Source: Arthrobacter sp. MYb229 (GTDB lineage: Bacteria; Actinomycetota; Actinomycetes; Actinomycetales; Micrococcaceae). From it: a stretch of DNA of 64,000 nt. Position 1 is the first letter of the stretch. Each line of letters begins with the position of its first letter. Shown here piece by piece: positions 1 through 64,000 of the stretch. Below the pieces are notes generated by a model that worked only from the letters and a program-made list of their open reading frames with translations, ran no database searches and was not told the DNA's origin. The stretch lies in assembly GCF_002975405.1 (NCBI RefSeq), contig NZ_PCPS01000005.1, forward strand, positions 124,001-188,000. Reading direction: 5' to 3'. A program made the position numbers and the translations under genes.

Positions 1-1
1 A

Positions 2-37
2 CCGTGGATCCCACTCCCTGCGGAGCGGGACCCACGG
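2..37 (-). terminator. Intrinsic terminator of the PQQ sugar dehydrogenase gene
   Basis: An inverted repeat (CCGTGG..CCCACGG with an inner GC-rich stem) lies about 40 nt past the stop codon of the minus-strand dehydrogenase gene. No long T-run follows within the window, so this is a GC-rich hairpin call. Confidence 0.6.
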
Positions 38-76
38 TGCCTTGTGCCTGCGCGGCGGGGACTCACCGGCGCGGCG

Positions 77-2278
77 CTAGTTGCTGCTGGCCTGCAGCAC
101 CAATTCTGCGTTGCCGGTCAGCGGATCCGAGCCGGCATCGCCCTGGTCGGTGTACGTGGCGTTGAAGACTGCCGACAGGTCATCGACTTCCGGGTCATGG
201 CCTTCTGGCACCGTGGTGACGAAGGAGCCCGTGCAGCCGCTCGTGGTCGTCTGCGGGTGGCCGTGCGTGTGGTGGCCCAAGATGTAGCTCACTTCCACGC
301 GCGCACAGTCAACCGGCTGGTCGTCGGTGACCTTGACCTCGTAGTTGACGGTATCTCCGAACGTGAAGTCCTGGCCCGCGACCGGAGTAATGAATTCAAC
401 AACCGGCTGCTGGTTGCCGACCTCGATTTCCACCTCTGCCGAGCTGTGGCGGCCACGGTGCTTGCCACCGATATCGGTGACCGTCAGGGTGGCGAGGTAG
501 GTGCCGTTCTCCTCGTAGGTATGGCTTGGATTGGCCTTGGTGGAATCCACCGTGCCGTCCGAGTCGAAGTCCCAGGCGTAGCGCAGCTTGTCCCCGTCGG
601 CATCGCTGGTGCCTTCGCTGGAAAGCTCCACGGTCAGCGGGGCGGTGCCCACGGTCGGGGTGCCTGTTGCGACGGAGATCGGGCTGTGGTTGCCGCCCTC
701 GCCGATGAAGTCGATGCGCGCAACCTGGGCTTCCTCATTCTCGCCGAAGTAGCCGTTGCCGTATTCGAGCACGTACAGCGCGCCGTTCGGGCCGAATTCC
801 ATATCGATCGGGTTTTCGGTCACCAAGGTGTCGACCACGCTCTCAATCGCAACTGACCCATCAGCATCAAGGCTCATGGCCTTGAGGTAATCGCGGGTCC
901 ATTCGTAGAAGAGCGCCTTGCCGTCGAAGTAGGACGGCCAAGCCACGGGATTGGCACCGCGCGTGGCTGCCTTGTCGAACTCATAGGCGGGGCCGGCCAT
1001 CGGGCCGATGCCGCCGGTGCCCAGTTCCGGGAACTGCTCCGAGAGCCCGTAGCTGTACCAGAGGTCGGCGTCGGCCACCGGTGGCAGCTCTCTCAGGCCG
1101 GTGTTGTTCGGCGACTCGTTCACCGGAGCGGCGCAATCGAAAGGCTCTCCGGAAGTCTCGGTAGCGAAGTCGTAGTCGTTATACGGCAGATTCTCGGTGG
1201 CGCAGTACGGCCAGCCGTAGTTGCCAGGTTCGGTGGCCACAAGCCATTTGCCGGTACCGGCCGGGCCGCGGTCCGGGTCGGCGCTGCTCGCATCCGGGGA
1301 GTAGTCCCCGATGTAGAGTTCGCCGGTGCGCTGGTTCACGTCCACACGGAACGGGTTGCGCAGGCCCATCACATAGATCTCCGGGCGGGCCCCGTCGGTG
1401 CCCTGCTCGAAGAGGTTCCCCTCGGGGATGCTGTAGCCGCCGCCATCGGTCGGGGTAATGCGCAGCACCTTGCCGCGCAGGTCGTTGGTGTTGGCCGAGG
1501 TGCGCTGGGCGTCGTAGCCGGGGTTGGAGTCCGGGCGCTCGTCGATTGGCGAGTAGCCGCCGGAGACGAACGGGTTGGTGTCATCGCCCGTTGAGAGGTA
1601 CAAGTTGCCCGCGGCATCGAAGACGATATCGCCGCCGACATGGCAGCATAGGCCGCGGGAGGCCTCGACATCGATGATCTGCTGCTCGCTGGCCAAATCG
1701 ATGCTCTTACCGTCGAACTGGAATCGGGAGAGCCTGCTGACGCCATCAAAAGGGGCGAAATCCTCCGCGGTGCCGCTGGTCGGGGCGTCGCCCTCATTGA
1801 CGTCCGGCGTTGCGGGGTCGTCCACCGGGGTGTCCAGCGGCGGGGCGTAGTAGAGGTAGACCCAGTTGTTCCCCTCGGTCCCGAACTCCGGGTCCAGCGC
1901 GATGCTCTGCAGCCCTTCCTCGTCGTGCCGGTAGACCTCCAGCTCGGCGGCTTGGCTGTTGATGCCGGTCTCCGCGTCGTTGAGCCAGACCTCGCCGCCG
2001 CGCGTGGTGTGCAGGACGCTGCCGTCGGGCAGCACCGCGAGGTCCATGGGCTCGCCCGGGGTGTCGTTGAGCGTCACCTTCTGGAAGGCGGAGTCCGCGG
2101 GAGCCTGGGCGGCGGGAGATTTCGGCTGGGCTTGGGCCGGCATGCCAGCCAGGGCCGAAGCCAGCACCGCCGCCGTGGCTAGCCCCGCTCCGGTGCGTAG
2201 CGCGCTTCGCTTGAAAGAATGTGCGGTAGCCGCACGCCGCGGGGCACTGCCCGCCATCTTCGTTCGGTTGACTATCAT
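77..2278 (-). CDS. Secreted PQQ-dependent sugar dehydrogenase with PKD domain
   Basis: The 733-residue protein has an N-terminal signal region (basic start, hydrophobic stretch at about 28-50, AQA-type cleavage site), so it should act outside the membrane. Residues about 65-530 form a GSDH-type six-bladed propeller; the visible marks are VLPDGSVLHTTRGG, the CCHVGGDI stretch, LYLSTGDD, LRGKVLRI and VMGLRNPFRVDV. This is the family of soluble PQQ aldose dehydrogenases. Residues about 535-615 are a PKD domain (YAWDFDSDG, then TYEENGTY), and a further beta-rich domain follows. ATG at 2278 is chosen because AAGGAAGTG lies at good distance upstream. It is transcribed in the same direction as the Ebo genes but separated from them by about 200 nt and a hairpin. 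The substrate is unknown; the PKD domain suggests contact with polysaccharide or the cell surface. Confidence 0.88.
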   Translation of the reverse strand: MIVNRTKMAGSAPRRAATAHSFKRSALRTGAGLATAAVLASALAGMPAQAQPKSPAAQAPADSAFQKVTLNDTPGEPMDLAVLPDGSVLHTTRGGEVWLNDAETGINSQAAELEVYRHDEEGLQSIALDPEFGTEGNNWVYLYYAPPLDTPVDDPATPDVNEGDAPTSGTAEDFAPFDGVSRLSRFQFDGKSIDLASEQQIIDVEASRGLCCHVGGDIVFDAAGNLYLSTGDDTNPFVSGGYSPIDERPDSNPGYDAQRTSANTNDLRGKVLRITPTDGGGYSIPEGNLFEQGTDGARPEIYVMGLRNPFRVDVNQRTGELYIGDYSPDASSADPDRGPAGTGKWLVATEPGNYGWPYCATENLPYNDYDFATETSGEPFDCAAPVNESPNNTGLRELPPVADADLWYSYGLSEQFPELGTGGIGPMAGPAYEFDKAATRGANPVAWPSYFDGKALFYEWTRDYLKAMSLDADGSVAIESVVDTLVTENPIDMEFGPNGALYVLEYGNGYFGENEEAQVARIDFIGEGGNHSPISVATGTPTVGTAPLTVELSSEGTSDADGDKLRYAWDFDSDGTVDSTKANPSHTYEENGTYLATLTVTDIGGKHRGRHSSAEVEIEVGNQQPVVEFITPVAGQDFTFGDTVNYEVKVTDDQPVDCARVEVSYILGHHTHGHPQTTTSGCTGSFVTTVPEGHDPEVDDLSAVFNATYTDQGDAGSDPLTGNAELVLQASSN

Positions 2279-2430
2279 CGTTCACTTCCTTGTCGCCATT
2301 GATTCGGAGCAGGCCGAATCGGGTCAATTGGAACGCTAGTGCTTTGCGTCACAATTTACTAGTGGTTTCATCAAACAAAGTCGGTACATCCACCCAACTC
2401 TCACAAAGCGTCGGAAAAAATGGCGCAAGA

Positions 2431-2462
2431 AATCGGGGAACAGGCAATCCCTGACCCCGATT
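2431..2462 (-). terminator. Hairpin downstream of eboF-like gene
   Basis: AATCGGGG and CCCCGATT form an 8-bp stem just beyond the minus-strand stop at 2488. An inner CAGG/CCTG pairing and a T-containing tail on the minus strand fit an intrinsic terminator ending the Ebo-type operon. Confidence 0.5.
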
Positions 2463-2487
2463 TTATTATGTTGCCTCAAGCACTAAA

Positions 2488-3924
2488 TTAGGTTGCGGAA
2501 ACCGAGGATCCCTTACTCCACAGCTCCGCGTCCAGCCCCTGCGTCTGCAGGATCAGAGATTTCACCGCCGCGGCCGGCACCTGGCGTCCCGCGTCCACCA
2601 GCGACTCGACGACGGCAGGGACCCTGGCGTCCGAGCAGAGGATCAGCGGCGTGCCCTCCGCGCTGTCCGGTAGCCGGCCGTGCGTCCCGCGCACACAAGT
2701 GGGGTCCAACGGCACGGTATTCATGGCGTAGCGCAGCCCGAGCTTCTTCTTCACCAGGTTCAGCCCCGCCTTGGATTTCGCCAGCCGGTCGGCGGGATCG
2801 AAGAACAGTTCCGCCGGGTCATAGCCTGGCTTGCGGTGGATGTCGACGCCGCGGGCGTACTCCGGGGCGCGCTCATCATCGAGCCAGAAGTAGTAGGTGA
2901 ACCAGGCTCCGGGTTCGGCGACCACCACGAGTTCCCCGGCGCGCTCGTGGTCCAGTCCATAGGCCGCCTGCGCGGCCCGATCGAGCACCTCGTCCACGCC
3001 GTCCAGGCCGCGCAACACCGCGGCGACCCGTGCGATGTCGGCTTCGTCCCGCACATACACGTGCGCCGCCTGGTGGTCGGCGACGGCGAAGGCGCGCGAA
3101 GTCCAGGGGTCCAGCTGCTCGCGCCCGTCCTGCACGTAGACTTCCAGCAACCCCGCTCGGCGCAGCGCCCGGTTGATGTCCACCGGCTTGCTTGCCTCCT
3201 CGATCCCGTATTCGGCCACCACCACCACGGTGTAGCCAAGTCCCTCTGCATCATCGAGCAGCGGGGCCAGCACCGCGTCCAGAGCTGCCGCGGCGCGGTC
3301 GGCCTGCGGCGAGCGCGGACCGAATCTTTGCAGGTCGTAGTCCAGGTGCGGCACATAGGCGGTGAGCAGATCCGGGGCCCGCGTGCGCATCACGTGCCGC
3401 GTGGAGTCCACGATCCAGCGGCTGGAGCCTAGCGCCGCCGTCGGGCCCCAGTACTGGAACAGCGGGAACTCGCCGTAGGCGCCCACCAGCTCCTTGTGCA
3501 GCTCGGGCGGGCGCATGTAGGCGTCCGGGGACTTGCGCCCGTCGGCATGGTAGATGGGCCGCGGGGTGATCGTTATATCGGTGCTCATGCCCATCGCGTA
3601 CCACCAGCAGATATTCGCGGACGTGTAGGAGGCCTCCTGCCGGCGGGCGGTCTCCCAGATGGTCTCTCCGCCGACCAGCCGGTTGTGCTGGCGCCACAGG
3701 TATACCTCGCCGAGCTCACGGAAGTACCAGCCGTTGCCGACAATTCCATGCTGCGCCGGAGACAATCCGGTGAGCATGGTGGACTGCACCGAGCAGGTGA
3801 CCGCGGGCAGCACGGTGCCCAGCTGGGCGGACCAGCCCTTGTTGGCCAGCCGGGACAGACGCGGCATCTTGGCCAGCGCCCGGGAGGTCAGTCCGACGAC
3901 GTTCAGTAGCAATACGGGTTTCAC
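2488..3924 (-). CDS. EboF-like alkaline phosphatase/nucleotide pyrophosphatase-family protein
   Basis: The 478-residue protein belongs to the type I phosphodiesterase/nucleotide pyrophosphatase branch of the alkaline phosphatase superfamily. The motif PAVTCSVQSTMLTG at about residues 40-53 carries the expected nucleophile threonine. Further metal-site marks are GWYFRE, the HLDYDLQRFGP stretch and a late HGRLP (about 425). No signal peptide is apparent, so it may be cytoplasmic. It starts with GTG after an AGGAGAA Shine-Dalgarno. It is the last gene of a tight minus-strand run, 48 nt after the eboE-like gene. In cyanobacterial and other Ebo operons the phosphodiesterase is EboF; the family match and neighbours support this name, but the substrate is unknown. 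Confidence 0.8.
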   Translation of the reverse strand: MKPVLLLNVVGLTSRALAKMPRLSRLANKGWSAQLGTVLPAVTCSVQSTMLTGLSPAQHGIVGNGWYFRELGEVYLWRQHNRLVGGETIWETARRQEASYTSANICWWYAMGMSTDITITPRPIYHADGRKSPDAYMRPPELHKELVGAYGEFPLFQYWGPTAALGSSRWIVDSTRHVMRTRAPDLLTAYVPHLDYDLQRFGPRSPQADRAAAALDAVLAPLLDDAEGLGYTVVVVAEYGIEEASKPVDINRALRRAGLLEVYVQDGREQLDPWTSRAFAVADHQAAHVYVRDEADIARVAAVLRGLDGVDEVLDRAAQAAYGLDHERAGELVVVAEPGAWFTYYFWLDDERAPEYARGVDIHRKPGYDPAELFFDPADRLAKSKAGLNLVKKKLGLRYAMNTVPLDPTCVRGTHGRLPDSAEGTPLILCSDARVPAVVESLVDAGRQVPAAAVKSLILQTQGLDAELWSKGSSVSAT

Positions 3925-3972
3925 GGTTCTCCTGTGCGGGTCGATGGTTCAGTTCAGAGATTTCGGCGCTGG

Positions 3973-5121
3973 TCAACGGGCGCGTACCGGTGCCAGCAGA
4001 TTGTCTCTGGCCCAGCAAAGCTCCGCGGCGACGCCGTCAACGATTCCGGGATCATTCCCGGCACCCGCCCCGCCGTCCGCGCCGGGAAGCACGCTCCAGG
4101 TGTAGGTTTCCACGTCCAAATGCACTTGCCCGGCATAGTCCAGGCGCGCGACCTCGGCGACGGTGCGCCGCAGGACCTCGGAGGTCGCCTGCAAGGGCGC
4201 CGCCGGCACGTGGTGCAACGGGATGTGGAAATGCACGCGCCATGGCCCGTCCCCGGGCAGCTCGGCGAGCGCCGTGTCCAGGTCGTCGGCGGGCAGCACG
4301 CCGCCCGGTGCCCACTCGCGGACCTGGTGCAGGTACTTCGGCTCGACGAACCGGGTCAGCGCCGCGCGGGCCACCGGGTCGCGCGGGTCCGCCACGTGCA
4401 GGGCCGCGGACGCCTGGACCTTGACCACGCGCAGCCCGGCATCTTGGATCTCGGCGATCGCCGATGCCGGGTCCGCGAAGGAGACGGCCAGATGGCAGGC
4501 GTCCACGCAGACCCCGACGAACTCGGGGTCGATCCCCCGGCCCAGGCGCGCCCCGAGCCAGCCGACGACGTCGGAGATCGTGTCCAGCACGCAGCCGGGC
4601 TCCGGTTCGATCGCCACGCGCACGGTCCTTCCGGTGCGCTCCTGCAGCTGGCGCAACCGCGTGCCCAGCTCGGCGAAGGCCGCGGTGGCGGCGGCATCGT
4701 CCTGCGCGGTCCACGGATCCCGCCAGGCCAGCGGCAGCGTGGAGATCGACCCGACCTCGCCGGCCGGCATCAGGTCGGCGAGGATCTGGGCGCACTGGAG
4801 CGTGTATTCCAGGCGGTCGCGTTCGGCCCAGGTAGGCAGGTAGACTGCGTGCTTGACGATCTCGTTGTGGAATCCCCCGTAGGGGAACGCGTTGACGGTG
4901 TGCAGGGCCAGGCCCTCGGCGGTTAGCACCGCACGCAGGGCGTCGCGGTCCTCCGAGCTGGCGGCGAGCCGGGCCGCGAGCCCGGCCGGAATCCAGAGTC
5001 CGACGCCGAGCGTGTCCAGCGAGGCGGCGCGGCGGATCGGTCCGGCGTATTCGCGCAGCTGGGTGATCACCCCGTCCAGATCCTCGGCCGGGTGGACGTT
5101 GGTGCAGTAGGACAGGCGCAT
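3973..5121 (-). CDS. eboE: EboE-like TIM-barrel metabolite traffic protein
   Basis: The 382-residue protein starts with RLSYCTNVHPAED, typical of EboE, a xylose-isomerase/AP-endonuclease-2-like TIM barrel. Other family marks are TVNAFPYGGFH (about 89), a VAIEPEPGCVLDT block (about 171), VGVCVDACHLAV (about 205), FHIPLHH (about 300) and HLDVETYTWS near the C terminus. Together these carry the His/Glu/Asp residues expected of a divalent-metal site. In cyanobacteria the Ebo proteins are linked to export of the scytonemin precursor to the periplasm; the reaction of EboE is not known. Its ATG overlaps the TGA of the upstream TatD gene (TGATG), so the two are probably translationally coupled. Confidence 0.85.
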   Translation of the reverse strand: MRLSYCTNVHPAEDLDGVITQLREYAGPIRRAASLDTLGVGLWIPAGLAARLAASSEDRDALRAVLTAEGLALHTVNAFPYGGFHNEIVKHAVYLPTWAERDRLEYTLQCAQILADLMPAGEVGSISTLPLAWRDPWTAQDDAAATAAFAELGTRLRQLQERTGRTVRVAIEPEPGCVLDTISDVVGWLGARLGRGIDPEFVGVCVDACHLAVSFADPASAIAEIQDAGLRVVKVQASAALHVADPRDPVARAALTRFVEPKYLHQVREWAPGGVLPADDLDTALAELPGDGPWRVHFHIPLHHVPAAPLQATSEVLRRTVAEVARLDYAGQVHLDVETYTWSVLPGADGGAGAGNDPGIVDGVAAELCWARDNLLAPVRAR

Positions 5122-5999
5122 CAGGCACGCGCCCCGCGCAGCACGGAGTTGCCTTCGAACCCGGCGGCCGGATCGGGGAAGCCCGCGGCCTCGAATCCGG
5201 GCAGCGGATCCAGGATCAGCTGGCCGCTCTGCCCGTAGAATTCCACGGGGTTGCGCCAGAATACCTGGTCCACGTCGTCGGCGCTGAAGCCGGCGGCGAG
5301 CATCGCGTCGGCGGTGCGGCGGGTCTTCAGCGGATCGGAGCGGCCCCAGTCCGCGGCCGAGTTCACCAGGACCCGTTCGGTGCCATAGCGCTGCAGCAGC
5401 GCGACCATGCGCGTCTCGTCCATCTTCGTGTCCGGATATATTGAAAAGCCCATCCAGGCCCCGGCGTCCTTGACGATTTCGATGTTGGTTTCGTTGAGGT
5501 GGTCCACCAGCACGGCCCCTGCGCCGATCCCGGATTCGCGGACCACATCGAGGGTGCGCCGGGTGCCGGCGAGTTTCTCCCGGTGCGGGGTGTGCACCAG
5601 AGCCGGCAGCCGGTGCGCGCGGGCCAGCTCGAGCTGCGCCGCAAACGCGTGGTCCTCGGCGGGAGTCATCGAGTCGTAGCCGATCTCACCGACCGCTACC
5701 ACCCCCTCCTTCGCCAGGTAGCGCGGCAGCTCCTCGAGCACCGGCAGGCACCTCGGGTCGTTGGCTTCCTTGGGGTTCAGCGCGATGGTGGCGTGGTGCC
5801 GGATGCCGAACTGGGCGGCGCGGAAACGCTCCCAGCCCAGCAGCGAGTCGAAGTAGTCCAGGAAGGAGGCGACGCTGGTGCGCGGCTGCCCCAGCCAGAA
5901 GGCGGGCTCCACAAGGGCGCGAACGCCGGCGGCGTACATGGCCTCGTAGTCGTTCGTGGTGCGGCTGCTCATGTGAATGTGTGGGTCGAAGATGCGCAT
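5121..5999 (-). CDS. eboB: EboB-like TatD-family metal-dependent hydrolase
   Basis: The 292-residue amidohydrolase-fold protein opens with DPHIHMSSR (the HxH metal site). It continues with VGEIGYDS (about 143), LVHTPHREK (about 174), a VDHLNE segment (about 204) and a late VNSAADWGRSDPLKT (about 252) with the metal-binding Asp. TatD relatives are metal-dependent hydrolases; the EboB branch has no defined substrate. It starts 11 nt after the upstream EboA-fusion gene and overlaps the eboE start by one base, so it is firmly inside the operon. Length and motifs look complete. Confidence 0.85.
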   Translation of the reverse strand: MRIFDPHIHMSSRTTNDYEAMYAAGVRALVEPAFWLGQPRTSVASFLDYFDSLLGWERFRAAQFGIRHHATIALNPKEANDPRCLPVLEELPRYLAKEGVVAVGEIGYDSMTPAEDHAFAAQLELARAHRLPALVHTPHREKLAGTRRTLDVVRESGIGAGAVLVDHLNETNIEIVKDAGAWMGFSIYPDTKMDETRMVALLQRYGTERVLVNSAADWGRSDPLKTRRTADAMLAAGFSADDVDQVFWRNPVEFYGQSGQLILDPLPGFEAAGFPDPAAGFEGNSVLRGARA

Positions 6000-6010
6000 G
6001 GTTGTCCTTC

Positions 6011-7516
6011 TTATAACGATGTCGGGTGGTTGGCGGGGCGCGTGAGCAGCGCCAGGTCTTCGGGAATGGGGCGGGACGCGGCCCGCCGCTCGGCGGCGAA
6101 GTCGGCGGCCATCCGGGCGAGCTCCGCATCGGCGCGGACCTGCAGGCCGGTGGCGGCGGCGAGGCTCACACCCATGAACACGAGCTTGAGCACCGCATGC
6201 CGCCAGGCGTGCTGGTCCAGATGTGCGGCGGCAAACGGTCCGACGGCGGCGGCGACCAGCGACGTCTCGTTGCTCCGCAACGCATCGGAGGTCAGCTCCA
6301 GCCCCGTCAGCACGAGGGTGCCGTCGAGCCTCGGCGAGGCCTCCGCCAGGGCCCCGAGGCCGCGCAGCACACCGCGCCGCTCGGCGGAATCGCCGCGGTG
6401 GTAAAGGTCCCGCAGCAGCTGGGTCAGCACCGCTGGCTCCAGGTCGCGGCCGAGCCGGGCGATCAGCCTGGCGCGGGCGTCATCGGCGACGGTGCCGAAG
6501 AGCACCCCGGTCGGATCGGTTCCGGGGCAGCGGGGGGCCCGGCCGACGCTGCGCGGTGCGGTGGCGAAAATCCGGGGCAGGCTGGCGTGGTCGGCGAGGA
6601 CCGCTGTCGTGCTGTCGGCCAGCCAGGCGCCGGCGGTTCGCGCCGGCGCCGACGCGGTCCAGGCGGCGCGCAGGGCGGCCATGCTGCGCTCGGCCAGGCC
6701 CGGGGCGTCCCACGAATGACGCGGCAATTCGACGGCGGCCACGCCCCGGTAGTCCAGTTCCGCCAAGGTGGCGAGGGCCAGCGGGAGGTCCAGGACCCCG
6801 TCGCCGAAGGGCAGGTGCTCGTGGGTGTGCGGGAGCATGTCGTCCAGCTGGACGTTGGCCAGCAGGTCGCCCGCGAGGCGCAGGGCGCCGTCGACTCCGC
6901 CGGGTTCCACCACCACGCAGTGGCCGATGTCCACGGTGAGGCGCAGGGCCCGCGGTTCGCCCAGCTCGCCGTGCAGCCGCAGGGCGTCGGCGACGGTTTC
7001 CACGACCATGCCCGGCTCGGGTTCGATGGCCAGCAGCACGTCCCGGGCCGCGGCGTACTCCACGAGCTCGGCAACGCGAGTGGTCAAGCGCTGCCAGCCG
7101 GTCTGCTCCGTGGCATCTTCGGGGAGGATGCCCGAGAAGAAAGAGACGCATTCGGCGTCCAGCTTGGCGGCGATGTCCACGGCCCGGCGCAGGAATTCGA
7201 GCCTGAGACCAGCGTGCTTGTCCACCAGGGCAGGCCGGTGCTTCTGCCTGGCATCAAGCAGGAACCGGGTGCCGGTCTCCACCACCACGCGCAGACCGTT
7301 CCGGGCCAGCAGGGCGCCGACTTCGTCGAGGCGCTCCTCCAGATCGTCGGCAAAAGGGTCCAGGTGCGGGTGCCCGAGCGTTAGCGCGACGGCGGTGTAG
7401 CCCTGTTCTGCGAGCAGTTCGAGGGCCACCGGCAGCGGATGGTCCGCAAATCCGTTGGTCCCGTAGCCGAGGGCGAAGCGGAACTGGTCATCGGTTAGTG
7501 CTTTTCGGGCGGTCAC
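6011..7516 (-). CDS. Sugar-phosphate isomerase-like TIM barrel fused to EboA domain
   Basis: This 501-residue protein appears to be a fusion. Residues about 1-280 form an AP-endonuclease-2/xylose-isomerase-like barrel: FRFALGYGTNGFADH at the start, VVVETGTRF, SFFSGILP, LAIEPEPGMVVET (about 161), LTVDIGHCVVVEP (about 193) and VAAVELPRHSWD. Residues about 300-500 are helical and resemble EboA-domain proteins: LARLGRDLEPAVLTQLLRDLYHRGD, then LVLTGLELTSDALRSNE, then a WRHAVLKLVFMG segment. EboA is a small protein of unknown function, normally encoded alone. The GTG start overlaps the prenyltransferase stop (GTGA). The N-terminal half also resembles the EboE protein two genes downstream, so the operon encodes two related barrels. 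Confidence 0.82.
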   Translation of the reverse strand: MTARKALTDDQFRFALGYGTNGFADHPLPVALELLAEQGYTAVALTLGHPHLDPFADDLEERLDEVGALLARNGLRVVVETGTRFLLDARQKHRPALVDKHAGLRLEFLRRAVDIAAKLDAECVSFFSGILPEDATEQTGWQRLTTRVAELVEYAAARDVLLAIEPEPGMVVETVADALRLHGELGEPRALRLTVDIGHCVVVEPGGVDGALRLAGDLLANVQLDDMLPHTHEHLPFGDGVLDLPLALATLAELDYRGVAAVELPRHSWDAPGLAERSMAALRAAWTASAPARTAGAWLADSTTAVLADHASLPRIFATAPRSVGRAPRCPGTDPTGVLFGTVADDARARLIARLGRDLEPAVLTQLLRDLYHRGDSAERRGVLRGLGALAEASPRLDGTLVLTGLELTSDALRSNETSLVAAAVGPFAAAHLDQHAWRHAVLKLVFMGVSLAAATGLQVRADAELARMAADFAAERRAASRPIPEDLALLTRPANHPTSL

Positions 7517-8439
7517 GATTCACTGATCTTTCTGGCACTGGTGCGGGCGCGCAGCAGTTTCCCGAGCACATCGATGGAGCCGATTACCGCTCCGGCCCCC
7601 GGGCTGCCGTGGCGCAGTGCGAGCGCCGCCTGCAGCGGGACCATGGAGCGGATGCCGGACTTGGTGGCCTGAAGCGCGTTGCCCGCCGAAGGGTCCTGGG
7701 CCGCACGCCACTGGGCCGTGCCGCAGCGCGTCGCGTAGAGCGCTACGGCGGCCGCGGCGGGCAGGATGCGGCCAAAGAGCGCACGGCTTGGGCCGGCATC
7801 CCGGCTTGGCAGCGCGTTGCCCGGCGCCATAACCCCGGCGAGCACCGCCCCGGAAACCAGGGTGGTCATGGCGGTAGCTCCGGACGCCGTGGCCTTGCTG
7901 GTGCCGTCCACCTCCCCGCGGGAGAGCGCGGTGACGGCCACGGTGTGTCCGCCCATGACGGCGGCGGCGGGCAGCGCCGCTCGGACGGCGCCGGTGCCGG
8001 CGCCCATGAGGACATCCAGCCCGCGGCAGAGCCCCATGGTCAGCGCGCCAGCAGCGGCGTTGCGCTTAGCGGCCAGGTCGTAGGTCCAGATCGAGGCCGC
8101 CAGCGGCAGGCCCAGAAGCAGGGATCGGCGTCCGCCGCCCGCCGCGCTCAGCCCGAGCCCTGCCGCCGTGAGCCCGGCGGCCGCGGACAGGGCGGTTCTG
8201 GGTGCGATCCGGCCCGAGGGGATGGGCCGCTCCGGGCGCTCGGCGGCATCGACCTCGCGGTCGGCGTAGTCGTTCAGCGCCATGCCCGCCGCATAGAGGC
8301 AGGCGCTGGCAGCCGGCAACAGAAGCCGGTGGCCCAGGAGCGGGTGCCCGGCGGCTGCGCCGCCGGCGAGGGTGTCGCCCAGCACGGTCAACACGGCCGG
8401 CGCGCGGACCAATTCGAGGTAGTCGTGGACCCGGCTCAC
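7513..8439 (-). CDS. eboC: EboC-like UbiA-family prenyltransferase (SCO3242 type)
   Basis: An integral membrane prenyltransferase of 308 residues from the GTG at 8439. That start is chosen because it overlaps the preceding stop (GTGA) and begins directly at the family sequence VHDYLELVRAPAVLT. The first Asp-rich motif is NDYADREVDAAERPERP (about 64-80), which binds prenyl diphosphate-Mg2+. The second is near TYDLAAKRN (about 150). About eight Ala/Leu-rich membrane spans follow. The longer reading frame upstream is only the shadow of the inositol-phosphate synthase gene. The Ebo prenyltransferase is thought to attach an isoprenoid to an unknown acceptor; here the likely acceptor is a product of the neighbouring cyclase, which is inference. 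Confidence 0.85.
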   Translation of the reverse strand: MSRVHDYLELVRAPAVLTVLGDTLAGGAAAGHPLLGHRLLLPAASACLYAAGMALNDYADREVDAAERPERPIPSGRIAPRTALSAAAGLTAAGLGLSAAGGGRRSLLLGLPLAASIWTYDLAAKRNAAAGALTMGLCRGLDVLMGAGTGAVRAALPAAAVMGGHTVAVTALSRGEVDGTSKATASGATAMTTLVSGAVLAGVMAPGNALPSRDAGPSRALFGRILPAAAAVALYATRCGTAQWRAAQDPSAGNALQATKSGIRSMVPLQAALALRHGSPGAGAVIGSIDVLGKLLRARTSARKISES

Positions 8440-9719
8440 CGTGCGACGACGCTCTGTGCGACCTGCCCGAAAGACTTGGCGGACGTGGCATCGATCCGGG
8501 CCCCGGCCTCCTGCGCCCAGTCCAGCAGGCGACGGCTCTGCTCGGCAAAGGCGTGCTCCTCGCTGCCCCACGGATCCTTGAAGAAGAAGCCCAGCTCCCC
8601 GATCTGGCCGGTCTCCCCGGCGGCGTCGGCGAGCGCCATGAGGCGTGCCAGATCCAGGATCATGGGTGCGGCCAGCATGGAATCGTAGGCGCTCCACGTG
8701 GTTTGCAGGGTCAGCCGGGAGCCGAGGAAACCCTCCAGGTTAATATGGTCCCAAGCCACCTTGGTCTCGCCGAGGTCTGGAACGTTATCGATATGCAGCG
8801 GGGTGGCGGCGCCGCCGGTGAGAGCCTGCAAGCCCCGGTTCTTGGACTGCAGCTTGCCGGCCACGGCCTCCGGGTCGGCCAGCGTAGCGCCGTCCCCGCC
8901 GCCGAGCAGGTTGGCCCCGGCCCAGGACAGTACGCGCAGCCCGCGGGCGGCGAGCCCGGGAGCCAGCACGGAACGCAGCCAGGTCTGGCCGGTTTTGCCA
9001 TCTTGCCCCGCGGTCGGCAGGCCGCGCTCGGCGGCCAGTCGGGCCAGCGCCGGAACGTTGAGGGCTGGCGAGGGGGTGAAGCAGATGTAGGGCGCTTCGG
9101 CCAGGATCGCCGCGTAGGCGCTCAGCGAGCTTGGCGGCAGGATCGCCCGGGCCGGGTCGTCGAGGGCCTCAAGGAGCAGGTCCAGGTCGTCGAACTCGGG
9201 CAGGTGGTCGATCGGGGCTTCCGTGGAGGCCACGTCGATGACGATCACCCGGTCCAGCTCGTGATCCCGGCGGAACTCGCCGATGTCCCGGGCCAGGCGG
9301 CGGGCGGTCTCTGCCTGCGAAACTCCTATCTGGCCTGGCTGGTAGCCCGGGCAGACGCGCGCATCAACCTCTTCCAGCTCGGCCCGGACCGAGGAAACCA
9401 GATGCTGCGGCAGCATGCCCGCACCGACCAGGTGCTCGACGCGCTTGGCGACCGAGACATCGCTGATATCGTGCCCGCCGATCAGCAGATCTGCGAAGCC
9501 CGGCAGCGGGACGGCGGCGAAGCCCTCCTGGGCTGTCACGCAACCGGTGGCCGGAGCCAGGCCGCCGTTAATCGCCGCGAGCCCGGTGGCCGCCGTCGCC
9601 GCCACCGATCCGCGGGCCCCGACGAGCCAGAGGCCCACCCGCCCCGCTCCGGAACCGCTAGCGGTTCCCCCGTCCGCGGTCGCGGCCTCGTTAATTCCCA
9701 GGTCGGCTGGTATGCCCAC
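8436..9719 (-). CDS. myo-Inositol-1-phosphate synthase family protein
   Basis: The 427-residue protein has an NAD-binding Rossmann entry at LVGARGSVAATAATG (about residues 31-45) and the synthase-family blocks VIVIDVASTEAP, FTPSPALNVPALA, GQDGKTGQTWLRSVLAP (about 238), LSWAGANLLGGGDG, KVAWDHINLEGFLG (about 314) and LTLQTTWSAYDSMLAAPMILDLARL. These match the Inos-1-P synthase family, which converts glucose 6-phosphate to 1L-myo-inositol 1-phosphate with NAD+. The GTG start at 9719 has AAAGGA upstream; an out-of-frame ATG lies 5 nt earlier. It is the first gene of the Ebo-type run and overlaps eboC by 4 nt. Standard actinobacterial ino1 for phosphatidylinositol usually stands apart, so this may be a specialised paralogue. 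Confidence 0.88.
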   Translation of the reverse strand: MGIPADLGINEAATADGGTASGSGAGRVGLWLVGARGSVAATAATGLAAINGGLAPATGCVTAQEGFAAVPLPGFADLLIGGHDISDVSVAKRVEHLVGAGMLPQHLVSSVRAELEEVDARVCPGYQPGQIGVSQAETARRLARDIGEFRRDHELDRVIVIDVASTEAPIDHLPEFDDLDLLLEALDDPARAILPPSSLSAYAAILAEAPYICFTPSPALNVPALARLAAERGLPTAGQDGKTGQTWLRSVLAPGLAARGLRVLSWAGANLLGGGDGATLADPEAVAGKLQSKNRGLQALTGGAATPLHIDNVPDLGETKVAWDHINLEGFLGSRLTLQTTWSAYDSMLAAPMILDLARLMALADAAGETGQIGELGFFFKDPWGSEEHAFAEQSRRLLDWAQEAGARIDATSAKSFGQVAQSVVAR

Positions 9720-9803
9720 GTCATTGTCCTTTCACATACGGTGGTGCGAGCGGTGCTGCTCAGTGCTCATGCGGAAGTGCGGTCTTGCGTCGGTGCGGTG
9801 TGC

Positions 9804-10760
9804 TCACCGCGTGTAGCAGCTGAGGAACTCGAAGCTGTCCCGGGCGAACTCGGCGGTGGCCGGGGCGAAATCGCGTTCGACCACGTAGTACTTCACGTGG
9901 CTCTGCGCTGCGTCGAGGATGGGAGTCCAGTCGATCTCGCCCTCCCCTACATCGGTCGGCGTGGCGCGCTCGTCCCCGTTGAGCAATCCGTCCTTGATAT
10001 GCAGGAGCTCAATGCGATCGCCGTGCTCCGCGATCAGCTGCACGACATCCACACCGGAGTCGGCCGCCCAGAGCACGTCCAGTTCGAAGGTGACGTACCT
10101 AGGGTTGGTGTACTCGGCCAGCAACTCCCAGGCGCTGGTGAGCTCACCTGTCTCCGGGTGGGGGTACTGGCTGGTGAATTCTCCCTGGTGGTTGTGCACG
10201 AAGATCTTGCCGGTGCCGGACTTCTTGGACTGCTCTCCGAGCCGGTTGAGGGTTTCCGCGGTGGCGAGGGTGTCCTCAAGGCTTCCAATGCCAGGGGAGG
10301 CGGAGCCGCCCGAACCCATGTACTTCTGGCCAACGGTCTTAGCGAACTCGATGGTATCGCCGAAGGTCCCCTCGTCGGTGCTGCCGTGGGAGGTTGGCGC
10401 CTTCAGCCCATACTTGCCGAGCAGGGCGGAAAATTCTTCGGCATTCCGGCCCTCGTAGGTTCCGCCGAAGGGCTCGATGTTTCGATAGCCTATGTCGGCC
10501 AACTCGGCGAGCACGGCCTCGGTCCCAACCTCGTTGCCCCAAGTCAGGTAGCTGAACATCTGGATGGAGATCTTGCTGGCGGGCACGCCCTTACCTGTGC
10601 ACTGCGCCGCAGCGCCGCCTTGTCCGGAGGCGGGGGCCGCAGTAGCCGGCGCCATACCGAAAAGCGCGCCGCTGGCCAAGGCCAGCGAGGCCGTCACCGC
10701 CATACCTCGCGAGACCTTCCGCCGCGCATTCCCCGGCCGATCTTGTTTGCTCTTTGTCAT
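9804..10760 (-). CDS. Secreted sugar phosphate isomerase/epimerase-like TIM barrel
   Basis: The 318-residue protein begins with an arginine-containing export signal (NARRKVSRGM, hydrophobic stretch, TAAPA cleavage site), so it is extracytoplasmic; a Tat route is possible but the motif is imperfect. The mature part is a xylose-isomerase-like barrel: ISIQMFSYLTW (about 63), RNIEPFGGTY, FVHNHQGEF (about 185), TFELDVLWA (about 222), LLHIKDGL (about 248) and YYVVERD near the end. ATG 10760 is chosen for its GAGGAGAAG ribosome site. It precedes the inositol-phosphate synthase gene by 84 nt on the same strand and may share its transcript. A paralogue lies at 12441-13373. The substrate is unknown; extracellular barrels of this type can act on 3-keto-glycosides in other bacteria. 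Confidence 0.85.
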   Translation of the reverse strand: MTKSKQDRPGNARRKVSRGMAVTASLALASGALFGMAPATAAPASGQGGAAAQCTGKGVPASKISIQMFSYLTWGNEVGTEAVLAELADIGYRNIEPFGGTYEGRNAEEFSALLGKYGLKAPTSHGSTDEGTFGDTIEFAKTVGQKYMGSGGSASPGIGSLEDTLATAETLNRLGEQSKKSGTGKIFVHNHQGEFTSQYPHPETGELTSAWELLAEYTNPRYVTFELDVLWAADSGVDVVQLIAEHGDRIELLHIKDGLLNGDERATPTDVGEGEIDWTPILDAAQSHVKYYVVERDFAPATAEFARDSFEFLSCYTR

Positions 10761-10866
10761 GGGCTTCTCCTCGCGTAGTGGCACGGTTGCACACCGCCGG
10801 CAGAGCGTCCAAAAGCGCATCACTCGGCAATATGAGATGTCGGTCACATGAACCTAACATGACTAA

Positions 10867-10902
10867 TGACGATAAACAACGAATCTATATTGTTTGACGA
10901 TA
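10867..10902. promoter_or_regulatory. Inverted and direct repeats in the divergent region before the ROK gene
   Basis: AAACAA and TTGTTT form an inverted repeat with a 10-nt spacer. An 8-bp direct repeat, TGACGATA, occurs at 10867 and again at 10895. The site sits about 105 nt upstream of the secreted isomerase start and about 190 nt before the ROK gene. It is a plausible operator; that the ROK protein binds it is inference. Confidence 0.45.
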
Positions 10903-11092
10903 TATCTTCGAAACCTATGCGCAACCTTCCATCGCCGCAAGACGCGATTCTGCGGTTTAGCGCCGATTTGCCGACGCCTGCAAGCGAGCCCAGAACCACT
11001 TCGTCATGTCGGTTCACACCACAAAATCCTCCTCATGCCGTACCCAAGGGGCGTGGGGCGCGTTCCGTCGATTAGTATGCTGTAATTAGTCG

Positions 11093-12292
11093 ATGAATGA
11101 CATAAGCAACTTCAGCGGCCTCAGCGGCTCAGGTGCCAGCGAACTATTCCAGATCCTCCGCGACGGACGAGCGCGCACGCGCACGGAGCTCTCGGAGATG
11201 ATGGGCTTGGCCCGCTCCACGATCACCCTGCGCATCGAAGCGCTTATGGCCCTCGGGCTCGTGGGATTCGTGGACGACGCCACCTCCACCGGCGGGCGCC
11301 CTTCCTCACGCATTGCACTGAACGCAGGCAGCAAGGTGGTTCTCGGCATCGACATCGGCGCATCCCACGTGCGCGTGGCACTCACCGACCTGCTCGGGCA
11401 TCGATTGCGTGAGGACGGGCGGAATATCGAGGTATCCCAGGGGCCAAATGTCGTCCTCGAAGCCGCCGTCGAGTTGGGCAAGGAGCTGCTGGAGGCGAGC
11501 GATCACGCGCTGACCGACCTGCTGGCGGTGGGCGTCGGGATCCCCGGTCCGGTAGAACACCGCACCGGCCGCCCGTTCAACCCGCCCATCATGCCCGGCT
11601 GGAACGGATTCGACGTTCCGGGGCTGCTGCAGGACCACTTCCATGTCCCGGTGCTCGTCGACAACGACGTGAACATCATGGCCCTGGGCGAGCGCAATGT
11701 CTCGTGGCCGGAGGTGGACAACATGCTCTTCGTGAAGATCGCCACGGGCATCGGTTCGGGCCTTATCTCGAGCGGGAGACTGCAGCGGGGAGCCGACGGC
11801 GTCGCCGGCGATATCGGGCACATCCGCGTGCATAACGGCTCGGGCATCACCTGCCACTGCGGAAACCTGGACTGCCTCGAAGCGGTCGCCTCGGGACCCG
11901 CCGTGGCCAAGAAGCTCAACGCCCTCGGCCTGGACGCAAATTCCAGTGAAGACGTGGTCGCGCTCGTCAAATCGGGCAACGCCGAGGCCGTGCACGCCGT
12001 CCGCCAAGCCGGCCGCGATGTGGGCGAGGTCCTCTCCGCCTGCGTCAGCCTCATCAACCCATCCGTCATCGTCATCGGGGGCTCGATGACACTCACCGGC
12101 GAGCACTTCATCGCCGGGATACGCGAAGTGGTCTACTCGCGGGCCATCCCGGTCGCAACCCAGCACCTGCGGATCGTGCAGTCCGGAGCCGGACAGGACG
12201 CCGGTGTGCTCGGCGCCAGCATGCTGGCCATCCACCACGCCATGTCGCCGAAGCATATCGATGCCCTCGTGAATGGGCTCAAGGGAGACTAG
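11093..12292 (+). CDS. ROK-family transcriptional repressor
   Basis: The 399-residue protein has an N-terminal winged helix (ELFQILRDGRARTRTELSEMMGLARSTITLRIEAL, residues about 14-50). A ROK sugar-kinase-like domain follows: VLGIDIGASHVRVALTD (about 83), VGIPGPVEHRTG (about 147), VLVDNDVN, the ATGIGSGLIS phosphate loop and the CHCGNLDCLEAV zinc motif (about 262). Such proteins repress sugar-uptake or catabolic genes and respond to a sugar or sugar phosphate. It stands between two secreted isomerase-like genes, one divergent and one co-directional, and likely controls both. No Shine-Dalgarno is visible close to the ATG, so translation may be leaderless. Confidence 0.88.
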   Translation: MNDISNFSGLSGSGASELFQILRDGRARTRTELSEMMGLARSTITLRIEALMALGLVGFVDDATSTGGRPSSRIALNAGSKVVLGIDIGASHVRVALTDLLGHRLREDGRNIEVSQGPNVVLEAAVELGKELLEASDHALTDLLAVGVGIPGPVEHRTGRPFNPPIMPGWNGFDVPGLLQDHFHVPVLVDNDVNIMALGERNVSWPEVDNMLFVKIATGIGSGLISSGRLQRGADGVAGDIGHIRVHNGSGITCHCGNLDCLEAVASGPAVAKKLNALGLDANSSEDVVALVKSGNAEAVHAVRQAGRDVGEVLSACVSLINPSVIVIGGSMTLTGEHFIAGIREVVYSRAIPVATQHLRIVQSGAGQDAGVLGASMLAIHHAMSPKHIDALVNGLKGD

Positions 12293-12337
12293 GCCAAGCG
12301 AAGAAACGACCTTTTGTCGATTGTCGACGATTTTTGC

Positions 12338-12366
12338 TTGACAGGCAACAAAGTCTGGAAATAGTG
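12338..12366 (+). promoter_or_regulatory. Probable sigma-70-type promoter of the Tat-secreted isomerase gene
   Basis: TTGACA at 12338 is followed after 17 nt by ATAGTG/TAGTGT. It lies in a short gap between the ROK stop and the ATG at 12441. The palindromic TCGA-N3-TCGA just upstream (about 12317-12328) could be an operator. Confidence 0.5.
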
Positions 12367-12440
12367 TTGCATGCGTCACATACTCCAAGCGCTGGTGCTG
12401 ATTGCCGCTGGCGTTTATCGCACGCCAGAAAGGCATCACT

Positions 12441-13373
12441 ATGTGCTTCGGATTCAATGCCCCCGCCGCCCTCAAACGCTCCCTCGAGCAGAACGACGTG
12501 GGGCGGCGCGGCTTCCTCCGTGGCGCGGTAGCCCTCGGCGCCGGCGCCGGACTCGTCGCTCTCGGCGGAACCACCGCGCTGGCGGCACCCACTGGCCGCC
12601 GACCGGTGCCTCCAGGACAGATCAGCATCCAGCTCTACACGCTCCGCTCGATCATGCAAGGCGAGGGCGTCGACAGCGCACTGGCATCCCTGGCCGACTA
12701 CGGCTACACCAAGATAGAGCTAGCTAACCTCTACGGCCGCACCGCAGGGCAAATGCGTGCCACGCTTGACTCGTTGGGCCTCACTCCATCCTCCAGCCAC
12801 AATGGCATCAGCAATTCAGCCGCGGATCTGGAGGCAAAGCTCACCGATGCGCTCACGCTAGGCCAGACCTATATCAATGTGCCCTACCTCGTCTCCGACA
12901 ACGCCGACGACTGGCGCCGCTGGGCTGACCAGATGAACGAAGAGGCCGCGGCCGCGAACGCAGTGGGCCTGAAATACGGATACCACAACCATGCACACGA
13001 GTTCACGACCGACCTCGGCAACGGCGAAACCCCGTGGGACATCTTCACCAGCCGCCTCGACCCGTGCAACGTCCACTTGGAAGTCGACCTCTACTGGGCC
13101 GTCACCGGCGGCGTGGGCGTCGGCGCAGAAGATCCGATACAGTTCGCGATTGACACGATCGCCCAGGCACCGCAGAAGACACTGCAATACCACGTCAAGG
13201 ATCGCGATACCGCGGGCGACTTCGCGGATCTCGGCACCGGTGCCATCGATTTCTCACGCATTTTCGCGGCCCACCGCCCGAAGGAGTTCATCGTGGAGAA
13301 CGACCGCCCAGACGTCACCCCGCTGCAAACCGCCGAGGTGGGTTACAGCTACCTGCGCACCTTGCGCTTCTAG
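12441..13373 (+). CDS. Tat-secreted sugar phosphate isomerase/epimerase-like TIM barrel
   Basis: The 310-residue protein has a clear twin-arginine signal (GRRGFLRG, then an Ala/Gly-rich stretch and ALAAPTG), so it is exported folded. The barrel shows ISIQLYTLRS (about 60), YTKIELANLYGR, YGYHNHAHEF (about 178), VHLEVDLYWAV (about 206), QYHVKDRD (about 250) and FIVENDRPD, which give the His/Glu/Asp metal site of the family. ATG 12441 is preferred over 12402 because GAAAGG lies 8 nt upstream and the Tat motif then falls at the normal distance. It is a paralogue of the protein encoded at 9804-10760. It ends convergent to pnp, with a strong hairpin between them. Confidence 0.87.
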   Translation: MCFGFNAPAALKRSLEQNDVGRRGFLRGAVALGAGAGLVALGGTTALAAPTGRRPVPPGQISIQLYTLRSIMQGEGVDSALASLADYGYTKIELANLYGRTAGQMRATLDSLGLTPSSSHNGISNSAADLEAKLTDALTLGQTYINVPYLVSDNADDWRRWADQMNEEAAAANAVGLKYGYHNHAHEFTTDLGNGETPWDIFTSRLDPCNVHLEVDLYWAVTGGVGVGAEDPIQFAIDTIAQAPQKTLQYHVKDRDTAGDFADLGTGAIDFSRIFAAHRPKEFIVENDRPDVTPLQTAEVGYSYLRTLRF

Positions 13374-13423
13374 AGGTCGCCGGCAGAACCATACGCACTA
13401 GTCTCGAGCTGGCATGCTTGAAT

Positions 13424-13449
13424 GGCCGGGCACCAAATGGTGCCCGGCC
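13424..13449 (+). terminator. Intrinsic terminator after secreted isomerase gene
   Basis: GGCCGGGCACC and GGTGCCCGGCC form a near-perfect stem of 11-12 bp around a tiny AAAT loop, 50 nt after the stop. Only a short pyrimidine tail follows. Confidence 0.75.
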
Positions 13450-13612
13450 TTCGCCGTATCCTCTATCAATTCCCAAAGCAACCGCCGTTGTCCACACCGA
13501 CCGGCCGCGCTGGCCTGAAGGAATCGCAGCAACGCGTTTTCTTGCCCTGTAGCCCGCACCCGAAGCAGCCGTTTTCACCTGCAACCACGGACTGCAACCG
13601 GTTTAAGCCGAA

Positions 13613-13647
13613 AGGTCCCGGCCCGCACAGTGTGCGGGCCGGGACCT
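13613..13647 (-). terminator. Intrinsic terminator of pnp
   Basis: A 16-bp perfect GC-rich stem (AGGTCCCGGCCCGCAC with its complement) around a 3-nt loop lies 26 nt beyond the pnp stop. On the minus strand it is followed by TTTC. This marks a clean transcript end immediately after pnp. Confidence 0.85.
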
Positions 13648-13672
13648 ATCAAACCGAACTAGAAGACGAGAA

Positions 13673-15910
13673 TTACTCGGCCGCTACGGCTCCTGCTTCT
13701 GCTTCGTCGTCTTCCTCAACAACTGGAGACAGCGAGAGCTTTCCGCGGTCATCGATCTTGGTGATCTCAACCTGGAGCTTCTGGCCTACCGAGACGACGT
13801 CCTCAACATCCTCGACGCGCTTGCCGTCGTTGATCTTGCGCAGCTCGGAGATGTGCAGCAATCCGTCCTTGCCTGGGGTCAGCGAGATGAACGCACCGAA
13901 GGTGGTCAGCTTCACGACGGTACCCAGGTAACGCTCGCCGATCTCAGGAACCTGAGGGTTGGCAATCGCGTTGATGGCCGAACGTGCGGCTTCGGCGGAC
14001 TCACCATTGGTGGCGCCGATCAGCACGGTGCCGTCATCTTCGATCGAGATGTCAGCTCCGGTGTCTTCCTGGATCGTGTTGATCATCTTGCCCTTCGGGC
14101 CGATGACCTCGCCGATCTTATCCACTGGGATCTTCACCGAGATGATGCGTGGCGCGTAGGTGGACAGCTCATCCGGGGTGTCGATGGCCTGGTTGACCAC
14201 GTTCAGGATGTGCAGGCGGGCCTCGCGGGCCTGGGTCAGCGCTGCGGCGAGCACCGAGGCAGGGATGCCGTCTAGCTTGGTGTCCAGCTGGATCGCGGTG
14301 ATGAACTCAGGAGTACCAGCCACCTTGAAGTCCATGTCGCCCATGGCATCTTCGGCGCCGAGGATATCGGTCAGGGCAGCGTAACGGGTTTCGCCGTCGA
14401 CGGTGTCCGAAACCAGACCCATGGCGATACCGGCAACCGGTGCGCGCAGTGGCACGCCGGCGTTCAGCAGCGACAGGGTGGAGGCGCAGACCGAGCCCAT
14501 GGAGGTCGAGCCGTTGGAGCTCAATGCCTCGGAGACCTGGCGGATTGCGTATGGGAATTCTTCACGCGAAGGAAGAACAGGCATGATGGCGCGTTCTGCC
14601 AGGGCACCGTGGCCGATTTCGCGGCGCTTCGGCGAACCTACGCGGCCGGTTTCACCGGTCGAGTATGGCGGGAAGTTGTAGTTGTGCATGTAGCGCTTGC
14701 GGGTGACCGGGCTCAGCGAGTCGATCTGCTGTTCCATCTTCAGCATGTTCAAGGTGGTGACGCCCATGATCTGGGTTTCGCCACGCTCGAAGATTGCCGA
14801 ACCGTGCACGCGAGGCAGGACCTCGACCTCGGCGGAGAGCTGACGGATGTCAGCCAGGCCACGGCCGTCGATACGGATCTGCTCGGTCAGGATGCGCTGG
14901 CGCACGATGTGCTTGGTAACCGCACCGAAGGCCTTGGAGATTTCCCCTGCACGCTCGGCGAAGGCCGCACCTTCACCGGTCAGCTGTGCGACGATCTCGT
15001 TCTTGAACTCGCCTGCGGCGTTGTCGCGGTCCTGCTTGTCTGCAATGGCGTAGATTTCGGCCAGGCGGGTGGAGGCTGCTGCCTCGACCGCTGCGTAGGC
15101 GTCATCTTCGTAGTCGCGGAACACAGGGAACTCGACGGTTTCCTTTGCGGCACGCGAAGCCAGATCGGCCTGCGCCTCGCAGAGAACCTTGATGAATGGC
15201 TTAGCGGCTTCAAGACCCTGGGCAACGACCTCTTCGGTCGGCGCGGTGGCGCCGCCCTGGATCAGTTCCCAAGCGTTGTCGGTAGCGTCGGCCTCGACCA
15301 TCATGATCGCCACGTCGTCGCCTGCCACACGGCCGGCAACAACCATGTTGAACACGGCGTTCTTCAGCTGGCTGTGCTTCGGGAAGGCAACCCACTGGGC
15401 GCCTTCTCCGTCGTCAACCAGTGCAACGCGGACGCCGCCGATTGGGCCGGAGAATGGCAGGCCCGAAAGCTGGGTGGACATCGAGGAAGCGTTGATCGCG
15501 ACGACGTCGTACAGCTCGTCTGGATCGATGGCCAGAACGGTGACAACAACCTGAACCTCGTTGCGCAGGCCCTTGACGAAGGCTGGGCGCAGCGGGCGGT
15601 CCATCAGGCGGCAAGCCAAGATGGCTTCGGTCGATGGGCGGCCTTCGCGACGGAAGAAGCTGCCCGGAATACGGCCAGCTGCGTACATGCGCTCTTCGAC
15701 GTCCACGGTCAGTGGGAAGAAGTCGAAGCCTTCGCGTGGGTGCTTGCCGGCCGAGGTGGCCGAGAGCAGTGCGGTCTCTTCGTCGATGTAGACCATTGCA
15801 GCGCCCGCGGCCTGCTTGGCCAGGCGGCCGGTCTCGAAACGAATGGTGCGGGTACCGTAGCGACCGTTGTCGATCTGTGCTTCGGCGAACTGAATTTCTG
15901 GACCCTCCAT
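13673..15910 (-). CDS. pnp: Polyribonucleotide nucleotidyltransferase (PNPase)
   Basis: The 745-residue protein starts at ATG 15910 ([14 protein letters not shown]), with AGGAG at good spacing; a longer frame to 15997 lacks a ribosome site. The first RNase PH-like domain covers about residues 15-240 ([32 protein letters not shown]). The second covers about 330-560 ([64 protein letters not shown]). Then come a KH domain ([17 protein letters not shown], about 600) and an S1 domain ([15 protein letters not shown]). The enzyme degrades RNA 3'-5' phosphorolytically. In most actinobacteria it follows rpsO directly; here rpsO is about 42 kb away on the same strand. Confidence 0.98.
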
Positions 15911-16273
15911 TAAGGGGGTTCTCCTTTCGATCGCTCCCAAAGTGACAAGCGATCCGTGCAGGCCTACCCAGATCTGGTCTTCGATCGAGACTCGCACTTT
16001 AGCCGCAATAGACTAGAGCGAAAGCCACTACCGAGGACCGCGATACTGGCGGTCAGGACTCACGGTGACGCAGTCAAGGGAGTGTTTTTATCGTTGAGGG
16101 CTTGACCAAAGGCCAAGACCTGACTCTAAGCCTACCGGGAATTAGTCAAAGGTGCAGTTTTTGTCGGATCGGGCGGGTGTCTTGGTGCTCAAACCCAAAT
16201 ATCGAGGGTTCTCTGACGCGTTGCAGCGGACTCCCGCCCAAACCCAAACCAGGAATGAAGGAGTCGTATTAAA
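15911..16273. other. Divergent intergenic region between pnp and a lipoprotein gene
   Basis: About 360 nt with no credible gene. It must hold the pnp 5' leader and the promoter for the plus-strand lipoprotein gene. No clear structured RNA element or rpsO remnant was recognised. Confidence 0.5.
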
Positions 16274-16849
16274 TTGTCCATCCATCGCCTTGCGGCGGCA
16301 CTAGCGACCGCCTGCCTGTTCGCATTGACGGCATGTTCGACGCCAGCAGCAGATCGCACAGACGCCGCCGGCTCTACCGAAGGACCTACGTCGACCGAGG
16401 AGGCATTCGATATAGCCGTTAGCCCAACTGCAGAACCCGACTCCCCCGAGGCATCCCCGACTCCCGCAGCAGCGGAGGAAATGACTGAGGAAGAACTCGC
16501 TGTTTGGGCAGATGAGAAGTTGCAGCAGTGGATGGACGACATCAACGAGGGCTGGGAAGACGTTGCAATGGACATCCATCAACCATCTGATTTCCTCAAG
16601 TGGTATCCGACGGACCCGCACGGTCATATTGTCTCGGTCGCGGCGCCCGCATACGGCGAACTGGTCATCACGCTAGAACCCTACAAATGGGAATCGAGCC
16701 CGACCGACGACCTCGCGTATGTAGGAAGCAACACCATGCTGCGCATTGGAGAACGCGAGCCCAATCTAGAAAGGATCACGGTCCTCACGCAAGACGGGAA
16801 ACACAGCTACGTTGCCACTCGCGCGCAGTGGCCGCCGATGGAAGGCTAG
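16274..16849 (+). CDS. Small lipoprotein of unknown function
   Basis: The 191-residue protein starts at TTG 16274 with AAGGAG about 11 nt upstream. It has a lipoprotein signal ending in ALTAC (cysteine at about 21), then an Ala/Thr/Glu/Pro-rich linker (about 22-70). A compact domain of about 110 residues follows with EEELAVWADEKLQQWMDDINEG and WYPTDPHGHIVSVAAPAYGELVITLEPYKW. No family was recognised. It is likely anchored to the outer face of the membrane. It is the first gene of the accessory block beside pnp and has no obvious operon partner. Confidence 0.75.
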   Translation: MSIHRLAAALATACLFALTACSTPAADRTDAAGSTEGPTSTEEAFDIAVSPTAEPDSPEASPTPAAAEEMTEEELAVWADEKLQQWMDDINEGWEDVAMDIHQPSDFLKWYPTDPHGHIVSVAAPAYGELVITLEPYKWESSPTDDLAYVGSNTMLRIGEREPNLERITVLTQDGKHSYVATRAQWPPMEG

Positions 16850-17512
16850 CGCCCGACTCCAAAGTCGAAACGCATGGGCCAAATGCCTGCTAGCTGGCGC
16901 GCGCCCAACGGCGATGCCGTCGAAGTTCGCCTGCCCTCCTCCCCCGAAAACAGTGCACCCAGAGGCAAAGGAACTGGCCCACGGACCGGGCTAGGATCCA
17001 TTGTTAGAAAACTTTCGCGGCGCTCAGGCTAAATGCACGCCACGAATAATTGGTCCCGATCTAGCGATGAGACGCTAGGCGGACACCGACTATTCCGCAC
17101 CTTGTATTGTCGCGACCTTCACCTGCTTCTTAATACCCTTCTAAATCAAGGAGAGGCCACGCGCTCGATAAGCAATGGCCGAAACTTGCCGCACTGAAAC
17201 GCAATACTCAGATCGAGATGCACCGATTAGTGCCTCATCAAGCTCCTAGGTCAACGTATCCATTTACCTTCAGAGTCGCGCCCTAAGGACGCCTGCAGCG
17301 CGCAAGCGGATCATTCATTCGAATGGCCATTAAAATTACTTCACATTAATCTCTCCTATAAAACACCTAGTCAAAACAGTCTGTCGCACTTCTTGTACAT
17401 CAACTGGTTGAACTCGTTATCTATTCGTGATCTACTGGCCGGAGTTCCGGGTACCTCGACGGTACTGGGTTCACACTTGCCCGCATCTTCTTGAAGACGA
17501 AAGCTTTTCTCT
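16850..17512. other. Gene-free stretch before the wall-anchored protein
   Basis: About 660 nt without a supported gene. Short frames on either strand lack starts with ribosome sites and have unusual composition for this genome. The segment from about 17290 is more AT-rich, fitting a promoter region for the gene at 17513. Nothing else was recognised. Confidence 0.4.
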
Positions 17513-19852
17513 ATGAACCAGTCCCCGAAATCCAACGCGCGTAGAGCTCGATTGCCACTTGCCGTCATCACGGCCGGCTCGCTCGCCTTAGGCGGCGTTG
17601 TTGGCGGAGCAGCAGTCATTTCTCCGGCCATGGCAGTCCAACAAGCCACGATCAATGCTGCGAATCCCTCCGCGGATGTGCCACCTATCAAGAACGATGA
17701 GGAACTTAAGGTCGTCAACCCAGGCGAGGAACTGTTCTCTTTCGATTATGAAAACAGCGACCCCGCCAAGGGACTTGTGATCCTCAACGACAAAACTGGG
17801 CTCATCAACGAGGGCGACGAAGTGTGGTTGAGTTCGTCATCCCTACCGCAGACCGGAAGTTCGACCCCGGCAACATACGAAAATGGGCAAGTTGTGTACA
17901 ACGGCCCACGCGATACCCCTAATGGTTACCAAACGTGGCCATCGGATACCAAGCAGGTGAGTTTCGGGGCTTCTGTAGGCCCTGACCACGGGATCCACCA
18001 AGGCGGCACTCACTTCGTGCCCGCTGGCGCTCCCTCGTTGGAGGCCGACAAAATAGAGCAGACCAGCGACACTCCACTACTGCCGGTAGGTACTGAGTCT
18101 TGGACTTTTAACATTCCTACGTCGCCGTCATGGATCGCAGATGCCACGGTCGAAGTCGCATACTGGAGCGACGCTCCGGATGCACCTAATCAAGGGTTCA
18201 TGAACTACGAGCTAAGCGACAAGACCTTTGCAAACGGTCAGCTTACGGTCTCCGATGAAGTACTACCGAAACTCTCCGAAGGTGATTTTTACTTTGTCAC
18301 GTTTAGAGGAGCGGGCGAGGATCAGCTTGCCACCGCCTACATGGGTCTGTACGGCGAGCTTCCTGAACCGACTCCCGAACCAACCGAGGAGCCAACGGCG
18401 GAACCAACAGAAGAACCGACCGTAGAACCAACGGAAGACCCGACAACAGAACCTACGGTTGAACCAACAGAAGAACCGACCGTAGAACCGACCGTAGAAC
18501 CGACCGTAGAACCGACCGTAGACCCTACTGAAGAACCAACCGTAGACCCTACTGAAGAACCAACAGAGGAACCGACTGTAGAACCTACCGAGGAACCAAC
18601 AGCGGAACCGACCGTAGAACCTACCGAGGAACCAACAGCGGAACCGACCGTAGAACCTACCGAGGAACCAACAGCGGAACCGACCGTAGAACCTACCGAG
18701 GAACCAACCGTAGAACCTACCGAGGAACCAACAGCGGAACCGACCGTGGACCCTACTGAGGAACCAACAGTTGAGCCAACGGCAGAGCCAACAGAGGAAC
18801 CGACCGCCGATCCGACGGCAGAACCAACTGATTCCCCAGAGGTCCCCAAAGCTCAAGAACCAGAGTCCGGCGATCAGGTAGCCCCAGGCGAGGAAAACTT
18901 GTCGTATGACAGTGAATCCTCTGCACCTGACGAGGGTAAGTTCGTTTTCAACACCGGTACCGATGTTGAAAACGGCGCGATTACCGTCAACTACCGCACT
19001 TCACCTGATGCCGAACCTCAGACCACCACCGGCAATGTCAGCGACGGCAAACTCACTTTGCAAGGCGACGATGCCTTCACCGACACCGTAAAGGACTTCA
19101 ACCAGCTGCTCATCACTGTGCAAGACGCTGAGGGCAAAACCATCTCTTCCGTCCTCTCCGGCGCCAGCGTTCTAGCTTTGCAGTCCGATATCGTTGATAA
19201 CCGTTTGGGGCTACCACTGGTTGAAGCTGGAGCAGTTGAGCTGGGCTTCGATGTACCCGCAGGGTTCCCAACTGTGGCTGAAGACAACTTCAGATTTGAT
19301 GTGAAGTTCGTCGACACCCAGGGACAGCCAGTTTCCGTTTCGGACGTGGCTTTTACCGTCGAGGGTGAAACCCTGATCGTCAACGATCCACGAGTCGCAG
19401 AACTCACGGCCGGTACCTACTTCCTCTATGGTGAACAGCAGGCCGATGACGCAAACCGCAGCGCAGCAGCGTTTGCCCAGCCTGCAGCTGATCCAGTTGT
19501 CAGCGTGTCTACCTGGTTCGGACTGTTCGCCCCAGCGGCTGAGGTAACACCAACCCCTACCGAAGACCCAACGGCGGAACCAACGGCGGATCCTACCGAC
19601 GATCCAACGGACGAACCTACGGGCGATCCAACCACGGAGCCAACGGACGACGAGGCCCCTACCGCTACGGCACCTCCTACACAAGAAGCGCCAGAACAGG
19701 ACAACAGCCCAAAGGACGATAATTCCAATAAAGACGAGCTCGCCGACACCGGCGCGAGCGACGGTTTGCTCATTGCGGGCAGCCTAGCGCTAGGACTCGT
19801 CAACTTGGGCGCAGTCGCACTGGGCCTGCGTCGACGCGGGCGCCACGGCTAG
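17513..19852 (+). CDS. Sortase-anchored repeat-rich surface protein (LAxTG type)
   Basis: The 779-residue protein has a signal peptide (basic start, LPLAVITAGSLALGGVVGGAA, AMA cleavage at about 42). A beta-rich module follows (PGEELFSFDYENSDPAKGLVIL). Residues about 285-445 are a Pro/Thr/Glu/Asp repeat region. A second module at about 455-680 starts with the related PGEENLSYDSESSAPDEGK. Then come a shorter acidic repeat (about 684-715) and a C-terminal sorting signal: LADTG, a hydrophobic stretch and RRRGRHG. LAxTG motifs are typical substrates of class E sortases in high-GC actinobacteria. The acidic repeats probably span the wall. No enzymatic domain was recognised; an adhesin or wall-structural role is inference. 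Confidence 0.87.
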   Translation: MNQSPKSNARRARLPLAVITAGSLALGGVVGGAAVISPAMAVQQATINAANPSADVPPIKNDEELKVVNPGEELFSFDYENSDPAKGLVILNDKTGLINEGDEVWLSSSSLPQTGSSTPATYENGQVVYNGPRDTPNGYQTWPSDTKQVSFGASVGPDHGIHQGGTHFVPAGAPSLEADKIEQTSDTPLLPVGTESWTFNIPTSPSWIADATVEVAYWSDAPDAPNQGFMNYELSDKTFANGQLTVSDEVLPKLSEGDFYFVTFRGAGEDQLATAYMGLYGELPEPTPEPTEEPTAEPTEEPTVEPTEDPTTEPTVEPTEEPTVEPTVEPTVEPTVDPTEEPTVDPTEEPTEEPTVEPTEEPTAEPTVEPTEEPTAEPTVEPTEEPTAEPTVEPTEEPTVEPTEEPTAEPTVDPTEEPTVEPTAEPTEEPTADPTAEPTDSPEVPKAQEPESGDQVAPGEENLSYDSESSAPDEGKFVFNTGTDVENGAITVNYRTSPDAEPQTTTGNVSDGKLTLQGDDAFTDTVKDFNQLLITVQDAEGKTISSVLSGASVLALQSDIVDNRLGLPLVEAGAVELGFDVPAGFPTVAEDNFRFDVKFVDTQGQPVSVSDVAFTVEGETLIVNDPRVAELTAGTYFLYGEQQADDANRSAAAFAQPAADPVVSVSTWFGLFAPAAEVTPTPTEDPTAEPTADPTDDPTDEPTGDPTTEPTDDEAPTATAPPTQEAPEQDNSPKDDNSNKDELADTGASDGLLIAGSLALGLVNLGAVALGLRRRGRHG
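18361..18830 (+). repeat. Acidic Pro-Thr-Glu tandem repeat tract in the wall-anchored protein gene
   Basis: The DNA is built from 12-bp units coding for EPT(E/V/A) and DPT. Within it, 18593-18700 is three identical 36-bp copies (EPTAEPTVEPTE). A 24-bp shortened copy follows, then a further variant copy at about 18725-18760. Identical tandem copies suggest recent expansion, so length may vary between strains. Confidence 0.85.
19555..19665 (+). repeat. Second acidic Pro-Thr repeat tract near the sorting signal
   Basis: A short imperfect run of 12-bp units coding for DPTAEPTADPTDDPTDEPT-like sequence precedes the LADTG sorting motif by about 60 residues. It is likely the wall-spanning linker. 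Confidence 0.7.
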
Positions 19853-19907
19853 GCAGAACAGCAAACTTCGAAAGCACTGCTAGAGCCGTGCAATTGAAGC
19901 GAACCGG

Positions 19908-19951
19908 ACGGCCGTTGGATCGATACGACAAAGTATGGATCCAACGGCCGT
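19908..19951 (+). terminator. Intrinsic terminator after the wall-anchored protein gene
   Basis: ACGGCCGTTGGATC and its perfect complement form a 14-bp stem with a 16-nt loop, followed by TTT. It lies 55 nt after the stop codon. Confidence 0.8.
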
Positions 19952-20102
19952 TTCGCATTCTCCCAAATTTGTTCCCCAGAACGGGACTATTCTCTGGATT
20001 ACGCATGTTCTACCCATGGACGACTTAAAGACGTTTGGTATCCGCGTGCCGCCATCCGGCGCGCGGAGACAGGCTTACATCAAGACTAGGGAAAGAACTC
20101 CT

Positions 20103-21146
20103 ATGACAACCATGGTCAACGCATATGCTTCCCCTTCGGCCACCGAGGGACTCATTCCCACACAGATCGAACGCCGCGATGTCGGGCCTCACGATGTACT
20201 AATCGACATCAAGTACTCGGGCATCTGCCATTCCGACATCCACACCGTACGTGGCGAATGGGGCCCGCAGACTTATCCGCTGGCTCCTGGCCACGAAATC
20301 GCCGGCATCATTGCGGAGGTCGGCTCAGCTGTCACCAAGCACAAGGTCGGTGACCGCGTGGGTGTGGGTTGCATGGTCAACTCCTGTATGGAATGCGAGA
20401 ACTGCCTCGCGGGAGACCAGCAATTCTGCGACAAGTCGGTGGGAACCTACGGTGCCACGGACCGCGACGGCACCATCACCCAGGGCGGCTACTCCACCCA
20501 CGTGGTCGTCACCGAGAACTTCGTGCTGAGCATTCCTGAAGGTATAGAACTCGATGTCGCCGCTCCTCTGCTTTGCGCAGGCATCACAACTTTCTCTCCG
20601 CTGAAGCACTGGGGTGCCGGACCGGGCAAGAAAGTTGCAGTGGTGGGCCTTGGCGGTCTGGGCCACATGGCGGTGAAGATCGCCAGTGCCTTGGGTGCCG
20701 AAGTAACCGTGCTGTCCCAGTCCTTGAAGAAAAAGGAAGACGGGCTGCACATGGGGGCAAGCGATTACCGCGCCACCAGCGACGAGAACACCTTCAAGGA
20801 GCTGCAAAAGAGCTTCGATCTGATCATCAACACGGTTAGCGCCTCGATCAATGTCAGCGACTACCTTGGATTGCTGCGCGTCAATGGCACCATGGTCAAC
20901 GTTGGCGCGCCGGCAGAGCCACTGCCGGTCAACGCCTTCGCGCTTATTGGCGGTCGCCGCTCATTCGCCGGCTCGCAGATTGGCGGCATCGAGGAAACCC
21001 AAGAGATGCTGAACTTCTGCGCCGAGCACGGAATTGGCGCAGAAATTGAGGTCATTGCCGCCGAGCAGATCAACGAAGCATACGAACGCGTGATGAAGTC
21101 CGATGTCCGCTACCGCTTCGTGATCGATACAGCGACGCTCGTCTAG
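20103..21146 (+). CDS. Zinc-dependent NAD(P) alcohol dehydrogenase (cinnamyl alcohol dehydrogenase/YahK type)
   Basis: The 347-residue medium-chain dehydrogenase starts at ATG 20103 ([10 protein letters not shown]); the longer frame runs through the upstream terminator. The catalytic zinc ligands are in GICHSDIHT (Cys about 44) and GHEIAG (His about 66), with a later Cys in LLCAGITTF. Four structural-zinc cysteines lie in [15 protein letters not shown] (about 97-111). The cofactor fold is [17 protein letters not shown] (about 183). The family reduces a broad range of aldehydes with NADPH. It stands alone between two terminators. A physiological role such as aldehyde detoxification cannot be assigned from sequence alone. 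Confidence 0.92.
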
Positions 21147-21177
21147 GCGAACAAAACTTGATCGACTGAGGTGCACA

Positions 21178-21226
21178 CGGCGTTCGAACTATTGACCGAA
21201 GAGTGAGTGGTTCGAACGCCGTTTTT
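21178..21226 (+). terminator. Intrinsic terminator after alcohol dehydrogenase gene
   Basis: CGGCGTTCGAAC and GTTCGAACGCCG form a perfect 12-bp stem followed by TTTTT, 31 nt after the stop. It also shows that the upstream extension of the next frame (from 21207) is not coding. Confidence 0.9.
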
Positions 21227-21293
21227 GGAGGAAACACTTGCATCTACATCTGAACGCCCCGCCACTGCTTGCCGAGAAATTAGGGGAAGTACG

Positions 21294-21596
21294 GTGACCG
21301 CTCCCGATTTCACCGAATATCAGTGGGATTTCCTTGAACGCGGCAGCGTGCTATTGGTAACGCTCAGTGGACCTGCCAACCTCAGGCTCATGGATCCAGA
21401 AAATTTCGCGGCCTTCCAAGACGGTGCCGAATATGACTTCCATGGCGGAATGGCGCGCAAGGCACCCTACAGGCTCAAAGTCCCTCAGTCCGGTCCATGG
21501 TTCTTGGCGATTGATCTGACGGGACTGAGCGTCCGCGGAGTACGCCACGCGGTGAGCGTGGAACCACCGCAGAAACTCGTCGAGCGACGGTCCTAA
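21294..21596 (+). CDS. DUF1883-like small protein
   Basis: The 100-residue protein starts at GTG 21294 with AGGGGAAG upstream. The sequence FTEYQWDFLERGSVLLVTLSGPANLRLMD, then GGMARKAPYRLKVPQSGPWFLAIDLTG, resembles the DUF1883 family, a compact beta-rich domain of unknown function. In other proteins it occurs beside TIR domains, but no TIR part is present here. It has no close operon partner. Confidence 0.72.
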   Translation: MTAPDFTEYQWDFLERGSVLLVTLSGPANLRLMDPENFAAFQDGAEYDFHGGMARKAPYRLKVPQSGPWFLAIDLTGLSVRGVRHAVSVEPPQKLVERRS

Positions 21597-21675
21597 TCAA
21601 AAGCGCTCGGGTGTGCCAAAAGGCAGGTGGCCCGTTGGTCCGAATCAAAGGGTTGCGCGCAGATTGCTGCGATCT

Positions 21676-22656
21676 CTAACCTGCAAGTTTAAGTGAGAGA
21701 TCTACTAGGCTCTTAGCGTCGAGCCCCGGCCAGCCATGGAGCTTGTCTAGCCAATCCTCTGGGATAGCCGGCAGCCCATAGGCAGCACCTACCAACGATC
21801 CAGCAATCGCCGCTACGGTATCCGTGTCAACTCCGCCACGTACCGCTGCTTCCAGGGAAGCAACTAAATGCGTTGACTTCTCCCCTACGGTATCCGTGGA
21901 AACGGCAATGGAGCTCCATGCTCCTTGGAAAGCTTCCACGACCCACCCGTTATGCGAGAAGTCGCGCGGCCGCTTGTCTTCGGCCTGTTGAATGCGCTGT
22001 TCCCAAACTACTGCGCGAGCGGGTTCCAAAAGCTGCAGCCCAATTCGGATATCCAGTTCACCGGTGAGCACAGCGTGACGCACGGCAAGAGTCCACAAGC
22101 CGCAAGCCTCTGCTGCCTCCTCGTCGAAGTGAGTCAGCCTGCTGATGGCAGTTGCCGCTTGATAGGCCTCGGCCGGCGTGCGCTCTAGATAGGCCAAGGC
22201 GACGGGTGCCGTTCGCATGAGGCTTCCGTTGCCAGCCGAGCGGCCGGTTCGCAGGTGAACGGATTCGGCAGCCTTCAGTGCGTCTTCTGCGCTGGGCTCG
22301 TGGCGGTTACTTTCACGCGCGCTTTTTTCGGCCTCGCCGAGGACGGCACGCGTCTGGCTGCCAACATCCGGTGCGCTCTGAGCCCAAATGGCCCACTGCC
22401 GCACCATGTAATCCGCTGCGTCACTATTGAGTGTTCTTTGGGAGTTTACGAGTGCCCGTGCAATCACGATTGCCATCGAGGTATCGTCCGTCCATTCCCC
22501 CGGCGCAAAGTCTCCGAGCCCTCCGCCGATCATGGCAACCGGGGCGTCCTGAGGCATCGGGGCATCGAATTCATAGCCAGCGCCAAGTGCGTCCCCTGCA
22601 GCCATGCCCACGAGTGCTCCACAGATACGGCTCTTCATGCCAGACGAAAACTCCAT
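21676..22656 (-). CDS. ADP-ribosylglycohydrolase family protein
   Basis: The 326-residue protein starts at ATG 22656, chosen for GGAGGG just upstream rather than the frame start 30 nt earlier. It carries the family metal motifs GMAAGDALGAGYEF (about 15), EWTDDTSMAIVIARAL (about 55) and VDTDTVAAIAGSLVGAAYG (about 268). The Asp/Thr residues that hold two Mg2+ ions are present. The family removes ADP-ribose from proteins or nucleotides (DraG/ARH3 type). A specific role is unknown, as there is no nitrogenase or ADP-ribosyltransferase gene nearby. Length is normal. Confidence 0.9.
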   Translation of the reverse strand: MEFSSGMKSRICGALVGMAAGDALGAGYEFDAPMPQDAPVAMIGGGLGDFAPGEWTDDTSMAIVIARALVNSQRTLNSDAADYMVRQWAIWAQSAPDVGSQTRAVLGEAEKSARESNRHEPSAEDALKAAESVHLRTGRSAGNGSLMRTAPVALAYLERTPAEAYQAATAISRLTHFDEEAAEACGLWTLAVRHAVLTGELDIRIGLQLLEPARAVVWEQRIQQAEDKRPRDFSHNGWVVEAFQGAWSSIAVSTDTVGEKSTHLVASLEAAVRGGVDTDTVAAIAGSLVGAAYGLPAIPEDWLDKLHGWPGLDAKSLVDLSLKLAG

Positions 22657-22746
22657 GCGGTCCCTCCACCAGAAAATTTGACTCATACTCAGCTACTGCT
22701 GTGTGTCTAAATTACCGTGCGCGCCCGACAAGATGGCCGGAAGCTA

Positions 22747-23259
22747 CTACTTGTTCGAATCAAGAGGGAATACGAGAAGCGAGCTTGATGCGGTCGCAAC
22801 GACCTTGCCGTTCTTATCTACGACTTCCCCTTCAGCGAAGATCACTCGCCGGCCCGGCTTGGTAACCCTCCCGGTGCATCGCAACGGCCCACTGTCGGCA
22901 AGCACTGGACGCAGGTAGTTCACTTTGATCTCGATAGAGGTATAGCCCATTCCTGCAGGAAGCGTCGAGTGCGCTGCGCAGCCGAGCGCCGAATCGAGCA
23001 GTGCACACACCAGCCCTCCGTGCACCGCACCAATCGGATTGTAGTGCGACTCCTCCGGAGTGCAGGTGAAGGCCACCGACCCCTCAGATACTTCGGCTAC
23101 ATCCATATTGAGATGCCCTGCGATGGGCGCCCCCGGAATTTCGCCGGAGGCCATCAGTTTCAAATACTCGAGCCCGGAAAACAACGGTAGCTGCTGCAGC
23201 GCGCTAGCAGGATCTCGCCACCTCACGACCTTTTCGTGTTCGCCCTGTCTAGCTTCCAT
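22747..23259 (-). CDS. PaaI-type hotdog thioesterase
   Basis: The 170-residue protein starts at ATG 23259 (MEARQGEHEKVVRW); the longer frame runs through the upstream gene. The hotdog core shows YNPIGAVHGGLVCALLDSALGCAAHSTLP, the classic VHGG-x(5)-D/E signature of acyl-CoA thioesterases. It continues with TSIEIKVNYLRPV and GRVTKPGRRVIFAEGEVVDKNGKVVATASSSLL. It overlaps the end of the next upstream thioesterase gene by 11 nt, so the two are one transcription unit. The acyl-CoA substrate is unknown. Confidence 0.88.
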   Translation of the reverse strand: MEARQGEHEKVVRWRDPASALQQLPLFSGLEYLKLMASGEIPGAPIAGHLNMDVAEVSEGSVAFTCTPEESHYNPIGAVHGGLVCALLDSALGCAAHSTLPAGMGYTSIEIKVNYLRPVLADSGPLRCTGRVTKPGRRVIFAEGEVVDKNGKVVATASSSLLVFPLDSNK

Positions 23260-23719
23260 CTGTTTTTCCCTCTTCGTTCCGGGCTTCAGTAACTTGCGAA
23301 GGCAACGGCACGTTTTGCAACCGCAACTGTCCGCGGGCAAGCACCTTGGAGCTGGCAACATCTGTGATGATGACTTCCCACAATTGCTGAGTAAGTCCTT
23401 GGTGTAGCGCGGTGGCTTCCACCCTTGCCAGTCCCGCACTGCCTGGCCGCAAGAAATCTGTGGCGTTATGTACACCGACGGCAAATTGGCCAAGTTCCTT
23501 CACCGCATAGCTCGCCGCGATGCTGGCGGCACTTTCAACGATCGTGGTGAACAGCCCGCCGTGCACCACTCCCCATGGGGTGTGGTGGTTTGCCCCTAGC
23601 TCCACGTGCCCACGGAGGAACGTCTTGCCGACCTCTTCAACGATAAAGCCGGAAGCGGCGACAAAGTCGCTAGCCGCATCGAGCCCCATGTCAGGAAGTA
23701 CGTCGTTGCTTGTTTTCAT
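23249..23719 (-). CDS. PaaI-type hotdog thioesterase, second copy
   Basis: The 156-residue protein starts at ATG 23719, with GAGAGG 7 nt upstream; an earlier TTG has no site. The hotdog signature is HTPWGVVHGGLFTTIVESAASIAASY (about 50), with FAVGVHNATDFLRPG and a basic C-terminal tail. It differs clearly from its downstream neighbour, so the pair is not a recent tandem duplication. It is divergent from the HxlR regulator gene at 23804, which probably controls both. Confidence 0.87.
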   Translation of the reverse strand: MKTSNDVLPDMGLDAASDFVAASGFIVEEVGKTFLRGHVELGANHHTPWGVVHGGLFTTIVESAASIAASYAVKELGQFAVGVHNATDFLRPGSAGLARVEATALHQGLTQQLWEVIITDVASSKVLARGQLRLQNVPLPSQVTEARNEEGKTDGS

Positions 23720-23803
23720 TGATTGGCCTCTCAAAAGCTAACTGTTATATTTGAAGCTAGCTAGATCGACGGGACATGTCAACGGTAAGGAGCGCTCTTC
23801 ATC

Positions 23804-24280
23804 ATGCAATGGCTCGACTATGACACCGAGAATTGTTCGATTCAGCGCACACTGGACACCATTGGTGAAAAGTGGAGCCTCATGGTGCTTCGTGAAGCTT
23901 TTAACGGTGTGCGCCGATTTGACGAGATCCGCAATCATCTAGGGGCTTCCGAGGCGGTCATCGCTGCCAGACTGCGCACCCTAGTGGCAGCTGGAATTCT
24001 CTCGGCCACACCGTACAAGGAGCCAGGCCACCGTACTCGAAACGAGTATCGCCTGACGCAAAAGGGCTTGGATCTCTATCCCGTACTTATCTCGTTGCTC
24101 CAGTGGGGCGACAAATACGAAGCAGATACGGCTGGCCCACCGCTACTCGTCACGCATCGGGAGTGCGGCGAACCGGTGTCAGCAATTATCCAGTGCGCCG
24201 GTGCGCATGTTCTTGATTCACCACGAGAATCGCAAGTCTCCCCCGGCCCAGGGGCAAAACTCCGCAACTCCGTTACCTAA
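23804..24280 (+). CDS. HxlR-family transcriptional regulator
   Basis: The 158-residue winged-helix protein shows the HxlR signature at CSIQRTLDTIGEKWSLMVLREAFNGVRRFDEI (residues about 11-42). It continues with LGASEAVIAARLRTLVAAGILS and the wing segment PGHRTRNEYRLTQKGLDLYPVLISLLQWGDKY. The cysteine near residue 11 (ENCSIQ) is typical of redox- or aldehyde-sensing members. The gene lies divergent from the two thioesterase genes, with about 85 nt between starts. AAGGAG lies upstream of the ATG. Confidence 0.9.
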   Translation: MQWLDYDTENCSIQRTLDTIGEKWSLMVLREAFNGVRRFDEIRNHLGASEAVIAARLRTLVAAGILSATPYKEPGHRTRNEYRLTQKGLDLYPVLISLLQWGDKYEADTAGPPLLVTHRECGEPVSAIIQCAGAHVLDSPRESQVSPGPGAKLRNSVT

Positions 24281-25031
24281 GGCCACGAGACCACAGCCCC
24301 GACTTTTTCCGGAACCGCGGCCAACTCGTTCAACACCCCGGTCCTCCAGAACAGATTAGCTGTCGTCAAGGCTCGTTCCTGACCCGAACGCGGACAGCGG
24401 TCGATTAGCTTTTAGCGCATTCCCGCCGCAATTTGTCCTTTGAGCTGTCCGAAATCAATTTTGCGTTGGTAGAGGGTGGCTCGGTATAAACCGACTACTT
24501 TCTAGCATCGCTAGCGGCGGCGCACCTCATTACCGCGACAAATACCAGCGGCATTCCTGCTATCTGCAGGGTCCAACCGCTTCTGGTCGCATCGACAAAA
24601 TAAGTACTTTCGAATGACCTGGCGTTCAACTTCCACACTCGATCATTTGGAGTTTTCAGATGTAGCCTGCATTGAGCTCAGCTACGAAGACCAGAGCCCA
24701 TCACGCAATTTAGCTTGTTCGGAAAATCTTGCTCAAGGAAATTAGCAATAACCCCAGCAGAACCTCAGGAATTCGATACCTCATTTAGCTGAAATGCAAG
24801 AAACAAGTTACTGTGCAGTAACTCACCGAGCGAAAAACCACTGGAATTTAGCTGAAAACCCTGAGAGTTTCTTGCTAACCGCTGAAAATAGCGCGCCCGT
24901 GTACGCAGTGCGCTCCAACAAGGAATACGGTAGAGGTAGACGTTTTTTCGTTGATGACTCTAACGCATCAAACGATTGTTACTTCGTCGCGTCCGTGAAC
25001 GGCGCGACAGCCCCGACACAAAGGCTAAATT
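24281..25031. other. Long AT-richer gap upstream of the ole cluster
   Basis: About 750 nt without a supported gene. An 86-codon frame at 24794-25054 runs past the oleA start and has poor coding character. The 12-mer ATTTAGCTGAAA occurs at 24783 and 24846, and a shorter relative near 24706. These are possible regulator sites for the olefin operon. Confidence 0.4.
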
Positions 25032-26057
25032 TTGAACGGCAATGCCACTTTTAAACACCACAATGTGGCCCTCTTGGCGGTAAACAGCGTACTTGCACCT
25101 GAGGTCATGAGTTCGGCAGAATTCGACGAGCGTCTGGCTCCTAGCCTCAAGCGTCTGCGCCTCTCCAAAAAGCTGCTTGAACGCGTGTCGGGTGTCAAAG
25201 AACGCCGCTGGTGGTCCGAAGGCATGGAATTTGATGATGCGGCGATTCTCGCTGGCAAGAAAGCGCTGGCTCAGGCCGGCGTTGAACCAGGCCAAATTGG
25301 CCTCCTGATCAACACTTCGGTGACCCGACGCAACCTAGAGCCTTCGGTAGCCTCAAAGGTTCACAACGGATTGGGCCTGCCGTCCTCCGCCATGAACTTC
25401 GATGTGGCCAACGCCTGCCTGGGGTTCGTCAACGGTATGAGCCTGGCTGCAAACATGATTGATTCCGGACAGATCAAGTACGCGCTGATCGTGGCCGGCG
25501 AAGATTCCCGGCCCACCCAGGAGACGACGTTCCAGCGCCTCAACGCCGAGAACTCCACCCGTGAAGACTACATGCGCGAATTTGCAACTCTGACTCTGGG
25601 CTCCGGCGCGGCCGCCGCCGTCATTGGACCGGCGGATGTTCACCCTGACGGACACCGCATTCTCGGCGGGGTTTCCCGCGCAGGAACCGAGCACCACGAG
25701 CTTTGTGTCGGCGGTCCGACCGGCATGTACACCGACACCAAAGGCCTGCTGGACAACGGCTTGGAGCTGGTAGTTGATGCTTGGGATGAAGCACATCATT
25801 CCGGCTGGGACTGGAAGTCCATGGACCGCTACGTCACCCACCAGGTCTCGAAGTCCTACACCAGCGCCATTATCAAAGCCGTGGGCCTAGTAAAGGACCG
25901 AGTGCCGATCACCTTCTCCAAATGGGGCAACGTGGGGCCTGCTTCCCTGCCAATGACCTTGTCGCAGGAGGCCGACTCGTTAAAGCCTGGTGACCGCGTG
26001 CTCTGCATGGGCGTCGGTTCAGGACTGAACACCGCGATGATGGAGATCGCCTGGTGA
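25032..26057 (+). CDS. oleA: OleA: head-to-head acyl-CoA condensing thiolase
   Basis: The 341-residue thiolase-superfamily protein resembles KAS III (FabH) but is OleA by motif and context. It shows RRNLEPSVASKVHNGLGL with the conserved Glu (about 100), the nucleophile Cys in VANACLGFVNGM (about 128), His in YVTHQVSKSY (about 270) and Asn in WGNVGPASLP (about 300). OleA joins two fatty acyl-CoAs to a 2-alkyl-3-ketoacid, the first step of long-chain olefin synthesis. The start is TTG 25032 with AAAGG upstream. The stop overlaps the oleBC start (4-nt overlap), so expression is coupled. Confidence 0.9.
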   Translation: MNGNATFKHHNVALLAVNSVLAPEVMSSAEFDERLAPSLKRLRLSKKLLERVSGVKERRWWSEGMEFDDAAILAGKKALAQAGVEPGQIGLLINTSVTRRNLEPSVASKVHNGLGLPSSAMNFDVANACLGFVNGMSLAANMIDSGQIKYALIVAGEDSRPTQETTFQRLNAENSTREDYMREFATLTLGSGAAAAVIGPADVHPDGHRILGGVSRAGTEHHELCVGGPTGMYTDTKGLLDNGLELVVDAWDEAHHSGWDWKSMDRYVTHQVSKSYTSAIIKAVGLVKDRVPITFSKWGNVGPASLPMTLSQEADSLKPGDRVLCMGVGSGLNTAMMEIAW

Positions 26058-28642
26058 CCGAGATCTTTCCCGGCGTAGATGCAAAATACTCGGGCTACCT
26101 AGACGTCCCTTCTACTTCGGAGGTAGACGATCCAGGAACCACCCACCTGTGGCATTTGCTGGACAACGAAGAAGAACTCATCGCGCGTGGTATCCACCCA
26201 GTCGGCACCCTGGTGTGCGTGCACGGCAATCCCACATGGTCCTACCTGTGGCGCAGCCTGCTGAGCCACGTTTCGGACAACGCCTTGCCATGGCGTGTCA
26301 TCGCCGTAGACCAGCTTGATATGGGATTCTCTGCCCGCACCGGGAAGTTCCGTCGGCTGGCCGATCGAGTCAACGACCTAGGCGATTTGATCGAAGGCCT
26401 CGGACTCAACGGCAAAGTCACCACGGTTGGCCACGACTGGGGAGGAATCATTTCCCTGGGCTGGGCCGTAGCCCACCAAGAGCAGCTGGCGAACGCAATC
26501 CTTACCAACACCGCCGTACACCCTGCGGGCTTCGAGCTACCAGCCGCCCTGCGTTTGGCTTCGAACCCTGCAGTCCATGGGTGGGGCACCAAGAGCACTG
26601 ACGCATTCCTTCGAGTGACTCATTCGCTGGCTCAGCCGGCCTTGGAGGCAGACGTCCGCAAGGCATTCATGGCTCCCTACACCAGCGCGGACAAGCGCAC
26701 AGGCGTCGCAAACTTCGTAGCGGATATTCCTTTTAGCGAAGATCACCCGAGCCGTCCTGCATTGGAGGAGATCTCCGACGCAATTCGCTCGCTCTCCGTT
26801 CCGGCGCTCATGCTGTGGGGCCCTAAGGACCCGGTGTTCTCCGATCGCTACCTAAGAGATCTGATGGGCCGTCTGCCCCACGCTCAGGTGCACCGTTTCG
26901 AAGGCGCCAGCCACCTGTTGCCTGAAGACCGCGATATCGCCTCCCCCATTTTTAATTGGTTGGACGCCGAACGGGATTCTAAGAACTCCTCACGCGCCAC
27001 CGCCCTGAGCGACTACCGTCCGATGCTCGCCGAGCTGGATTCACGCACAGATGACCACAGCATTGCGGTAGTGGATATCAATCCCCCGCGCTCCCTGTCC
27101 TGGTCTGAGCTCGGCGAACGGGTCAATGCTCTCGCAGCTGGCCTCTCGCAGATTGGTGTCACCGCCGGATCCAGAGTCAATCTTTTGGTGCCTCCCGGCA
27201 TCGAATTGACTTCGCTGATTTATGCTTGCCTGCGCCTGGGCGCGGTCATTGTGGTGGCAGATGCAGGCCTGGGCACCAAGGGCTTGGGACGTGCCATCAA
27301 GGGGGCGGGCCCTAGTTTCCTTATCGGGATCGATCGTGCACTCGTGGGAGCCAGGTTCTTTGGCTGGCCCGGCACCCGAATTGCCGTGGAAAACTTGCCG
27401 GCCACCAAGCGCAAACTCCTCGGGGTGGCACATACCGTCCCCGAGCTGCTCGAGTCCGGTAATTCCGCTGCCCACGATGCGCCGACATTTGGCGAAGCCG
27501 ACCCGGATGCCGATGCCGCGGTACTCTTCACCTCCGGGTCCACCGGCCCAGCCAAGGGAGTGGTCTACACGCACCGGCAATTGGCTGCCATGCGGGATAC
27601 GCTGCGCGAGACGTACAACCTCAAGGCCGGCGCGGCTCTGGTAGCAGGATTTGCACCATTCGCACTTCTCGGCCCAGCTTTGGGCGCAACCTCGGTCACC
27701 CCCGATATGGATGTTACGGCACCGCGTACACTGACCGCCGCGGCGCTGGCGGATGCTGCTTTAGCCGTTGACGCAACCACCGTGTTCGCTTCTCCTGCCG
27801 CCTTAGCGAATGTGCTGGAAACTGAAGAGGCTCTAGACGGACGCCAACGCAGGATCCTCGAAAACGTCTCCCTGATGCTCTCGGCCGGAGCACCGCTTCC
27901 AGAGCCTTTGCTGGCCAGGGTCCAGGGCCTGGTACCCAATGCCCGGGTGCACACCCCGTATGGGATGACCGAGGCGCTTCCCGTGACCGATATAGATTTG
28001 GCAGGTATTCGCGCCGCCGGATCAGGGAACGGAGTATGCGTTGGCACTGCGGTCGCGGGGGCTCAAGTAGCCATTGCGCCGCTTGATTCCGATGGCCAAG
28101 CAGGCAACGAACCATTGGAAGAACCAAATCTCACCGGTGAAATCCTGGTGCGCGCACCCCACGTGAAGGATCGCTACGACAGGCTCTGGATCACCGAGCA
28201 GGTTAGCACCTCAATTCCTGGCTGGCACCGCACCGGAGACGTGGGTCATCTCGATGACCATGGACGGTTATGGGTCGAAGGCCGCCTCGGCCATGTGCTG
28301 CACACCGCCACGGGCTCGAAAACACCTGTGGCAGCGGAGCAGGCAGCCGAATCTGTAGCCGGCGCCGGACGAGCTGCGGTGGTCGGTGTCGGACCGGCAG
28401 GGACTCAAGCCGCCGTAGTGGTGATGGAAACAGTCCCACCGGCCCGCCGCGCGTCTCCCGCCCCGGCCGCATTTGCGCACGCGGTGCGCACCGCGGTGGA
28501 ACGAACTGGTCTGGAAATTTCGGCTGTACTCCTCGTCCCGGATCTGCCAACCGATATTAGGCACAATTCCAAGATTGACCGTGCGGCGCTGGCAGGCTGG
28601 GCGGCGACCACGCTGGCCGGCGGAAGGATCGGCAAGCCATGA
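26054..28642 (+). CDS. oleBC: OleBC: beta-lactone decarboxylase fused to beta-lactone synthetase
   Basis: The 862-residue protein is a natural fusion. Residues about 1-300 are an alpha/beta hydrolase of the haloalkane dehalogenase type (OleB): HGNPTWSYLWRSLL, nucleophile Asp in VGHDWGGII (about 119) and late His in GASHLLPED. Residues about 315-860 are an acyl-adenylate-superfamily enzyme (OleC): AVLFTSGSTGPAKGVVYTH (about 491), TPYGMTEALPVT and GWHRTGDVGHLDDHGRLWVEGRLGHV. OleC closes a beta-lactone from the 3-hydroxyacid with ATP; OleB removes CO2 to give the alkene. The fused form is known from actinobacteria such as Micrococcus. The stop overlaps oleD by 4 nt. Confidence 0.93.
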   Translation: MTEIFPGVDAKYSGYLDVPSTSEVDDPGTTHLWHLLDNEEELIARGIHPVGTLVCVHGNPTWSYLWRSLLSHVSDNALPWRVIAVDQLDMGFSARTGKFRRLADRVNDLGDLIEGLGLNGKVTTVGHDWGGIISLGWAVAHQEQLANAILTNTAVHPAGFELPAALRLASNPAVHGWGTKSTDAFLRVTHSLAQPALEADVRKAFMAPYTSADKRTGVANFVADIPFSEDHPSRPALEEISDAIRSLSVPALMLWGPKDPVFSDRYLRDLMGRLPHAQVHRFEGASHLLPEDRDIASPIFNWLDAERDSKNSSRATALSDYRPMLAELDSRTDDHSIAVVDINPPRSLSWSELGERVNALAAGLSQIGVTAGSRVNLLVPPGIELTSLIYACLRLGAVIVVADAGLGTKGLGRAIKGAGPSFLIGIDRALVGARFFGWPGTRIAVENLPATKRKLLGVAHTVPELLESGNSAAHDAPTFGEADPDADAAVLFTSGSTGPAKGVVYTHRQLAAMRDTLRETYNLKAGAALVAGFAPFALLGPALGATSVTPDMDVTAPRTLTAAALADAALAVDATTVFASPAALANVLETEEALDGRQRRILENVSLMLSAGAPLPEPLLARVQGLVPNARVHTPYGMTEALPVTDIDLAGIRAAGSGNGVCVGTAVAGAQVAIAPLDSDGQAGNEPLEEPNLTGEILVRAPHVKDRYDRLWITEQVSTSIPGWHRTGDVGHLDDHGRLWVEGRLGHVLHTATGSKTPVAAEQAAESVAGAGRAAVVGVGPAGTQAAVVVMETVPPARRASPAPAAFAHAVRTAVERTGLEISAVLLVPDLPTDIRHNSKIDRAALAGWAATTLAGGRIGKP

Positions 28643-29655
28643 GTGAAAACCAAAGTTCCGCGCCAACCCGTCGCGTCTTAGTCACCGGCGCCAGCGGAAT
28701 GCTTGGCGGCGCCGTAGCAGAGCGGCTACGCACCCAAGGCCATCTTGTCCGAACCTTCCAACGCAGACCATCGCAGGGAGCCACGGACGACGTCTTGGGT
28801 TCGCTTACGGATTCTGAGGCAGTAAGGCAAGCGACCAAGGGCATGGATGCTGTCATCCATCTGGCAGCCAAAGTTTCATTCACCGGTGCATGGCAAGAAT
28901 TTGTCGACACGAATATCAACGGAACTAATAATCTGCTCAGGGCTTCCAAAGAGGCCGGAGTCAAAGACTTCGTCTTTGTTTCTTCCCCTTCGGTGGCGCA
29001 CTTCGGCGAACCGTTGGCCGGCGCAACCGCCGGTGTGGCAGATCCTGAGCGTGCCCGCGGAAACTATGCGCGTTCCAAAGCGGCGGCGGAGCTCAATGCC
29101 CTTGCCCAAGATTCGTCTGACTTCCGGGTAACCGCGATCAGACCCCATGTGGTCTGGGGTCCCGGTGACACGCAGCTGGTTGAACGTGTCATTCACCGAG
29201 CAAAAGCCGGACGACTTCCGCTGCTGGATCATGGAGCCGCGCTCATTGACACCACCTACATCGACAATGCAGCCTCGGCGATAGTTCGCGGCCTCGAGCG
29301 CATGGAGTTTGCTCACGGTCGTGCCCTGGTAGTCACTAATGGTGAGCCGCGCCCGGTGGGCGAACTCATTTCAGGGATCTGCCAAGCGGGCGGCGCACCG
29401 GCCCCCCGGCTAAACGTTCCGGGCTGGCTTGCACGCGGTGCGGGATCAGTCATCGAACGCGTCTGGCTTGCGGCTGGCGCCAAGGATCTTGTACACGACG
29501 AACCGCCGATGACGCGGTTCCTTGCGGAGCAGCTGTCGACCGCACACTGGTTTGATCAGCGCGAAACGCACGAAATCTTGGATTGGAAACCTGAAGTAAC
29601 CATCGCTGAGGGATTGCAAAGACTCGCTTCGCACTACGTTGAGCTGGATCGATAG
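28639..29655 (+). CDS. oleD: OleD: NADPH-dependent 2-alkyl-3-ketoacid reductase
   Basis: The 338-residue short-chain/epimerase-type dehydrogenase has the Rossmann motif VTGASGMLGGAVAERL (about 16), VIHLAAKVSF, the SSPSVAH catalytic Ser region and Tyr/Lys in NYARSKAAAE (about 143). It then shows IRPHVVWGPGDTQLVERV. In the olefin pathway OleD reduces the OleA product to the 2-alkyl-3-hydroxyacid, which OleC and OleB convert to a beta-lactone and then a cis-alkene. Its ATG overlaps the oleBC stop. It is the last gene of the operon; no clear terminator follows. Confidence 0.92.
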   Translation: MSENQSSAPTRRVLVTGASGMLGGAVAERLRTQGHLVRTFQRRPSQGATDDVLGSLTDSEAVRQATKGMDAVIHLAAKVSFTGAWQEFVDTNINGTNNLLRASKEAGVKDFVFVSSPSVAHFGEPLAGATAGVADPERARGNYARSKAAAELNALAQDSSDFRVTAIRPHVVWGPGDTQLVERVIHRAKAGRLPLLDHGAALIDTTYIDNAASAIVRGLERMEFAHGRALVVTNGEPRPVGELISGICQAGGAPAPRLNVPGWLARGAGSVIERVWLAAGAKDLVHDEPPMTRFLAEQLSTAHWFDQRETHEILDWKPEVTIAEGLQRLASHYVELDR

Positions 29656-30087
29656 ATTGCATAGGAAATTAGCCGCAGAATAGTCGCCTCTGCCCGGGAG
29701 GGTACATCTGGATGGCTCGCAGCGTTCTACAGCTTCTGAGCCCCGGACCTGACGGATTACTTCGAGGTGTTCCCCAAACCCGAATTGGCGTGCATCAGAT
29801 ACCGCTGGGCTCGGCAGACGCCTCGGATTATCCACGAGCGCTTACAGCTTGTCAGCGGGGAATCTCCACATCACGTGTCCATCCTTAATTCTCGCTCACC
29901 AGCGGAAGGCCGCAGAGACTGTACTCGGTCGCTAGGATCCGTTCTCCCACGGATAAGTGCTACCAAGCGGTCGACTACTTGGCAACTGCTCCAGCGGCAA
30001 CCGCGCAGAATTCGAAAATTGGCGCGCATCAGGAAACCTTGATTCACTCTTTCTTGCAGCACGAGTACTCTGCGCTAAGTTGATTCA
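29656..30087. other. Gene-free gap between oleD and pheA
   Basis: About 430 nt with only short frames of poor coding character. No terminator hairpin, tRNA or leader peptide was recognised, so how pheA is expressed from here is unclear. Confidence 0.4.
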
Positions 30088-30948
30088 ATGAGCAATAAGA
30101 TTTCTTATCAGGGCGAAGCCGGATCGAACTCAAACATCGCTTGCACCGAGAGGTTCCCCGATATGGAAGCCGTCCCGTGCGCCAGCTTCGAGGATGCGTT
30201 TGCGATGGTCGAAAGTGGCGCGGCAGACCTCGCCATGATCCCGATAGAGAATTCCATTGCCGGCCGTGTTGCCGATATCCACGTATTGCTCCCTGAATCT
30301 GACCTTCAAATCGTTGGGGAACATTACCTCAGAATCCGTTTCGACCTGCTCGGAATTCCCGGAAGCAGCATTGAAGCCGCCACCGAGGTCCATAGCCACA
30401 TCCACGCGCTAGGCCAGTGCCGACGTTTGATCCGCGAACATCAGCTGACCCCGGTCATAGCCGGGGATACTGCAGGGTCCGCCCGCGAGATCCGGGATTG
30501 GGATGACCCCCGAAAATTGTCGTTGGCCCCGCCGATGGCCGCCGAACTTTACGGACTCGAGGTCCTGTCCAGCGGGGTCGAAGACGACCCAACGAATATG
30601 ACCAGATTCGTTGTGCTGGCCCGCAAACAAGCTTTGCCTACCCGGGCGCAACTGCCCGATGAAGTCATCACGAGCTTGGTCTTCCAGGTACGCAACGTGC
30701 CCAGTGCGCTGTACAAGGCACTTGGCGGATTCGCGACAAATGGCGTGAACCTCACGCGTATGGAAAGCTACATGGTCGGCTCCACATTCGCCGCGACCAC
30801 GTTCATGGTTGACATTGAAGGGCACCCGGAAGATCTTCCCGTACGGCTCGCCCTAGAAGAACTGGATTTCTTCACATGGGAAATCAAAACCCTCGGAACC
30901 TACGCGGCCAGCGAGCACCGGCAGGCCGGATCAGCTTCTTTCATCTGA
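30088..30948 (+). CDS. pheA: Prephenate dehydratase
   Basis: The 286-residue monofunctional enzyme shows ISYQGEAGSNSNIAC at the start, DLAMIPIENSIAGRVADIH (about 50-68), the GDTAGSAREI segment and DDPTNMTRFVVLAR (about 168). The Thr-Arg-Phe motif of the active site is thus present. A C-terminal ACT domain follows (TSLVFQVRNVPSALYKALGGFATNGVNLTRMESYM) that normally binds phenylalanine for feedback control. It converts prephenate to phenylpyruvate for phenylalanine synthesis. The Shine-Dalgarno is weak. It is a single gene with no aromatic-pathway neighbours in the window. Confidence 0.96.
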   Translation: MSNKISYQGEAGSNSNIACTERFPDMEAVPCASFEDAFAMVESGAADLAMIPIENSIAGRVADIHVLLPESDLQIVGEHYLRIRFDLLGIPGSSIEAATEVHSHIHALGQCRRLIREHQLTPVIAGDTAGSAREIRDWDDPRKLSLAPPMAAELYGLEVLSSGVEDDPTNMTRFVVLARKQALPTRAQLPDEVITSLVFQVRNVPSALYKALGGFATNGVNLTRMESYMVGSTFAATTFMVDIEGHPEDLPVRLALEELDFFTWEIKTLGTYAASEHRQAGSASFI

Positions 30949-31150
30949 TGTTGCTCCGTCGCTCTGACACGCTTCGTATCCATTGGACGCAAATGTTCTA
31001 GGCCGCAGGGGAATCAGTCTGAGGGACTTTCATAGCCTGCGACCAAGCAGTTCTGCACCATGGCTGCTGGAGAATCGACCGTATCCGGAACGTACCCCGT
31101 AGACGTCGCAGATCACCAACGGCGTATTTCCCGTTGCGGCGTTATGCCAG

Positions 31151-31726
31151 CTATTGGCGAATAGCAGCCAAATTAGCTTCAAGCAGAGCTCCGACGGTTT
31201 CGATTGCCTCCCGTACGGCATCCGGATCGGCAACAGTCAGTTGCTGAAACACTAAACCGTCCAAAGCGGCAAAGACCGCTCGGGCCAGCGGTCGTGAGTT
31301 GACGTGCCCTTGCCTACCCAAGGCACGCTGCAAAGCGTCGATATATCCCTCATAGAGCGCTTTGGCCTCATCGCGAAGGTCGGGGCGGCGGCGCGACTCC
31401 AGCACGAATTCATACTGAAACAGCTGAAGCTGCGGCTCTCGCTCGACCAGTTCGACCAGCGTACGCGCGAACCCCCCGTCTATGGTTTCCGCGGCAGACA
31501 AGTCACTTAGTCGTATAGCCCTAGATATTGCCCAGGCCACCGCCTCATGGAGCAACGTGTCCTTGGTCCCGAAGTGGTGGCTAATCAGGGTGTTGTTGAC
31601 CTGCGCTACCTCGCTGACCGCACGAAAAGTAAGGCCGTGGAGTCCGCGTTCGGCCACGACCGCCACGGTGGCGGCAAGCAGTGCTTCCTTGCCGTCGCCA
31701 TATTTATTGTTCCGCATCGCTTTCAC
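31151..31726 (-). CDS. TetR-family transcriptional regulator
   Basis: The 191-residue protein has the TetR helix-turn-helix at ALLAATVAVVAERGLHGLTFRAVSEVAQVNNTLISHHFGTKDTLL (about 14-60). A helical ligand domain of BetI/YcdC type follows. It is divergent from the permease-cupin-amine oxidase operon and probably represses it; this is inferred from position. The frame starts at GTG 31726; an ATG 9 nt inside (31717) is an equally possible start. Confidence 0.85.
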   Translation of the reverse strand: MKAMRNNKYGDGKEALLAATVAVVAERGLHGLTFRAVSEVAQVNNTLISHHFGTKDTLLHEAVAWAISRAIRLSDLSAAETIDGGFARTLVELVEREPQLQLFQYEFVLESRRRPDLRDEAKALYEGYIDALQRALGRQGHVNSRPLARAVFAALDGLVFQQLTVADPDAVREAIETVGALLEANLAAIRQ

Positions 31727-31755
31727 ATACTGAGTCTAACTCCTCAACGTGGCCC

Positions 31756-31785
31756 TTGACACAACGAACTAAGCAGATGCATAGT
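31756..31785 (+). promoter_or_regulatory. Probable promoter of the permease operon
   Basis: TTGACA at 31756 and CATAGT about 18 nt later form a reasonable sigma-70-type pair in the divergent region between the TetR gene and the permease gene. A TetR operator is expected here, but no perfect palindrome was seen. Confidence 0.4.
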
Positions 31786-31870
31786 TTTAACCATGTGAGG
31801 CAGACCACGCCTCGAAACCCGCGAAACACAATTCCCGCGCAGCCTCCAACTCGTGATCGAAAGGCCCCTC

Positions 31871-33334
31871 ATGTCTGCCTCGATAGACCCCAGCAAATCC
31901 CCTCCGACGCTTCACCGCACCTTGCGGTGGCAGGATGCATTCGCCTTGGCGATGGCCGTCTCCGGAGGTCTCTTCGTATCCTTCGGTGCAACCATGGCCG
32001 CCATCGGTGCGCTGTCGGCCATGTTCATTTGGGCCCTTGCCGCAGGCATCGGCTGGGCGCAGAATCACCTCTTCGCGGAGATGGCATCCATGTTCCCCGA
32101 CAAGCCCGGAGGGGTCCCGATCTACGCGCATGAGGCTTGGAAAGGACGATTTGCTCCAGCAGGTGCGCTGGCGACTTTCGGATATTGGTTCGGCTGGTCC
32201 GCCGTTATTTCAATCGTCAGTCTGACCGCCGGTGCCATCATCCAGGTCCGCTGGTTCCCGGTAGCGACTTGGGTCCTGGACTTGGGAATCCTGCAGGTAG
32301 GGCCGGCGCAGTTGATCGGTATTGTGCTAATTCTTGCACTCATGGTGCCGAACCTCTTCGGTGCACAGCCAGCGGCTTGGGTAAACAAAATCTTCGGAGC
32401 CTTGCTGCTGATCCCCCTACTTACCTTCGTGGTTGCCCCGCTGGTTAGCGGCCAGTGGGACGTGAGCAACCTGTCTTGGGGTCTAGGACAGGCCGGAGCC
32501 GACCACTGGGGAGGCTGGCAAGACGCCGCAGTATGGCTCTACCTCATCGGCTGGACCGCGTACGGCACCGAAATGTGCGCAGCGTTCACGCCCGAATACC
32601 GTAGCAAGAAGGACGCCCGCCGCGCGCTCTCCAGCTCCGGGGCCTACACGTTCATGATGTTCGCACTGGTCCCCATTGGCATCGGCGGACTGCTCAGCCA
32701 GGCCGACGCCGCAGCAGATCCCGCGGCAGTGTTTGTCAGTGGCTTCGCGGCCGTATTGCCCGCTGGCTTCGCCGGGGATGCGGCGCTGCTTATTACCATT
32801 GGAGCGCTGCTCATGGGCGTGAACGCCAGCATGGCGGACGGGTCACGCGCGCTCTTCGGAGCCGCAGTCGATGGGTTGGTCCCCCGCGAGTTCGAGAAGC
32901 TCAACCGTCATCAGGTCCCAGCCAGGGCTATCGCTGCCGCCGTGGTCATGAACATCCTGCTGGTCCTCTTCGTCTCCAACCCGATTTCCATCCTCGTGGC
33001 GGCAAATATCGGCTACCTCTTAGCCATCCTGCTGGCCGTCTCCGGTTTTCTGCTTCTTCGCTGGGATCGGCCCGACGATCCACGCAGTTTCAAGCTCGGG
33101 CGTTGGTCAATTCCACTGGCCATAGTTCTCACCATCTATGGAGCGGCAGTCTTGATCGTCGGGGCCGCTTCGTCCCAGATATCTGGATATGGAGGGCCCT
33201 TCGAGTTGACTATCGGCGTCGGCATCCTCCTGCTCTCCCTGGTCCTGTTTGTGATCCGGCGCCGATTCCAGGATCGACTGCCATTGATGCGCGAGCCGCA
33301 GGCCCCTTCAGACCTCCACGAAACCCAAGCCTAG
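31871..33334 (+). CDS. APC-superfamily amino acid/amine permease
   Basis: The 487-residue membrane protein starts at ATG 31871 with AAAGG upstream. It has about 12 hydrophobic spans. The first, at about 20-45, carries the APC motif-like VSGGLFVSFGATMAAIG, and PDKPGGVPIYAHEAWKG follows (about 78), typical of APC exchangers. The C-terminal tail is short and charged. The two downstream genes (cupin, amine oxidase) suggest that the substrate is an amine or amino acid used as carbon or nitrogen source. Confidence 0.88.
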   Translation: MSASIDPSKSPPTLHRTLRWQDAFALAMAVSGGLFVSFGATMAAIGALSAMFIWALAAGIGWAQNHLFAEMASMFPDKPGGVPIYAHEAWKGRFAPAGALATFGYWFGWSAVISIVSLTAGAIIQVRWFPVATWVLDLGILQVGPAQLIGIVLILALMVPNLFGAQPAAWVNKIFGALLLIPLLTFVVAPLVSGQWDVSNLSWGLGQAGADHWGGWQDAAVWLYLIGWTAYGTEMCAAFTPEYRSKKDARRALSSSGAYTFMMFALVPIGIGGLLSQADAAADPAAVFVSGFAAVLPAGFAGDAALLITIGALLMGVNASMADGSRALFGAAVDGLVPREFEKLNRHQVPARAIAAAVVMNILLVLFVSNPISILVAANIGYLLAILLAVSGFLLLRWDRPDDPRSFKLGRWSIPLAIVLTIYGAAVLIVGAASSQISGYGGPFELTIGVGILLLSLVLFVIRRRFQDRLPLMREPQAPSDLHETQA

Positions 33335-33373
33335 AACTCTCTTTATTCACCCCAACAAAGGAAGAACAACCTC

Positions 33374-33706
33374 ATGCCACAGGTATTCCACGCCCATCAC
33401 ACCACCACCGCATTCGAACCGTTCGAACTCGGCACCGTCCAGTGGCTCCGCCGCAATGGCGACAACGGCAATCAGGCGCTCGCCTCCGGCATCTGGAGCA
33501 TCTCCCCTGAGGAGGCGCCCGAGCCCTTCGACCTGCCCATCGGGGAAGACGAAACCATCTACATCGTCTCCGGGCACATCCGCATCGAGGTCCAGGGCGG
33601 AGACATGCTCGAGCTCACCGCCGGATCCATGGCCTCCCTGTCCAAGGGCGCCATGACGCGCTGGACCATCCTCGAACCCACCATCGAATTCTTCGTCTAC
33701 AGCTAA
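33374..33706 (+). CDS. Cupin-domain protein
   Basis: The 110-residue protein is a single cupin fold: ISPEEAPEPFDLPIGEDETIYIVSGHIRIEV (about 50-80), then GDMLELTAGSMASLSKGAMTRWTI. It resembles the EutQ/cupin_3 type. Only part of the usual His/Glu metal set is visible. It starts 39 nt after the permease and ends 12 nt before the amine oxidase, so it belongs to the same operon. Its role in amine use is not known. Confidence 0.82.
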   Translation: MPQVFHAHHTTTAFEPFELGTVQWLRRNGDNGNQALASGIWSISPEEAPEPFDLPIGEDETIYIVSGHIRIEVQGGDMLELTAGSMASLSKGAMTRWTILEPTIEFFVYS

Positions 33707-33718
33707 GGCACTGCCACC

Positions 33719-35041
33719 ATGAAAACCACTGACGTCATCATCGTCGGCGCGGGCTTCGCCGGCCTGACCGCCGCCCGCGAACTGTCCCGCCGCGGATTCA
33801 AGACCACCATCCTGGAGGCCCGCGACCGCATCGCCGGGCGCACCCACCTCGAGGAGCATCTGGGCCGGAACCTGGAACTCGGCGGAACGTGGGTGCACTG
33901 GACCCAGCCCTACGTCTGGGCCGAAATGGGCCGCTACGGGATCGCCCCGGTCGCCGGCCCCGACTTCACCAAGGCCTATTGGAGCACCGAGGGCCAGCAA
34001 CATACGGGGCATCCAGACGAGCTGATGGACTTGCTCGACGCCCCCAACCAAGCCCTACTAGCCGATGCTCGCAAGTATTTCCCCTTACCCTGGTCCCCGC
34101 TGGCCAACCCCGAGCTCGCCAGCATCGACGGCACCACGCTCTCGGAGGCCATCGACCGCCTGGACCTTCCGGAGAACCAACGCCAGCTGCTGCGCTCCTT
34201 CTGGACCTTAAACTTCAACGGCGCCCTAGACCAAGCCGCCTACACGCAGGCACTGCGCTGGTGTGCTGCGGCCAGCGGGTCCTGGCAACTTATGTTCGAA
34301 ACCTGCGCAACCTTCAAGATCGAGGGAGGAACCCGGCGCCTGGCCGAGGCCATCCTGGCGGACTCTGACGCCGAGTTGCGGCTGAACCAGCCGGTGGCTT
34401 CCATCCATCAGGACGAGAACGGAGTCGTCGCCAGCACCATCGACGGACAGCAACTCACCGCCCGCCAACTCATCCTTGCCGTCCCCCTGGGCACCCTGAA
34501 CGACATCGACATTCATCCTGAACTTTCAGCCATTAAACGCAAAGCCGCAAGCCGCAGCCATGCCGGCCGCGGCGCAAAGCTCTGGATCAAGGTCAAGGGA
34601 CGGCAGGAACGCTTCGTTGCCATGGGCCCCGAAAACGCCGCCCTGAACTTCGCCCAAGCCGAGTACATCGATGCGGACACCACCACCTTGGTCTGCTTCG
34701 GACCCGACGCCGCAGCTGTCAACGTCACCGATACGTCCGCGGCCCAGCGCAGCCTCGATGCTCTCGTCCCCGGATTGGAGGTCTTGGAAGTTGCCGGCCA
34801 TAACTGGGTCGACGACGAGCATGCACGCTGCACCTGGTCGATGCACTACACGGGATATCTCACCGATTCCCTAGCCGAGCTGCAGCGCTCCGAGGGCCGC
34901 ATCCGCATCGCAGGCTCGGACCTGGCCAAGGGATGGGGAGGCTTCATCGACGGCGCCATCGAGTCCGGCATTGCGGCAGCCCGCGACGCCGCCCTTGAGC
35001 TCACCGATATGCCGCGCGTCAATTCAGCCCTTCCCATCTGA
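33719..35041 (+). CDS. FAD-dependent amine oxidase
   Basis: The 440-residue flavoprotein has the FAD-binding motif VIIVGAGFAGLTAARELSRRG (about 6) and EARDRIAGRT (about 35). It then has LELGGTWVHWTQP (about 54) and a C-terminal GWGGFIDGAIESGIAAA (about 405). This is the flavin monoamine oxidase/putrescine oxidase fold. The cysteine used for covalent FAD in MAO-like enzymes is not seen near the C-terminal FAD motif, so FAD is probably non-covalent. It is the last gene of the TetR-controlled set. A primary amine or polyamine is the likely substrate, giving aldehyde, ammonia and H2O2. Confidence 0.9.
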   Translation: MKTTDVIIVGAGFAGLTAARELSRRGFKTTILEARDRIAGRTHLEEHLGRNLELGGTWVHWTQPYVWAEMGRYGIAPVAGPDFTKAYWSTEGQQHTGHPDELMDLLDAPNQALLADARKYFPLPWSPLANPELASIDGTTLSEAIDRLDLPENQRQLLRSFWTLNFNGALDQAAYTQALRWCAAASGSWQLMFETCATFKIEGGTRRLAEAILADSDAELRLNQPVASIHQDENGVVASTIDGQQLTARQLILAVPLGTLNDIDIHPELSAIKRKAASRSHAGRGAKLWIKVKGRQERFVAMGPENAALNFAQAEYIDADTTTLVCFGPDAAAVNVTDTSAAQRSLDALVPGLEVLEVAGHNWVDDEHARCTWSMHYTGYLTDSLAELQRSEGRIRIAGSDLAKGWGGFIDGAIESGIAAARDAALELTDMPRVNSALPI

Positions 35042-35714
35042 TCCGTTGCACTTCGTCTAGGGATTGGCCTCAGGTCGTTGCTACAGATTCAGAGCTATTC
35101 ATGAGCATCTGCTCGGTTGGATTCTTGGATTGAAAAATGGTTAATTGCTTCTTGTCGATGCAATGGAAACCTAGGTTGGGTAGATAATCTAGGACCGCTA
35201 ATCGCAGCGATCATGGTCCACAGCGCAAATGCGATTTCCACCAGCAGCAGCGATCCGCCGCTTAGAACCGAATTCAGCAGCACGTCACCAGCCTCCTTCC
35301 CAGTCCAATGGACAGGGCGGGGGCTGGTCTCTTCTGGCCCCAAAACGCAAGTCTGCTTGCGCCAAGATAGTGACTGCAGGCAAATCACTTTAACCTGCTT
35401 TCAGGCGCTTTCGGTGCTGGGTTCGTAGGCGCAGCTTAACCCTTACCCAGCCTCAAATCAGCACCCATATCTCCCTGGCGACTGTTCCCTGTCCGTCGGT
35501 TTCCCGGTCAATAGAATCGGTTACTGGTAAACTCGATAACGATGCCCTTTGGAACAGGGCAGTTTTGCCTCGACATGTGAACGCTTTTTATGCGCGACTG
35601 GTCGACTGGTTTAGAGCATTTTTTGTTGATTCGCGTAGCACGCTCGAACCCACAATCGGGATCCGGAGCATCGCGCGAAACTTGAATAAGGCTTAACAAG
35701 CCGGAGAGGTATGT
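35042..35714. other. Gene-free gap before the flavin monooxygenase
   Basis: About 670 nt without a credible gene. Two frames of about 100 codons on opposite strands at 35095-35428 mirror each other and lack ribosome sites. The last 150 nt are AT-richer and probably hold the promoter for the gene at 35715. Confidence 0.4.
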
Positions 35715-37115
35715 TTGACTCAACGCGTCGCCATCATTGGAGCAGGACCCAGCGGCATCGCCCAGCTGCGGGCATTCGATTCTGCCAAGAAGTCAGGGCG
35801 TGAAATCCCCGAGATCACCTGCTTTGAGAAGCAAGATGATTGGGGTGGCCAGTGGAACTACAACTGGCGCACCGGCATCGACAAGTACGGCGAACCTGTA
35901 CATTCGAGCATGTACCGCAACTTGTGGTCCAACGGCCCCAAGGAAGCCTTGGAATTCGCCGAATATACCTTCGACGAACATTTCGGCCGCCCCATTTCTT
36001 CCTACCCACCACGTGCCGTGCTGTGGGATTACATCAATGGCCGCGCAGAGAAGTCTGACGTCAAGAAATACGTCCGCTTTGCGACCGTAGTGCGCTGGGT
36101 CGATTACGACGAGAGCACCAAACTATTCACCGTCACCAGCGAAGACCTGAAGACCGGTCTGACGGAAAAGAACGATTTTGATCATGTCATTGTCGGCACC
36201 GGTCACTTTAGCTTCCCGAATGTTCCAGATTTCAAGGGAATCGAAAGTTTTCCCGGCGAGCTCATGCACGCCCATGACTTCCGTGGCGCCGAGCGCTTGG
36301 CAGGCAAAGACGTTCTGCTGATCGGCGCAAGCTACTCGGCCGAGGACATTGGTGTCCAGTCCTTCAAGATGGGTGCACGCTCGGTGACGTACAGCTACCG
36401 CACGGCCCCAATGGGATTCGATTGGCCAGAAGGCATTGAAGAGCTCCCCCTCATTGACCACTTCGAAGGGTCCACTGCACATTTCAGCAATGGCGTATCC
36501 CGCAAATTTGATGCTGTTGTCTTGTGCACCGGGTATCTGCACCATTACCCCTTCTTGCCCTCCGACCTTGCCCTAAGTTCACCGAACAACGTCTACCCGG
36601 ACACTCTGTACCGTGGTGTGGTTTCCGAGAACAATAGCCAGCTTTACTACCTAGGTGCCCAGGATCAATGGTTCACCTTCAACATGTTCGATGCGCAGGC
36701 TTGGTATGTCCGTGATCTGGTTTTGGGAGAAGCCGCGGTCCCTTCAGCGTCCGAACAGCGTGCAAGCATAGATGCGTGGCTGGAGCGATTCAACGCTATT
36801 GAGACCGCGGAAGATGAAGTGAAGTTCCAGGCGGACTACATTCGCGATCTCATCGAGCAGACGGACTACCCGATGTTTGATTTGGATGAAGTCACCCGGA
36901 CTTTCATGGCGTGGAAGATGGATAAGAAGAAAAATATCTTGACCTACCGCGACAAGGTCTACCGTTCAGTCATGACTGGCACCATGGCAGCAGAACACCA
37001 CTCGCCCTGGCTGAGCGAGCTCGACGATAGCTATCAGCGCTACATGTCATCCCCTCAGGAAGAAAAGCTCGAAGACCTTACGGCAATTGAGACGGCCAAA
37101 GTCCATAAATTCTAG
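35715..37115 (+). CDS. tmm: Flavin-containing monooxygenase, trimethylamine monooxygenase-like
   Basis: The 466-residue protein is a class B FMO. The FAD motif is VAIIGAGPSGIAQLRAFD (about 4). The FMO identifying motif appears as FPGELMHAHDF (about 177), followed by the NADPH motif VLLIGASYSAEDIG (about 199) and a late CTGYLHHYPF (about 277). Length and sequence blocks such as WGGQWNYNWRTG and the YMSSPQEE-type tail fit bacterial Tmm, which oxidises trimethylamine to trimethylamine N-oxide with NADPH and O2. The start is TTG 35715 with GGAGAGG upstream; a nearby ATG is out of frame. It is a single gene closed by a strong terminator. No Tdm or dimethylamine genes are nearby. Confidence 0.85.
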   Translation: MTQRVAIIGAGPSGIAQLRAFDSAKKSGREIPEITCFEKQDDWGGQWNYNWRTGIDKYGEPVHSSMYRNLWSNGPKEALEFAEYTFDEHFGRPISSYPPRAVLWDYINGRAEKSDVKKYVRFATVVRWVDYDESTKLFTVTSEDLKTGLTEKNDFDHVIVGTGHFSFPNVPDFKGIESFPGELMHAHDFRGAERLAGKDVLLIGASYSAEDIGVQSFKMGARSVTYSYRTAPMGFDWPEGIEELPLIDHFEGSTAHFSNGVSRKFDAVVLCTGYLHHYPFLPSDLALSSPNNVYPDTLYRGVVSENNSQLYYLGAQDQWFTFNMFDAQAWYVRDLVLGEAAVPSASEQRASIDAWLERFNAIETAEDEVKFQADYIRDLIEQTDYPMFDLDEVTRTFMAWKMDKKKNILTYRDKVYRSVMTGTMAAEHHSPWLSELDDSYQRYMSSPQEEKLEDLTAIETAKVHKF

Positions 37116-37488
37116 TCAGAATCTGGCTTGATAGTTCAGTTGATAAAGTTCGTATTGCCCTGTGCCGATTTCTTGCCACAGGGCAATACGTTTAAATCCT
37201 TCCGTCATTTCATAGCCGCTGCCGATAGGCATCCGGGATGATTGGCTGAACGTTTGAAGGCTCCTATTGCGAAGTTGCGAAAGCTGCATCGAGATTCCGC
37301 AATGTTCCTGTGGAATCGGGAGACCGGAGGATTTAGTTTCAGTAATGTCCGGCGAGGCAGTTCCCAGCTGAAGTCGGGTGGATAAAACCTCATTTGCACC
37401 TTGAGATGTGGAGAGCCTCGTTATTCGACTTAAGGTCCGTTTAAGTACAGTCGGACTGCAATAGACGCGTCGCAAGGACGGCAAGCAC
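37116..37488. other. Convergent gap between tmm-like and response-regulator genes
   Basis: About 370 nt. It contains the tmm terminator, then no supported gene. A 122-codon minus-strand frame here lacks a ribosome site and protein-like composition. Confidence 0.4.
37151..37193 (+). terminator. Strong intrinsic terminator after tmm-like gene
   Basis: CGTATTGCCCTGTG and its perfect complement form a 14-bp stem with a 12-nt loop, followed by TTT. It starts 36 nt past the stop and may work in both directions. Confidence 0.9.
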
Positions 37489-38160
37489 CTAACTGTTCCA
37501 CGAATACCTTCGCTCTGGTCTGCCCACTCCCCCGTACCGCAGATTCACCTGAGCCAGGTTCTCTTCGGCCAAATATTCCAGATACCGGCGAGCGCTCACC
37601 CGCGAGGTGCCGAGTTTCTCGGCGGTTTCGGTGGCGGAGATGGGATTAGTGGCTTCCTTGACGATGTTTTCCACGAGTGCCAGCGTTTCAGCGCTGCAGC
37701 CTTTGGGCAGGGGGCGTCGGTTCTGCCCGCTCAGTCCGAAGAGCCGGTTCACGTCTGCCTGTTCCAGCTCTTGATCTGCCTCTTGCAGCGGCTGGTAAGT
37801 TTTCGAATAGTGCTCCAGCCGTTCGCGAAGATCTTCGCGGGAGAACGGCTTCATCAGGTAGTGGACGATTCCGCCCCTCAAAGCACGGCGGACGGTGTCC
37901 ATTTCTCGGGCCGCGCTAATGACGATGACATCTAAGTCCGGCTGTACCTCGCGTAGCCGTTGGAGCAGGTCGAGCCCGTTCATATCGGGTAAGTGGATAT
38001 CTAGCAACGCGAGATCCGGCGAAAGCGCGGTTGCGGCTTTGATCGCCTCGTTGGCCGAGTGAGCTACTCCCACAACCGAGAACCCCGGCTCGTTATTGAC
38101 GAACCCTGAGTGCACCTTGGCGACCATGAAATCATCATCGATCACCAGTACTTTGATCAC
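37489..38160 (-). CDS. CitB/DcuR-type response regulator
   Basis: The protein is 223 residues from GTG 38160, 10 nt after the kinase stop. The receiver domain (about 1-120) has acidic DDD near the start, the phospho-acceptor Asp in LALLDIHLPDMNG (about 54), and the switch/Lys region VISAAREM and YLMKPFSREDL. The C-terminal helix-turn-helix (about 165-220) reads TNPISATETAEKLGTSRVSARRYLEYL. It is the regulator partner of the kinase encoded just upstream. It likely activates the divergent tctCBA operon; the target is inferred from position. Confidence 0.92.
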   Translation of the reverse strand: MIKVLVIDDDFMVAKVHSGFVNNEPGFSVVGVAHSANEAIKAATALSPDLALLDIHLPDMNGLDLLQRLREVQPDLDVIVISAAREMDTVRRALRGGIVHYLMKPFSREDLRERLEHYSKTYQPLQEADQELEQADVNRLFGLSGQNRRPLPKGCSAETLALVENIVKEATNPISATETAEKLGTSRVSARRYLEYLAEENLAQVNLRYGGVGRPERRYSWNS

Positions 38161-38170
38161 GAGTTGTTCC

Positions 38171-39778
38171 CTACTTCCTGAGTGTAGCGGTGAACCGCGC
38201 ACCGTGGTCGTTAACCGCTTGGACGTCCCCTGCGCGGCGACGGCAGACCAGTCTGGTTAAAGCCAGCCCGAATCCCCTTCCGCCGGAAACGGTCGTGTCT
38301 TTGGTGGAGAATCCCTGGGTAAAGATTTCATCGATTGCCGCGTCATCTACCCCCGAACCATTGTCGCCCACCACAACGGTAATTTGCGTATCGCTTTCTG
38401 CAATGCGTAGTTCGATGCGTGGTTGGCTCACCGCCGATACCGCGTCTATTGCGTTGTCTACGAGGTTTCCGATAACGGTGGTCAAGTCCCGAGCCAGTTG
38501 GTCATCACTGCGGCCCAGGTTGGAATCCTCGGCGACGGTGAGTTGGATTCCGCGTTCGGTCGCGACACTTGCCTTGGCAATGACCAAGGCAGCTATGGTT
38601 GGTTCGGTGATTCGCGCTGCGACATCTTCAAAGAGTTTGCTGCGGCTGAAGCTCACTCCATCAATGAATCCTACGACTTCGTCGTACTCTCCTAATTGGA
38701 TGAGCCCGGAGATGGCGTGGAGCTGATTGGCGAACTCGTGGGTTTGGGCTCGGAGCATGTCCGATGTCGCTTTGCTGTCTCCGAGCTCTTGCTCCAAGAG
38801 AGTCAGCTCGGTTCGATCGCGGAAAGTGGTCACCGAGCCGAGGTCCCTGCCGGAAGTCATCACTGGCATGCGGTTGAAGACCAGCACACGTTCGCCGATG
38901 AGGAATTGCCGGTCTGCCTGCTGCTGTTGCGTGGTTAGAGCGCGAGTAACCTGCGGTGCCACCTTGAGTTGGTCGAGTGTTTGTCCTACGCAGTTGTTGG
39001 GTAGTTGCAACAGCTCTATGGCGATGTCGTTGGCGAGCATGACCCGGTGTTCCGGAGAGACGGAGACGATCCCCTCTTTCACTCCGTGCAGCAAGGCTTC
39101 GCGGTGTTCAAAGAGTTCAGAAATTTCTCTTGGCTCCATACCGCGGGTTTGGCGCTTGACGCGTCTGGACAGGAGCACCGAGCCGGTGGCCCCCAAGAGT
39201 AGTGAGATGAGGAGGGTGAATAGTGCGCTGGGCGCGATTTCACGAATGACAGCCTGCGTTGAGGGATATTTTTGCCCTGTGCTCACAATGCCCACCATCG
39301 ACCCATCATCGTCCAAGACCGGCACCTGAGCGATCAGTACGTGCTTCCCTTGGCGCCAGATATCTCCGGTCCAACCTCGTCCTTCGGTGACCTGAGACTC
39401 GGGCTGAAGAATTGTGGTGCCTACTTCGTCGGGAAAACTGGACGTGATCGCCTCACCGCTAGGATCCGCAATCGTGACAAATTGCAGGCCCGAGGTACTG
39501 CGTACGGCTTCGGCCATGGCTGGCAACGCGGACCCCATTTCCGGTTCGGCCCCCGGGAGGAGGACCCGCAAGAGCGGGTTGGCCGCTAGCGATTCTGCTG
39601 CGGAAAGGCTGCGCCGGCCTTCTTCTTTTTCAAAGGTATTCGTTGCCTGGGTAATTGAGACCACCACAAATCCGGTGACCACTACGCCAATGATCAGCAA
39701 CTGCAATATGAGGTACTGCCCGGCTAGGGACATTCTGTTGGCGAATAGTTCGCTGGGCCAGGCCCTTGTAGTCTTCAC
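38171..39778 (-). CDS. CitA/DcuS-type sensor histidine kinase
   Basis: The 535-residue protein starts at GTG 39778 with AAGGAGG just upstream. The layout is typical of carboxylate sensors: first membrane span (about 20-45), an extracytoplasmic Cache/PAS domain (about 50-180, with VTIADPSGEAITSSFPDEVG), a second span (about 185-210) and a cytoplasmic PAS (about 225-320). A Spo0B-like phospho-acceptor helix with HEFANQLHAISGLIQLGEYDEV (about 345) follows. The last part is an HATPase domain (NLVDNAIDAV, VGDNGSGVDD, GGRGFGLALTRLV). The external domain probably senses a di- or tricarboxylate, matching the divergent Tct transporter. Confidence 0.92.
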   Translation of the reverse strand: MKTTRAWPSELFANRMSLAGQYLILQLLIIGVVVTGFVVVSITQATNTFEKEEGRRSLSAAESLAANPLLRVLLPGAEPEMGSALPAMAEAVRSTSGLQFVTIADPSGEAITSSFPDEVGTTILQPESQVTEGRGWTGDIWRQGKHVLIAQVPVLDDDGSMVGIVSTGQKYPSTQAVIREIAPSALFTLLISLLLGATGSVLLSRRVKRQTRGMEPREISELFEHREALLHGVKEGIVSVSPEHRVMLANDIAIELLQLPNNCVGQTLDQLKVAPQVTRALTTQQQQADRQFLIGERVLVFNRMPVMTSGRDLGSVTTFRDRTELTLLEQELGDSKATSDMLRAQTHEFANQLHAISGLIQLGEYDEVVGFIDGVSFSRSKLFEDVAARITEPTIAALVIAKASVATERGIQLTVAEDSNLGRSDDQLARDLTTVIGNLVDNAIDAVSAVSQPRIELRIAESDTQITVVVGDNGSGVDDAAIDEIFTQGFSTKDTTVSGGRGFGLALTRLVCRRRAGDVQAVNDHGARFTATLRK

Positions 39779-39999
39779 TGCTCCTCCTTCCCCATCATCT
39801 GCTGCCTTTGCAGTTGCTTCCCGTCCGGCACCGCCCTTGCGGTGCACCTGGCAACTTTACCGAAGTTTGGCATGAGCCAGCTCACAATTTTTAGTTACAC
39901 AATGAACAGTATTTTCTTTGCGTACGCAAGCGTGACCTACCTCACTCACCTGCTTAGTGTTGAACTATTCGCACCCCAATGAAGACAAAGGCTGAATCC

Positions 40000-41019
40000 A
40001 TGAAGAATTTCAAGTCACTCCGCATGCTGACAGCGGTAGCCGCCGCTGCAACGCTCGCACTGACCGCAACAGGTTGCGGCGTCACTAGCTCTGGCAGCGA
40101 TCCAAGCGCCTCCGGCTCCGCCGCAAGCGGCCCACTGGAGGGCCTGCGCATTATGGTTCCAAACACTCCTGGAGGCGGTTATGACACCACCGCCCGTGTG
40201 GCAGCCAAAGTCATGGATGACGCAGCAATCGCTTCCAACCTCGAAGTCTTCAACCTTGCCGGTGCTGGCGGCACCGTTGGCCTTGCTCGAATCGTCAACG
40301 AAAAAGGCAACGGAGACCTAGGGATGCTCATGGGCTTGGGCGTGGTGGGCGCAAGCTACACCAATGAATCTGAAGCCAAGCTGACCGAGACCACCCCGAT
40401 TGCAAAGCTCATCGAAGAGCCGGGCGCAATCATGGTGTCCAAGGATTCCCCATACAAGACCATTGACGATCTTGTAGCTGCGTGGAAGAAGGATCCAGGG
40501 AAACTCTCGGTCGGTGGCGGCTCGTCTCCGGGCGGACCCGACCACCTGCTGCCGATGCAGCTGGCCGAAGCCGTGGGCATTGATCCCAAGGACGTGAACT
40601 TCGTTTCCTATGACGGTGGTGGCGATCTGCTGCCGGCCATCCTGGGCAACAAGCTCGACTTTGCAGCTTCCGGTGCAGGCGAATACATGCAGCAGATTGA
40701 AGAGGGGTCGGTTCGTGTGCTGGCGACCAGTGGCGAAGAACGCTTGGAAGGCGTTGATTCACCAACCTTGCAGGAATCCGATATTGACTTGGTCTTCTCC
40801 AACTGGCGCGGCCTGGTCGCTCCACCGGAGATCTCGGACGAGGACAAGACCAAGTGGACCGAAGCGGTCACCAAGATGCACGAGTCCGATGAATGGCAGG
40901 AAGCCCTGGATACCAACGGTTGGACCGACGCGTTCATGACCGGCGACGAGTTCTCGACCTTCCTCAGCGAACAGGACGAGCGCGTAGCCAACGTGCTCAA
41001 GACCCTGGGTCTGGCGTGA
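40000..41019 (+). CDS. tctC: TctC: tripartite tricarboxylate transporter substrate-binding protein
   Basis: The protein is about 339 residues from ATG 40000 (MKNFKSLRM, AAAGG upstream); ATG 39979 gives a 7-residue extension and cannot be excluded. The signal peptide ends in ALTATGC, a lipobox-like site, so it is probably a lipoprotein. The family layout is clear: LRIMVPNTPGGGYDTTAR (about 47), GAGGTVGLARI, DLVAAWKKDPGKLSVGGGSSPGGPDHLLPMQLA and NWRGLVAPPEISDED. It binds a carboxylate such as citrate or a related acid outside the cell. It is the first gene of a four-gene coupled operon. Confidence 0.93.
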   Translation: MKNFKSLRMLTAVAAAATLALTATGCGVTSSGSDPSASGSAASGPLEGLRIMVPNTPGGGYDTTARVAAKVMDDAAIASNLEVFNLAGAGGTVGLARIVNEKGNGDLGMLMGLGVVGASYTNESEAKLTETTPIAKLIEEPGAIMVSKDSPYKTIDDLVAAWKKDPGKLSVGGGSSPGGPDHLLPMQLAEAVGIDPKDVNFVSYDGGGDLLPAILGNKLDFAASGAGEYMQQIEEGSVRVLATSGEERLEGVDSPTLQESDIDLVFSNWRGLVAPPEISDEDKTKWTEAVTKMHESDEWQEALDTNGWTDAFMTGDEFSTFLSEQDERVANVLKTLGLA

Positions 41020-41519
41020 GCCAAGTAACCACAGCGAAAAAGAAGCGCGTCGAACTCCTGTTCGCCGCGTTTCTTTTTCTGGTGGGAATCATCGTGTTCG
41101 TTGATGCGTCGCAGCTGCATGTGACGTACTCCCAGTCCGACGTGGTGGGCCCAAAGGCCCTGCCGTACGGGGTTGCGGGAATCCTGGTACTTTCTTCTAT
41201 CGCTCTGGCGATCACCGTGCTCCGCGGAAACCTCGCCGAGGGCGAGGAAGGCGAAGACGTTGACCTTAGCCAGCCTTCGGACTGGAAGGTCGTCCTTCCG
41301 CTGCTGGCAGTATTTGTGGTCAACATCTTGTTGATCAACACAGCCGGCTGGGTCATCTCGGGAACCATTCTGTTCTTCGGAGCAGCCGTTGCCCTAGGAA
41401 GCCGCCGCTACTTGCTGACGTTGCTAATCTCAATCGCCATGTCGCTTGGTACCTTTTACGGCTTCTACTTGGGTCTGGGCATCAAGCTGCCGGCCGGAAT
41501 TCTCTCGGGGGTGCTGTAA
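41016..41519 (+). CDS. tctB: TctB: tripartite tricarboxylate transporter small membrane subunit
   Basis: The protein has 167 residues. GTG 41016 overlaps the tctC stop (GTGA). Four hydrophobic spans are visible (about 12-30, 45-65, 85-105 and 120-155), as expected for the small, poorly conserved TctB subunit. The sequence SQSDVVGPKALPYGVAGILVL fits the family entry segment. It ends directly at the tctA GTG. Confidence 0.88.
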   Translation: MSQVTTAKKKRVELLFAAFLFLVGIIVFVDASQLHVTYSQSDVVGPKALPYGVAGILVLSSIALAITVLRGNLAEGEEGEDVDLSQPSDWKVVLPLLAVFVVNILLINTAGWVISGTILFFGAAVALGSRRYLLTLLISIAMSLGTFYGFYLGLGIKLPAGILSGVL

Positions 41520-43142
41520 GTGGAAACACTGAATCTGCTGATGGAGGGTTTCGCTTCGGCGCTCACTCCCATCAATCTGCTCTTCGCTTTAGTTGGCGTG
41601 ATCCTAGGTACGGCCGTAGGTGTCCTGCCCGGGATTGGCCCAGCCATGGCCGTAGCGCTGTTGCTGCCGGTCACTTATGGCATGGAAACTTCTAGCTCAC
41701 TGATCATGTTCGCCGGTATCTACTATGGCGGCATGTACGGCGGCTCGACCACCTCGATTCTGCTCAATACACCGGGCGAGTCCTCCACGGTTATCACGGC
41801 TATCGAGGGCCACAAGATGGCCAAGGCCGGGCGTGCTTCCCAGGCGTTGGCTACAGCTGCTATCGGCTCGTTCGTTGCAGGCACCATCGGCACCGCCTTG
41901 CTGGTGACCGTGGCACCGTTTGTGGTGAAGTTTGCGGTAAGCCTTGGCGCTCCGAGTTATTTCGCCATCATGGTCCTCGCCCTGGTTACGGTTACCGCGG
42001 TTCTCGGTTCCTCAAAGATCCGAGGTTTCGCGGCCCTTGGCCTTGGCCTCGCCATTGGCTTGGTCGGCATGGACCCGGTATCCGGACAGAGCCGTTTGAC
42101 CTTTGGCTTTGCCCCGTTGATCGATGGCATGGATATCGTAGTGGTTGCCGTGGCGATCTTCGCCATTGGCGAGGCGCTATGGATCGCAGCTCACCTCCGG
42201 CGCAATCCTGCACGCACGATACCTGTTGGACGTCCTTGGATGGGCAAGGAAGATTGGAAACGCTCATGGAAGCCATGGCTTCGCGGCACCGCTTTCGGGT
42301 TCCCGTTCGGCGCACTGCCCGCAGGAGGCGCCGAAGTGCCCACCTTCCTCTCCTACGTCACGGAAAAGAAGCTTTCAAAGCACCCGGAGGAATTCGGGCA
42401 CGGTGCAATCGAAGGTGTCGCCGGCCCGGAGGCAGCGAACAACGCTTCGGCCGCTGGCACGCTGACGCCGATGCTCGCCTTGGGCTTGCCCACTAACGCG
42501 ACCGCAGCCGTCATGCTCGCTTTCCTGACCATGAAGGGTATTCAACCAGGCCCCTTGCTCTTTGAAAATGAACCGGCCTTGGTTTGGGCGCTGATTGCCA
42601 GCCTGTTCATTGGCAATACCCTTTTGCTGTTGCTCAACCTTCCGCTTGCCCCGTTGTGGGCGAAGCTGCTGAAGATCCCGCGTCCGTTCTTATACGCAGG
42701 CATTCTGTTTTTCGCCACTTTGGGCGCGTTCTCGGTGAACATGCAAACCGCGGACTTGTGGCTTCTGCTGCTGCTCGGCCTGCTGGGCTTTGCCTTGCGT
42801 CGCTTTGGGCTGCCAATCCTCCCGTTAGTCCTCGGCGTGATCATTGGCCCCATGGCCGAACAACAACTGCGTAAGTCATTCCAGCTCAGCGCCGGTGAAA
42901 TCTCCGGGCTTTGGAGTGAGCCGGTAGCGGTGACGATCTACATCATCATTGCCATCTTGCTACTCATCCCAACGGTCCTCAAGATGATTGGCAAGGCACG
43001 AGGCGGAGCCTCCGAGCTCACCGCAGGTCTAGCCGCCGGCGGAGCCATCAGCGAAGACGAGTTGGAAAAGACAGAACTTCGTCTGCCAACCGGAGCACGT
43101 CGCTCGGCCGATGACGAGCAGGACGGAAAGGACAAATCATGA
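41520..43142 (+). CDS. tctA: TctA: tripartite tricarboxylate transporter large membrane subunit
   Basis: The 540-residue integral membrane protein starts at GTG 41520, immediately after the tctB stop. Family motifs are [26 protein letters not shown] (about 30-55), [23 protein letters not shown] (about 68-90), [47 protein letters not shown] (about 260-310) and [16 protein letters not shown]. About 12 spans are present. It forms the transport channel with TctB and takes substrate from TctC using an ion gradient. The C-terminal 40 residues are charged and cytoplasmic. Confidence 0.96.
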
Positions 43143-43540
43143 CAATTGTTGTGGGCTATCTCCCCTCGCCACAGGGCGAGGCAGCACTAGATCAGGCAAT
43201 CATCGAGGCACAACGTGCGCAAGCACGACTTGTAGTGGTCAACTCGTCAAAGGGAGATGCATTAGTAGATGATCGTCTAATCGACGCTAGGGAGTTTCAT
43301 TTACTGGAAGAGCAGCTCACCTCAGCGGGCCTCGACTTCTGGATCGAACGCTCCGCCCAGGGACGTGATGCAGCGGACGAGATTTTGCGAGTTGCACAAG
43401 CGCAACGAGCACAGCTCATAGTCATCGGGCTGCGCAAGCGCAGCACAGTGGGCAAGTTTATTATGGGTAGCACCGCGCAACGCATCCTGATGCAGTCCGG
43501 GTGCCCGGTCCTCTCGGTAAAGGCTGGCAACGCCTGGTAG
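43139..43540 (+). CDS. Universal stress protein (UspA family)
   Basis: The 133-residue single Usp domain begins [20 protein letters not shown]. It ends with the ATP-binding motif [31 protein letters not shown], which contains the G-x2-G-x9-G(S/T) pattern. The ATG overlaps the tctA stop (ATGA), so it is a true member of the tct operon. Usp genes at the end of Tct operons occur in other bacteria; the functional link is unclear. Confidence 0.92.
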
Positions 43541-43557
43541 AGGATCTAGAACGTTGA

Positions 43558-43598
43558 AGCCGGGTGCGCAAAAGACAATTGTCTTTGCGCACCCGGCT
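43558..43598 (+). terminator. Strong intrinsic terminator of the tct operon
   Basis: AGCCGGGTGCGCAAA and its complement extend through GACAATTGTC to form a stem of about 20 bp with one bulged A. It lies 17 nt after the Usp stop, with TTTT a few bases further on. Confidence 0.85.
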
Positions 43599-43652
43599 CC
43601 AGCTTTTCTGGCTACTCCCTGGACGCCGGACTGGCCCCGTGCGAATAGCAGA

Positions 43653-43680
43653 GCCGGGCACGTATACTTCCGTGCCCGGC
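43653..43680 (-). terminator. Terminator of the DUF4282 gene
   Basis: GCCGGGCACG and CGTGCCCGGC form a perfect 10-bp stem with an 8-nt loop, 15 nt beyond the minus-strand stop at 43696. Confidence 0.7.
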
Positions 43681-43695
43681 ATGGCCTACAAGCAG

Positions 43696-44136
43696 TTAGG
43701 ACTTGTATGGATTGGTTGGAGGGGTTGATCCGTCTTCAGGGTCCTGTCGGTTGACCGGACGAGTCGGGTCGGCTTGATTTGCCGGGCGGATGTTAGTAGT
43801 CGATGGTCCGGCAGGATTTGGTGGAACTATTCCCGTCGATAGTTCGTATGGTGGCGTTCCACCGGCGAGGCGCACAAGTTCAGACGTATTTTCAGCGGTA
43901 CGAATCTGCGCGATCAGCGATTCCAAGCATGCGCGAGCAAACACGAGGTAGATCAAAACGAAGAGCGGGCCGAGAACTAGCAGCACCAGGAGGCCAAAGA
44001 TGGCGTCTTCGTTGAAGGCGGCGATGGTGAACCCGAGGTAGGACACGACCAGCATGATCATGATCAAGATGTATACGATCTTGATAATTGACGGCGTGAC
44101 AAATTTACGGAACCCGAAATCAAATAATGCTTTCAC
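43696..44136 (-). CDS. DUF4282 membrane protein
   Basis: The 146-residue protein opens with ALFDFGFRKFVTPSIIKIVYILIMIM. It has two close hydrophobic spans (about 17-40 and 45-70), then FARACLESLIAQIRTAENTSELV, the typical DUF4282 layout. A Pro/Asn-rich cytoplasmic tail (about 95-146) completes it. The start is GTG 44136 after a weak AAAG site. The function of the family is unknown. It stands alone between its own terminator and an AT-rich gap. Confidence 0.85.
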   Translation of the reverse strand: MKALFDFGFRKFVTPSIIKIVYILIMIMLVVSYLGFTIAAFNEDAIFGLLVLLVLGPLFVLIYLVFARACLESLIAQIRTAENTSELVRLAGGTPPYELSTGIVPPNPAGPSTTNIRPANQADPTRPVNRQDPEDGSTPPTNPYKS

Positions 44137-44370
44137 TGTGCAGCCAACTTTCTTTCATGGACTCAACTGACTTGTAAGAGGCTACCGCAAACCAAAGGGA
44201 TTGTCCTGACGCATGACAAACTATTTTCTACTGGGTTGGATAAATAGAAAGTCATCGACAATGTTCATCTTGAGTTTCAGCGGCGTCCAATAGTTTCTAC
44301 TAGACGTGCAGTTTTAGACGAGCTGCTCAAGACTGCGTTTTACGATCCACCATTCAAGTCGATCTGAAGA

Positions 44371-44970
44371 TTAGTCTTGTTGCCTACGCCTCGAGAATGA
44401 ATCGCGAGATCTGCTGTAGTTTGAGATCGCTTTCTTCGCCTTCTTCACGCCGTGGATACCGGAAATCGATGAGGCAACCAATATTGAACCACGGCTCGAC
44501 ACATGGGATATAGGTGGCTTGCGAAACCGGGCCCTGCGCATCGGGATCGTAGTACCAAAGTTCACGAGAATCTCGCTCACGTCCACATAGTTCTTCACCG
44601 GCTCACCACCGTAGCCAAACTTGTCGGGTCGATAGCCTCCTGCACGAATTGCCCATTCGGAGAACCCCGAATCAACGTAAACATCCATATTGGCTACCGC
44701 ACGGAGAGTTTCGATCATGTATTCCGCCATGGCCTGCGGGTCCTGAGCCAATGAACTGCCCAGTTTGGTGGGGATGAGTTTGCCTTTGTACTTTCGAATG
44801 AGCTTGAGGCCGGTCACGCAGTCGCGGATTCGAGTCACGGAGTGCATGTTGTTTTCCCGCTTCAACTTGACGCCTTCGAAGTCGACACGGCTAGATCGCA
44901 GTGCTTGACCAGCTCGGCGACAATCGCCGGCGGCATCCAGCCCGCCTTGGATAGTGCACCCACTGTGCAC
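44371..44970 (-). pseudogene. Decayed fragment resembling the C-terminal part of pRiA4b ORF-3-like proteins
   Basis: On the minus strand two frames each hold part of one protein. At about 44878-44962 a frame reads ALSKAGWMPPAIVAELVKHC and ends in a stop. From about 44850 down, a shifted frame reads LKLIRKYKGKLIPTKLGSSL then AQDPQAMAEYMIETL. Both blocks are typical, in that order, of the C-terminal half of plasmid pRiA4b ORF-3-like proteins, where they follow each other directly. A frameshift near 44885 has therefore split them, and the N-terminal part is missing. The remaining 100 codons to 44371 may be partly genuine. It abuts the GntR gene stop. The family assignment is from memory of the motif and moderately sure. 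Confidence 0.5.
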
Positions 44971-45656
44971 TAGGAATAGCTTTGCGTGGCTCGCTGCGCA
45001 ATACCTGAAATATGCGCTTCCATCGCCGCGTGCACAGCCGAGGAGTCCTTTGTAATGAGAGCTTCGATAATCCGTTCATGCTCTTCGATGGTGTGTTCAC
45101 CACTCATCGAATTTTGCACAACCAGCCTGAACCTCTGGATATGCCCCTCGATGGCGGAATAGGCCCTGAAAAGGAACTCGTTACCTGCGGCCTCGGCGAG
45201 ACTTCGGTGGAACTTTTCATCGGCTTTCCAATAGGCACGGTAGTCCGCGAAGGCTTCACCGCCCCGCGCTTCATTCAACTCGCTATTGCAAGCTAGGAGT
45301 TCGCTCACCAGCGTCTCGCTTTGGTTCTCGCAGGCGAGCCGTGCCATACCCGGCTCTAGCATTGCACGGGCCGCATTTATTTTTTGTACATCATCGACCG
45401 TCGGTTCCGGCGCCACTCGATATCCGCGCAATGCTTCCCGTCGAACCATGCCAGTGGTTTCCAGACGCGCAAGCGCTTCACGTACCGGCGTGGAGGAAAC
45501 TTGGAATTTTTTGGCCAATCCGTCAATGCTCAGCTGCGAACCGGTGGGCAGTTTATCGTCCAGAAGGAGAACCAAAATCGCGTCAAAGACCTGGTCTGCC
45601 AGCATCGGACGCGCGGCGATTAGCGGGGTCGTATCTTCCGACGGCAATGCGTTCAT
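44970..45656 (-). CDS. GntR/FadR-type (FCD) transcriptional regulator
   Basis: The 228-residue protein has a GntR winged helix at residues about 18-80 (LADQVFDAILVLLLDDKLPTGSQLSIDGLAKKFQVSSTPVREALARLETTGMVRREALRGYRV). An all-helical FCD ligand domain follows (about 95-220) with metal/ligand residues in WKADEKFHRSLAEAAGNEFL and HERIIEAL. FCD proteins sense carboxylic acids or amino acid-derived acids. It is divergent from the amino-acid ABC transporter/alpha-hydroxy-acid oxidase operon. Overlapping palindromes lie in between, so it probably regulates that operon. Confidence 0.92.
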   Translation of the reverse strand: MNALPSEDTTPLIAARPMLADQVFDAILVLLLDDKLPTGSQLSIDGLAKKFQVSSTPVREALARLETTGMVRREALRGYRVAPEPTVDDVQKINAARAMLEPGMARLACENQSETLVSELLACNSELNEARGGEAFADYRAYWKADEKFHRSLAEAAGNEFLFRAYSAIEGHIQRFRLVVQNSMSGEHTIEEHERIIEALITKDSSAVHAAMEAHISGIAQRATQSYS

Positions 45657-45744
45657 GACGAAATCCTATCCAACGTATGTTTTCTCTTCATCCTTTATTG
45701 CCAATTCATCATCGAGACCGCTGAGGATCTGCTATTGCTTCAGA

Positions 45745-45767
45745 ATCGTGCACGATGTACGGTACAT
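45745..45767. promoter_or_regulatory. Two overlapping palindromes, probable GntR-FCD operator
   Basis: ATCGTGCACGAT (perfect 12-bp palindrome) overlaps by two bases the 13-bp palindrome ATGTAC-G-GTACAT. They lie about 90 nt upstream of the GntR gene start and 115 nt before the transporter gene. FCD regulators bind short palindromes of this kind; the link is inference. Confidence 0.6.
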
Positions 45768-45880
45768 GATATCGGGAATCGGGGTGACATGCATCACTAG
45801 CGTGTTTCGCAGGTGTTTTTCACGATCCGCTTGGCCCAGTTCCCACCCGTCCATCACTTCACGACAGATAAGGCACGAAC

Positions 45881-46789
45881 ATGCGCTCGCAATTCAAGCT
45901 CCCTTCATTGGCCCTCACTGGCCTGCTCGCGCTCTCATTGGCAAGCTGTTCAAATCCAGAAGTACCTTCTGGACAGTCAGCCGAATCGCCCGCCGCCAAC
46001 GAAGCGATCCAAGTCGAGGTAGACCAAGCTGCGCATGATGCACTTCCCGCGAAGTTCAAGGACAGTGGCAAACTCACCGTGACGATGAGCGAGAGTTCAC
46101 CGCCGTTGCACTTCATCGCGGATGATGGAAGCACGATAGTCGGCGTCGATGCCGACCTGGCGCAATCGCTCGGTGACGCCATGGGAATTGATCTGACCAT
46201 TGAAAGCGGCACCTTTGATGCAATCATTCCCGGGGTATCTGCCGGAAAATTTGATCTCGTGGTTTCACAAATGTCTCCTTCAGAGGAACGCATGAAGGTG
46301 TTGGATTTCGTGGATTATTACCAGTCCGGTAGTGGCATCGGGGTAACTCCAGGAAATCCAAAGAAACTCAATGTTGATGAACTGTGCGGCGTCAAGGTAG
46401 GGGTGCTCAAGGGATCCTTCCAAGATCTCAAGCGTGTACCTGAAGCGTCCGCAAAATGCGTCGCGGATTCCCAACCGGCCATCGACGTGATGACCTACCC
46501 AGACATGCAGGCACCAATTCTCGCGCTAACTTCCGGACGAATCGATGCCGTCTACGTAGACGGGCCAACACTTGGTTACGCCATCAAACAGGGCGGCGAG
46601 GTAGAGCTCCTGGGCGAAAAGAACGTATCACCTGTCAGCATCGCATTTGCCAAGGATGCCGGCCTTGAAGAAGCGGTACAGCTAGGTCTTGAATCGTTGG
46701 AGAAAAGCGGTCGATACCAGCAAATCCTGGACGGTTGGGGCGTAGGCAACGGTGCAATAAGTGACTTTGCGTTCAATAAGGCGCAGTAG
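45881..46789 (+). CDS. Amino-acid ABC transporter substrate-binding lipoprotein
   Basis: The 302-residue protein has a lipoprotein signal ending in LALSLASC (Cys about 23). A periplasmic-binding fold of the polar amino acid type (SBP_bac_3) follows: SGKLTVTMSESSPPLHFIADDGSTIVGVDADLAQSLGDAMG (about 62), GKFDLVVSQMSPSEERMKVLDFVDYYQSG (about 122) and a late GRYQQILDGWGV. AAGG precedes the ATG. It is followed within 6 nt by the permease gene. The ligand is probably an amino acid or related acid. Confidence 0.93.
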   Translation: MRSQFKLPSLALTGLLALSLASCSNPEVPSGQSAESPAANEAIQVEVDQAAHDALPAKFKDSGKLTVTMSESSPPLHFIADDGSTIVGVDADLAQSLGDAMGIDLTIESGTFDAIIPGVSAGKFDLVVSQMSPSEERMKVLDFVDYYQSGSGIGVTPGNPKKLNVDELCGVKVGVLKGSFQDLKRVPEASAKCVADSQPAIDVMTYPDMQAPILALTSGRIDAVYVDGPTLGYAIKQGGEVELLGEKNVSPVSIAFAKDAGLEEAVQLGLESLEKSGRYQQILDGWGVGNGAISDFAFNKAQ

Positions 46790-46795
46790 GTTTTC

Positions 46796-47758
46796 ATGAC
46801 CAGCGTATCTAAAACTCCCGAGTCCACAGGGCAACCAGTGGATGCTAAACACCACGAGCTGCTGATGACCAGACCGCGCGAAAGCCACAGAATGATGTGG
46901 TTAACCGCTGCGGTCGTACTTGGCGCGGTAGCACTCGTGGCCTACTCCCTCATCACTAACCCACGTTATGAGTGGGACGTGGTCTTCAGCTGGTTCCTCT
47001 CCGAACGATTGTTTTCGGGTCTAGTCAACACACTGATCCTGACGGTCATTTCCATGGTCGTCGGAATCGTGGCCGGCGTATTGTTGGCACTCGCGCGATT
47101 GGCGCCGAATTATGTTGTAGCCTCGGTCGCTGCATTCATGATTTGGTTCTTCCGCGGCGTTCCGGTGTTCGTCCAGCTATTGTTTTGGGGATTCATCGCA
47201 GCGATCTATCCCCGGATCGAGATGGGAATTCCCTTCGGCCCCGAGTTCTTCTCAATTGATGCCAACACCTTGATCACGCCTTTCCTCGCGGCAATTCTCG
47301 GGCTAGGCCTCAACGAGGGCGCCTACATGTCCGAAATCGTTCGTGCTGGATTGCTCAGTGTGCATAAGGGCCAGACAGAGGCAGCCAAGGCACTAGGCAT
47401 GAAGCGCGGCCTTATTCTATGGCGTGTTGTATTGCCTCAAGCCATGAAAATCATCATTCCGCCCACGGGAAACCAGACAATCTCCATGCTCAAAACAACC
47501 TCTCTGGTCAGCGTTTTAGCTTTCCCCGAACTACTATATTCTGCGCAAATGGTCTACAGCTCGAATTTCAAAACTATCCCGCTGCTCATTGCGGCCAGTC
47601 TCTGGTACTTAGCGGTGACCAGCATCCTTAGTCTGGGTCAGTTCTATATTGAGCGGCATTTCAACCGCGGCTCGGGCAATCGGGCACCACAGAAATTATC
47701 TGCCCGGTTCAATCCGCTGAAACGATCGCAACCAATAGTCCAGAAAGTTCAGCCATGA
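46796..47758 (+). CDS. Amino-acid ABC transporter permease (HisM family)
   Basis: The 320-residue protein has an N-terminal extension of about 40 residues, then five or so membrane spans of the polar amino acid ABC permease type. The transmembrane loop motif that docks the ATPase is EAAKALGMKRGLILWRVVLPQAMKIIIPPTGNQ (about 198-230). LVNTLILTVISMVVGIVAGVLLALARLAPN and FRGVPVFVQLLFWGF are also typical. Only one permease is encoded, so it probably forms a homodimer. The stop overlaps the ATPase gene start (ATGA). Confidence 0.93.
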   Translation: MTSVSKTPESTGQPVDAKHHELLMTRPRESHRMMWLTAAVVLGAVALVAYSLITNPRYEWDVVFSWFLSERLFSGLVNTLILTVISMVVGIVAGVLLALARLAPNYVVASVAAFMIWFFRGVPVFVQLLFWGFIAAIYPRIEMGIPFGPEFFSIDANTLITPFLAAILGLGLNEGAYMSEIVRAGLLSVHKGQTEAAKALGMKRGLILWRVVLPQAMKIIIPPTGNQTISMLKTTSLVSVLAFPELLYSAQMVYSSNFKTIPLLIAASLWYLAVTSILSLGQFYIERHFNRGSGNRAPQKLSARFNPLKRSQPIVQKVQP

Positions 47759-48519
47759 ATGACGTTATTGCCGAGGCCTATGAAGTCCAGAAACATTTCG
47801 GACAGCTAGAGGTCCTCAAGGGGATCAATCTCACCGTGAATCGTGGTGAAGTGACATGCATCCTTGGCCCCTCAGGATCGGGCAAATCGACCTTTTTACG
47901 TTGCATCAATCAGCTGGAGACCCTGACTGGAGGATACATCAAAGTTAATGGTCGGCCCATCGGGGTGAAAATCAAGAACGGCAGCTTGCACAAGCAAAAC
48001 GAAACCGAAATTGCCACGTCACGCGAACACATCGGCATGGTTTTTCAGAGTTTCAATCTCTTCCCGCACATGACCGTTCTCGAAAATATCTGTGAAGCGC
48101 CGCTCCGCGTCAGAAAAGAGAGTCGCAAGGCAGTGACTGCCCGGGCCAACGAACTCTTGGCACGAGTCGGCTTGTCAGAAAAAGCCAACGTTTACCCGGT
48201 TGCGCTCTCTGGTGGACAACAACAACGTGTTGCAATCGCCCGCGCCCTAGCCATGGAACCCCAACTCATGCTTTTCGACGAACCGACCTCGGCGTTGGAC
48301 CCTGAGCTCGTTGGCGAAGTCCTTGATGTCATGCGCGACCTCGCCAAAGCCGGCATGACCATGATCGTGGTGACACACGAAATTGGTTTCGCCCGAGAGG
48401 TCGGTGACAATCTCGTATTTATGGACGGCGGTTACGTGGTCGAGCAGGGTCACCCTCGCGAAGTTCTCAGCAATCCGCAGCACGAACGCACACAACAGTT
48501 TCTCTCAAAAGTCCTCTAG
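47755..48519 (+). CDS. Amino-acid ABC transporter ATP-binding protein (GlnQ type)
   Basis: The 254-residue ATPase has Walker A GPSGSGKST (about 38), a Q-loop (MVFQSFNLFPHMTVLEN), signature LSGGQQQRVAIARAL (about 148), Walker B LMLFDEPTSALD and the switch His in VVTHEIGFA. It is coupled to the permease by a 4-nt overlap and is followed after 29 nt by the alpha-hydroxy-acid oxidase gene, so uptake and oxidation are probably linked. Confidence 0.95.
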   Translation: MNDVIAEAYEVQKHFGQLEVLKGINLTVNRGEVTCILGPSGSGKSTFLRCINQLETLTGGYIKVNGRPIGVKIKNGSLHKQNETEIATSREHIGMVFQSFNLFPHMTVLENICEAPLRVRKESRKAVTARANELLARVGLSEKANVYPVALSGGQQQRVAIARALAMEPQLMLFDEPTSALDPELVGEVLDVMRDLAKAGMTMIVVTHEIGFAREVGDNLVFMDGGYVVEQGHPREVLSNPQHERTQQFLSKVL

Positions 48520-48548
48520 CGCCAGCCCCAAATTGGAGTATTCACACC

Positions 48549-49712
48549 ATGCGTAACAAATGGATCGTCAGCATCGATGACTACCGAAAAGCTTCGCGCT
48601 GGCACCTTCCAAAAATGATCACCGACTATTTAGACGGTGGGGCGTTGGATGAGATCACCACTCGCGCCAATCGCGAGAGCCTCGATGCCCTGATGCTCAG
48701 GCAACGCTCAATGGTGGACTTGAGCGAATTATCCACCGAAGCAACGGTCCTGGAGCAACCCGTGGACTTTCCGTTGCTGGTGGCCCCCATGGGCATGCTG
48801 ACCATCTTCCATCCTGGCTCAGACCTGGCGGTAGCCCGTGCCGCGGTCATCGCGGGCTCCATTTTCATTCACAGCGCCTGGGCGGGGTGCGCCCTCGAGG
48901 AAGTCGCTCCCATAGCCGGGGACAAGCTCTGGGCCCAGGTCGCTTTCTGGAAGGATCCAGCCGAAACCGAAAACTACATCCAACGAGCGCGGAATGCCGG
49001 GGTCAAAACCTTGGTTGTCGCCGGTGACGTCGGATCGTCGAGCAAGCGCGAACGCGATATGCGCCACGGTCTTTCCATGCCGCCTAAACCACCAGTCTTC
49101 GACTACTTCACGACCGCAATGCGACCACGATGGATTTACCGGTGGCTGACCGGGCGCAAGATGACCTATGGAAACTACTCCATCGATGGCAAAGCGCTCC
49201 GCATGGATCAAATGAATCAGTGGATGGCCAGCAACAAGAATTCGAGTGCTGATTGGGCGGATTTCGCTAAGCTGCGCCAGCAGTGGGACGGGAAGCTGGT
49301 GATCAAGGGCATCATGGATGCCGAAGACGCCGCGCGAGCGGTAGCCGAAGGTGCCGATGGCGTCTTCATCTCAAATCATGGAGGTCGACAGTTCGACGCG
49401 CAACCAGCCACCATCGACGTTTTGCCTTCGATCGTCGCAGCTGTGGATGGAAAGGCCGAGATCTACCTTGACGGCGGGATACGTCGCGGACATGACATCG
49501 TCAAGGCAATCGGGCTGGGTGCCACCGCTGTAATGGCGGGACGCCCATTTGCCTACGCCTTGGCGACCGGTGGTGAGCCAGCGGTGAGCAAGGCCTTCAA
49601 GATTCTGCACGACGAGTTCAAAGGCGCCATGGGTTTCGTCGGAAAAACCAGCGTGGAATCAATAGACGAGTCGGTCTTCGCGCTGCGTAGTCGAATCAAC
49701 GACTACGTTTAG
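48549..49712 (+). CDS. FMN-dependent alpha-hydroxy-acid oxidase/dehydrogenase family protein
   Basis: The 387-residue TIM-barrel flavoprotein of the glycolate/lactate/mandelate oxidase family shows PKMITDYLDGGALDE (about 21), VAPMGMLTIFHPGSD (about 78), KRERDMRHG (about 173), active-site His in VFISNHGGRQFD (about 276) and FMN-phosphate motif YLDGGIRRGHDIVKAIGLGATAVMAGRP (about 306). Two usual positions differ. The QLYVYKD-type segment reads QVAFWKD, with Ala where the substrate-binding Tyr normally sits, and the T-x-D block reads AGD. Substrate range may therefore be unusual. It ends the ABC transporter operon, so the substrate is likely the imported acid or a product of it. Confidence 0.88.
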   Translation: MRNKWIVSIDDYRKASRWHLPKMITDYLDGGALDEITTRANRESLDALMLRQRSMVDLSELSTEATVLEQPVDFPLLVAPMGMLTIFHPGSDLAVARAAVIAGSIFIHSAWAGCALEEVAPIAGDKLWAQVAFWKDPAETENYIQRARNAGVKTLVVAGDVGSSSKRERDMRHGLSMPPKPPVFDYFTTAMRPRWIYRWLTGRKMTYGNYSIDGKALRMDQMNQWMASNKNSSADWADFAKLRQQWDGKLVIKGIMDAEDAARAVAEGADGVFISNHGGRQFDAQPATIDVLPSIVAAVDGKAEIYLDGGIRRGHDIVKAIGLGATAVMAGRPFAYALATGGEPAVSKAFKILHDEFKGAMGFVGKTSVESIDESVFALRSRINDYV

Positions 49713-49973
49713 CAAAAGGTCCGGCACGCGAGCGAATACAGGTTCTCAAGACGCGGTTCGTCCCGGTTCCAAGCAATAGGCCTTGGAACCGGGACCGCGG
49801 CGAACCTTTTGCATGCTTAGCCAAGAACGGGTTGCCCATCGGGAACGCCCGCATGAGGCTGAATCCGCCACCCAGAACAAGGTTCAGAGTCACTTACCAA
49901 ACATCTGCAAGGTAGCTATCGCAGCCACTGACTAGGCTGCGCCACATCTCTAGAAACCCGCAGTATGGTTCTG
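49713..49973. terminator. Nested hairpin region serving two convergent genes
   Basis: The core is a 14-bp perfect stem (GTCCCGGTTCCAAG with complement, about 49760-49795). Outer arms GCAAAAGGT (49712) and ACCTTTTGC (49804) could extend it. It lies between the convergent oxidase and aminotransferase genes and probably terminates at least the former. The remaining sequence to 49973 holds no gene. Confidence 0.75.
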
Positions 49974-51071
49974 TTAAGCCTTGTCGATTGCTTCCTTCAG
50001 CGCAGCAAGAATCAGCGCTACCGAGGTTGGGTTAGCGTTCGGCCCCATCAGACCGATACGCCACACGGTGTTCGCGTACTGTCCGACGCCGCCACCGATT
50101 TCAATGTTGAAACGCTCCAGCAGGTAGCCGCGGACCTTGGCCGAGTCCGTCCCTTCTGGAACCTTGACCGTAGTCAATTGCGGAAGTCGGTAGCCTTCGG
50201 TTGCAAATAATTCCAAGCCCATGGCCTCGAGACCATCTTGCAACAGCTTGCCAGCTTCCTGATGGCGCGTGGTCACTGCGTCCAGGCCTTCGGCGAGGAT
50301 CCGGTCGATGCCGGCTTCCAACGAAGTGACCATGGCAACTGGTGCCGTGTGGTGGTAGGTGCGCCCACCGCCGCTTGCGCCGGTGGCATATCCACCGAGC
50401 AGACCGAGATCCAGGTACCAGGACTGGGGCTTCTGAACGCGGCGTTCAAACGCGCGGTCAGAGATGGTGAAGGGTGCCAGACCGGGCGCAACACCAATGC
50501 ATTTCTGGGTTCCAGCGTAGCCGATGTCGATTCCCCACTCGTCTGCCAAGACCGGCATTCCGCCAATGGAAGTCACCGCATCCACAATCAACAAGGCATC
50601 ACCTTTGATGGCGCCGAGTGCGGCAATATCGGAAACTACTCCGGTGCTCGTCTCAGCATGCACGCCAGCAATTACGGTGGGATTCGGGTGTGCCGCGGCG
50701 ACTCGCTCGGCGTCGATAGGTGTTCCGTACTCGTGGTCCACACGTACGACTTCGGCGCCCACGCGCGAGGCAACCTCGCACATGCGCTCACCAAACAGCC
50801 CGTTGATGGCAATGACTGCCACATCCCCTGGATTGATGGTATTCACGAAAGCGGCTTCCATGCCAGCGGAGCCGGTAGCACTCAGCGGCAAGGTACGAGT
50901 GTTCTTGGTCCCCCATAGGGTGCGCAGTCCATCGCCTACACGGTCCATGCGGGCAATGAATGCTGGATCCAGGTGACCGAGCAAGGGAAGCCCCAGCGCG
51001 GCGGTTGCTTCTGGATATGGGTTGCAGGGACCTGGGCCGAACAAATGACGTTGCAGAACAGTCGTGCTCAT
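49974..51071 (-). CDS. Class V PLP-dependent aminotransferase, alanine/serine-glyoxylate type
   Basis: The 365-residue protein shows the AGXT-type start LFGPGPCNPYPEATAALGLPLLGHLDP and LSATGSAGMEAAFVN (about 64). The segment VHAETSTGVVSDI (about 143), the Asp in LIVDAVTSIGGMPV (about 168) and the PLP lysine in YAGTQKCIGVAPG (about 193) follow. Such enzymes move an amino group between alanine, serine or ureidoglycine and glyoxylate or pyruvate. A 2-aminoethylphosphonate aminotransferase is a related alternative, relevant because the phosphonate genes begin next door. The FMN oxidase on the other side could make glyoxylate. The exact substrate cannot be set by sequence alone. Confidence 0.85.
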   Translation of the reverse strand: MSTTVLQRHLFGPGPCNPYPEATAALGLPLLGHLDPAFIARMDRVGDGLRTLWGTKNTRTLPLSATGSAGMEAAFVNTINPGDVAVIAINGLFGERMCEVASRVGAEVVRVDHEYGTPIDAERVAAAHPNPTVIAGVHAETSTGVVSDIAALGAIKGDALLIVDAVTSIGGMPVLADEWGIDIGYAGTQKCIGVAPGLAPFTISDRAFERRVQKPQSWYLDLGLLGGYATGASGGGRTYHHTAPVAMVTSLEAGIDRILAEGLDAVTTRHQEAGKLLQDGLEAMGLELFATEGYRLPQLTTVKVPEGTDSAKVRGYLLERFNIEIGGGVGQYANTVWRIGLMGPNANPTSVALILAALKEAIDKA

Positions 51072-51251
51072 GACTACTCACTTTCATTCAAGGTGGGCGT
51101 GCGTTACCTTCACCTTAGAACCAAAAACGCTTGATAGCGAAAACTAAATTTCGTATGTCGGATGTCGAATTGCATTGCGCTATCGACACCGTTGCGCTCG
51201 AACCTCAATGACGATACTCGCGCCGACTCCCGCTACCCTGCACGAAACAGC

Positions 51252-51279
51252 GGAAGGACCACTCTGGGCTGGTCCTTCC
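51252..51279 (-). terminator. Terminator of the PhnX-like hydrolase gene
   Basis: GGAAGGACCA and TGGTCCTTCC form a perfect 10-bp stem with an 8-nt loop, 25 nt beyond the minus-strand stop at 51304. Confidence 0.75.
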
Positions 51280-51303
51280 TCCGAGTCAACGAGTCTGAAT
51301 CAC

Positions 51304-52002
51304 CTACGCCTGTACGCGGGCAGCGCCCAGTTGCGCCATAAAATCGGGCAGCTCTCGCACACCTTCCAAGATCGCATCGTGAGGGTGCAGTTCGAGGTCT
51401 GCGCGTCCAAGCTTCCCGGTGAGCACTCCCACCGCAATGGCTCCAGCGTTCGTCGCCGCCTGCAGATCGTTGACCGTATCGCCGACAGCAATCACCTTCG
51501 CCACGTCTAGTACTCCGGTCTGTTCCATCACCCGGTGGATCATGTACGGCGCAGGACGGCCAGCTGCCACCTCATCGGCGGTGACTACGGCATCAAGCAA
51601 CCTGCCCTCTCCAACTCGCCAGCCCAGGCCGTTGAGCAAATCGGTGGCCACGTCTCTTGAGAATCCCGTCGTCAAAGCGATTTTCACGCCTTGTTTCGCC
51701 AAAATCTCGAAAGCCTCTACTACACCAGTAAGGGCGACCGGAGGGTTCTGAGCATAGTAGGAAAACAGTAATTCGCGGAAGCGATTAAAAGTTTCCGCTA
51801 CTAATTGTTCTTCCGCTTTTCCACCACCCAAACGGATGAGCGCGGTAATGGCTTCACGCTTCTCCGCCCCCATCCAGATCTGCAGGTTTTCAGGCGAAAC
51901 GTCCACTCCGGTTTCGCGCACTGCATTCTCCAGCGCCCTGTAGACATCCGCATGTTCATCGATGGTTGTTCCTGCCATGTCGCAGGCGATCAGTTCGATC
52001 AT
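51304..52002 (-). CDS. Phosphonatase-like HAD hydrolase (PhnX relative)
   Basis: The 232-residue HAD-fold protein begins IELIACDMAGTTIDE. The nucleophile Asp and the AGTT sequence match phosphonoacetaldehyde hydrolase rather than generic HADs. A cap-domain segment WMGAEKREAI (about 43-52) places a lysine where PhnX has the Schiff-base lysine (MGLxK). The later HAD motifs are ALTTGFSRD (Thr about 115) and VIAVGDTVNDLQAA (about 171). It probably cleaves the C-P bond of phosphonoacetaldehyde or a hydroxylated relative. It is transcribed away from the oxidoreductase and transporter, directly downstream of the GntR-UTRA gene (20 nt apart). Confidence 0.87.
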   Translation of the reverse strand: MIELIACDMAGTTIDEHADVYRALENAVRETGVDVSPENLQIWMGAEKREAITALIRLGGGKAEEQLVAETFNRFRELLFSYYAQNPPVALTGVVEAFEILAKQGVKIALTTGFSRDVATDLLNGLGWRVGEGRLLDAVVTADEVAAGRPAPYMIHRVMEQTGVLDVAKVIAVGDTVNDLQAATNAGAIAVGVLTGKLGRADLELHPHDAILEGVRELPDFMAQLGAARVQA

Positions 52003-52022
52003 GTTCTTACTCCAAGGTGTTG

Positions 52023-52835
52023 TTAGGTAACTGAGCTCGGGACGCGAGTTAGTGCGGCACGATGCTCGCTGGTATTTTCGATGCTGAAGTTTGCAAGCTG
52101 CGGCAGGTACCTGTCATCGGAATATTCAAGTATTTCTCCCGCACGCGACGAGGTGATCCGTCGTTCGCGCAGTAGCGGTGTGCCCACTTGAACACCTAGA
52201 AGTTCGGCATCCGTCTCATCCGCGGCGACTGCGTCAATTGTGTGCCGTCCGCGCGAGAGATCGACTCCCTGCTCACGCAAGTACCCAAAAATGGATCCTG
52301 AGTCGCTGTCAAAATCGAACAATAGTCGCCCGGCTTCCAGCGCAAAATTGGAGCGTTCAACCATTGCCGGAGTTTCGTCCAGCAGTCGCAGTCGCAGCAC
52401 TTGAATCACTTTCTCGTCCGCCCTGAGTCCCATCTGCTCTGCCACGATCGAGTCGGCAACGCGTCGGGCGAGTTCCACCGTGCGCTGTCCCGGAGAGCGT
52501 CCAATCGATTGAGCCCATTCGGTAAAGGACATGAAAGTGCTGAAGGACTGGGACGGCACGGTGTGCGCCACCGTAGGCGGCTTCCCTTGCCCACCGGCAA
52601 TGAGTCCCTCGGAGCGCAGGGTGGCGAGGGCATGGCGAACGGTACCTCGTGAAGCCTCGACTAAGGCACACAGTTCAGATTCACTTGGAAGCTTGTCTCC
52701 TTCTCGCCATTGTCCTGACGCAATACGCTGCCTCAGGTCGGCGGCTAATTGCTGATGCTTTGGATAGTTCTTGTTCGGGCTCACAACTTGATCATACAAG
52801 TGCGACAACTGAAAATTCGCGGTTTTCATGGACAT
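52023..52835 (-). CDS. GntR/HutC-type (UTRA) regulator of the phosphonate module
   Basis: The 270-residue protein has a GntR helix-turn-helix at about 25-90 (KHQQLAADLRQRIASGQWREGDKLPSESELCALVEASRGTVRHALATLRSEGLIAGGQGK). A UTRA effector domain follows (about 110-255) with DETPAMVERSNFALEAGRLLF and GTPLLRERRI. PhnF-like regulators of phosphonate genes belong to this group. The gene lies between the hydrolase gene, which it precedes in one unit, and the divergent oxidoreductase-transporter operon. Matching inverted repeats flank its 5' end, so autoregulation and control of both arms is likely. Confidence 0.92.
   Translation of the reverse strand: MSMKTANFQLSHLYDQVVSPNKNYPKHQQLAADLRQRIASGQWREGDKLPSESELCALVEASRGTVRHALATLRSEGLIAGGQGKPPTVAHTVPSQSFSTFMSFTEWAQSIGRSPGQRTVELARRVADSIVAEQMGLRADEKVIQVLRLRLLDETPAMVERSNFALEAGRLLFDFDSDSGSIFGYLREQGVDLSRGRHTIDAVAADETDAELLGVQVGTPLLRERRITSSRAGEILEYSDDRYLPQLANFSIENTSEHRAALTRVPSSVT
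52787..52802. promoter_or_regulatory. Inverted repeat inside the 5' end of the GntR-UTRA gene
   Basis: ACTTG-N6-CAAGT matches the arms of the upstream site at 52886. It falls within codons about 12-17, so binding could block its own transcription. Position may be off by one base. Confidence 0.5.
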
Positions 52836-52885
52836 CGAAACGAATCCTAGGTAAACGAATGGCCCGCAAGTTGAACACTAATCAA

Positions 52886-52901
52886 ACTTGTATAGACAAG
52901 T
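52886..52901. promoter_or_regulatory. Probable GntR-UTRA operator upstream of the phosphonate operon
   Basis: ACTTGT-ATAG-ACAAGT contains the TTGTATAGACAA pattern close to known HutC/PhnF-type operators (T-GTATAGAC-A). It lies in the 100-nt gap between the regulator and oxidoreductase starts. Confidence 0.7.
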
Positions 52902-52937
52902 GCTATTTTAGCTTGAATAGGCTCTCCGAAGAAGTGC

Positions 52938-54149
52938 ATGATCAATTTTGTGATCAACGAAAACACCTTCCACAACGAAACTCCCAACGCCATGCATGCC
53001 GATGTAGTGGTCATTGGCGCCGGGATCGTAGGCTTGGCCCATGCCGCCCGCTCGGTCGATGCCGGGCTCTCTGTCCTCGTCATCGATCGTGACCACCAAG
53101 CAGTCGGCGCGTCCGTCCGCAATTTCGGCCACTGCTGCATTACTGCCCAAAGCGGTGAACTTTACGAGCTAGCTCAAGCCGGACGGCCCTTGTGGTTGGA
53201 CTACGCAGATCGCGCAGGTTTCTGGGCCGCCGAGTCCGGAGCACTCGTGGTGGCTACCACCCCGACCGAGCTTCAGGTCCTGCGCGAGCTGTCAGATCGG
53301 CGTGCCCCTGGTCAGATCACTTTGCTCACGGCTTCCCAAGTCGCTCACGAACTGGGGCGCTCCGAAACCCAGGGGCTCCTCGGTGGCGCCATGTTGCGTG
53401 ATGACCTTCGTGTGGATCCCCGAACCACAGTTGCGAAATTGGCAGGGTGGATCGATTCGCTGCCACAGGCTTCGGTACGTTGGAACACTTCGGCGCTCGG
53501 CTTCGGCATCGGAGAGCAGCGCCGCGCTCGAGTCGAGACCAGCCGGGGGCCTATCGAAGCGGATCAGATATTTGTTTGTGTGGGCCACGACGTTGATTAT
53601 TTGTTCCCCGCTCTGGCCGAAGAACACCGGATCAAGCGCTGCGCACTGCAGATGGCAAGTTCCGAAAGCCCTGCAGATCTCAAACTAGAACCAGCGGTGC
53701 TCACCGCAACGTCAATGCTGCGCTATGAAGCGTTCACCGAGGTCCCCTCGGCTCAGAAATTACGCGCCGAGGTGCGCTCCAAGCATCAAAACCTATTGGA
53801 TATTCAAGCAAATGTGATGTTTACCCAGCGGCCGGATGGGACGCTGCTCTTAGGCGACTCTCACGATTACGAATTAACCCATCCGCCTTTTATCCAGGAA
53901 GACATTTCAAACACCCTGCTGAGCGCCATCGAAGCCGTTCTTCACCGCGAACCGCTGAGCATTCTCGAACGCTGGCAGGGAGTCTATGCCTCCAGCGACG
54001 TTGGACCGCTCTTGATTCACAACGTCGCCGAGGCCATCACCGTAGTATCCGTCACCGCCGGTGTCGGTATGACGCTGTCCTTCGGCTTGGCCGACCGCAA
54101 CGTTCGCTCGCTCATTCAGGAGCCCTCGCTGAGCGCCCCATCGAAGTGA
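52938..54149 (+). CDS. FAD-dependent oxidoreductase of the phosphonate-associated (TIGR03364-like) family
   Basis: The 403-residue flavoprotein of the DAO/glycine oxidase fold has an FAD motif VVVIGAGIVGLAHAARSVDAG (about 23), DRDHQAVGASVRNFGHCCI (about 52), IFVCVGHDVDYLF and a C-terminal VSVTAGVGMTLSFGLAD. The VRNFGH segment is typical of the TIGR03364 clade, which occurs next to phosphonate transporters and phosphonatase-like hydrolases. Related enzymes oxidatively deaminate 2-aminoethylphosphonate or its N-methyl or hydroxyl forms to phosphonoacetaldehyde-type products. That fits the PhnX-like hydrolase nearby. Start 52938 has GAAGAAG upstream; an internal ATG at 52992 lacks a site. Confidence 0.88.
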   Translation: MINFVINENTFHNETPNAMHADVVVIGAGIVGLAHAARSVDAGLSVLVIDRDHQAVGASVRNFGHCCITAQSGELYELAQAGRPLWLDYADRAGFWAAESGALVVATTPTELQVLRELSDRRAPGQITLLTASQVAHELGRSETQGLLGGAMLRDDLRVDPRTTVAKLAGWIDSLPQASVRWNTSALGFGIGEQRRARVETSRGPIEADQIFVCVGHDVDYLFPALAEEHRIKRCALQMASSESPADLKLEPAVLTATSMLRYEAFTEVPSAQKLRAEVRSKHQNLLDIQANVMFTQRPDGTLLLGDSHDYELTHPPFIQEDISNTLLSAIEAVLHREPLSILERWQGVYASSDVGPLLIHNVAEAITVVSVTAGVGMTLSFGLADRNVRSLIQEPSLSAPSK

Positions 54150-54184
54150 CACAAAGTTACCCATTTCTTTCTTCAGGAGTAATC

Positions 54185-55105
54185 ATGAAACTTTCACGCA
54201 CCGTCGCAGTGGCGGCATCTGCCATAGGGCTCGTAGCGTTGTCGGCCTGCGGTAGCCCGCAGACCCAATCGGAGGCGGTAACTGACGTCCCGGCATTTTG
54301 CGCCGATGGTCCGCTGATGTTTGGCATAGAACCGTTCGAAGCCCCAGCGAAACTCGAGCCCGCTTATGGGGTCCTGGCAAATGCACTTGAACGTGAGTTG
54401 GGTTGCAAAGTTGAGATGCAGGTAGTCGAAGATTATTCGGCCGAAGTGCTCGCCATGCGCAATGGCAAGCTGGATCTAGGTCAGTTCGGTCCCGTGGGCT
54501 ATGTCTTCGCAAGCGAGCAGGCAGGTGCCGAGCCACTGGTATCCTTCGGCACCGCTGAGGGCGAGTTGAGTACCTACACGGCCGGCATCTGGGTTCCCAA
54601 GGACTCGGATATTACCTCCATCGAGCAGCTTCGCGATGCTGATCTGGCCTTGGGCGGTGTGGGTTCCACCTCCGGGGATGTGCTACCCCGCTATGCGCTC
54701 AAGACCGCGGGCGTTGCCGAATCCGAGCTGAATCTGAACTATGCCGGAGGCCACCCCGAGTCATTGCTCGCGCTGACCAACGGCACTGTTGACGCCGCCC
54801 AGATTAACTCGCAGACCCTGGCCGTGGCAAAGGCTGAGGGAACCTTCGACCCTGCGGACTACCGCGAGATCTGGACCTCTGAACCAATCCCCAATGACCC
54901 CATCACCATTCGTGCCGATGCCGATCCGGCGCTGAAGGAAGCAGTCAAGACCGCATTGCTTGAATTGCCCGAGGCGGACATCGCCCAGGTAGGTGCATTC
55001 CTTGATGTCACTCCTCCAGGTCCGCTGCTCGAAGTCACCAAGGATACCTATCAGCCATTATTTGATCTTGCCGCCGAAATGGGCCTAACCGAGAAGGACC
55101 TCTAA
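54185..55105 (+). CDS. phnD: Phosphonate ABC transporter substrate-binding lipoprotein (PhnD)
   Basis: The protein is 306 residues from ATG 54185, where AGGAG is well placed; the longer frame overlaps the previous gene. The signal ends in LVALSAC (lipoprotein cysteine about 21). The mature protein follows the phosphonate/phosphite-binding family: LMFGIEPFEAPAKLEPAYGVLANALERELGCKVEMQVVEDYSAEVLAMRNGKLDLGQFGPVGYV, split over residues about 45-105. Then come DADLALGGVGSTSGDVLPRYAL and AGGHPESLLALTNGTVDAAQINS. It is the extracellular receptor for PhnCE. Confidence 0.93.
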   Translation: MKLSRTVAVAASAIGLVALSACGSPQTQSEAVTDVPAFCADGPLMFGIEPFEAPAKLEPAYGVLANALERELGCKVEMQVVEDYSAEVLAMRNGKLDLGQFGPVGYVFASEQAGAEPLVSFGTAEGELSTYTAGIWVPKDSDITSIEQLRDADLALGGVGSTSGDVLPRYALKTAGVAESELNLNYAGGHPESLLALTNGTVDAAQINSQTLAVAKAEGTFDPADYREIWTSEPIPNDPITIRADADPALKEAVKTALLELPEADIAQVGAFLDVTPPGPLLEVTKDTYQPLFDLAAEMGLTEKDL

Positions 55106-55897
55106 GTGCGCGATTCAGTTCCTGCCCCACCCTCAACTCCCGCTCGAGCGCTAACAGTTACCGGTCTGGCAAAGTCATTCAATGACCGCAAAGTGCTAGA
55201 CCAAGTGAACTTCCATGTGAACCGCGGAGAGCTGGTTGCCTTCCTCGGGGCCAACGGATCTGGTAAGTCGACCACGCTTAAATGTGTTGCCGGATTATCC
55301 GCACCGGATTCCGGAATCGTTGAGCTTGAGGGAACCGATCTGGCAACGCTCCATGGCCGGGCCCTGATCGAGTCGCGCAGTAGGGCCGCCATGGTTTTCC
55401 AGAAAATTCATCTGGTGCCACGCCGCACGGCGCTGGAAAATGTTTGCGCTGGAGGTTTGGCACGCGTCTCCGGATTAGCTTCGATCACTCCGGTTTTCTT
55501 CTCTCGTCAATTACGTGAAGAAGCCATGGCTAGTCTTGATCGGGTGGGGATGGCAGACCGTGCCTTGGATAAAGTCGGACGCCTTTCGGGAGGGCAGCAG
55601 CAACGTGTAGCCGTGGCCCGAGCACTCTGCCAGCGGGCCTCAGTGTTGTTAGCCGATGAACCGGTATCCGCCCTCGACCCACATGCTGCGGAGAACATCA
55701 TGGAGCTGCTGTCCGAACTCGCCCATCAGGAGAACCTAGCTGTCGCAGCGGTATTGCATCAACCAGATTTGGCACTGCGCCACGCGGATCGCGCTATTGG
55801 CCTGATGCACGGTCGCATTATTTTTGACGGTCCGGCTAGCTCGTTGAACGAACCGGTCCTGGATACGCTCTACTCCCCTGAACGGAGCGCAGCATGA
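55106..55897 (+). CDS. phnC: Phosphonate ABC transporter ATP-binding protein (PhnC)
   Basis: The 263-residue ATPase starts at GTG 55106, right after the phnD stop. Walker A is GANGSGKSTTLKC (about 50), followed by a Q-loop in MVFQKIHLVPRRTALENVCAGGLARVSG. The insertion ARVSGLASITPVFF after it is typical of PhnC. Signature LSGGQQQRVAVARAL (about 158) and Walker B VLLADEPVSALDPHAAENIMELL follow. The stop overlaps phnE by 4 nt. Confidence 0.94.
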   Translation: MRDSVPAPPSTPARALTVTGLAKSFNDRKVLDQVNFHVNRGELVAFLGANGSGKSTTLKCVAGLSAPDSGIVELEGTDLATLHGRALIESRSRAAMVFQKIHLVPRRTALENVCAGGLARVSGLASITPVFFSRQLREEAMASLDRVGMADRALDKVGRLSGGQQQRVAVARALCQRASVLLADEPVSALDPHAAENIMELLSELAHQENLAVAAVLHQPDLALRHADRAIGLMHGRIIFDGPASSLNEPVLDTLYSPERSAA

Positions 55898-56772
55898 GCC
55901 TGCAGATTGAACCTCGAATCGAAAGTCACCCCATGGACGAGTCCAGCTCAGTCATAGCTTCCCGGCCGGCAACGCTCAGCGTGCCACACGACCGGAACCG
56001 AGTACGCAGACGCCTGCTCTGGGGCGCGGCCACTGTCCTCATCGTGATACTGCATCTCTTGGCTATACGTGGCACGGATTTTGACCCGGCAGTACTCGTT
56101 GAGGGTTGGCGGGGCATGGCACGTTTTCTCGGTGATGCCTTCCCGCCGGATCTGAACTGGGAAACCGTCGTGAAGCCAGGGTTGGAGGCCACCCTCGTCA
56201 CGCTATGGATTGGCCTGTTGGGTACCACGTTATCCATTCCTACTGCATTGCTCTTGGCAGTTTTGGCGGCGCGTAGCACTTCCCCACATCCGCTGGCCTA
56301 CCAAATTTCCCGTGCGATTTTGTCGTTCTTCCGGGCGGTACCAGATATCGTCTTTGCGCTGATCTTCGTCACCGCGGTTGGGCTTGGCCCATTTGCCGGG
56401 GTGCTGGCACTGATCTGCCACAATACTGGCGTGATGGGAAAGTTGTGGGCGGAGTCAATGGAAGAAACTGACCATGGTCCGCAAGAGGCCCTCTCCACGA
56501 CCGGTGCATCAAGGTTGCAACAGATAGCGCATGGTTCCCTGCCTCTGGTTGTCCCTCAGTTTATTGGCTTGTTGCTGTACCGCTTCGACGTGAACGTTCG
56601 CTCGTCACTCGTGTTGGGGTTGGTGGGTGCCGGAGGTATTGGCTTGCTCATCAATCAGGCGATCAAGTCTTTCCAGTTCGACACCATGCTCACCCACATC
56701 ATCATCGTTCTGTTGCTTATTATCGTGGTGGACCAGGCCTCAGGGTTTATCCGCCGCAGGCTGGCAGTCTAG
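55894..56772 (+). CDS. phnE: Phosphonate ABC transporter permease (PhnE)
   Basis: The 292-residue membrane protein has an N-terminal cytoplasmic part of about 45 residues, then about six spans. The PhnE-type blocks are KPGLEATLVTLWIGLLGTTLSIPTALLLAVLAARS (about 88), ISRAILSFFRAVPDIVFALIFVTAVGLGPFAGVLALICHNTGVMGKLWAESMEE (about 138) and the EAA loop ALSTTGASRLQQIAHGSLPLVVPQFIGLLLY. It completes PhnDCE. No C-P lyase genes follow, so imported phosphonate must be degraded by the oxidase/hydrolase pair. Confidence 0.94.
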   Translation: MSLQIEPRIESHPMDESSSVIASRPATLSVPHDRNRVRRRLLWGAATVLIVILHLLAIRGTDFDPAVLVEGWRGMARFLGDAFPPDLNWETVVKPGLEATLVTLWIGLLGTTLSIPTALLLAVLAARSTSPHPLAYQISRAILSFFRAVPDIVFALIFVTAVGLGPFAGVLALICHNTGVMGKLWAESMEETDHGPQEALSTTGASRLQQIAHGSLPLVVPQFIGLLLYRFDVNVRSSLVLGLVGAGGIGLLINQAIKSFQFDTMLTHIIIVLLLIIVVDQASGFIRRRLAV

Positions 56773-57131
56773 GACGCCTCGCGGGTTTTCCGCTCGGAGG
56801 ATCCAACCAACTGTTCGCTAAGATTGTCCGGCTCCCGCAGGAGCTGGGCGATCTTTTGCTTTCAATGATCTACTCGCGCCACCAATTCTCAGCCGATTCC
56901 TCAGTGCTCGGCGACAGCAATGAGCAGAACTGCTAGAACCTAAATGGAGCATTGCTTCTTGAAAAGGTTGTCGGCATAACCGCCACATATTTTCCGTACC
57001 GGTCGGTAATTTCTTGTGCCAGTAGCAACGGTTCGGTTAATACCAAAGGCAAGGCAGCGGCAGGAACCTGCAAGAGGTGTGTGCCGCCGCTAAGCCCTCT
57101 GCACAATACGAGTTTATTGAGCTTTCGCAGC
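56773..57131. other. Convergent gap between phnE and the YceI gene
   Basis: About 360 nt with no supported gene. A weak hairpin (GCGGGTTTTCCGC, about 56779-56791) just after phnE may act as terminator. This gap is the rpsO-side edge of the accessory block apart from YceI. Confidence 0.4.
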
Positions 57132-57884
57132 TCAGTGCTGCATGACGTTTAATGAGAACTCGATGAATCCGTCATCTTCTACTGCAACGAATCCCAAGTC
57201 CGGGGCTTCAACACCGAAGTCGGCCCAGTTCACAGGTATCTGGCCGACCAGCTGGGCCTGTCCGTCATTAAAGACGGCCTCCACGTCAGTGGTCACCGCA
57301 ACGGTCTGTCCATTGAGAGTCAGTTCACCAGTCATGTTGAAAGATTGAGCGCCGCCGACATGTGACGCAGACACGTCAACTGGTTCGACAAGGCTGAAGG
57401 TTGCTTCAGGGAACTGCTCGGTATCGATGGCAGTAGTCCGGAAGTACTGGTCGCGTCGGTCGGAGTCAGTTGAGATGGTATCCACTTGCAGGGTGAGATC
57501 CGCTGCGATGAGCTGATCTTCTTGAACTGTGAGAGACCCGGTAATGTCTTCGGTACGCCCAGTGACTGTCACGTCGGCACCGTTGAGAACTTCATCGAGA
57601 CGGTATCCGGCGAAGGAACCCGAACCGACGGACCAAGTTCCAGAGGTGTCCCCGGCACTCGAATCACTGCCAGTTTCCGGCGCACCGTTGGACTGTTCAG
57701 CCGCAGGGGTCTGGGAAAGTGTTGGCACGTCTTCGGCCTGAGCCGAGACGGTGGAGGCATAGATACGACTGCCAATAAAGACGCCCGCAATAATGGCTAC
57801 TGCTGCCAAAGCAATAATCCATACTCGCCGTATCTTTTTGGATTTCTTCTCGACGGACTGGACTGAATCTGTCTGCTCTGTCAT
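57132..57884 (-). CDS. Membrane-anchored YceI-family lipid-binding-like protein
   Basis: The 250-residue protein has a short cytoplasmic basic segment, one membrane span (about 24-42), a Ser/Gly/Glu-rich linker (about 50-82) and a YceI beta-barrel domain (about 83-248). Visible YceI features are GTWSVGSGSFAGYRLDEV, LTLQVDTISTDSDRRDQYFRTTAIDTEQFPEATF and LTLNGQTVAVTTDVEA. YceI proteins bind isoprenoid or other lipophilic ligands in some bacteria. It is anchored facing outward. It is on the same strand as rpsO but starts about 230 nt after it, beyond the rpsO terminator. Confidence 0.9.
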   Translation of the reverse strand: MTEQTDSVQSVEKKSKKIRRVWIIALAAVAIIAGVFIGSRIYASTVSAQAEDVPTLSQTPAAEQSNGAPETGSDSSAGDTSGTWSVGSGSFAGYRLDEVLNGADVTVTGRTEDITGSLTVQEDQLIAADLTLQVDTISTDSDRRDQYFRTTAIDTEQFPEATFSLVEPVDVSASHVGGAQSFNMTGELTLNGQTVAVTTDVEAVFNDGQAQLVGQIPVNWADFGVEAPDLGFVAVEDDGFIEFSLNVMQH

Positions 57885-58061
57885 TGCAACTCTCGATTGA
57901 TCACGCCGTCCTTCGACGACAATTTACTTGACCATTCAATTGTTCCATCGGCAATGTGAGTCGGTGTGGAATCCATAGGACTTCACCAAATATCCACAGC
58001 CGCTAAACAGGGAATCGGTTTTGGAACACCACATCTCAGCTTCAAAGGCGCCAAAAGGAAA

Positions 58062-58093
58062 ATCCCCGCCCCCCCATGAAGGGAAGCGGGGAT
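58062..58093 (-). terminator. Intrinsic terminator of rpsO
   Basis: ATCCCCGC and GCGGGGAT pair with further inner pairing, followed on the minus strand by TTTTCCTTTT, 21 nt after the rpsO stop. Here it ends the transcript, since pnp does not follow. Confidence 0.85.
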
Positions 58094-58113
58094 GTTCACA
58101 CCGAAGCGTGAGA

Positions 58114-58383
58114 CTACTTGCGCAGGCCCAAACGCTCGATCAGCGCACGGTAGCGCTCGATGTTGGTGTTCTTGAGGTAGCCGAGCATACGACGACGGCG
58201 ACCAACCAGAGCCATCAGGCCGCGGCGGGTGTGGTGATCGTGCTTGTGCATCTTCAGGTGCTCGGTCAGGTCCTTGATACGACGGGACATAACGGCAATC
58301 TGAACCTCAGGCGAACCGGTGTCACCCTCGTGGGTGGCGTAAGCCTTGATGATTTCGTTCTTTACTGCGGCATCTAATGCCAT
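58114..58383 (-). CDS. rpsO: 30S ribosomal protein S15
   Basis: The 89-residue protein is full length: [35 protein letters not shown], split over the first 36 residues. [31 protein letters not shown] and the terminal [15 protein letters not shown] follow. It binds the central domain of 16S rRNA. AGGAG precedes the ATG by 8 nt. Usually pnp follows on the same transcript; here a terminator and YceI follow. Confidence 0.98.
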
Positions 58384-58487
58384 AACAAACTCCTGGAGTT
58401 GGACCGCGTTTCATTCGGTGTGAGCGTCAGACACTCACGACGGCGTCTCGCAACCGCGGACTGCAGCGAGAACCATCGACAATCATA

Positions 58488-59276
58488 TCACCGACGGACC
58501 CGTCGGCGCGCCCTCCAAGCATGGGTGAGATAGGGCACCTCGACGATTTGTGCCGCTTCAAAGCCCAGATGCTCGCACCAATACCAGATCAGATTCTGCT
58601 CAACTTTGGCTCTGGTTTCTTCCTTGGAGCGCCGGTAGTAGCTGCGCGAACGAGTCAGTTCCAAGATGCCTTGAAGGTCCAGTTCCATCGGCCAATGCCA
58701 GATCCCCGATTCCGGGGTGTCGAATTCTTTGCCTAGCGGTGGCGCAATTTCCGGACGGTGCACGTCCCCGGCATGCATGATGCGAGCCAGTCGATGAACC
58801 CAAGGCACTTCTACGTCCAGTTGGTTCCAAAGCAAAACAAGCGAACCATCGTTGCGCAACAACCTGGCGGCTTCGGCGCTAGCAAGAGGCGGATCAACCC
58901 AGTGCCAGGCTTGGGCATAGGTGATCAAATCCGCACTATTCTCCGGCATCCCGGTCGCTTCTCCGGAGGCACATACCGTATGCACTTGCGGTATGCGCTC
59001 CTTGAGCACGGCTAGCATGTCTTCGGACGGATCCACCGCCCAGACATCTATCCCCGCCCCGAGGAGCTGTTCGGTGAAAATTCCAGACCCGCAACCGATG
59101 TCTATGGCGCGCTCCACGAAATCGCCGGAAACTGTAAATTCCAACGCTTCGCGTGGATACGCCGGACGAATTTTGTCGTAATTCGCGGCCCCAGCCTCAT
59201 ATGCGGAGGCCAGGTCCGCGCGACGCTCGGGTTTCATGGTGAACGCACGGCGAGGCAGTGAAGGAATTTCCGGCAT
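58488..59276 (-). CDS. Class I SAM-dependent methyltransferase
   Basis: The protein is 262 residues from ATG 59276, 4 nt after the ribF stop; an alternative ATG at 59237 lacks a site. The SAM-binding motif is AIDIGCGSGIFTEQLLGAG (about 60), then VWAVDPSEDMLAVLKERIP and LITYAQAWHWVDPPLASAEAARLLRNDGSLVLLWNQLD. The motifs YEAGAANYDKIRPAYP and AWHWVD are frequent in the methyltransf_11 group of actinobacteria and fungi. The substrate is unknown. It is co-directional with ribF and rpsO and sits between them. Confidence 0.88.
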   Translation of the reverse strand: MPEIPSLPRRAFTMKPERRADLASAYEAGAANYDKIRPAYPREALEFTVSGDFVERAIDIGCGSGIFTEQLLGAGIDVWAVDPSEDMLAVLKERIPQVHTVCASGEATGMPENSADLITYAQAWHWVDPPLASAEAARLLRNDGSLVLLWNQLDVEVPWVHRLARIMHAGDVHRPEIAPPLGKEFDTPESGIWHWPMELDLQGILELTRSRSYYRRSKEETRAKVEQNLIWYWCEHLGFEAAQIVEVPYLTHAWRARRRVRR

Positions 59277-59280
59277 GTTC

Positions 59281-60234
59281 CTAGTGGGATTCGGTGGCCA
59301 GCACGCTGCGCGCCTGGACCACATCTTCATTCATCTGCTCGATCAGCGCTTCGATGCCACGGTAGGCCACCATGGGGCGCAGATGAGAGATGAACTCAAC
59401 AACAATTTGCTGGCCATAGAGGTCAAATTCCTCGTAGCCCTCTACGGGGCGATCAATCACGTGGGCCTCGACGACGCGCGCAACACCGTCAAAGGTCGGG
59501 TTCGAACCCACCGAGATGGCCGCAGGCCAGCGCACTTCGGCTTCGTCGATCACCCAGCCGGCATACACGCCATCTGCCGGGATAATACCGGCAGCCTCTG
59601 GCGCCAGGTTTGCTGTGGGGAACCCCAATTCGCGTCCACGGGCTGCCCCGTGGACTACTTCGCCGCGCATCCGGTGCGGACGTCCAAGGATGGCCGCTGC
59701 GGCTTCGACGTTGCCTGCCGCCAGTTCTTCGCGGACCCACGTGGAGGAAAGACGACGCTTATCGCCTACGTCTTCGACACCGATGACATCAAAACCGTAT
59801 TTTGCGCCCAGCTCGCGCATGAAGTCGAAGTCGCCGGAGTTGCCATGGCCGAAGCGGACGTCGTGGCCCACCACCACTGCCACCGCATTGAGCTTCTCTA
59901 CGATGATGGAATGCACGAATTCTTCGGCCGACTGTTCGGCGAATTCGAGGGTGTAGTTGATCATTAAAGTCGCATCCAGGCCAACACTGGCCAAGGTGTC
60001 GATACGATCTTCCAGACCCATGATGAGCTCGGGAGCAGAGTCAGGGCGGTGCACCTGTGCTGGATGTGGGTCAAAGGTGATCGCTACCGATTTAGCCGAG
60101 CGCCTTTTGGCATGCGAGACCGCAGAATCTAGAACTTCACAATGCCCGAGGTGGACGCCGTCGAAGTTACCAATGGTCACGACAGCGGGAGCCATATCCG
60201 TGGGGACTGAGTCCAGGCCCTTCCAATAGTGCAC
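59281..60234 (-). CDS. ribF: Bifunctional riboflavin kinase/FAD synthetase
   Basis: The 317-residue protein starts at GTG 60234 with AGAGGAG upstream. The N-terminal FAD synthetase part (about 1-185) shows VTIGNFDGVHLGHCEVL (about 20), FDPHPAQVHRPDSAPELI and VGHDVRFGHGNSGDFDFMREL. The C-terminal riboflavin kinase part (about 190-310) shows VVHGAARGRELGFPTANL with the G-x-P-T-A-N motif and EFDLYGQQIVVEFISHLRPMVAYRGIEALIEQM. It makes FMN and FAD from riboflavin. It belongs to the conserved truB-ribF-rpsO-pnp order. Confidence 0.97.
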   Translation of the reverse strand: MHYWKGLDSVPTDMAPAVVTIGNFDGVHLGHCEVLDSAVSHAKRRSAKSVAITFDPHPAQVHRPDSAPELIMGLEDRIDTLASVGLDATLMINYTLEFAEQSAEEFVHSIIVEKLNAVAVVVGHDVRFGHGNSGDFDFMRELGAKYGFDVIGVEDVGDKRRLSSTWVREELAAGNVEAAAAILGRPHRMRGEVVHGAARGRELGFPTANLAPEAAGIIPADGVYAGWVIDEAEVRWPAAISVGSNPTFDGVARVVEAHVIDRPVEGYEEFDLYGQQIVVEFISHLRPMVAYRGIEALIEQMNEDVVQARSVLATESH

Positions 60235-60296
60235 TTTGCTCCTCTTGACTCTGCAACGAAAGATAAATAGTTTACCGAGGTAATTCTTGCACGTCT

Positions 60297-60767
60297 TTAG
60301 ACGTGACGCTCATTACGGTTACGGAAGAGCCACCACAAACCAATCAGTGGCAGCACCAGCGGAATATAGCCATAACCCTTGCCGAAGTAGCTCCACACGG
60401 AGTCGTGGCCGAAGTGATCAGGTAGCACGAAGGACAGCAATCCAACCACGAGCACGCCCAGCAATTCGAAGCTCACCGCAAACAGGGAGAGCTTCCAAGC
60501 CCCTGGCTTAGCGGAGGACAGAGTAAAAGTAGCGAGGATATAAACCAGACCTGCAAGCAATGACAAAAGGTAAGCCAGCGGGGCTTCAGAGAAGTCACGA
60601 AAGAAAATCTGGTACAGCGCACGCACTGTGGCCGAAAGCGCTAGCACACCGTAAACGGCGATAATAATGCGGCCCAGTCCGGTGGTTCTTCCCGGACGTG
60701 GCGCTTTGTCAACGCCACGAGCTTGCGCAGCTTGTACGATGCGTGAATTACGTGGTTTCTCGCTCAT
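60297..60767 (-). CDS. Small membrane protein of unknown function
   Basis: The 156-residue protein has a basic N-terminal segment of about 28 residues, then four hydrophobic spans (about 29-50, 60-80, 90-112 and 128-148) and a charged RNRNERHV tail. No family was recognised; the layout resembles small actinobacterial integral membrane proteins encoded beside truB. Its ATG overlaps the stop of the upstream small membrane gene (ATGA), so both are co-translated. Confidence 0.8.
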   Translation of the reverse strand: MSEKPRNSRIVQAAQARGVDKAPRPGRTTGLGRIIIAVYGVLALSATVRALYQIFFRDFSEAPLAYLLSLLAGLVYILATFTLSSAKPGAWKLSLFAVSFELLGVLVVGLLSFVLPDHFGHDSVWSYFGKGYGYIPLVLPLIGLWWLFRNRNERHV

Positions 60768-61141
60768 GCAACAACTCCTACGTGCCAGATTTGCTCCATG
60801 CGGAACAACATAACAAATGTGATGGCTCCCGAAACAGCCAGTACTGTATTTGCCCAGCGGCTCTTATCGCTGACCGCCCAGAAGAACGCTATCGGCGGCA
60901 TGATTGCCGCGGTCAGCAAATAACCCCAGAATTCCCAAGACTCACCGAGAATAGCTTCTCCCCCGGCCTGGCGAATACCCGCAGCTACCGCATAGACAAT
61001 CAGAAAAATCTCGGTTCCTGCTGTTGCGATCAACGCCCAATCATCCGGATAACGCCGGATGATGGTGGCAATGATTCCGAGCAACACGGCGAGCGCACAC
61101 ACGATGGCGCCGGCGATAAAGAAGCCGTTAAGGGCAAACAA
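60764..61141 (-). CDS. Small four-span membrane protein
   Basis: The 125-residue protein starts at TTG 61141 with AAAGG upstream. Four spans are visible (about 4-26, 34-56, 68-88 and 95-115). It is paired with the downstream membrane gene by a 4-nt overlap and follows truB by 36 nt. No function was recognised. The pair may form a complex. Confidence 0.78.
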   Translation of the reverse strand: MFALNGFFIAGAIVCALAVLLGIIATIIRRYPDDWALIATAGTEIFLIVYAVAAGIRQAGGEAILGESWEFWGYLLTAAIMPPIAFFWAVSDKSRWANTVLAVSGAITFVMLFRMEQIWHVGVVA

Positions 61142-61177
61142 GACTGAGCCTTTCTGAAAGTCTCACGAAGAAATGAG

Positions 61178-62104
61178 TTACTGCTTTCCGGTGAAGACTA
61201 TTTGGCCGCGAGCTTTCTCGCCCTTATCTGCAATGAGTGCCACCAGTCCGCCGTCCGGTGCGAAAGCCGCTACGAGCTCGCCCTCGGGCAGTTCCATAAC
61301 ATTCTTGGAAGCGGTGATGGTTCGTCCGTAAGAGAGCTCGGAAGCTTCGTCTTCGGTCAGTTCGCGGCTTGGGAATAGAGCCGCGGCTGCCTTGTCGAGC
61401 GAGAGGATCTCGAACTCTTCGGCGAGCTGTTCCAAACGCTTTGCTTTTGCTATCGGATATGGGCCGACCTCGGTGCGACGCAGCGCGGTGAGATGACCGC
61501 CAACGTTGAGCGCTTCGCCCAAGTCTCGGGCCAATGCCCGGATGTAAGTTCCTGATGAGCAGGAGACGGTGACGTCTACGTCCAACACCTTGCCACCCAC
61601 TTCGCGGCTGATTTCATGGATGTCGAAGCGGGAGATGGTGACCGGGCGGGCTTTGAGTTCTACTTGCTCGCCGGCACGGACTCGAGCATAGGAACGCTTG
61701 CCATCTACCTTGATCGCCGAGACCTGGCTTGGGATCTGCTCGATATTGCCGCGAAGCTTGGCGATTTCGCGTTCAATATCCTCGTCGGTCACCGCTGCCG
61801 CAATGCGTTCGGAGATAACCTCGCCTTCAGCGTCATCGGTGACGGTGTTCTGTCCCAGACGGATGGTGGCGGTGTAGGTCTTGTCGTGTCCCACAATGTA
61901 GGTCAGTAGACGTGTTGCCTTGTTAACACCGATCACCAGGACACCCGTTGCCATGGGATCAAGGGTGCCAGCGTGGCCTACCTTGCGGGTTCCTGCAAGC
62001 CGACGGATTCGGCCCACCACGTCATGGGAGGTCATTCCCTGATCTTTGTCGACTAATACGAGGCCCGAGGCCTGCTCTTCAGTGTTCTGCCCGGCTTTAC
62101 TCAC
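61178..62104 (-). CDS. truB: tRNA pseudouridine(55) synthase
   Basis: The protein is 308 residues from GTG 62104. The catalytic block is GLVLVDKDQGMTSHDVVGRIRRLAGTRKVGHAGTLDPMATGVLVIGVNKATR, split across residues about 14-65, with the catalytic Asp in GTLDP. YTATIRLGQNTVTDDAEGEV, CSSGTYIRALARDLGEAL and a C-terminal PUA-like part follow. It makes pseudouridine 55 in the T loop of tRNA. In relatives rbfA lies upstream; no rbfA is seen within the 1.9 kb left in the window. Confidence 0.97.
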   Translation of the reverse strand: MSKAGQNTEEQASGLVLVDKDQGMTSHDVVGRIRRLAGTRKVGHAGTLDPMATGVLVIGVNKATRLLTYIVGHDKTYTATIRLGQNTVTDDAEGEVISERIAAAVTDEDIEREIAKLRGNIEQIPSQVSAIKVDGKRSYARVRAGEQVELKARPVTISRFDIHEISREVGGKVLDVDVTVSCSSGTYIRALARDLGEALNVGGHLTALRRTEVGPYPIAKAKRLEQLAEEFEILSLDKAAAALFPSRELTEDEASELSYGRTITASKNVMELPEGELVAAFAPDGGLVALIADKGEKARGQIVFTGKQ

Positions 62105-62497
62105 GCCTACCAGTATAGGCGTTATGAAGGCCGCCCTTGCGGTGATGCGTGTCATGCGGCCACAGCCCTCGTCCCGAAAATCGGCTACGAATAGAAATCC
62201 AATCCAAATTTCATTCCCGGCGCGGCAAGCACAGATCATTCCGTGCCTAAGTTCAGCGGTGGACAGAGAACCCCGGCTCGATAGGTTCGAAGCACCTGGA
62301 AGGAAGAGAATTTCCTAGGACCCAATGCCAGATAACAGACTAGAACCCCGCGAACTGATCAAGTTCATTCTTTTCTTGGCGGGTTGCTTACTGCGCTCGG
62401 GGCTACCCGTAGCGCTTGGTTTTTGACACAACTAGCATTCCCGCAATTGGGTGAACTCAACGCTGGACTCTAGGGATGAGTACCGCTACTGTCCCTC
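62105..62497. other. Gap upstream of truB with one tiny open frame
   Basis: About 390 nt. A 33-codon frame at 62325-62426 (PDNRLEPRELIKFILFLAGC.., AGGA upstream) could be a small membrane peptide or the start of a decayed gene; it was not recognised. Otherwise nothing is visible. Confidence 0.3.
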
Positions 62498-62752
62498 GTG
62501 TTCATACTGACGATTCTTGGAGCCGGCAAAAATCAGATGCCGCTGGCGACGATTGGCGCCGCGATGGGTTCCCATGTCCGTGTGGGTCTAGAAGACTCGC
62601 TGTGGATCGGCCCGGGGCAGCTTGCGGCGTCGAATGCCGAACAGGTGACCCGTATCCGAACTATCCTCGAAGCACTGAATTTTGAGGTGGCCACTCCCGA
62701 TGAAGCACGCGAAATGCTGGCGCTCAAGGGGCGTGAAAACGTAGCCTTCTAG
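62498..62752 (+). pseudogene. C-terminal fragment of a BKACE (3-keto-5-aminohexanoate cleavage) protein
   Basis: The 84 codons match the C-terminal end of beta-keto acid cleavage enzymes: GAGKNQMPLATIGAAMGSHVRVGLEDSLWIGPG (split), QLAASNAEQV, and VATPDEAREMLALKG. Full proteins are about 280-310 residues and cleave beta-keto acids with acetyl-CoA. The N-terminal two thirds, with the zinc site, are missing. No frame for them is found upstream, so this is a deletion remnant. Confidence 0.8.
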
Positions 62753-63188
62753 CCCCCTGGCAAGCTTTCGAAACACGCAAACGAAAATTTGGCTCCGGCT
62801 CCTCAAGGATTGCGCAGCACAGTCTGCGTCTGCCTTGAGCAGCTCAAGCGGGCTAAGCGCAGCCCCCTATTGAGCGGCGATCGGGTTTGGCCGACGCCTC
62901 AGGTATAGCCGGGCTAGCGGCACTACTTGTTCGAATCCTCCGGACGTTTCCGGAACTGATCGGAGATGAGGTTGGCGTTCGCGTGGTCCCATTGTTCAAT
63001 CATGCTCTTACCGCCGTGTCCATCTCCTTCGTCAATGATGTGTGACTGTTAGTTTCAATTGGCGGTTTATTACCGTTAAAAATGGCGCATCGCACAGCAC
63101 GGTTCACTCTGGTTCTAAATGGTTGAAGGCGGGGCGCTAATTTCCCGGTGGAAATAGTGCCCCGCCTTCAACAGCAACGAAACCAGCG
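62753..63188. other. Gap with a short protein-like remnant on the minus strand
   Basis: About 435 nt. On the minus strand at 62923-63048 an open frame reads IIDEGDGHGGKSMIEQWD, then HANANLISDQFRKRPEDSNK and a stop. It looks like the true C terminus of a protein whose upstream part is lost; a 26-codon gene from ATG 63003 is an alternative. The family was not recognised. The ATPase terminator occupies 63122-63172. Confidence 0.35.
63122..63172 (-). terminator. Long hairpin terminator of the P-type ATPase gene
   Basis: GTTGAAGGCGGGGC and its perfect 14-nt complement, with an inner ATTTCC/GGAAAT stem, form a very long hairpin 17 nt past the ATPase stop. Confidence 0.85.
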
Positions 63189-64000
63189 CTAATGCAGGAC
63201 GTTGCCCGGCTGCTGGGTGAGCTGCTTGCGGTGGACGCGGGCAGCACGAAGGCCGTTGGCAATCACGATGACTTCTGCGACCTCGTGAACCAGCACTACC
63301 GCGGCCAATCCCAGCACTCCGGTAATAGCCAAGGGCAGCAGGACAACGATGATCGCCATTGACAGGACGATGTTCTGATTCATGATCGCCCGGCCCCGTC
63401 GAGCATGGGACAAGGCTTGCGGGATCAGTCTCAAATCGTGGCCGGTGAAGGCTACGTCGGCTGATTCTATGGCAGCATCGGCACCGGTAGCGCCCATCGC
63501 AATCCCCACGGTAGCGCTAGCCAAGGCAGGGGCATCGTTGATCCCGTCACCGATCATCCCTGTAGGAACCTGCTGCACCGACGAAGCGATTTCACGGGCC
63601 TTGTCTTCAGGCCGCAGTTCGGCATGAACGGTGTCTATACCGGCGATTGAAGCCAGCGCGCGGGCAGTACGGAAGTTATCGCCGGTGAGCATCACCACGT
63701 CGATTCCCTGGTCATGCAGGTCTCGAATTGCCTCGGCCGCTTCAGGGCGTAGTTCATCGCGCACGCCGATCACGCCAATGACCTGCTCTGCGCGAGTGAC
63801 CATGACGCAGGTTTGCCCGGAGGCCTCCATGGATTCAACAGCGGAAGCAAGCGATCCTGGGGCAATCCATCGAGGACTGCCGACCCCGACCTGCACACCT
63901 TCCAGGACGCCGGTAATGCCGTTTCCTGGCTCTTCGTTAACCGCCGTTGCCTCAGAGATCGTGGACACTGCTGCGGTGATGGCCGTAGCTAGAGGGTGGG
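63189..64000 (-). CDS. Heavy-metal P1B-type ATPase, 3' part (gene runs off the window)
   Basis: Only the C-terminal 270 or so residues are present; the frame stays open to the window end and the first visible residues HPLATAITAA are the nucleotide-domain HP motif of P1B pumps. Then follow VVMLTGDNFRTARALA, ELRPEDKA, the hinge MIGDGINDAPALASATVGIAMG and two last spans. The final span carries LVHEVAEVIVIANGLRA, a variant of the HEGST-type segment of Zn/Cd/Co pumps. The protein exports a heavy metal across the membrane with ATP; the ion cannot be named from this part. Confidence 0.9.
   Translation of the reverse strand, partial: HPLATAITAAVSTISEATAVNEEPGNGITGVLEGVQVGVGSPRWIAPGSLASAVESMEASGQTCVMVTRAEQVIGVIGVRDELRPEAAEAIRDLHDQGIDVVMLTGDNFRTARALASIAGIDTVHAELRPEDKAREIASSVQQVPTGMIGDGINDAPALASATVGIAMGATGADAAIESADVAFTGHDLRLIPQALSHARRGRAIMNQNIVLSMAIIVVLLPLAITGVLGLAAVVLVHEVAEVIVIANGLRAARVHRKQLTQQPGNVLH

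Follow-up and report, generated by a model that had tools for sequence, protein, structure and literature searches.

Many phyla, as well as algal plastids, carry clusters of ebo genes, which are needed for export of a scytonemin precursor. In the described operon type ABCDEF (Yurchenko et al. 2016, PMC5133447; Klicki et al. 2018, PMC6282210) homologues of EboA, EboB, EboC, EboE and EboF form one tight operon, as they do in the actinobacterial cluster discussed here. The latter, however, has an inositol-1-phosphate synthase (MIPS) in place of EboD, an extra epimerase-like TIM barrel that is often fused to EboA, and a diverged EboC subfamily (SCO3242). The TIM-EboA fusions of actinobacteria were noted in PMC5133447 but the MIPS was not, and the word "inositol" occurs zero times in that paper; nor is MIPS mentioned elsewhere in the ebo literature searched. 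The location of ebo in the scytonemin locus (PMC6282210) is paralleled by the Streptomyces cassette, which sits in specialised-metabolite loci. In S. coelicolor, SCO3243, annotated as a myo-inositol phosphate synthase, and SCO3242, annotated as a putative transferase, are both counted as genes of the CDA cluster (PMC3610822). For these two genes, a link to ebo is absent from the literature searched. For prenylated inositols or cyclitols, a search largely outside subscription journals yielded only the Ebo papers' own proposal.

On balance, we lean towards interpreting the cluster as an Ebo variant that spans the phylum, in which inositol-1-phosphate chemistry would replace EboD and feed EboC. 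The resulting prenylated cyclitol lipid may serve as a carrier for metabolite export.

Operon architecture in Arthrobacter sp. MYb229

The window (the whole stretch of 64,000 nucleotides that was analysed) contains a tight operon on the minus strand at positions 2488-9719, and profile matches confirm all six genes named in a preliminary description. MIPS (8436..9719) carries PF07994 (170.7 bits) and PF01658 (94.1 bits), both over cut-off. It is followed by an EboC-type UbiA prenyltransferase of the SCO3242 family (7513..8439; NF045897, 322.8 bits, cut-off 260) and a xylose-isomerase-like TIM barrel with a fused C-terminal EboA domain (6011..7516; PF01261, 126.5 bits; NF035938, 138.5 bits, cut-off 50). 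The TatD-like metal-dependent hydrolase EboB (5121..5999; PF01026), the TIM-barrel protein EboE (3973..5121; NF035939, 412 bits, cut-off 250) and EboF, an alkaline-phosphatase-superfamily protein (2488..3924; PF01663, 212.7 bits), complete the operon. As in described ebo operons, eboE is present and eboA, eboB, eboC and eboF are clustered with it in one direction.

The start of EboC is most likely GTG 8439 rather than 8697 as originally called. It overlaps the MIPS stop codon by 4 bp (GTGA), and the resulting protein has 308 aa. The genes of EboC and TIM-EboA also overlap by 4 bp, those of EboE and EboB by 1 bp. Since the same gene order is found in dozens of genera, and also in public annotation, the six-gene arrangement is not due to chance.

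Three flanking genes are of interest. A second, weakly IolE-like TIM barrel (9804..10847, minus strand; weak matches to PF01261 and TIGR04379) is an optional part located 84 bp upstream of MIPS on the same strand. At L153, L155 and L157, from Zhihengliuella and Arthrobacter sp. H5, it also adjoins the cluster; in MYb229 it is probably the operon's first gene. Downstream, a protein with a GSDH beta-propeller and a PKD domain (77..2278, minus strand; PF07995, PKD) is likewise optional and was found at 40 of 80 named loci. A ROK-family protein (11093..12292, plus strand; PF00480 and winged helix), divergent from the operon and recurring at 28 of the 80 loci, is a candidate regulator.

Distribution of the MIPS-type cluster and absence of EboD

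The preliminary description had suggested a search for co-occurrence of ino1 paralogues with ebo genes, and the outcome was strongly positive. Among 297 Actinomycetes genomes, all 70 with the ebo-type MIPS also encode EboE, six have EboE only and 221 have neither (Fisher p = 1.5e-61, a value that ignores shared ancestry and is to be taken only as very strong linkage). The two genes are less than 7 kb apart for 69 of 74 ebo-type MIPS genes (median 4.5 kb). In other actinobacterial classes, EboE lies about 4.5 kb off in four of four genomes with the 48%+ MIPS type and occurs in none of the 23 genomes with the 35-42% type. Far from being peculiar to MYb229, the MIPS type is the usual form that ebo takes in Actinomycetota.

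The six genomes with EboE but lacking MIPS were considered as EboD-type actinobacteria. This was rejected, because in five of them the EboE is diverged (32-35%) and stands without further ebo genes next to it; at L063 and L064 the neighbours of the diverged EboE are transketolase/E1, acyltransferase, and ketopantoate-reductase-like or aldehyde dehydrogenase genes. The sixth genome (G028) has a true ebo cluster without an adjacent MIPS, the place of which is taken by a Gfo/Idh oxidoreductase and a sugar importer; this argues against the interpretation given above.

EboD is present within the ebo clusters of Azospirillum, Deinococcus, Aureibacter and Roseivivax, and operon type ABCDEF requires it in cluster or genome; in MYb229 it was found in neither. 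The MYb229 genome contains a single PF01761 gene, far off on contig C1, and its best similarity to EboD (E 9.6e-31) is at the level of AroB. None of the 297 sampled Actinomycetes genomes has EboD, the best match (135 bits) being again at AroB level. True EboD proteins share 44-59% identity, and tblastn with four of them gave zero matches at the ebo-MIPS loci. The PF01761 count, the AroB-level matches and the tblastn result rule out a hidden EboD elsewhere, which the preliminary description had regarded as fatal to its idea. Its observation that EboD is lacking thus extends from the cluster to the genome and the whole sample.

A sole ino1 copy would also have been damaging. PF07994 did give one copy only, but this model is weak for actinobacterial Ino1, and when an actual Ino1 protein served as query, the housekeeping Ino1 emerged as a separate gene on contig C12 (G000:C12:130476-131546). 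It shares 80% identity with Ino1 of other actinobacteria. The cluster MIPS as sole Ino1 was therefore rejected. Identity of the cluster MIPS to actinobacterial Ino1 is about 30%, compared with about 80% between genera within the Ino1 clade. In the tree, the cluster synthase falls outside that clade and forms a separate, long-branched and very distant one. A single gain of MIPS together with ebo is one possible reading of this tree, in which part of the "no ebo" labels reflect truncated contigs and copies from Micromonospora and Lentzea are nested within the ebo clade.

Predicted functions of the cluster proteins

The solved structures nearest to the cluster MIPS are those of A. fulgidus Ino1 (1u1i and 3qvs, 190 bits), with similarity over the full length. 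K289, K293, K320 and K381 correspond to K274, K278, K306 and K367 of the archaeal enzyme, and N270, D276 and D346 to N255, D261 and D332. Every catalytic residue checked is kept, and all those listed are invariant across 18 homologues. To our knowledge, A. fulgidus Ino1 is a stand-alone enzyme of primary metabolism outside any ebo cluster. The earlier assignment of MIPS as the cyclase of this cluster is supported, and a cyclase swap, MIPS in place of EboD, is well supported for actinobacterial ebo clusters.

In the proposed pathway, the dedicated, non-housekeeping MIPS would convert glucose-6-phosphate to a cyclitol of the myo-inositol-1-phosphate type, thereby replacing the sugar-phosphate cyclase EboD. 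The ring could be adjusted by the epimerase-like TIM barrel, which is absent from EboD-type clusters, and/or by EboE. The next step would fall to EboC, a UbiA enzyme of the membrane that most resembles digeranylgeranylglyceryl phosphate (DGGGP) synthase: it would attach a prenyl chain, which in some lineages presumably comes from a prenyl-diphosphate synthase whose gene lies nearby. The prenylated cyclitol (phosphate) lipid would most plausibly move metabolites across the membrane, like the product of EboD-type clusters. A point against this scheme is that MIPS and EboD probably differ in their starting sugar phosphate and that the MIPS product keeps its phosphate, so that the two cluster types may make different molecules.

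The EboC model NF035940 scores 153.6 on the prenyltransferase, under its cut-off of 250, whereas the sister model NF045897 ("SCO3242 family") passes. The NDxxDxxxD motif is invariant in 38 sequences, and the AF2 model (pLDDT 92.8) matches all-helical membrane structures of the UbiA fold. Among solved structures the best match in sequence and fold is DGGGP synthase (7bpu, 6m31), yet at 17-18% identity. The acceptor of this archaeal enzyme is a prenyl glycerol phosphate. Compared with EboD-type clusters, EboC is only 25-30% identical, EboF 44-54%, and EboB 51-59% (Azospirillum, Aureibacter, Roseivivax; 37% to Deinococcus). Divergence of EboC with conservation of EboB and EboF, both close orthologues of their EboD-type counterparts, is as expected if the acceptor changed. 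To the left of the window, at a distance of about 2 kb, is a prenyl-diphosphate synthase gene (G000:C19:121531-122598). Of 22 genomes, 6 from 4 families have such a gene no more than 5 kb from the cluster, versus about 0.3 expected as estimated from the density of prenyl-diphosphate synthase genes. This recurrent neighbour and the likeness of EboC to DGGGP synthase both fit prenylation of a polyol phosphate. Most ebo-MIPS loci, however, lack an adjacent prenyl synthase, which counts against our proposal.

For TIM-EboA (model pLDDT 91.9), the TIM domain is nearest to UlaE-type 3-epimerases; the matches listed in the fold search were TIM barrels only, with none for the helical EboA domain. In Streptomyces, TIM barrel and EboA are two separate genes. 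EboE shares 29-41% identity with its counterparts in EboD-type clusters. EboB retains HxH as well as further His and acidic residues of the TatD type. Several metal ligands of the superfamily are missing from EboF, whose metal site is altered. This counts against the proposed pathway and makes a role as processing phosphodiesterase doubtful. Of the preliminary interpretation, the gene identities, the lack of EboD and MIPS as cyclase are supported; a prenylated inositol as the product, inositol phosphate as the substrate of EboC and the roles given to EboA, EboB, EboE and EboF are hypothetical.

Alternative explanations and biological meaning

The MIPS-type enzyme might make a cyclitol other than myo-inositol-1-phosphate, e.g. 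from another sugar phosphate, and the lipid built by the cluster would then contain that other cyclitol. Ari2 reportedly makes a five-membered ring. Distant relatives of the cluster MIPS include 6k96, a five-membered-cyclitol-phosphate synthase, identity between the family and actinobacterial Ino1 is no more than about 30%, and sedoheptulose-7-phosphate has been proposed as the substrate of EboD itself (PMC5133447). We nevertheless regard this as unlikely, since the cluster MIPS matches genuine Ino1 of archaea far better, at 190 bits, than 6k96, at 33 bits, and keeps the four catalytic lysines and the other residues.

Somewhat less probable still, MIPS may only boost the inositol supply, with EboC prenylating an unrelated, aromatic substrate and co-location reflecting regulation rather than feeding. 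EboC-family enzymes farnesylate the aromatic 8-hydroxyquinoline-2-carboxylic acid in vitro (PMC9235831), the only members so tested in the literature searched, which speaks against a cyclitol acceptor, and in S. camelliae an aromatic prenyltransferase adjoins the cluster. On the other hand, the MIPS and eboC genes overlap by 4 bp and are inherited jointly, a housekeeping Ino1 is already there for inositol supply, and by structure the enzyme most similar to EboC attaches its prenyl group to a polyol phosphate.

Recurrent neighbours such as a sugar ABC importer, ROK regulators, a Gfo/Idh enzyme resembling levoglucosan dehydrogenase (351 bits, short of the cut-off of 650) and a TIM barrel related to 2-hydroxy-3-keto-glucal hydratase would fit breakdown of imported sugars or inositols, with MIPS and the TIM barrels belonging to that pathway. 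Such a catabolic function is improbable, because MIPS and a prenyltransferase are biosynthetic, this module of neighbours occurs at only about one third of the loci while the six genes persist without it, and the Streptomyces cassette lies in specialised-metabolite loci. That the cluster MIPS merely lies beside the ebo genes as the organism's inositol source for phosphatidylinositol and mycothiol is scarcely tenable: G117, G205, G240 and G290, genomes of the same order, do have the ebo MIPS without a housekeeping Ino1, but same-family relatives lack both genes and Ino1 loss there is thus independent of ebo, the ebo-type MIPS occurs in the class sample only where EboE is (exceptions among named genomes are few and nested), and for MYb229, with its normal Ino1, the idea is already refuted.

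Returning to the prenylated cyclitol, two unrelated cyclitol-forming enzymes in one slot, with the rest of the cluster kept, provide independent evidence for a cyclitol as the core of the product. As a more tentative proposal, Actinobacteria may possess an undescribed lipid class, a prenyl ether of inositol (phosphate) made by MIPS, EboC and a partner prenyl-diphosphate synthase and serving as a carrier in the membrane for export of various metabolites. Ebo clusters of all phyla would then follow the scheme "any cyclitol plus a prenyl chain", in which one slot is open to unrelated cyclases. The product of the ebo cluster has been a puzzle since the first description, and the MIPS swap makes it easier to hunt. 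For actinobacteria, inositol is the expected cyclitol. It lends itself to isotope labelling and tracing, and Streptomyces is one of the genetically tractable hosts in which this can be done, so that the product question becomes a direct lipidomics experiment.

Gene organization and the cyclase

The six-gene Ebo-type cluster of the preliminary description (2488-9719) was confirmed, and all six genes were identified on the minus strand. They are transcribed in the order inositol-1-phosphate synthase (MIPS, 8436-9719), EboC, a TIM barrel fused to EboA (TIM-EboA), EboB, EboE and EboF (2488-3924). The open reading frame of EboC, a UbiA-type prenyltransferase, extends upstream to 8697. Since family models start only at residue 92 and a GTG at 8439 overlaps the MIPS stop codon by 4 bp (GTGA), EboC was assigned to 7513-8439 with this GTG as start. 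The EboC and TIM-EboA genes overlap by 4 bp, those of EboB and EboE by 1 bp, and 48 bp separate EboE from EboF. Because of these overlaps and the tight spacing, the cluster is very likely one operon.

A role of the cluster MIPS as the only, housekeeping inositol-phosphate synthase is ruled out by a separate housekeeping enzyme (Ino1) on contig C12 (C12:130476-131546). A Pfam search of the genome returned one MIPS copy, but actinobacterial Ino1 receives low scores from the Pfam model. A search with a genuine Ino1 protein recovered the C12 gene at 80% identity and the cluster MIPS as a distant second match. MIPS of the ebo type and Ino1 are 30% identical, and in the tree very long branches divide them; the cluster MIPS is a paralogue of the housekeeping enzyme.

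The nearest solved structure to the cluster MIPS is Ino1 from A. fulgidus. Its residues K274, K278, K306 and K367 correspond to K289, K293, K320 and K381, and N255, D261 and D332 to N270, D276 and D346. All seven mapped residues are invariant in 18 ebo-type MIPS proteins; K278 and K367 of the A. fulgidus enzyme carry Ala substitutions in deposited variants. The simplest prediction from the sequence is that the cluster MIPS makes inositol-1-phosphate.

Absence of EboD and association of MIPS with ebo genes

The genome (3,998,291 bases in 23 contigs, completeness rated 100%) contains a single gene of the EboD/AroB superfamily, located on contig C1 away from the ebo cluster. As queries, true EboD proteins were taken from four annotated ebo clusters (Azospirillum, Deinococcus, Aureibacter and Roseivivax); the first shares 44-59% identity with the others. 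They gave no tblastn match in any of the ebo-MIPS loci examined. The top match for EboD in 297 Actinomycetes genomes reached 135 bits and approximately 36% identity, an ordinary AroB-like level. Thus, EboD is missing from the cluster as initially described, and no co-occurring EboD was found elsewhere in this genome or in the 297 genomes.

The proposed association of MIPS paralogues with ebo genes proved to be general. Within the class sample, ebo-type MIPS (E below 1e-80) was present in 70 genomes and EboE (above the model cut-off) in 76, including all 70, as raw counts uncorrected for shared ancestry. The two genes lie less than 7 kb apart (median 4.5 kb) for 69 of 74 MIPS genes; the other five are on a different contig from EboE, for some of which contig breaks may be responsible. 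Outside the class, the close MIPS type occurred in four genomes, each with EboE about 4.5 kb away; EboE was absent from all 23 genomes whose MIPS belongs to a type with 35-42% identity. Among the named genomes, the cluster is also found in, among others, Zhihengliuella, Arthrobacter, Cellulosimicrobium, Agromyces, Amycolatopsis, Streptomyces, Nocardiopsis and several Mycobacterium species; the window's closest relatives in the tree are from Zhihengliuella and Arthrobacter.

Several loci depart from this arrangement. One ebo cluster (L067, G028:C2:416000-434000) has no adjoining MIPS; a Gfo/Idh oxidoreductase and a sugar-binding protein take its place upstream of EboC, and the cyclitol may be imported there. 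Four Micromonospora loci (L203, L205, L208, L211) contain ebo-type MIPS and no ebo genes, and their MIPS group is nested within the ebo type in the tree. In L203 the gene shares its locus with condensation, AMP-binding, carrier-protein and decarboxylase genes, and the locus may serve to make a natural product that contains inositol. This would fit a role of this MIPS lineage in providing specialised metabolism with a cyclitol building block. A second MIPS clade (L068-L071, 36-38% identical) has a TIM-barrel gene no more than a few kb away in each locus, and in L068 also a methyltransferase-like gene; no ebo genes were found beside it in these four loci. Diverged EboE proteins (32-35%) occur in L062-L066 without other ebo genes, so the EboE model also picks up another family; their neighbors in L063 and L064 include transketolase/E1, acyltransferase or aldehyde dehydrogenase genes.

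Differences from EboD-type clusters

Compared with the same four EboD-type clusters, identities are 37-59% for EboB, 44-54% for EboF, 29-41% for EboE and 25-30% for EboC, the most diverged of the four, which has a separate NCBIfam family (SCO3242). Such divergence of EboC would be expected if the acceptor molecule changed together with the cyclase, but general drift of a membrane protein could also account for it. The actinobacterial cluster has in addition an epimerase-like TIM barrel, which is fused to EboA in the window and encoded by a separate gene in Streptomyces.

In EboF, Q199, E238 and Y239 replace the metal ligands H, D and H of phosphonoacetate hydrolase. These replacements are invariant in all six aligned proteins (the window and EboF of L233-L237), in which the Thr nucleophile is kept and the first Asp is not conserved. 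The replaced ligands make a hydrolase role uncertain, and EboF may be something other than an ordinary two-metal phosphodiesterase.

Proposed prenylation and pathway

EboC retains the UbiA motifs. Its predicted structure (pLDDT 92.8) most closely resembles DGGGP synthase, an enzyme that uses a polyol phosphate as prenyl acceptor, followed by UbiA from A. fulgidus and a membrane phosphoribosyltransferase. A polyprenyl-diphosphate synthase gene (G000:C19:121531-122598, or 15531-16598 in L111, the locus including DNA left of the window) lies some 2 kb beyond the window's left edge. A search of 22 genomes for such synthases gave 85 matches, six of them within 5 kb of an ebo cluster, where about 0.3 would be expected by chance as estimated from gene density. 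The six are in the present genome, G117, G290, G205 (just upstream of MIPS), G146 and G201 (in the last two approximately 1.6 kb from EboE, leaving space for EboF between). Since these genomes span four families, they represent roughly four independent cases. Most other ebo loci have no adjoining prenyl-diphosphate synthase.

L111:9433-15521 encodes a sugar ABC importer together with a Gfo/Idh enzyme resembling levoglucosan dehydrogenase and a TIM-barrel relative of 2-hydroxy-3-keto-glucal hydratase; between about a quarter and a third of the named loci have this module beside ebo-MIPS. Three Streptomyces plasmid loci (L236, L244, L245) share the same seven-gene ebo-MIPS block in apparent specialised-metabolite loci, and in one of these an aromatic prenyltransferase and a multicopper oxidase are encoded as well. 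On the S. camelliae plasmid, these two enzymes and a ScyD/ScyE-family protein are encoded around the block, an arrangement that resembles the one for scytonemin, where oxidation occurs outside the cytoplasm.

A cyclitol lipid carrier was suggested as the ebo product by Klicki et al. (PMC6282210). In the best-supported model, MIPS would form a cyclitol phosphate and, for the subsequent steps, which we infer, the TIM barrels may act on it as epimerases or isomerases, EboC would attach a prenyl chain, and the resulting lipid would aid metabolite export.
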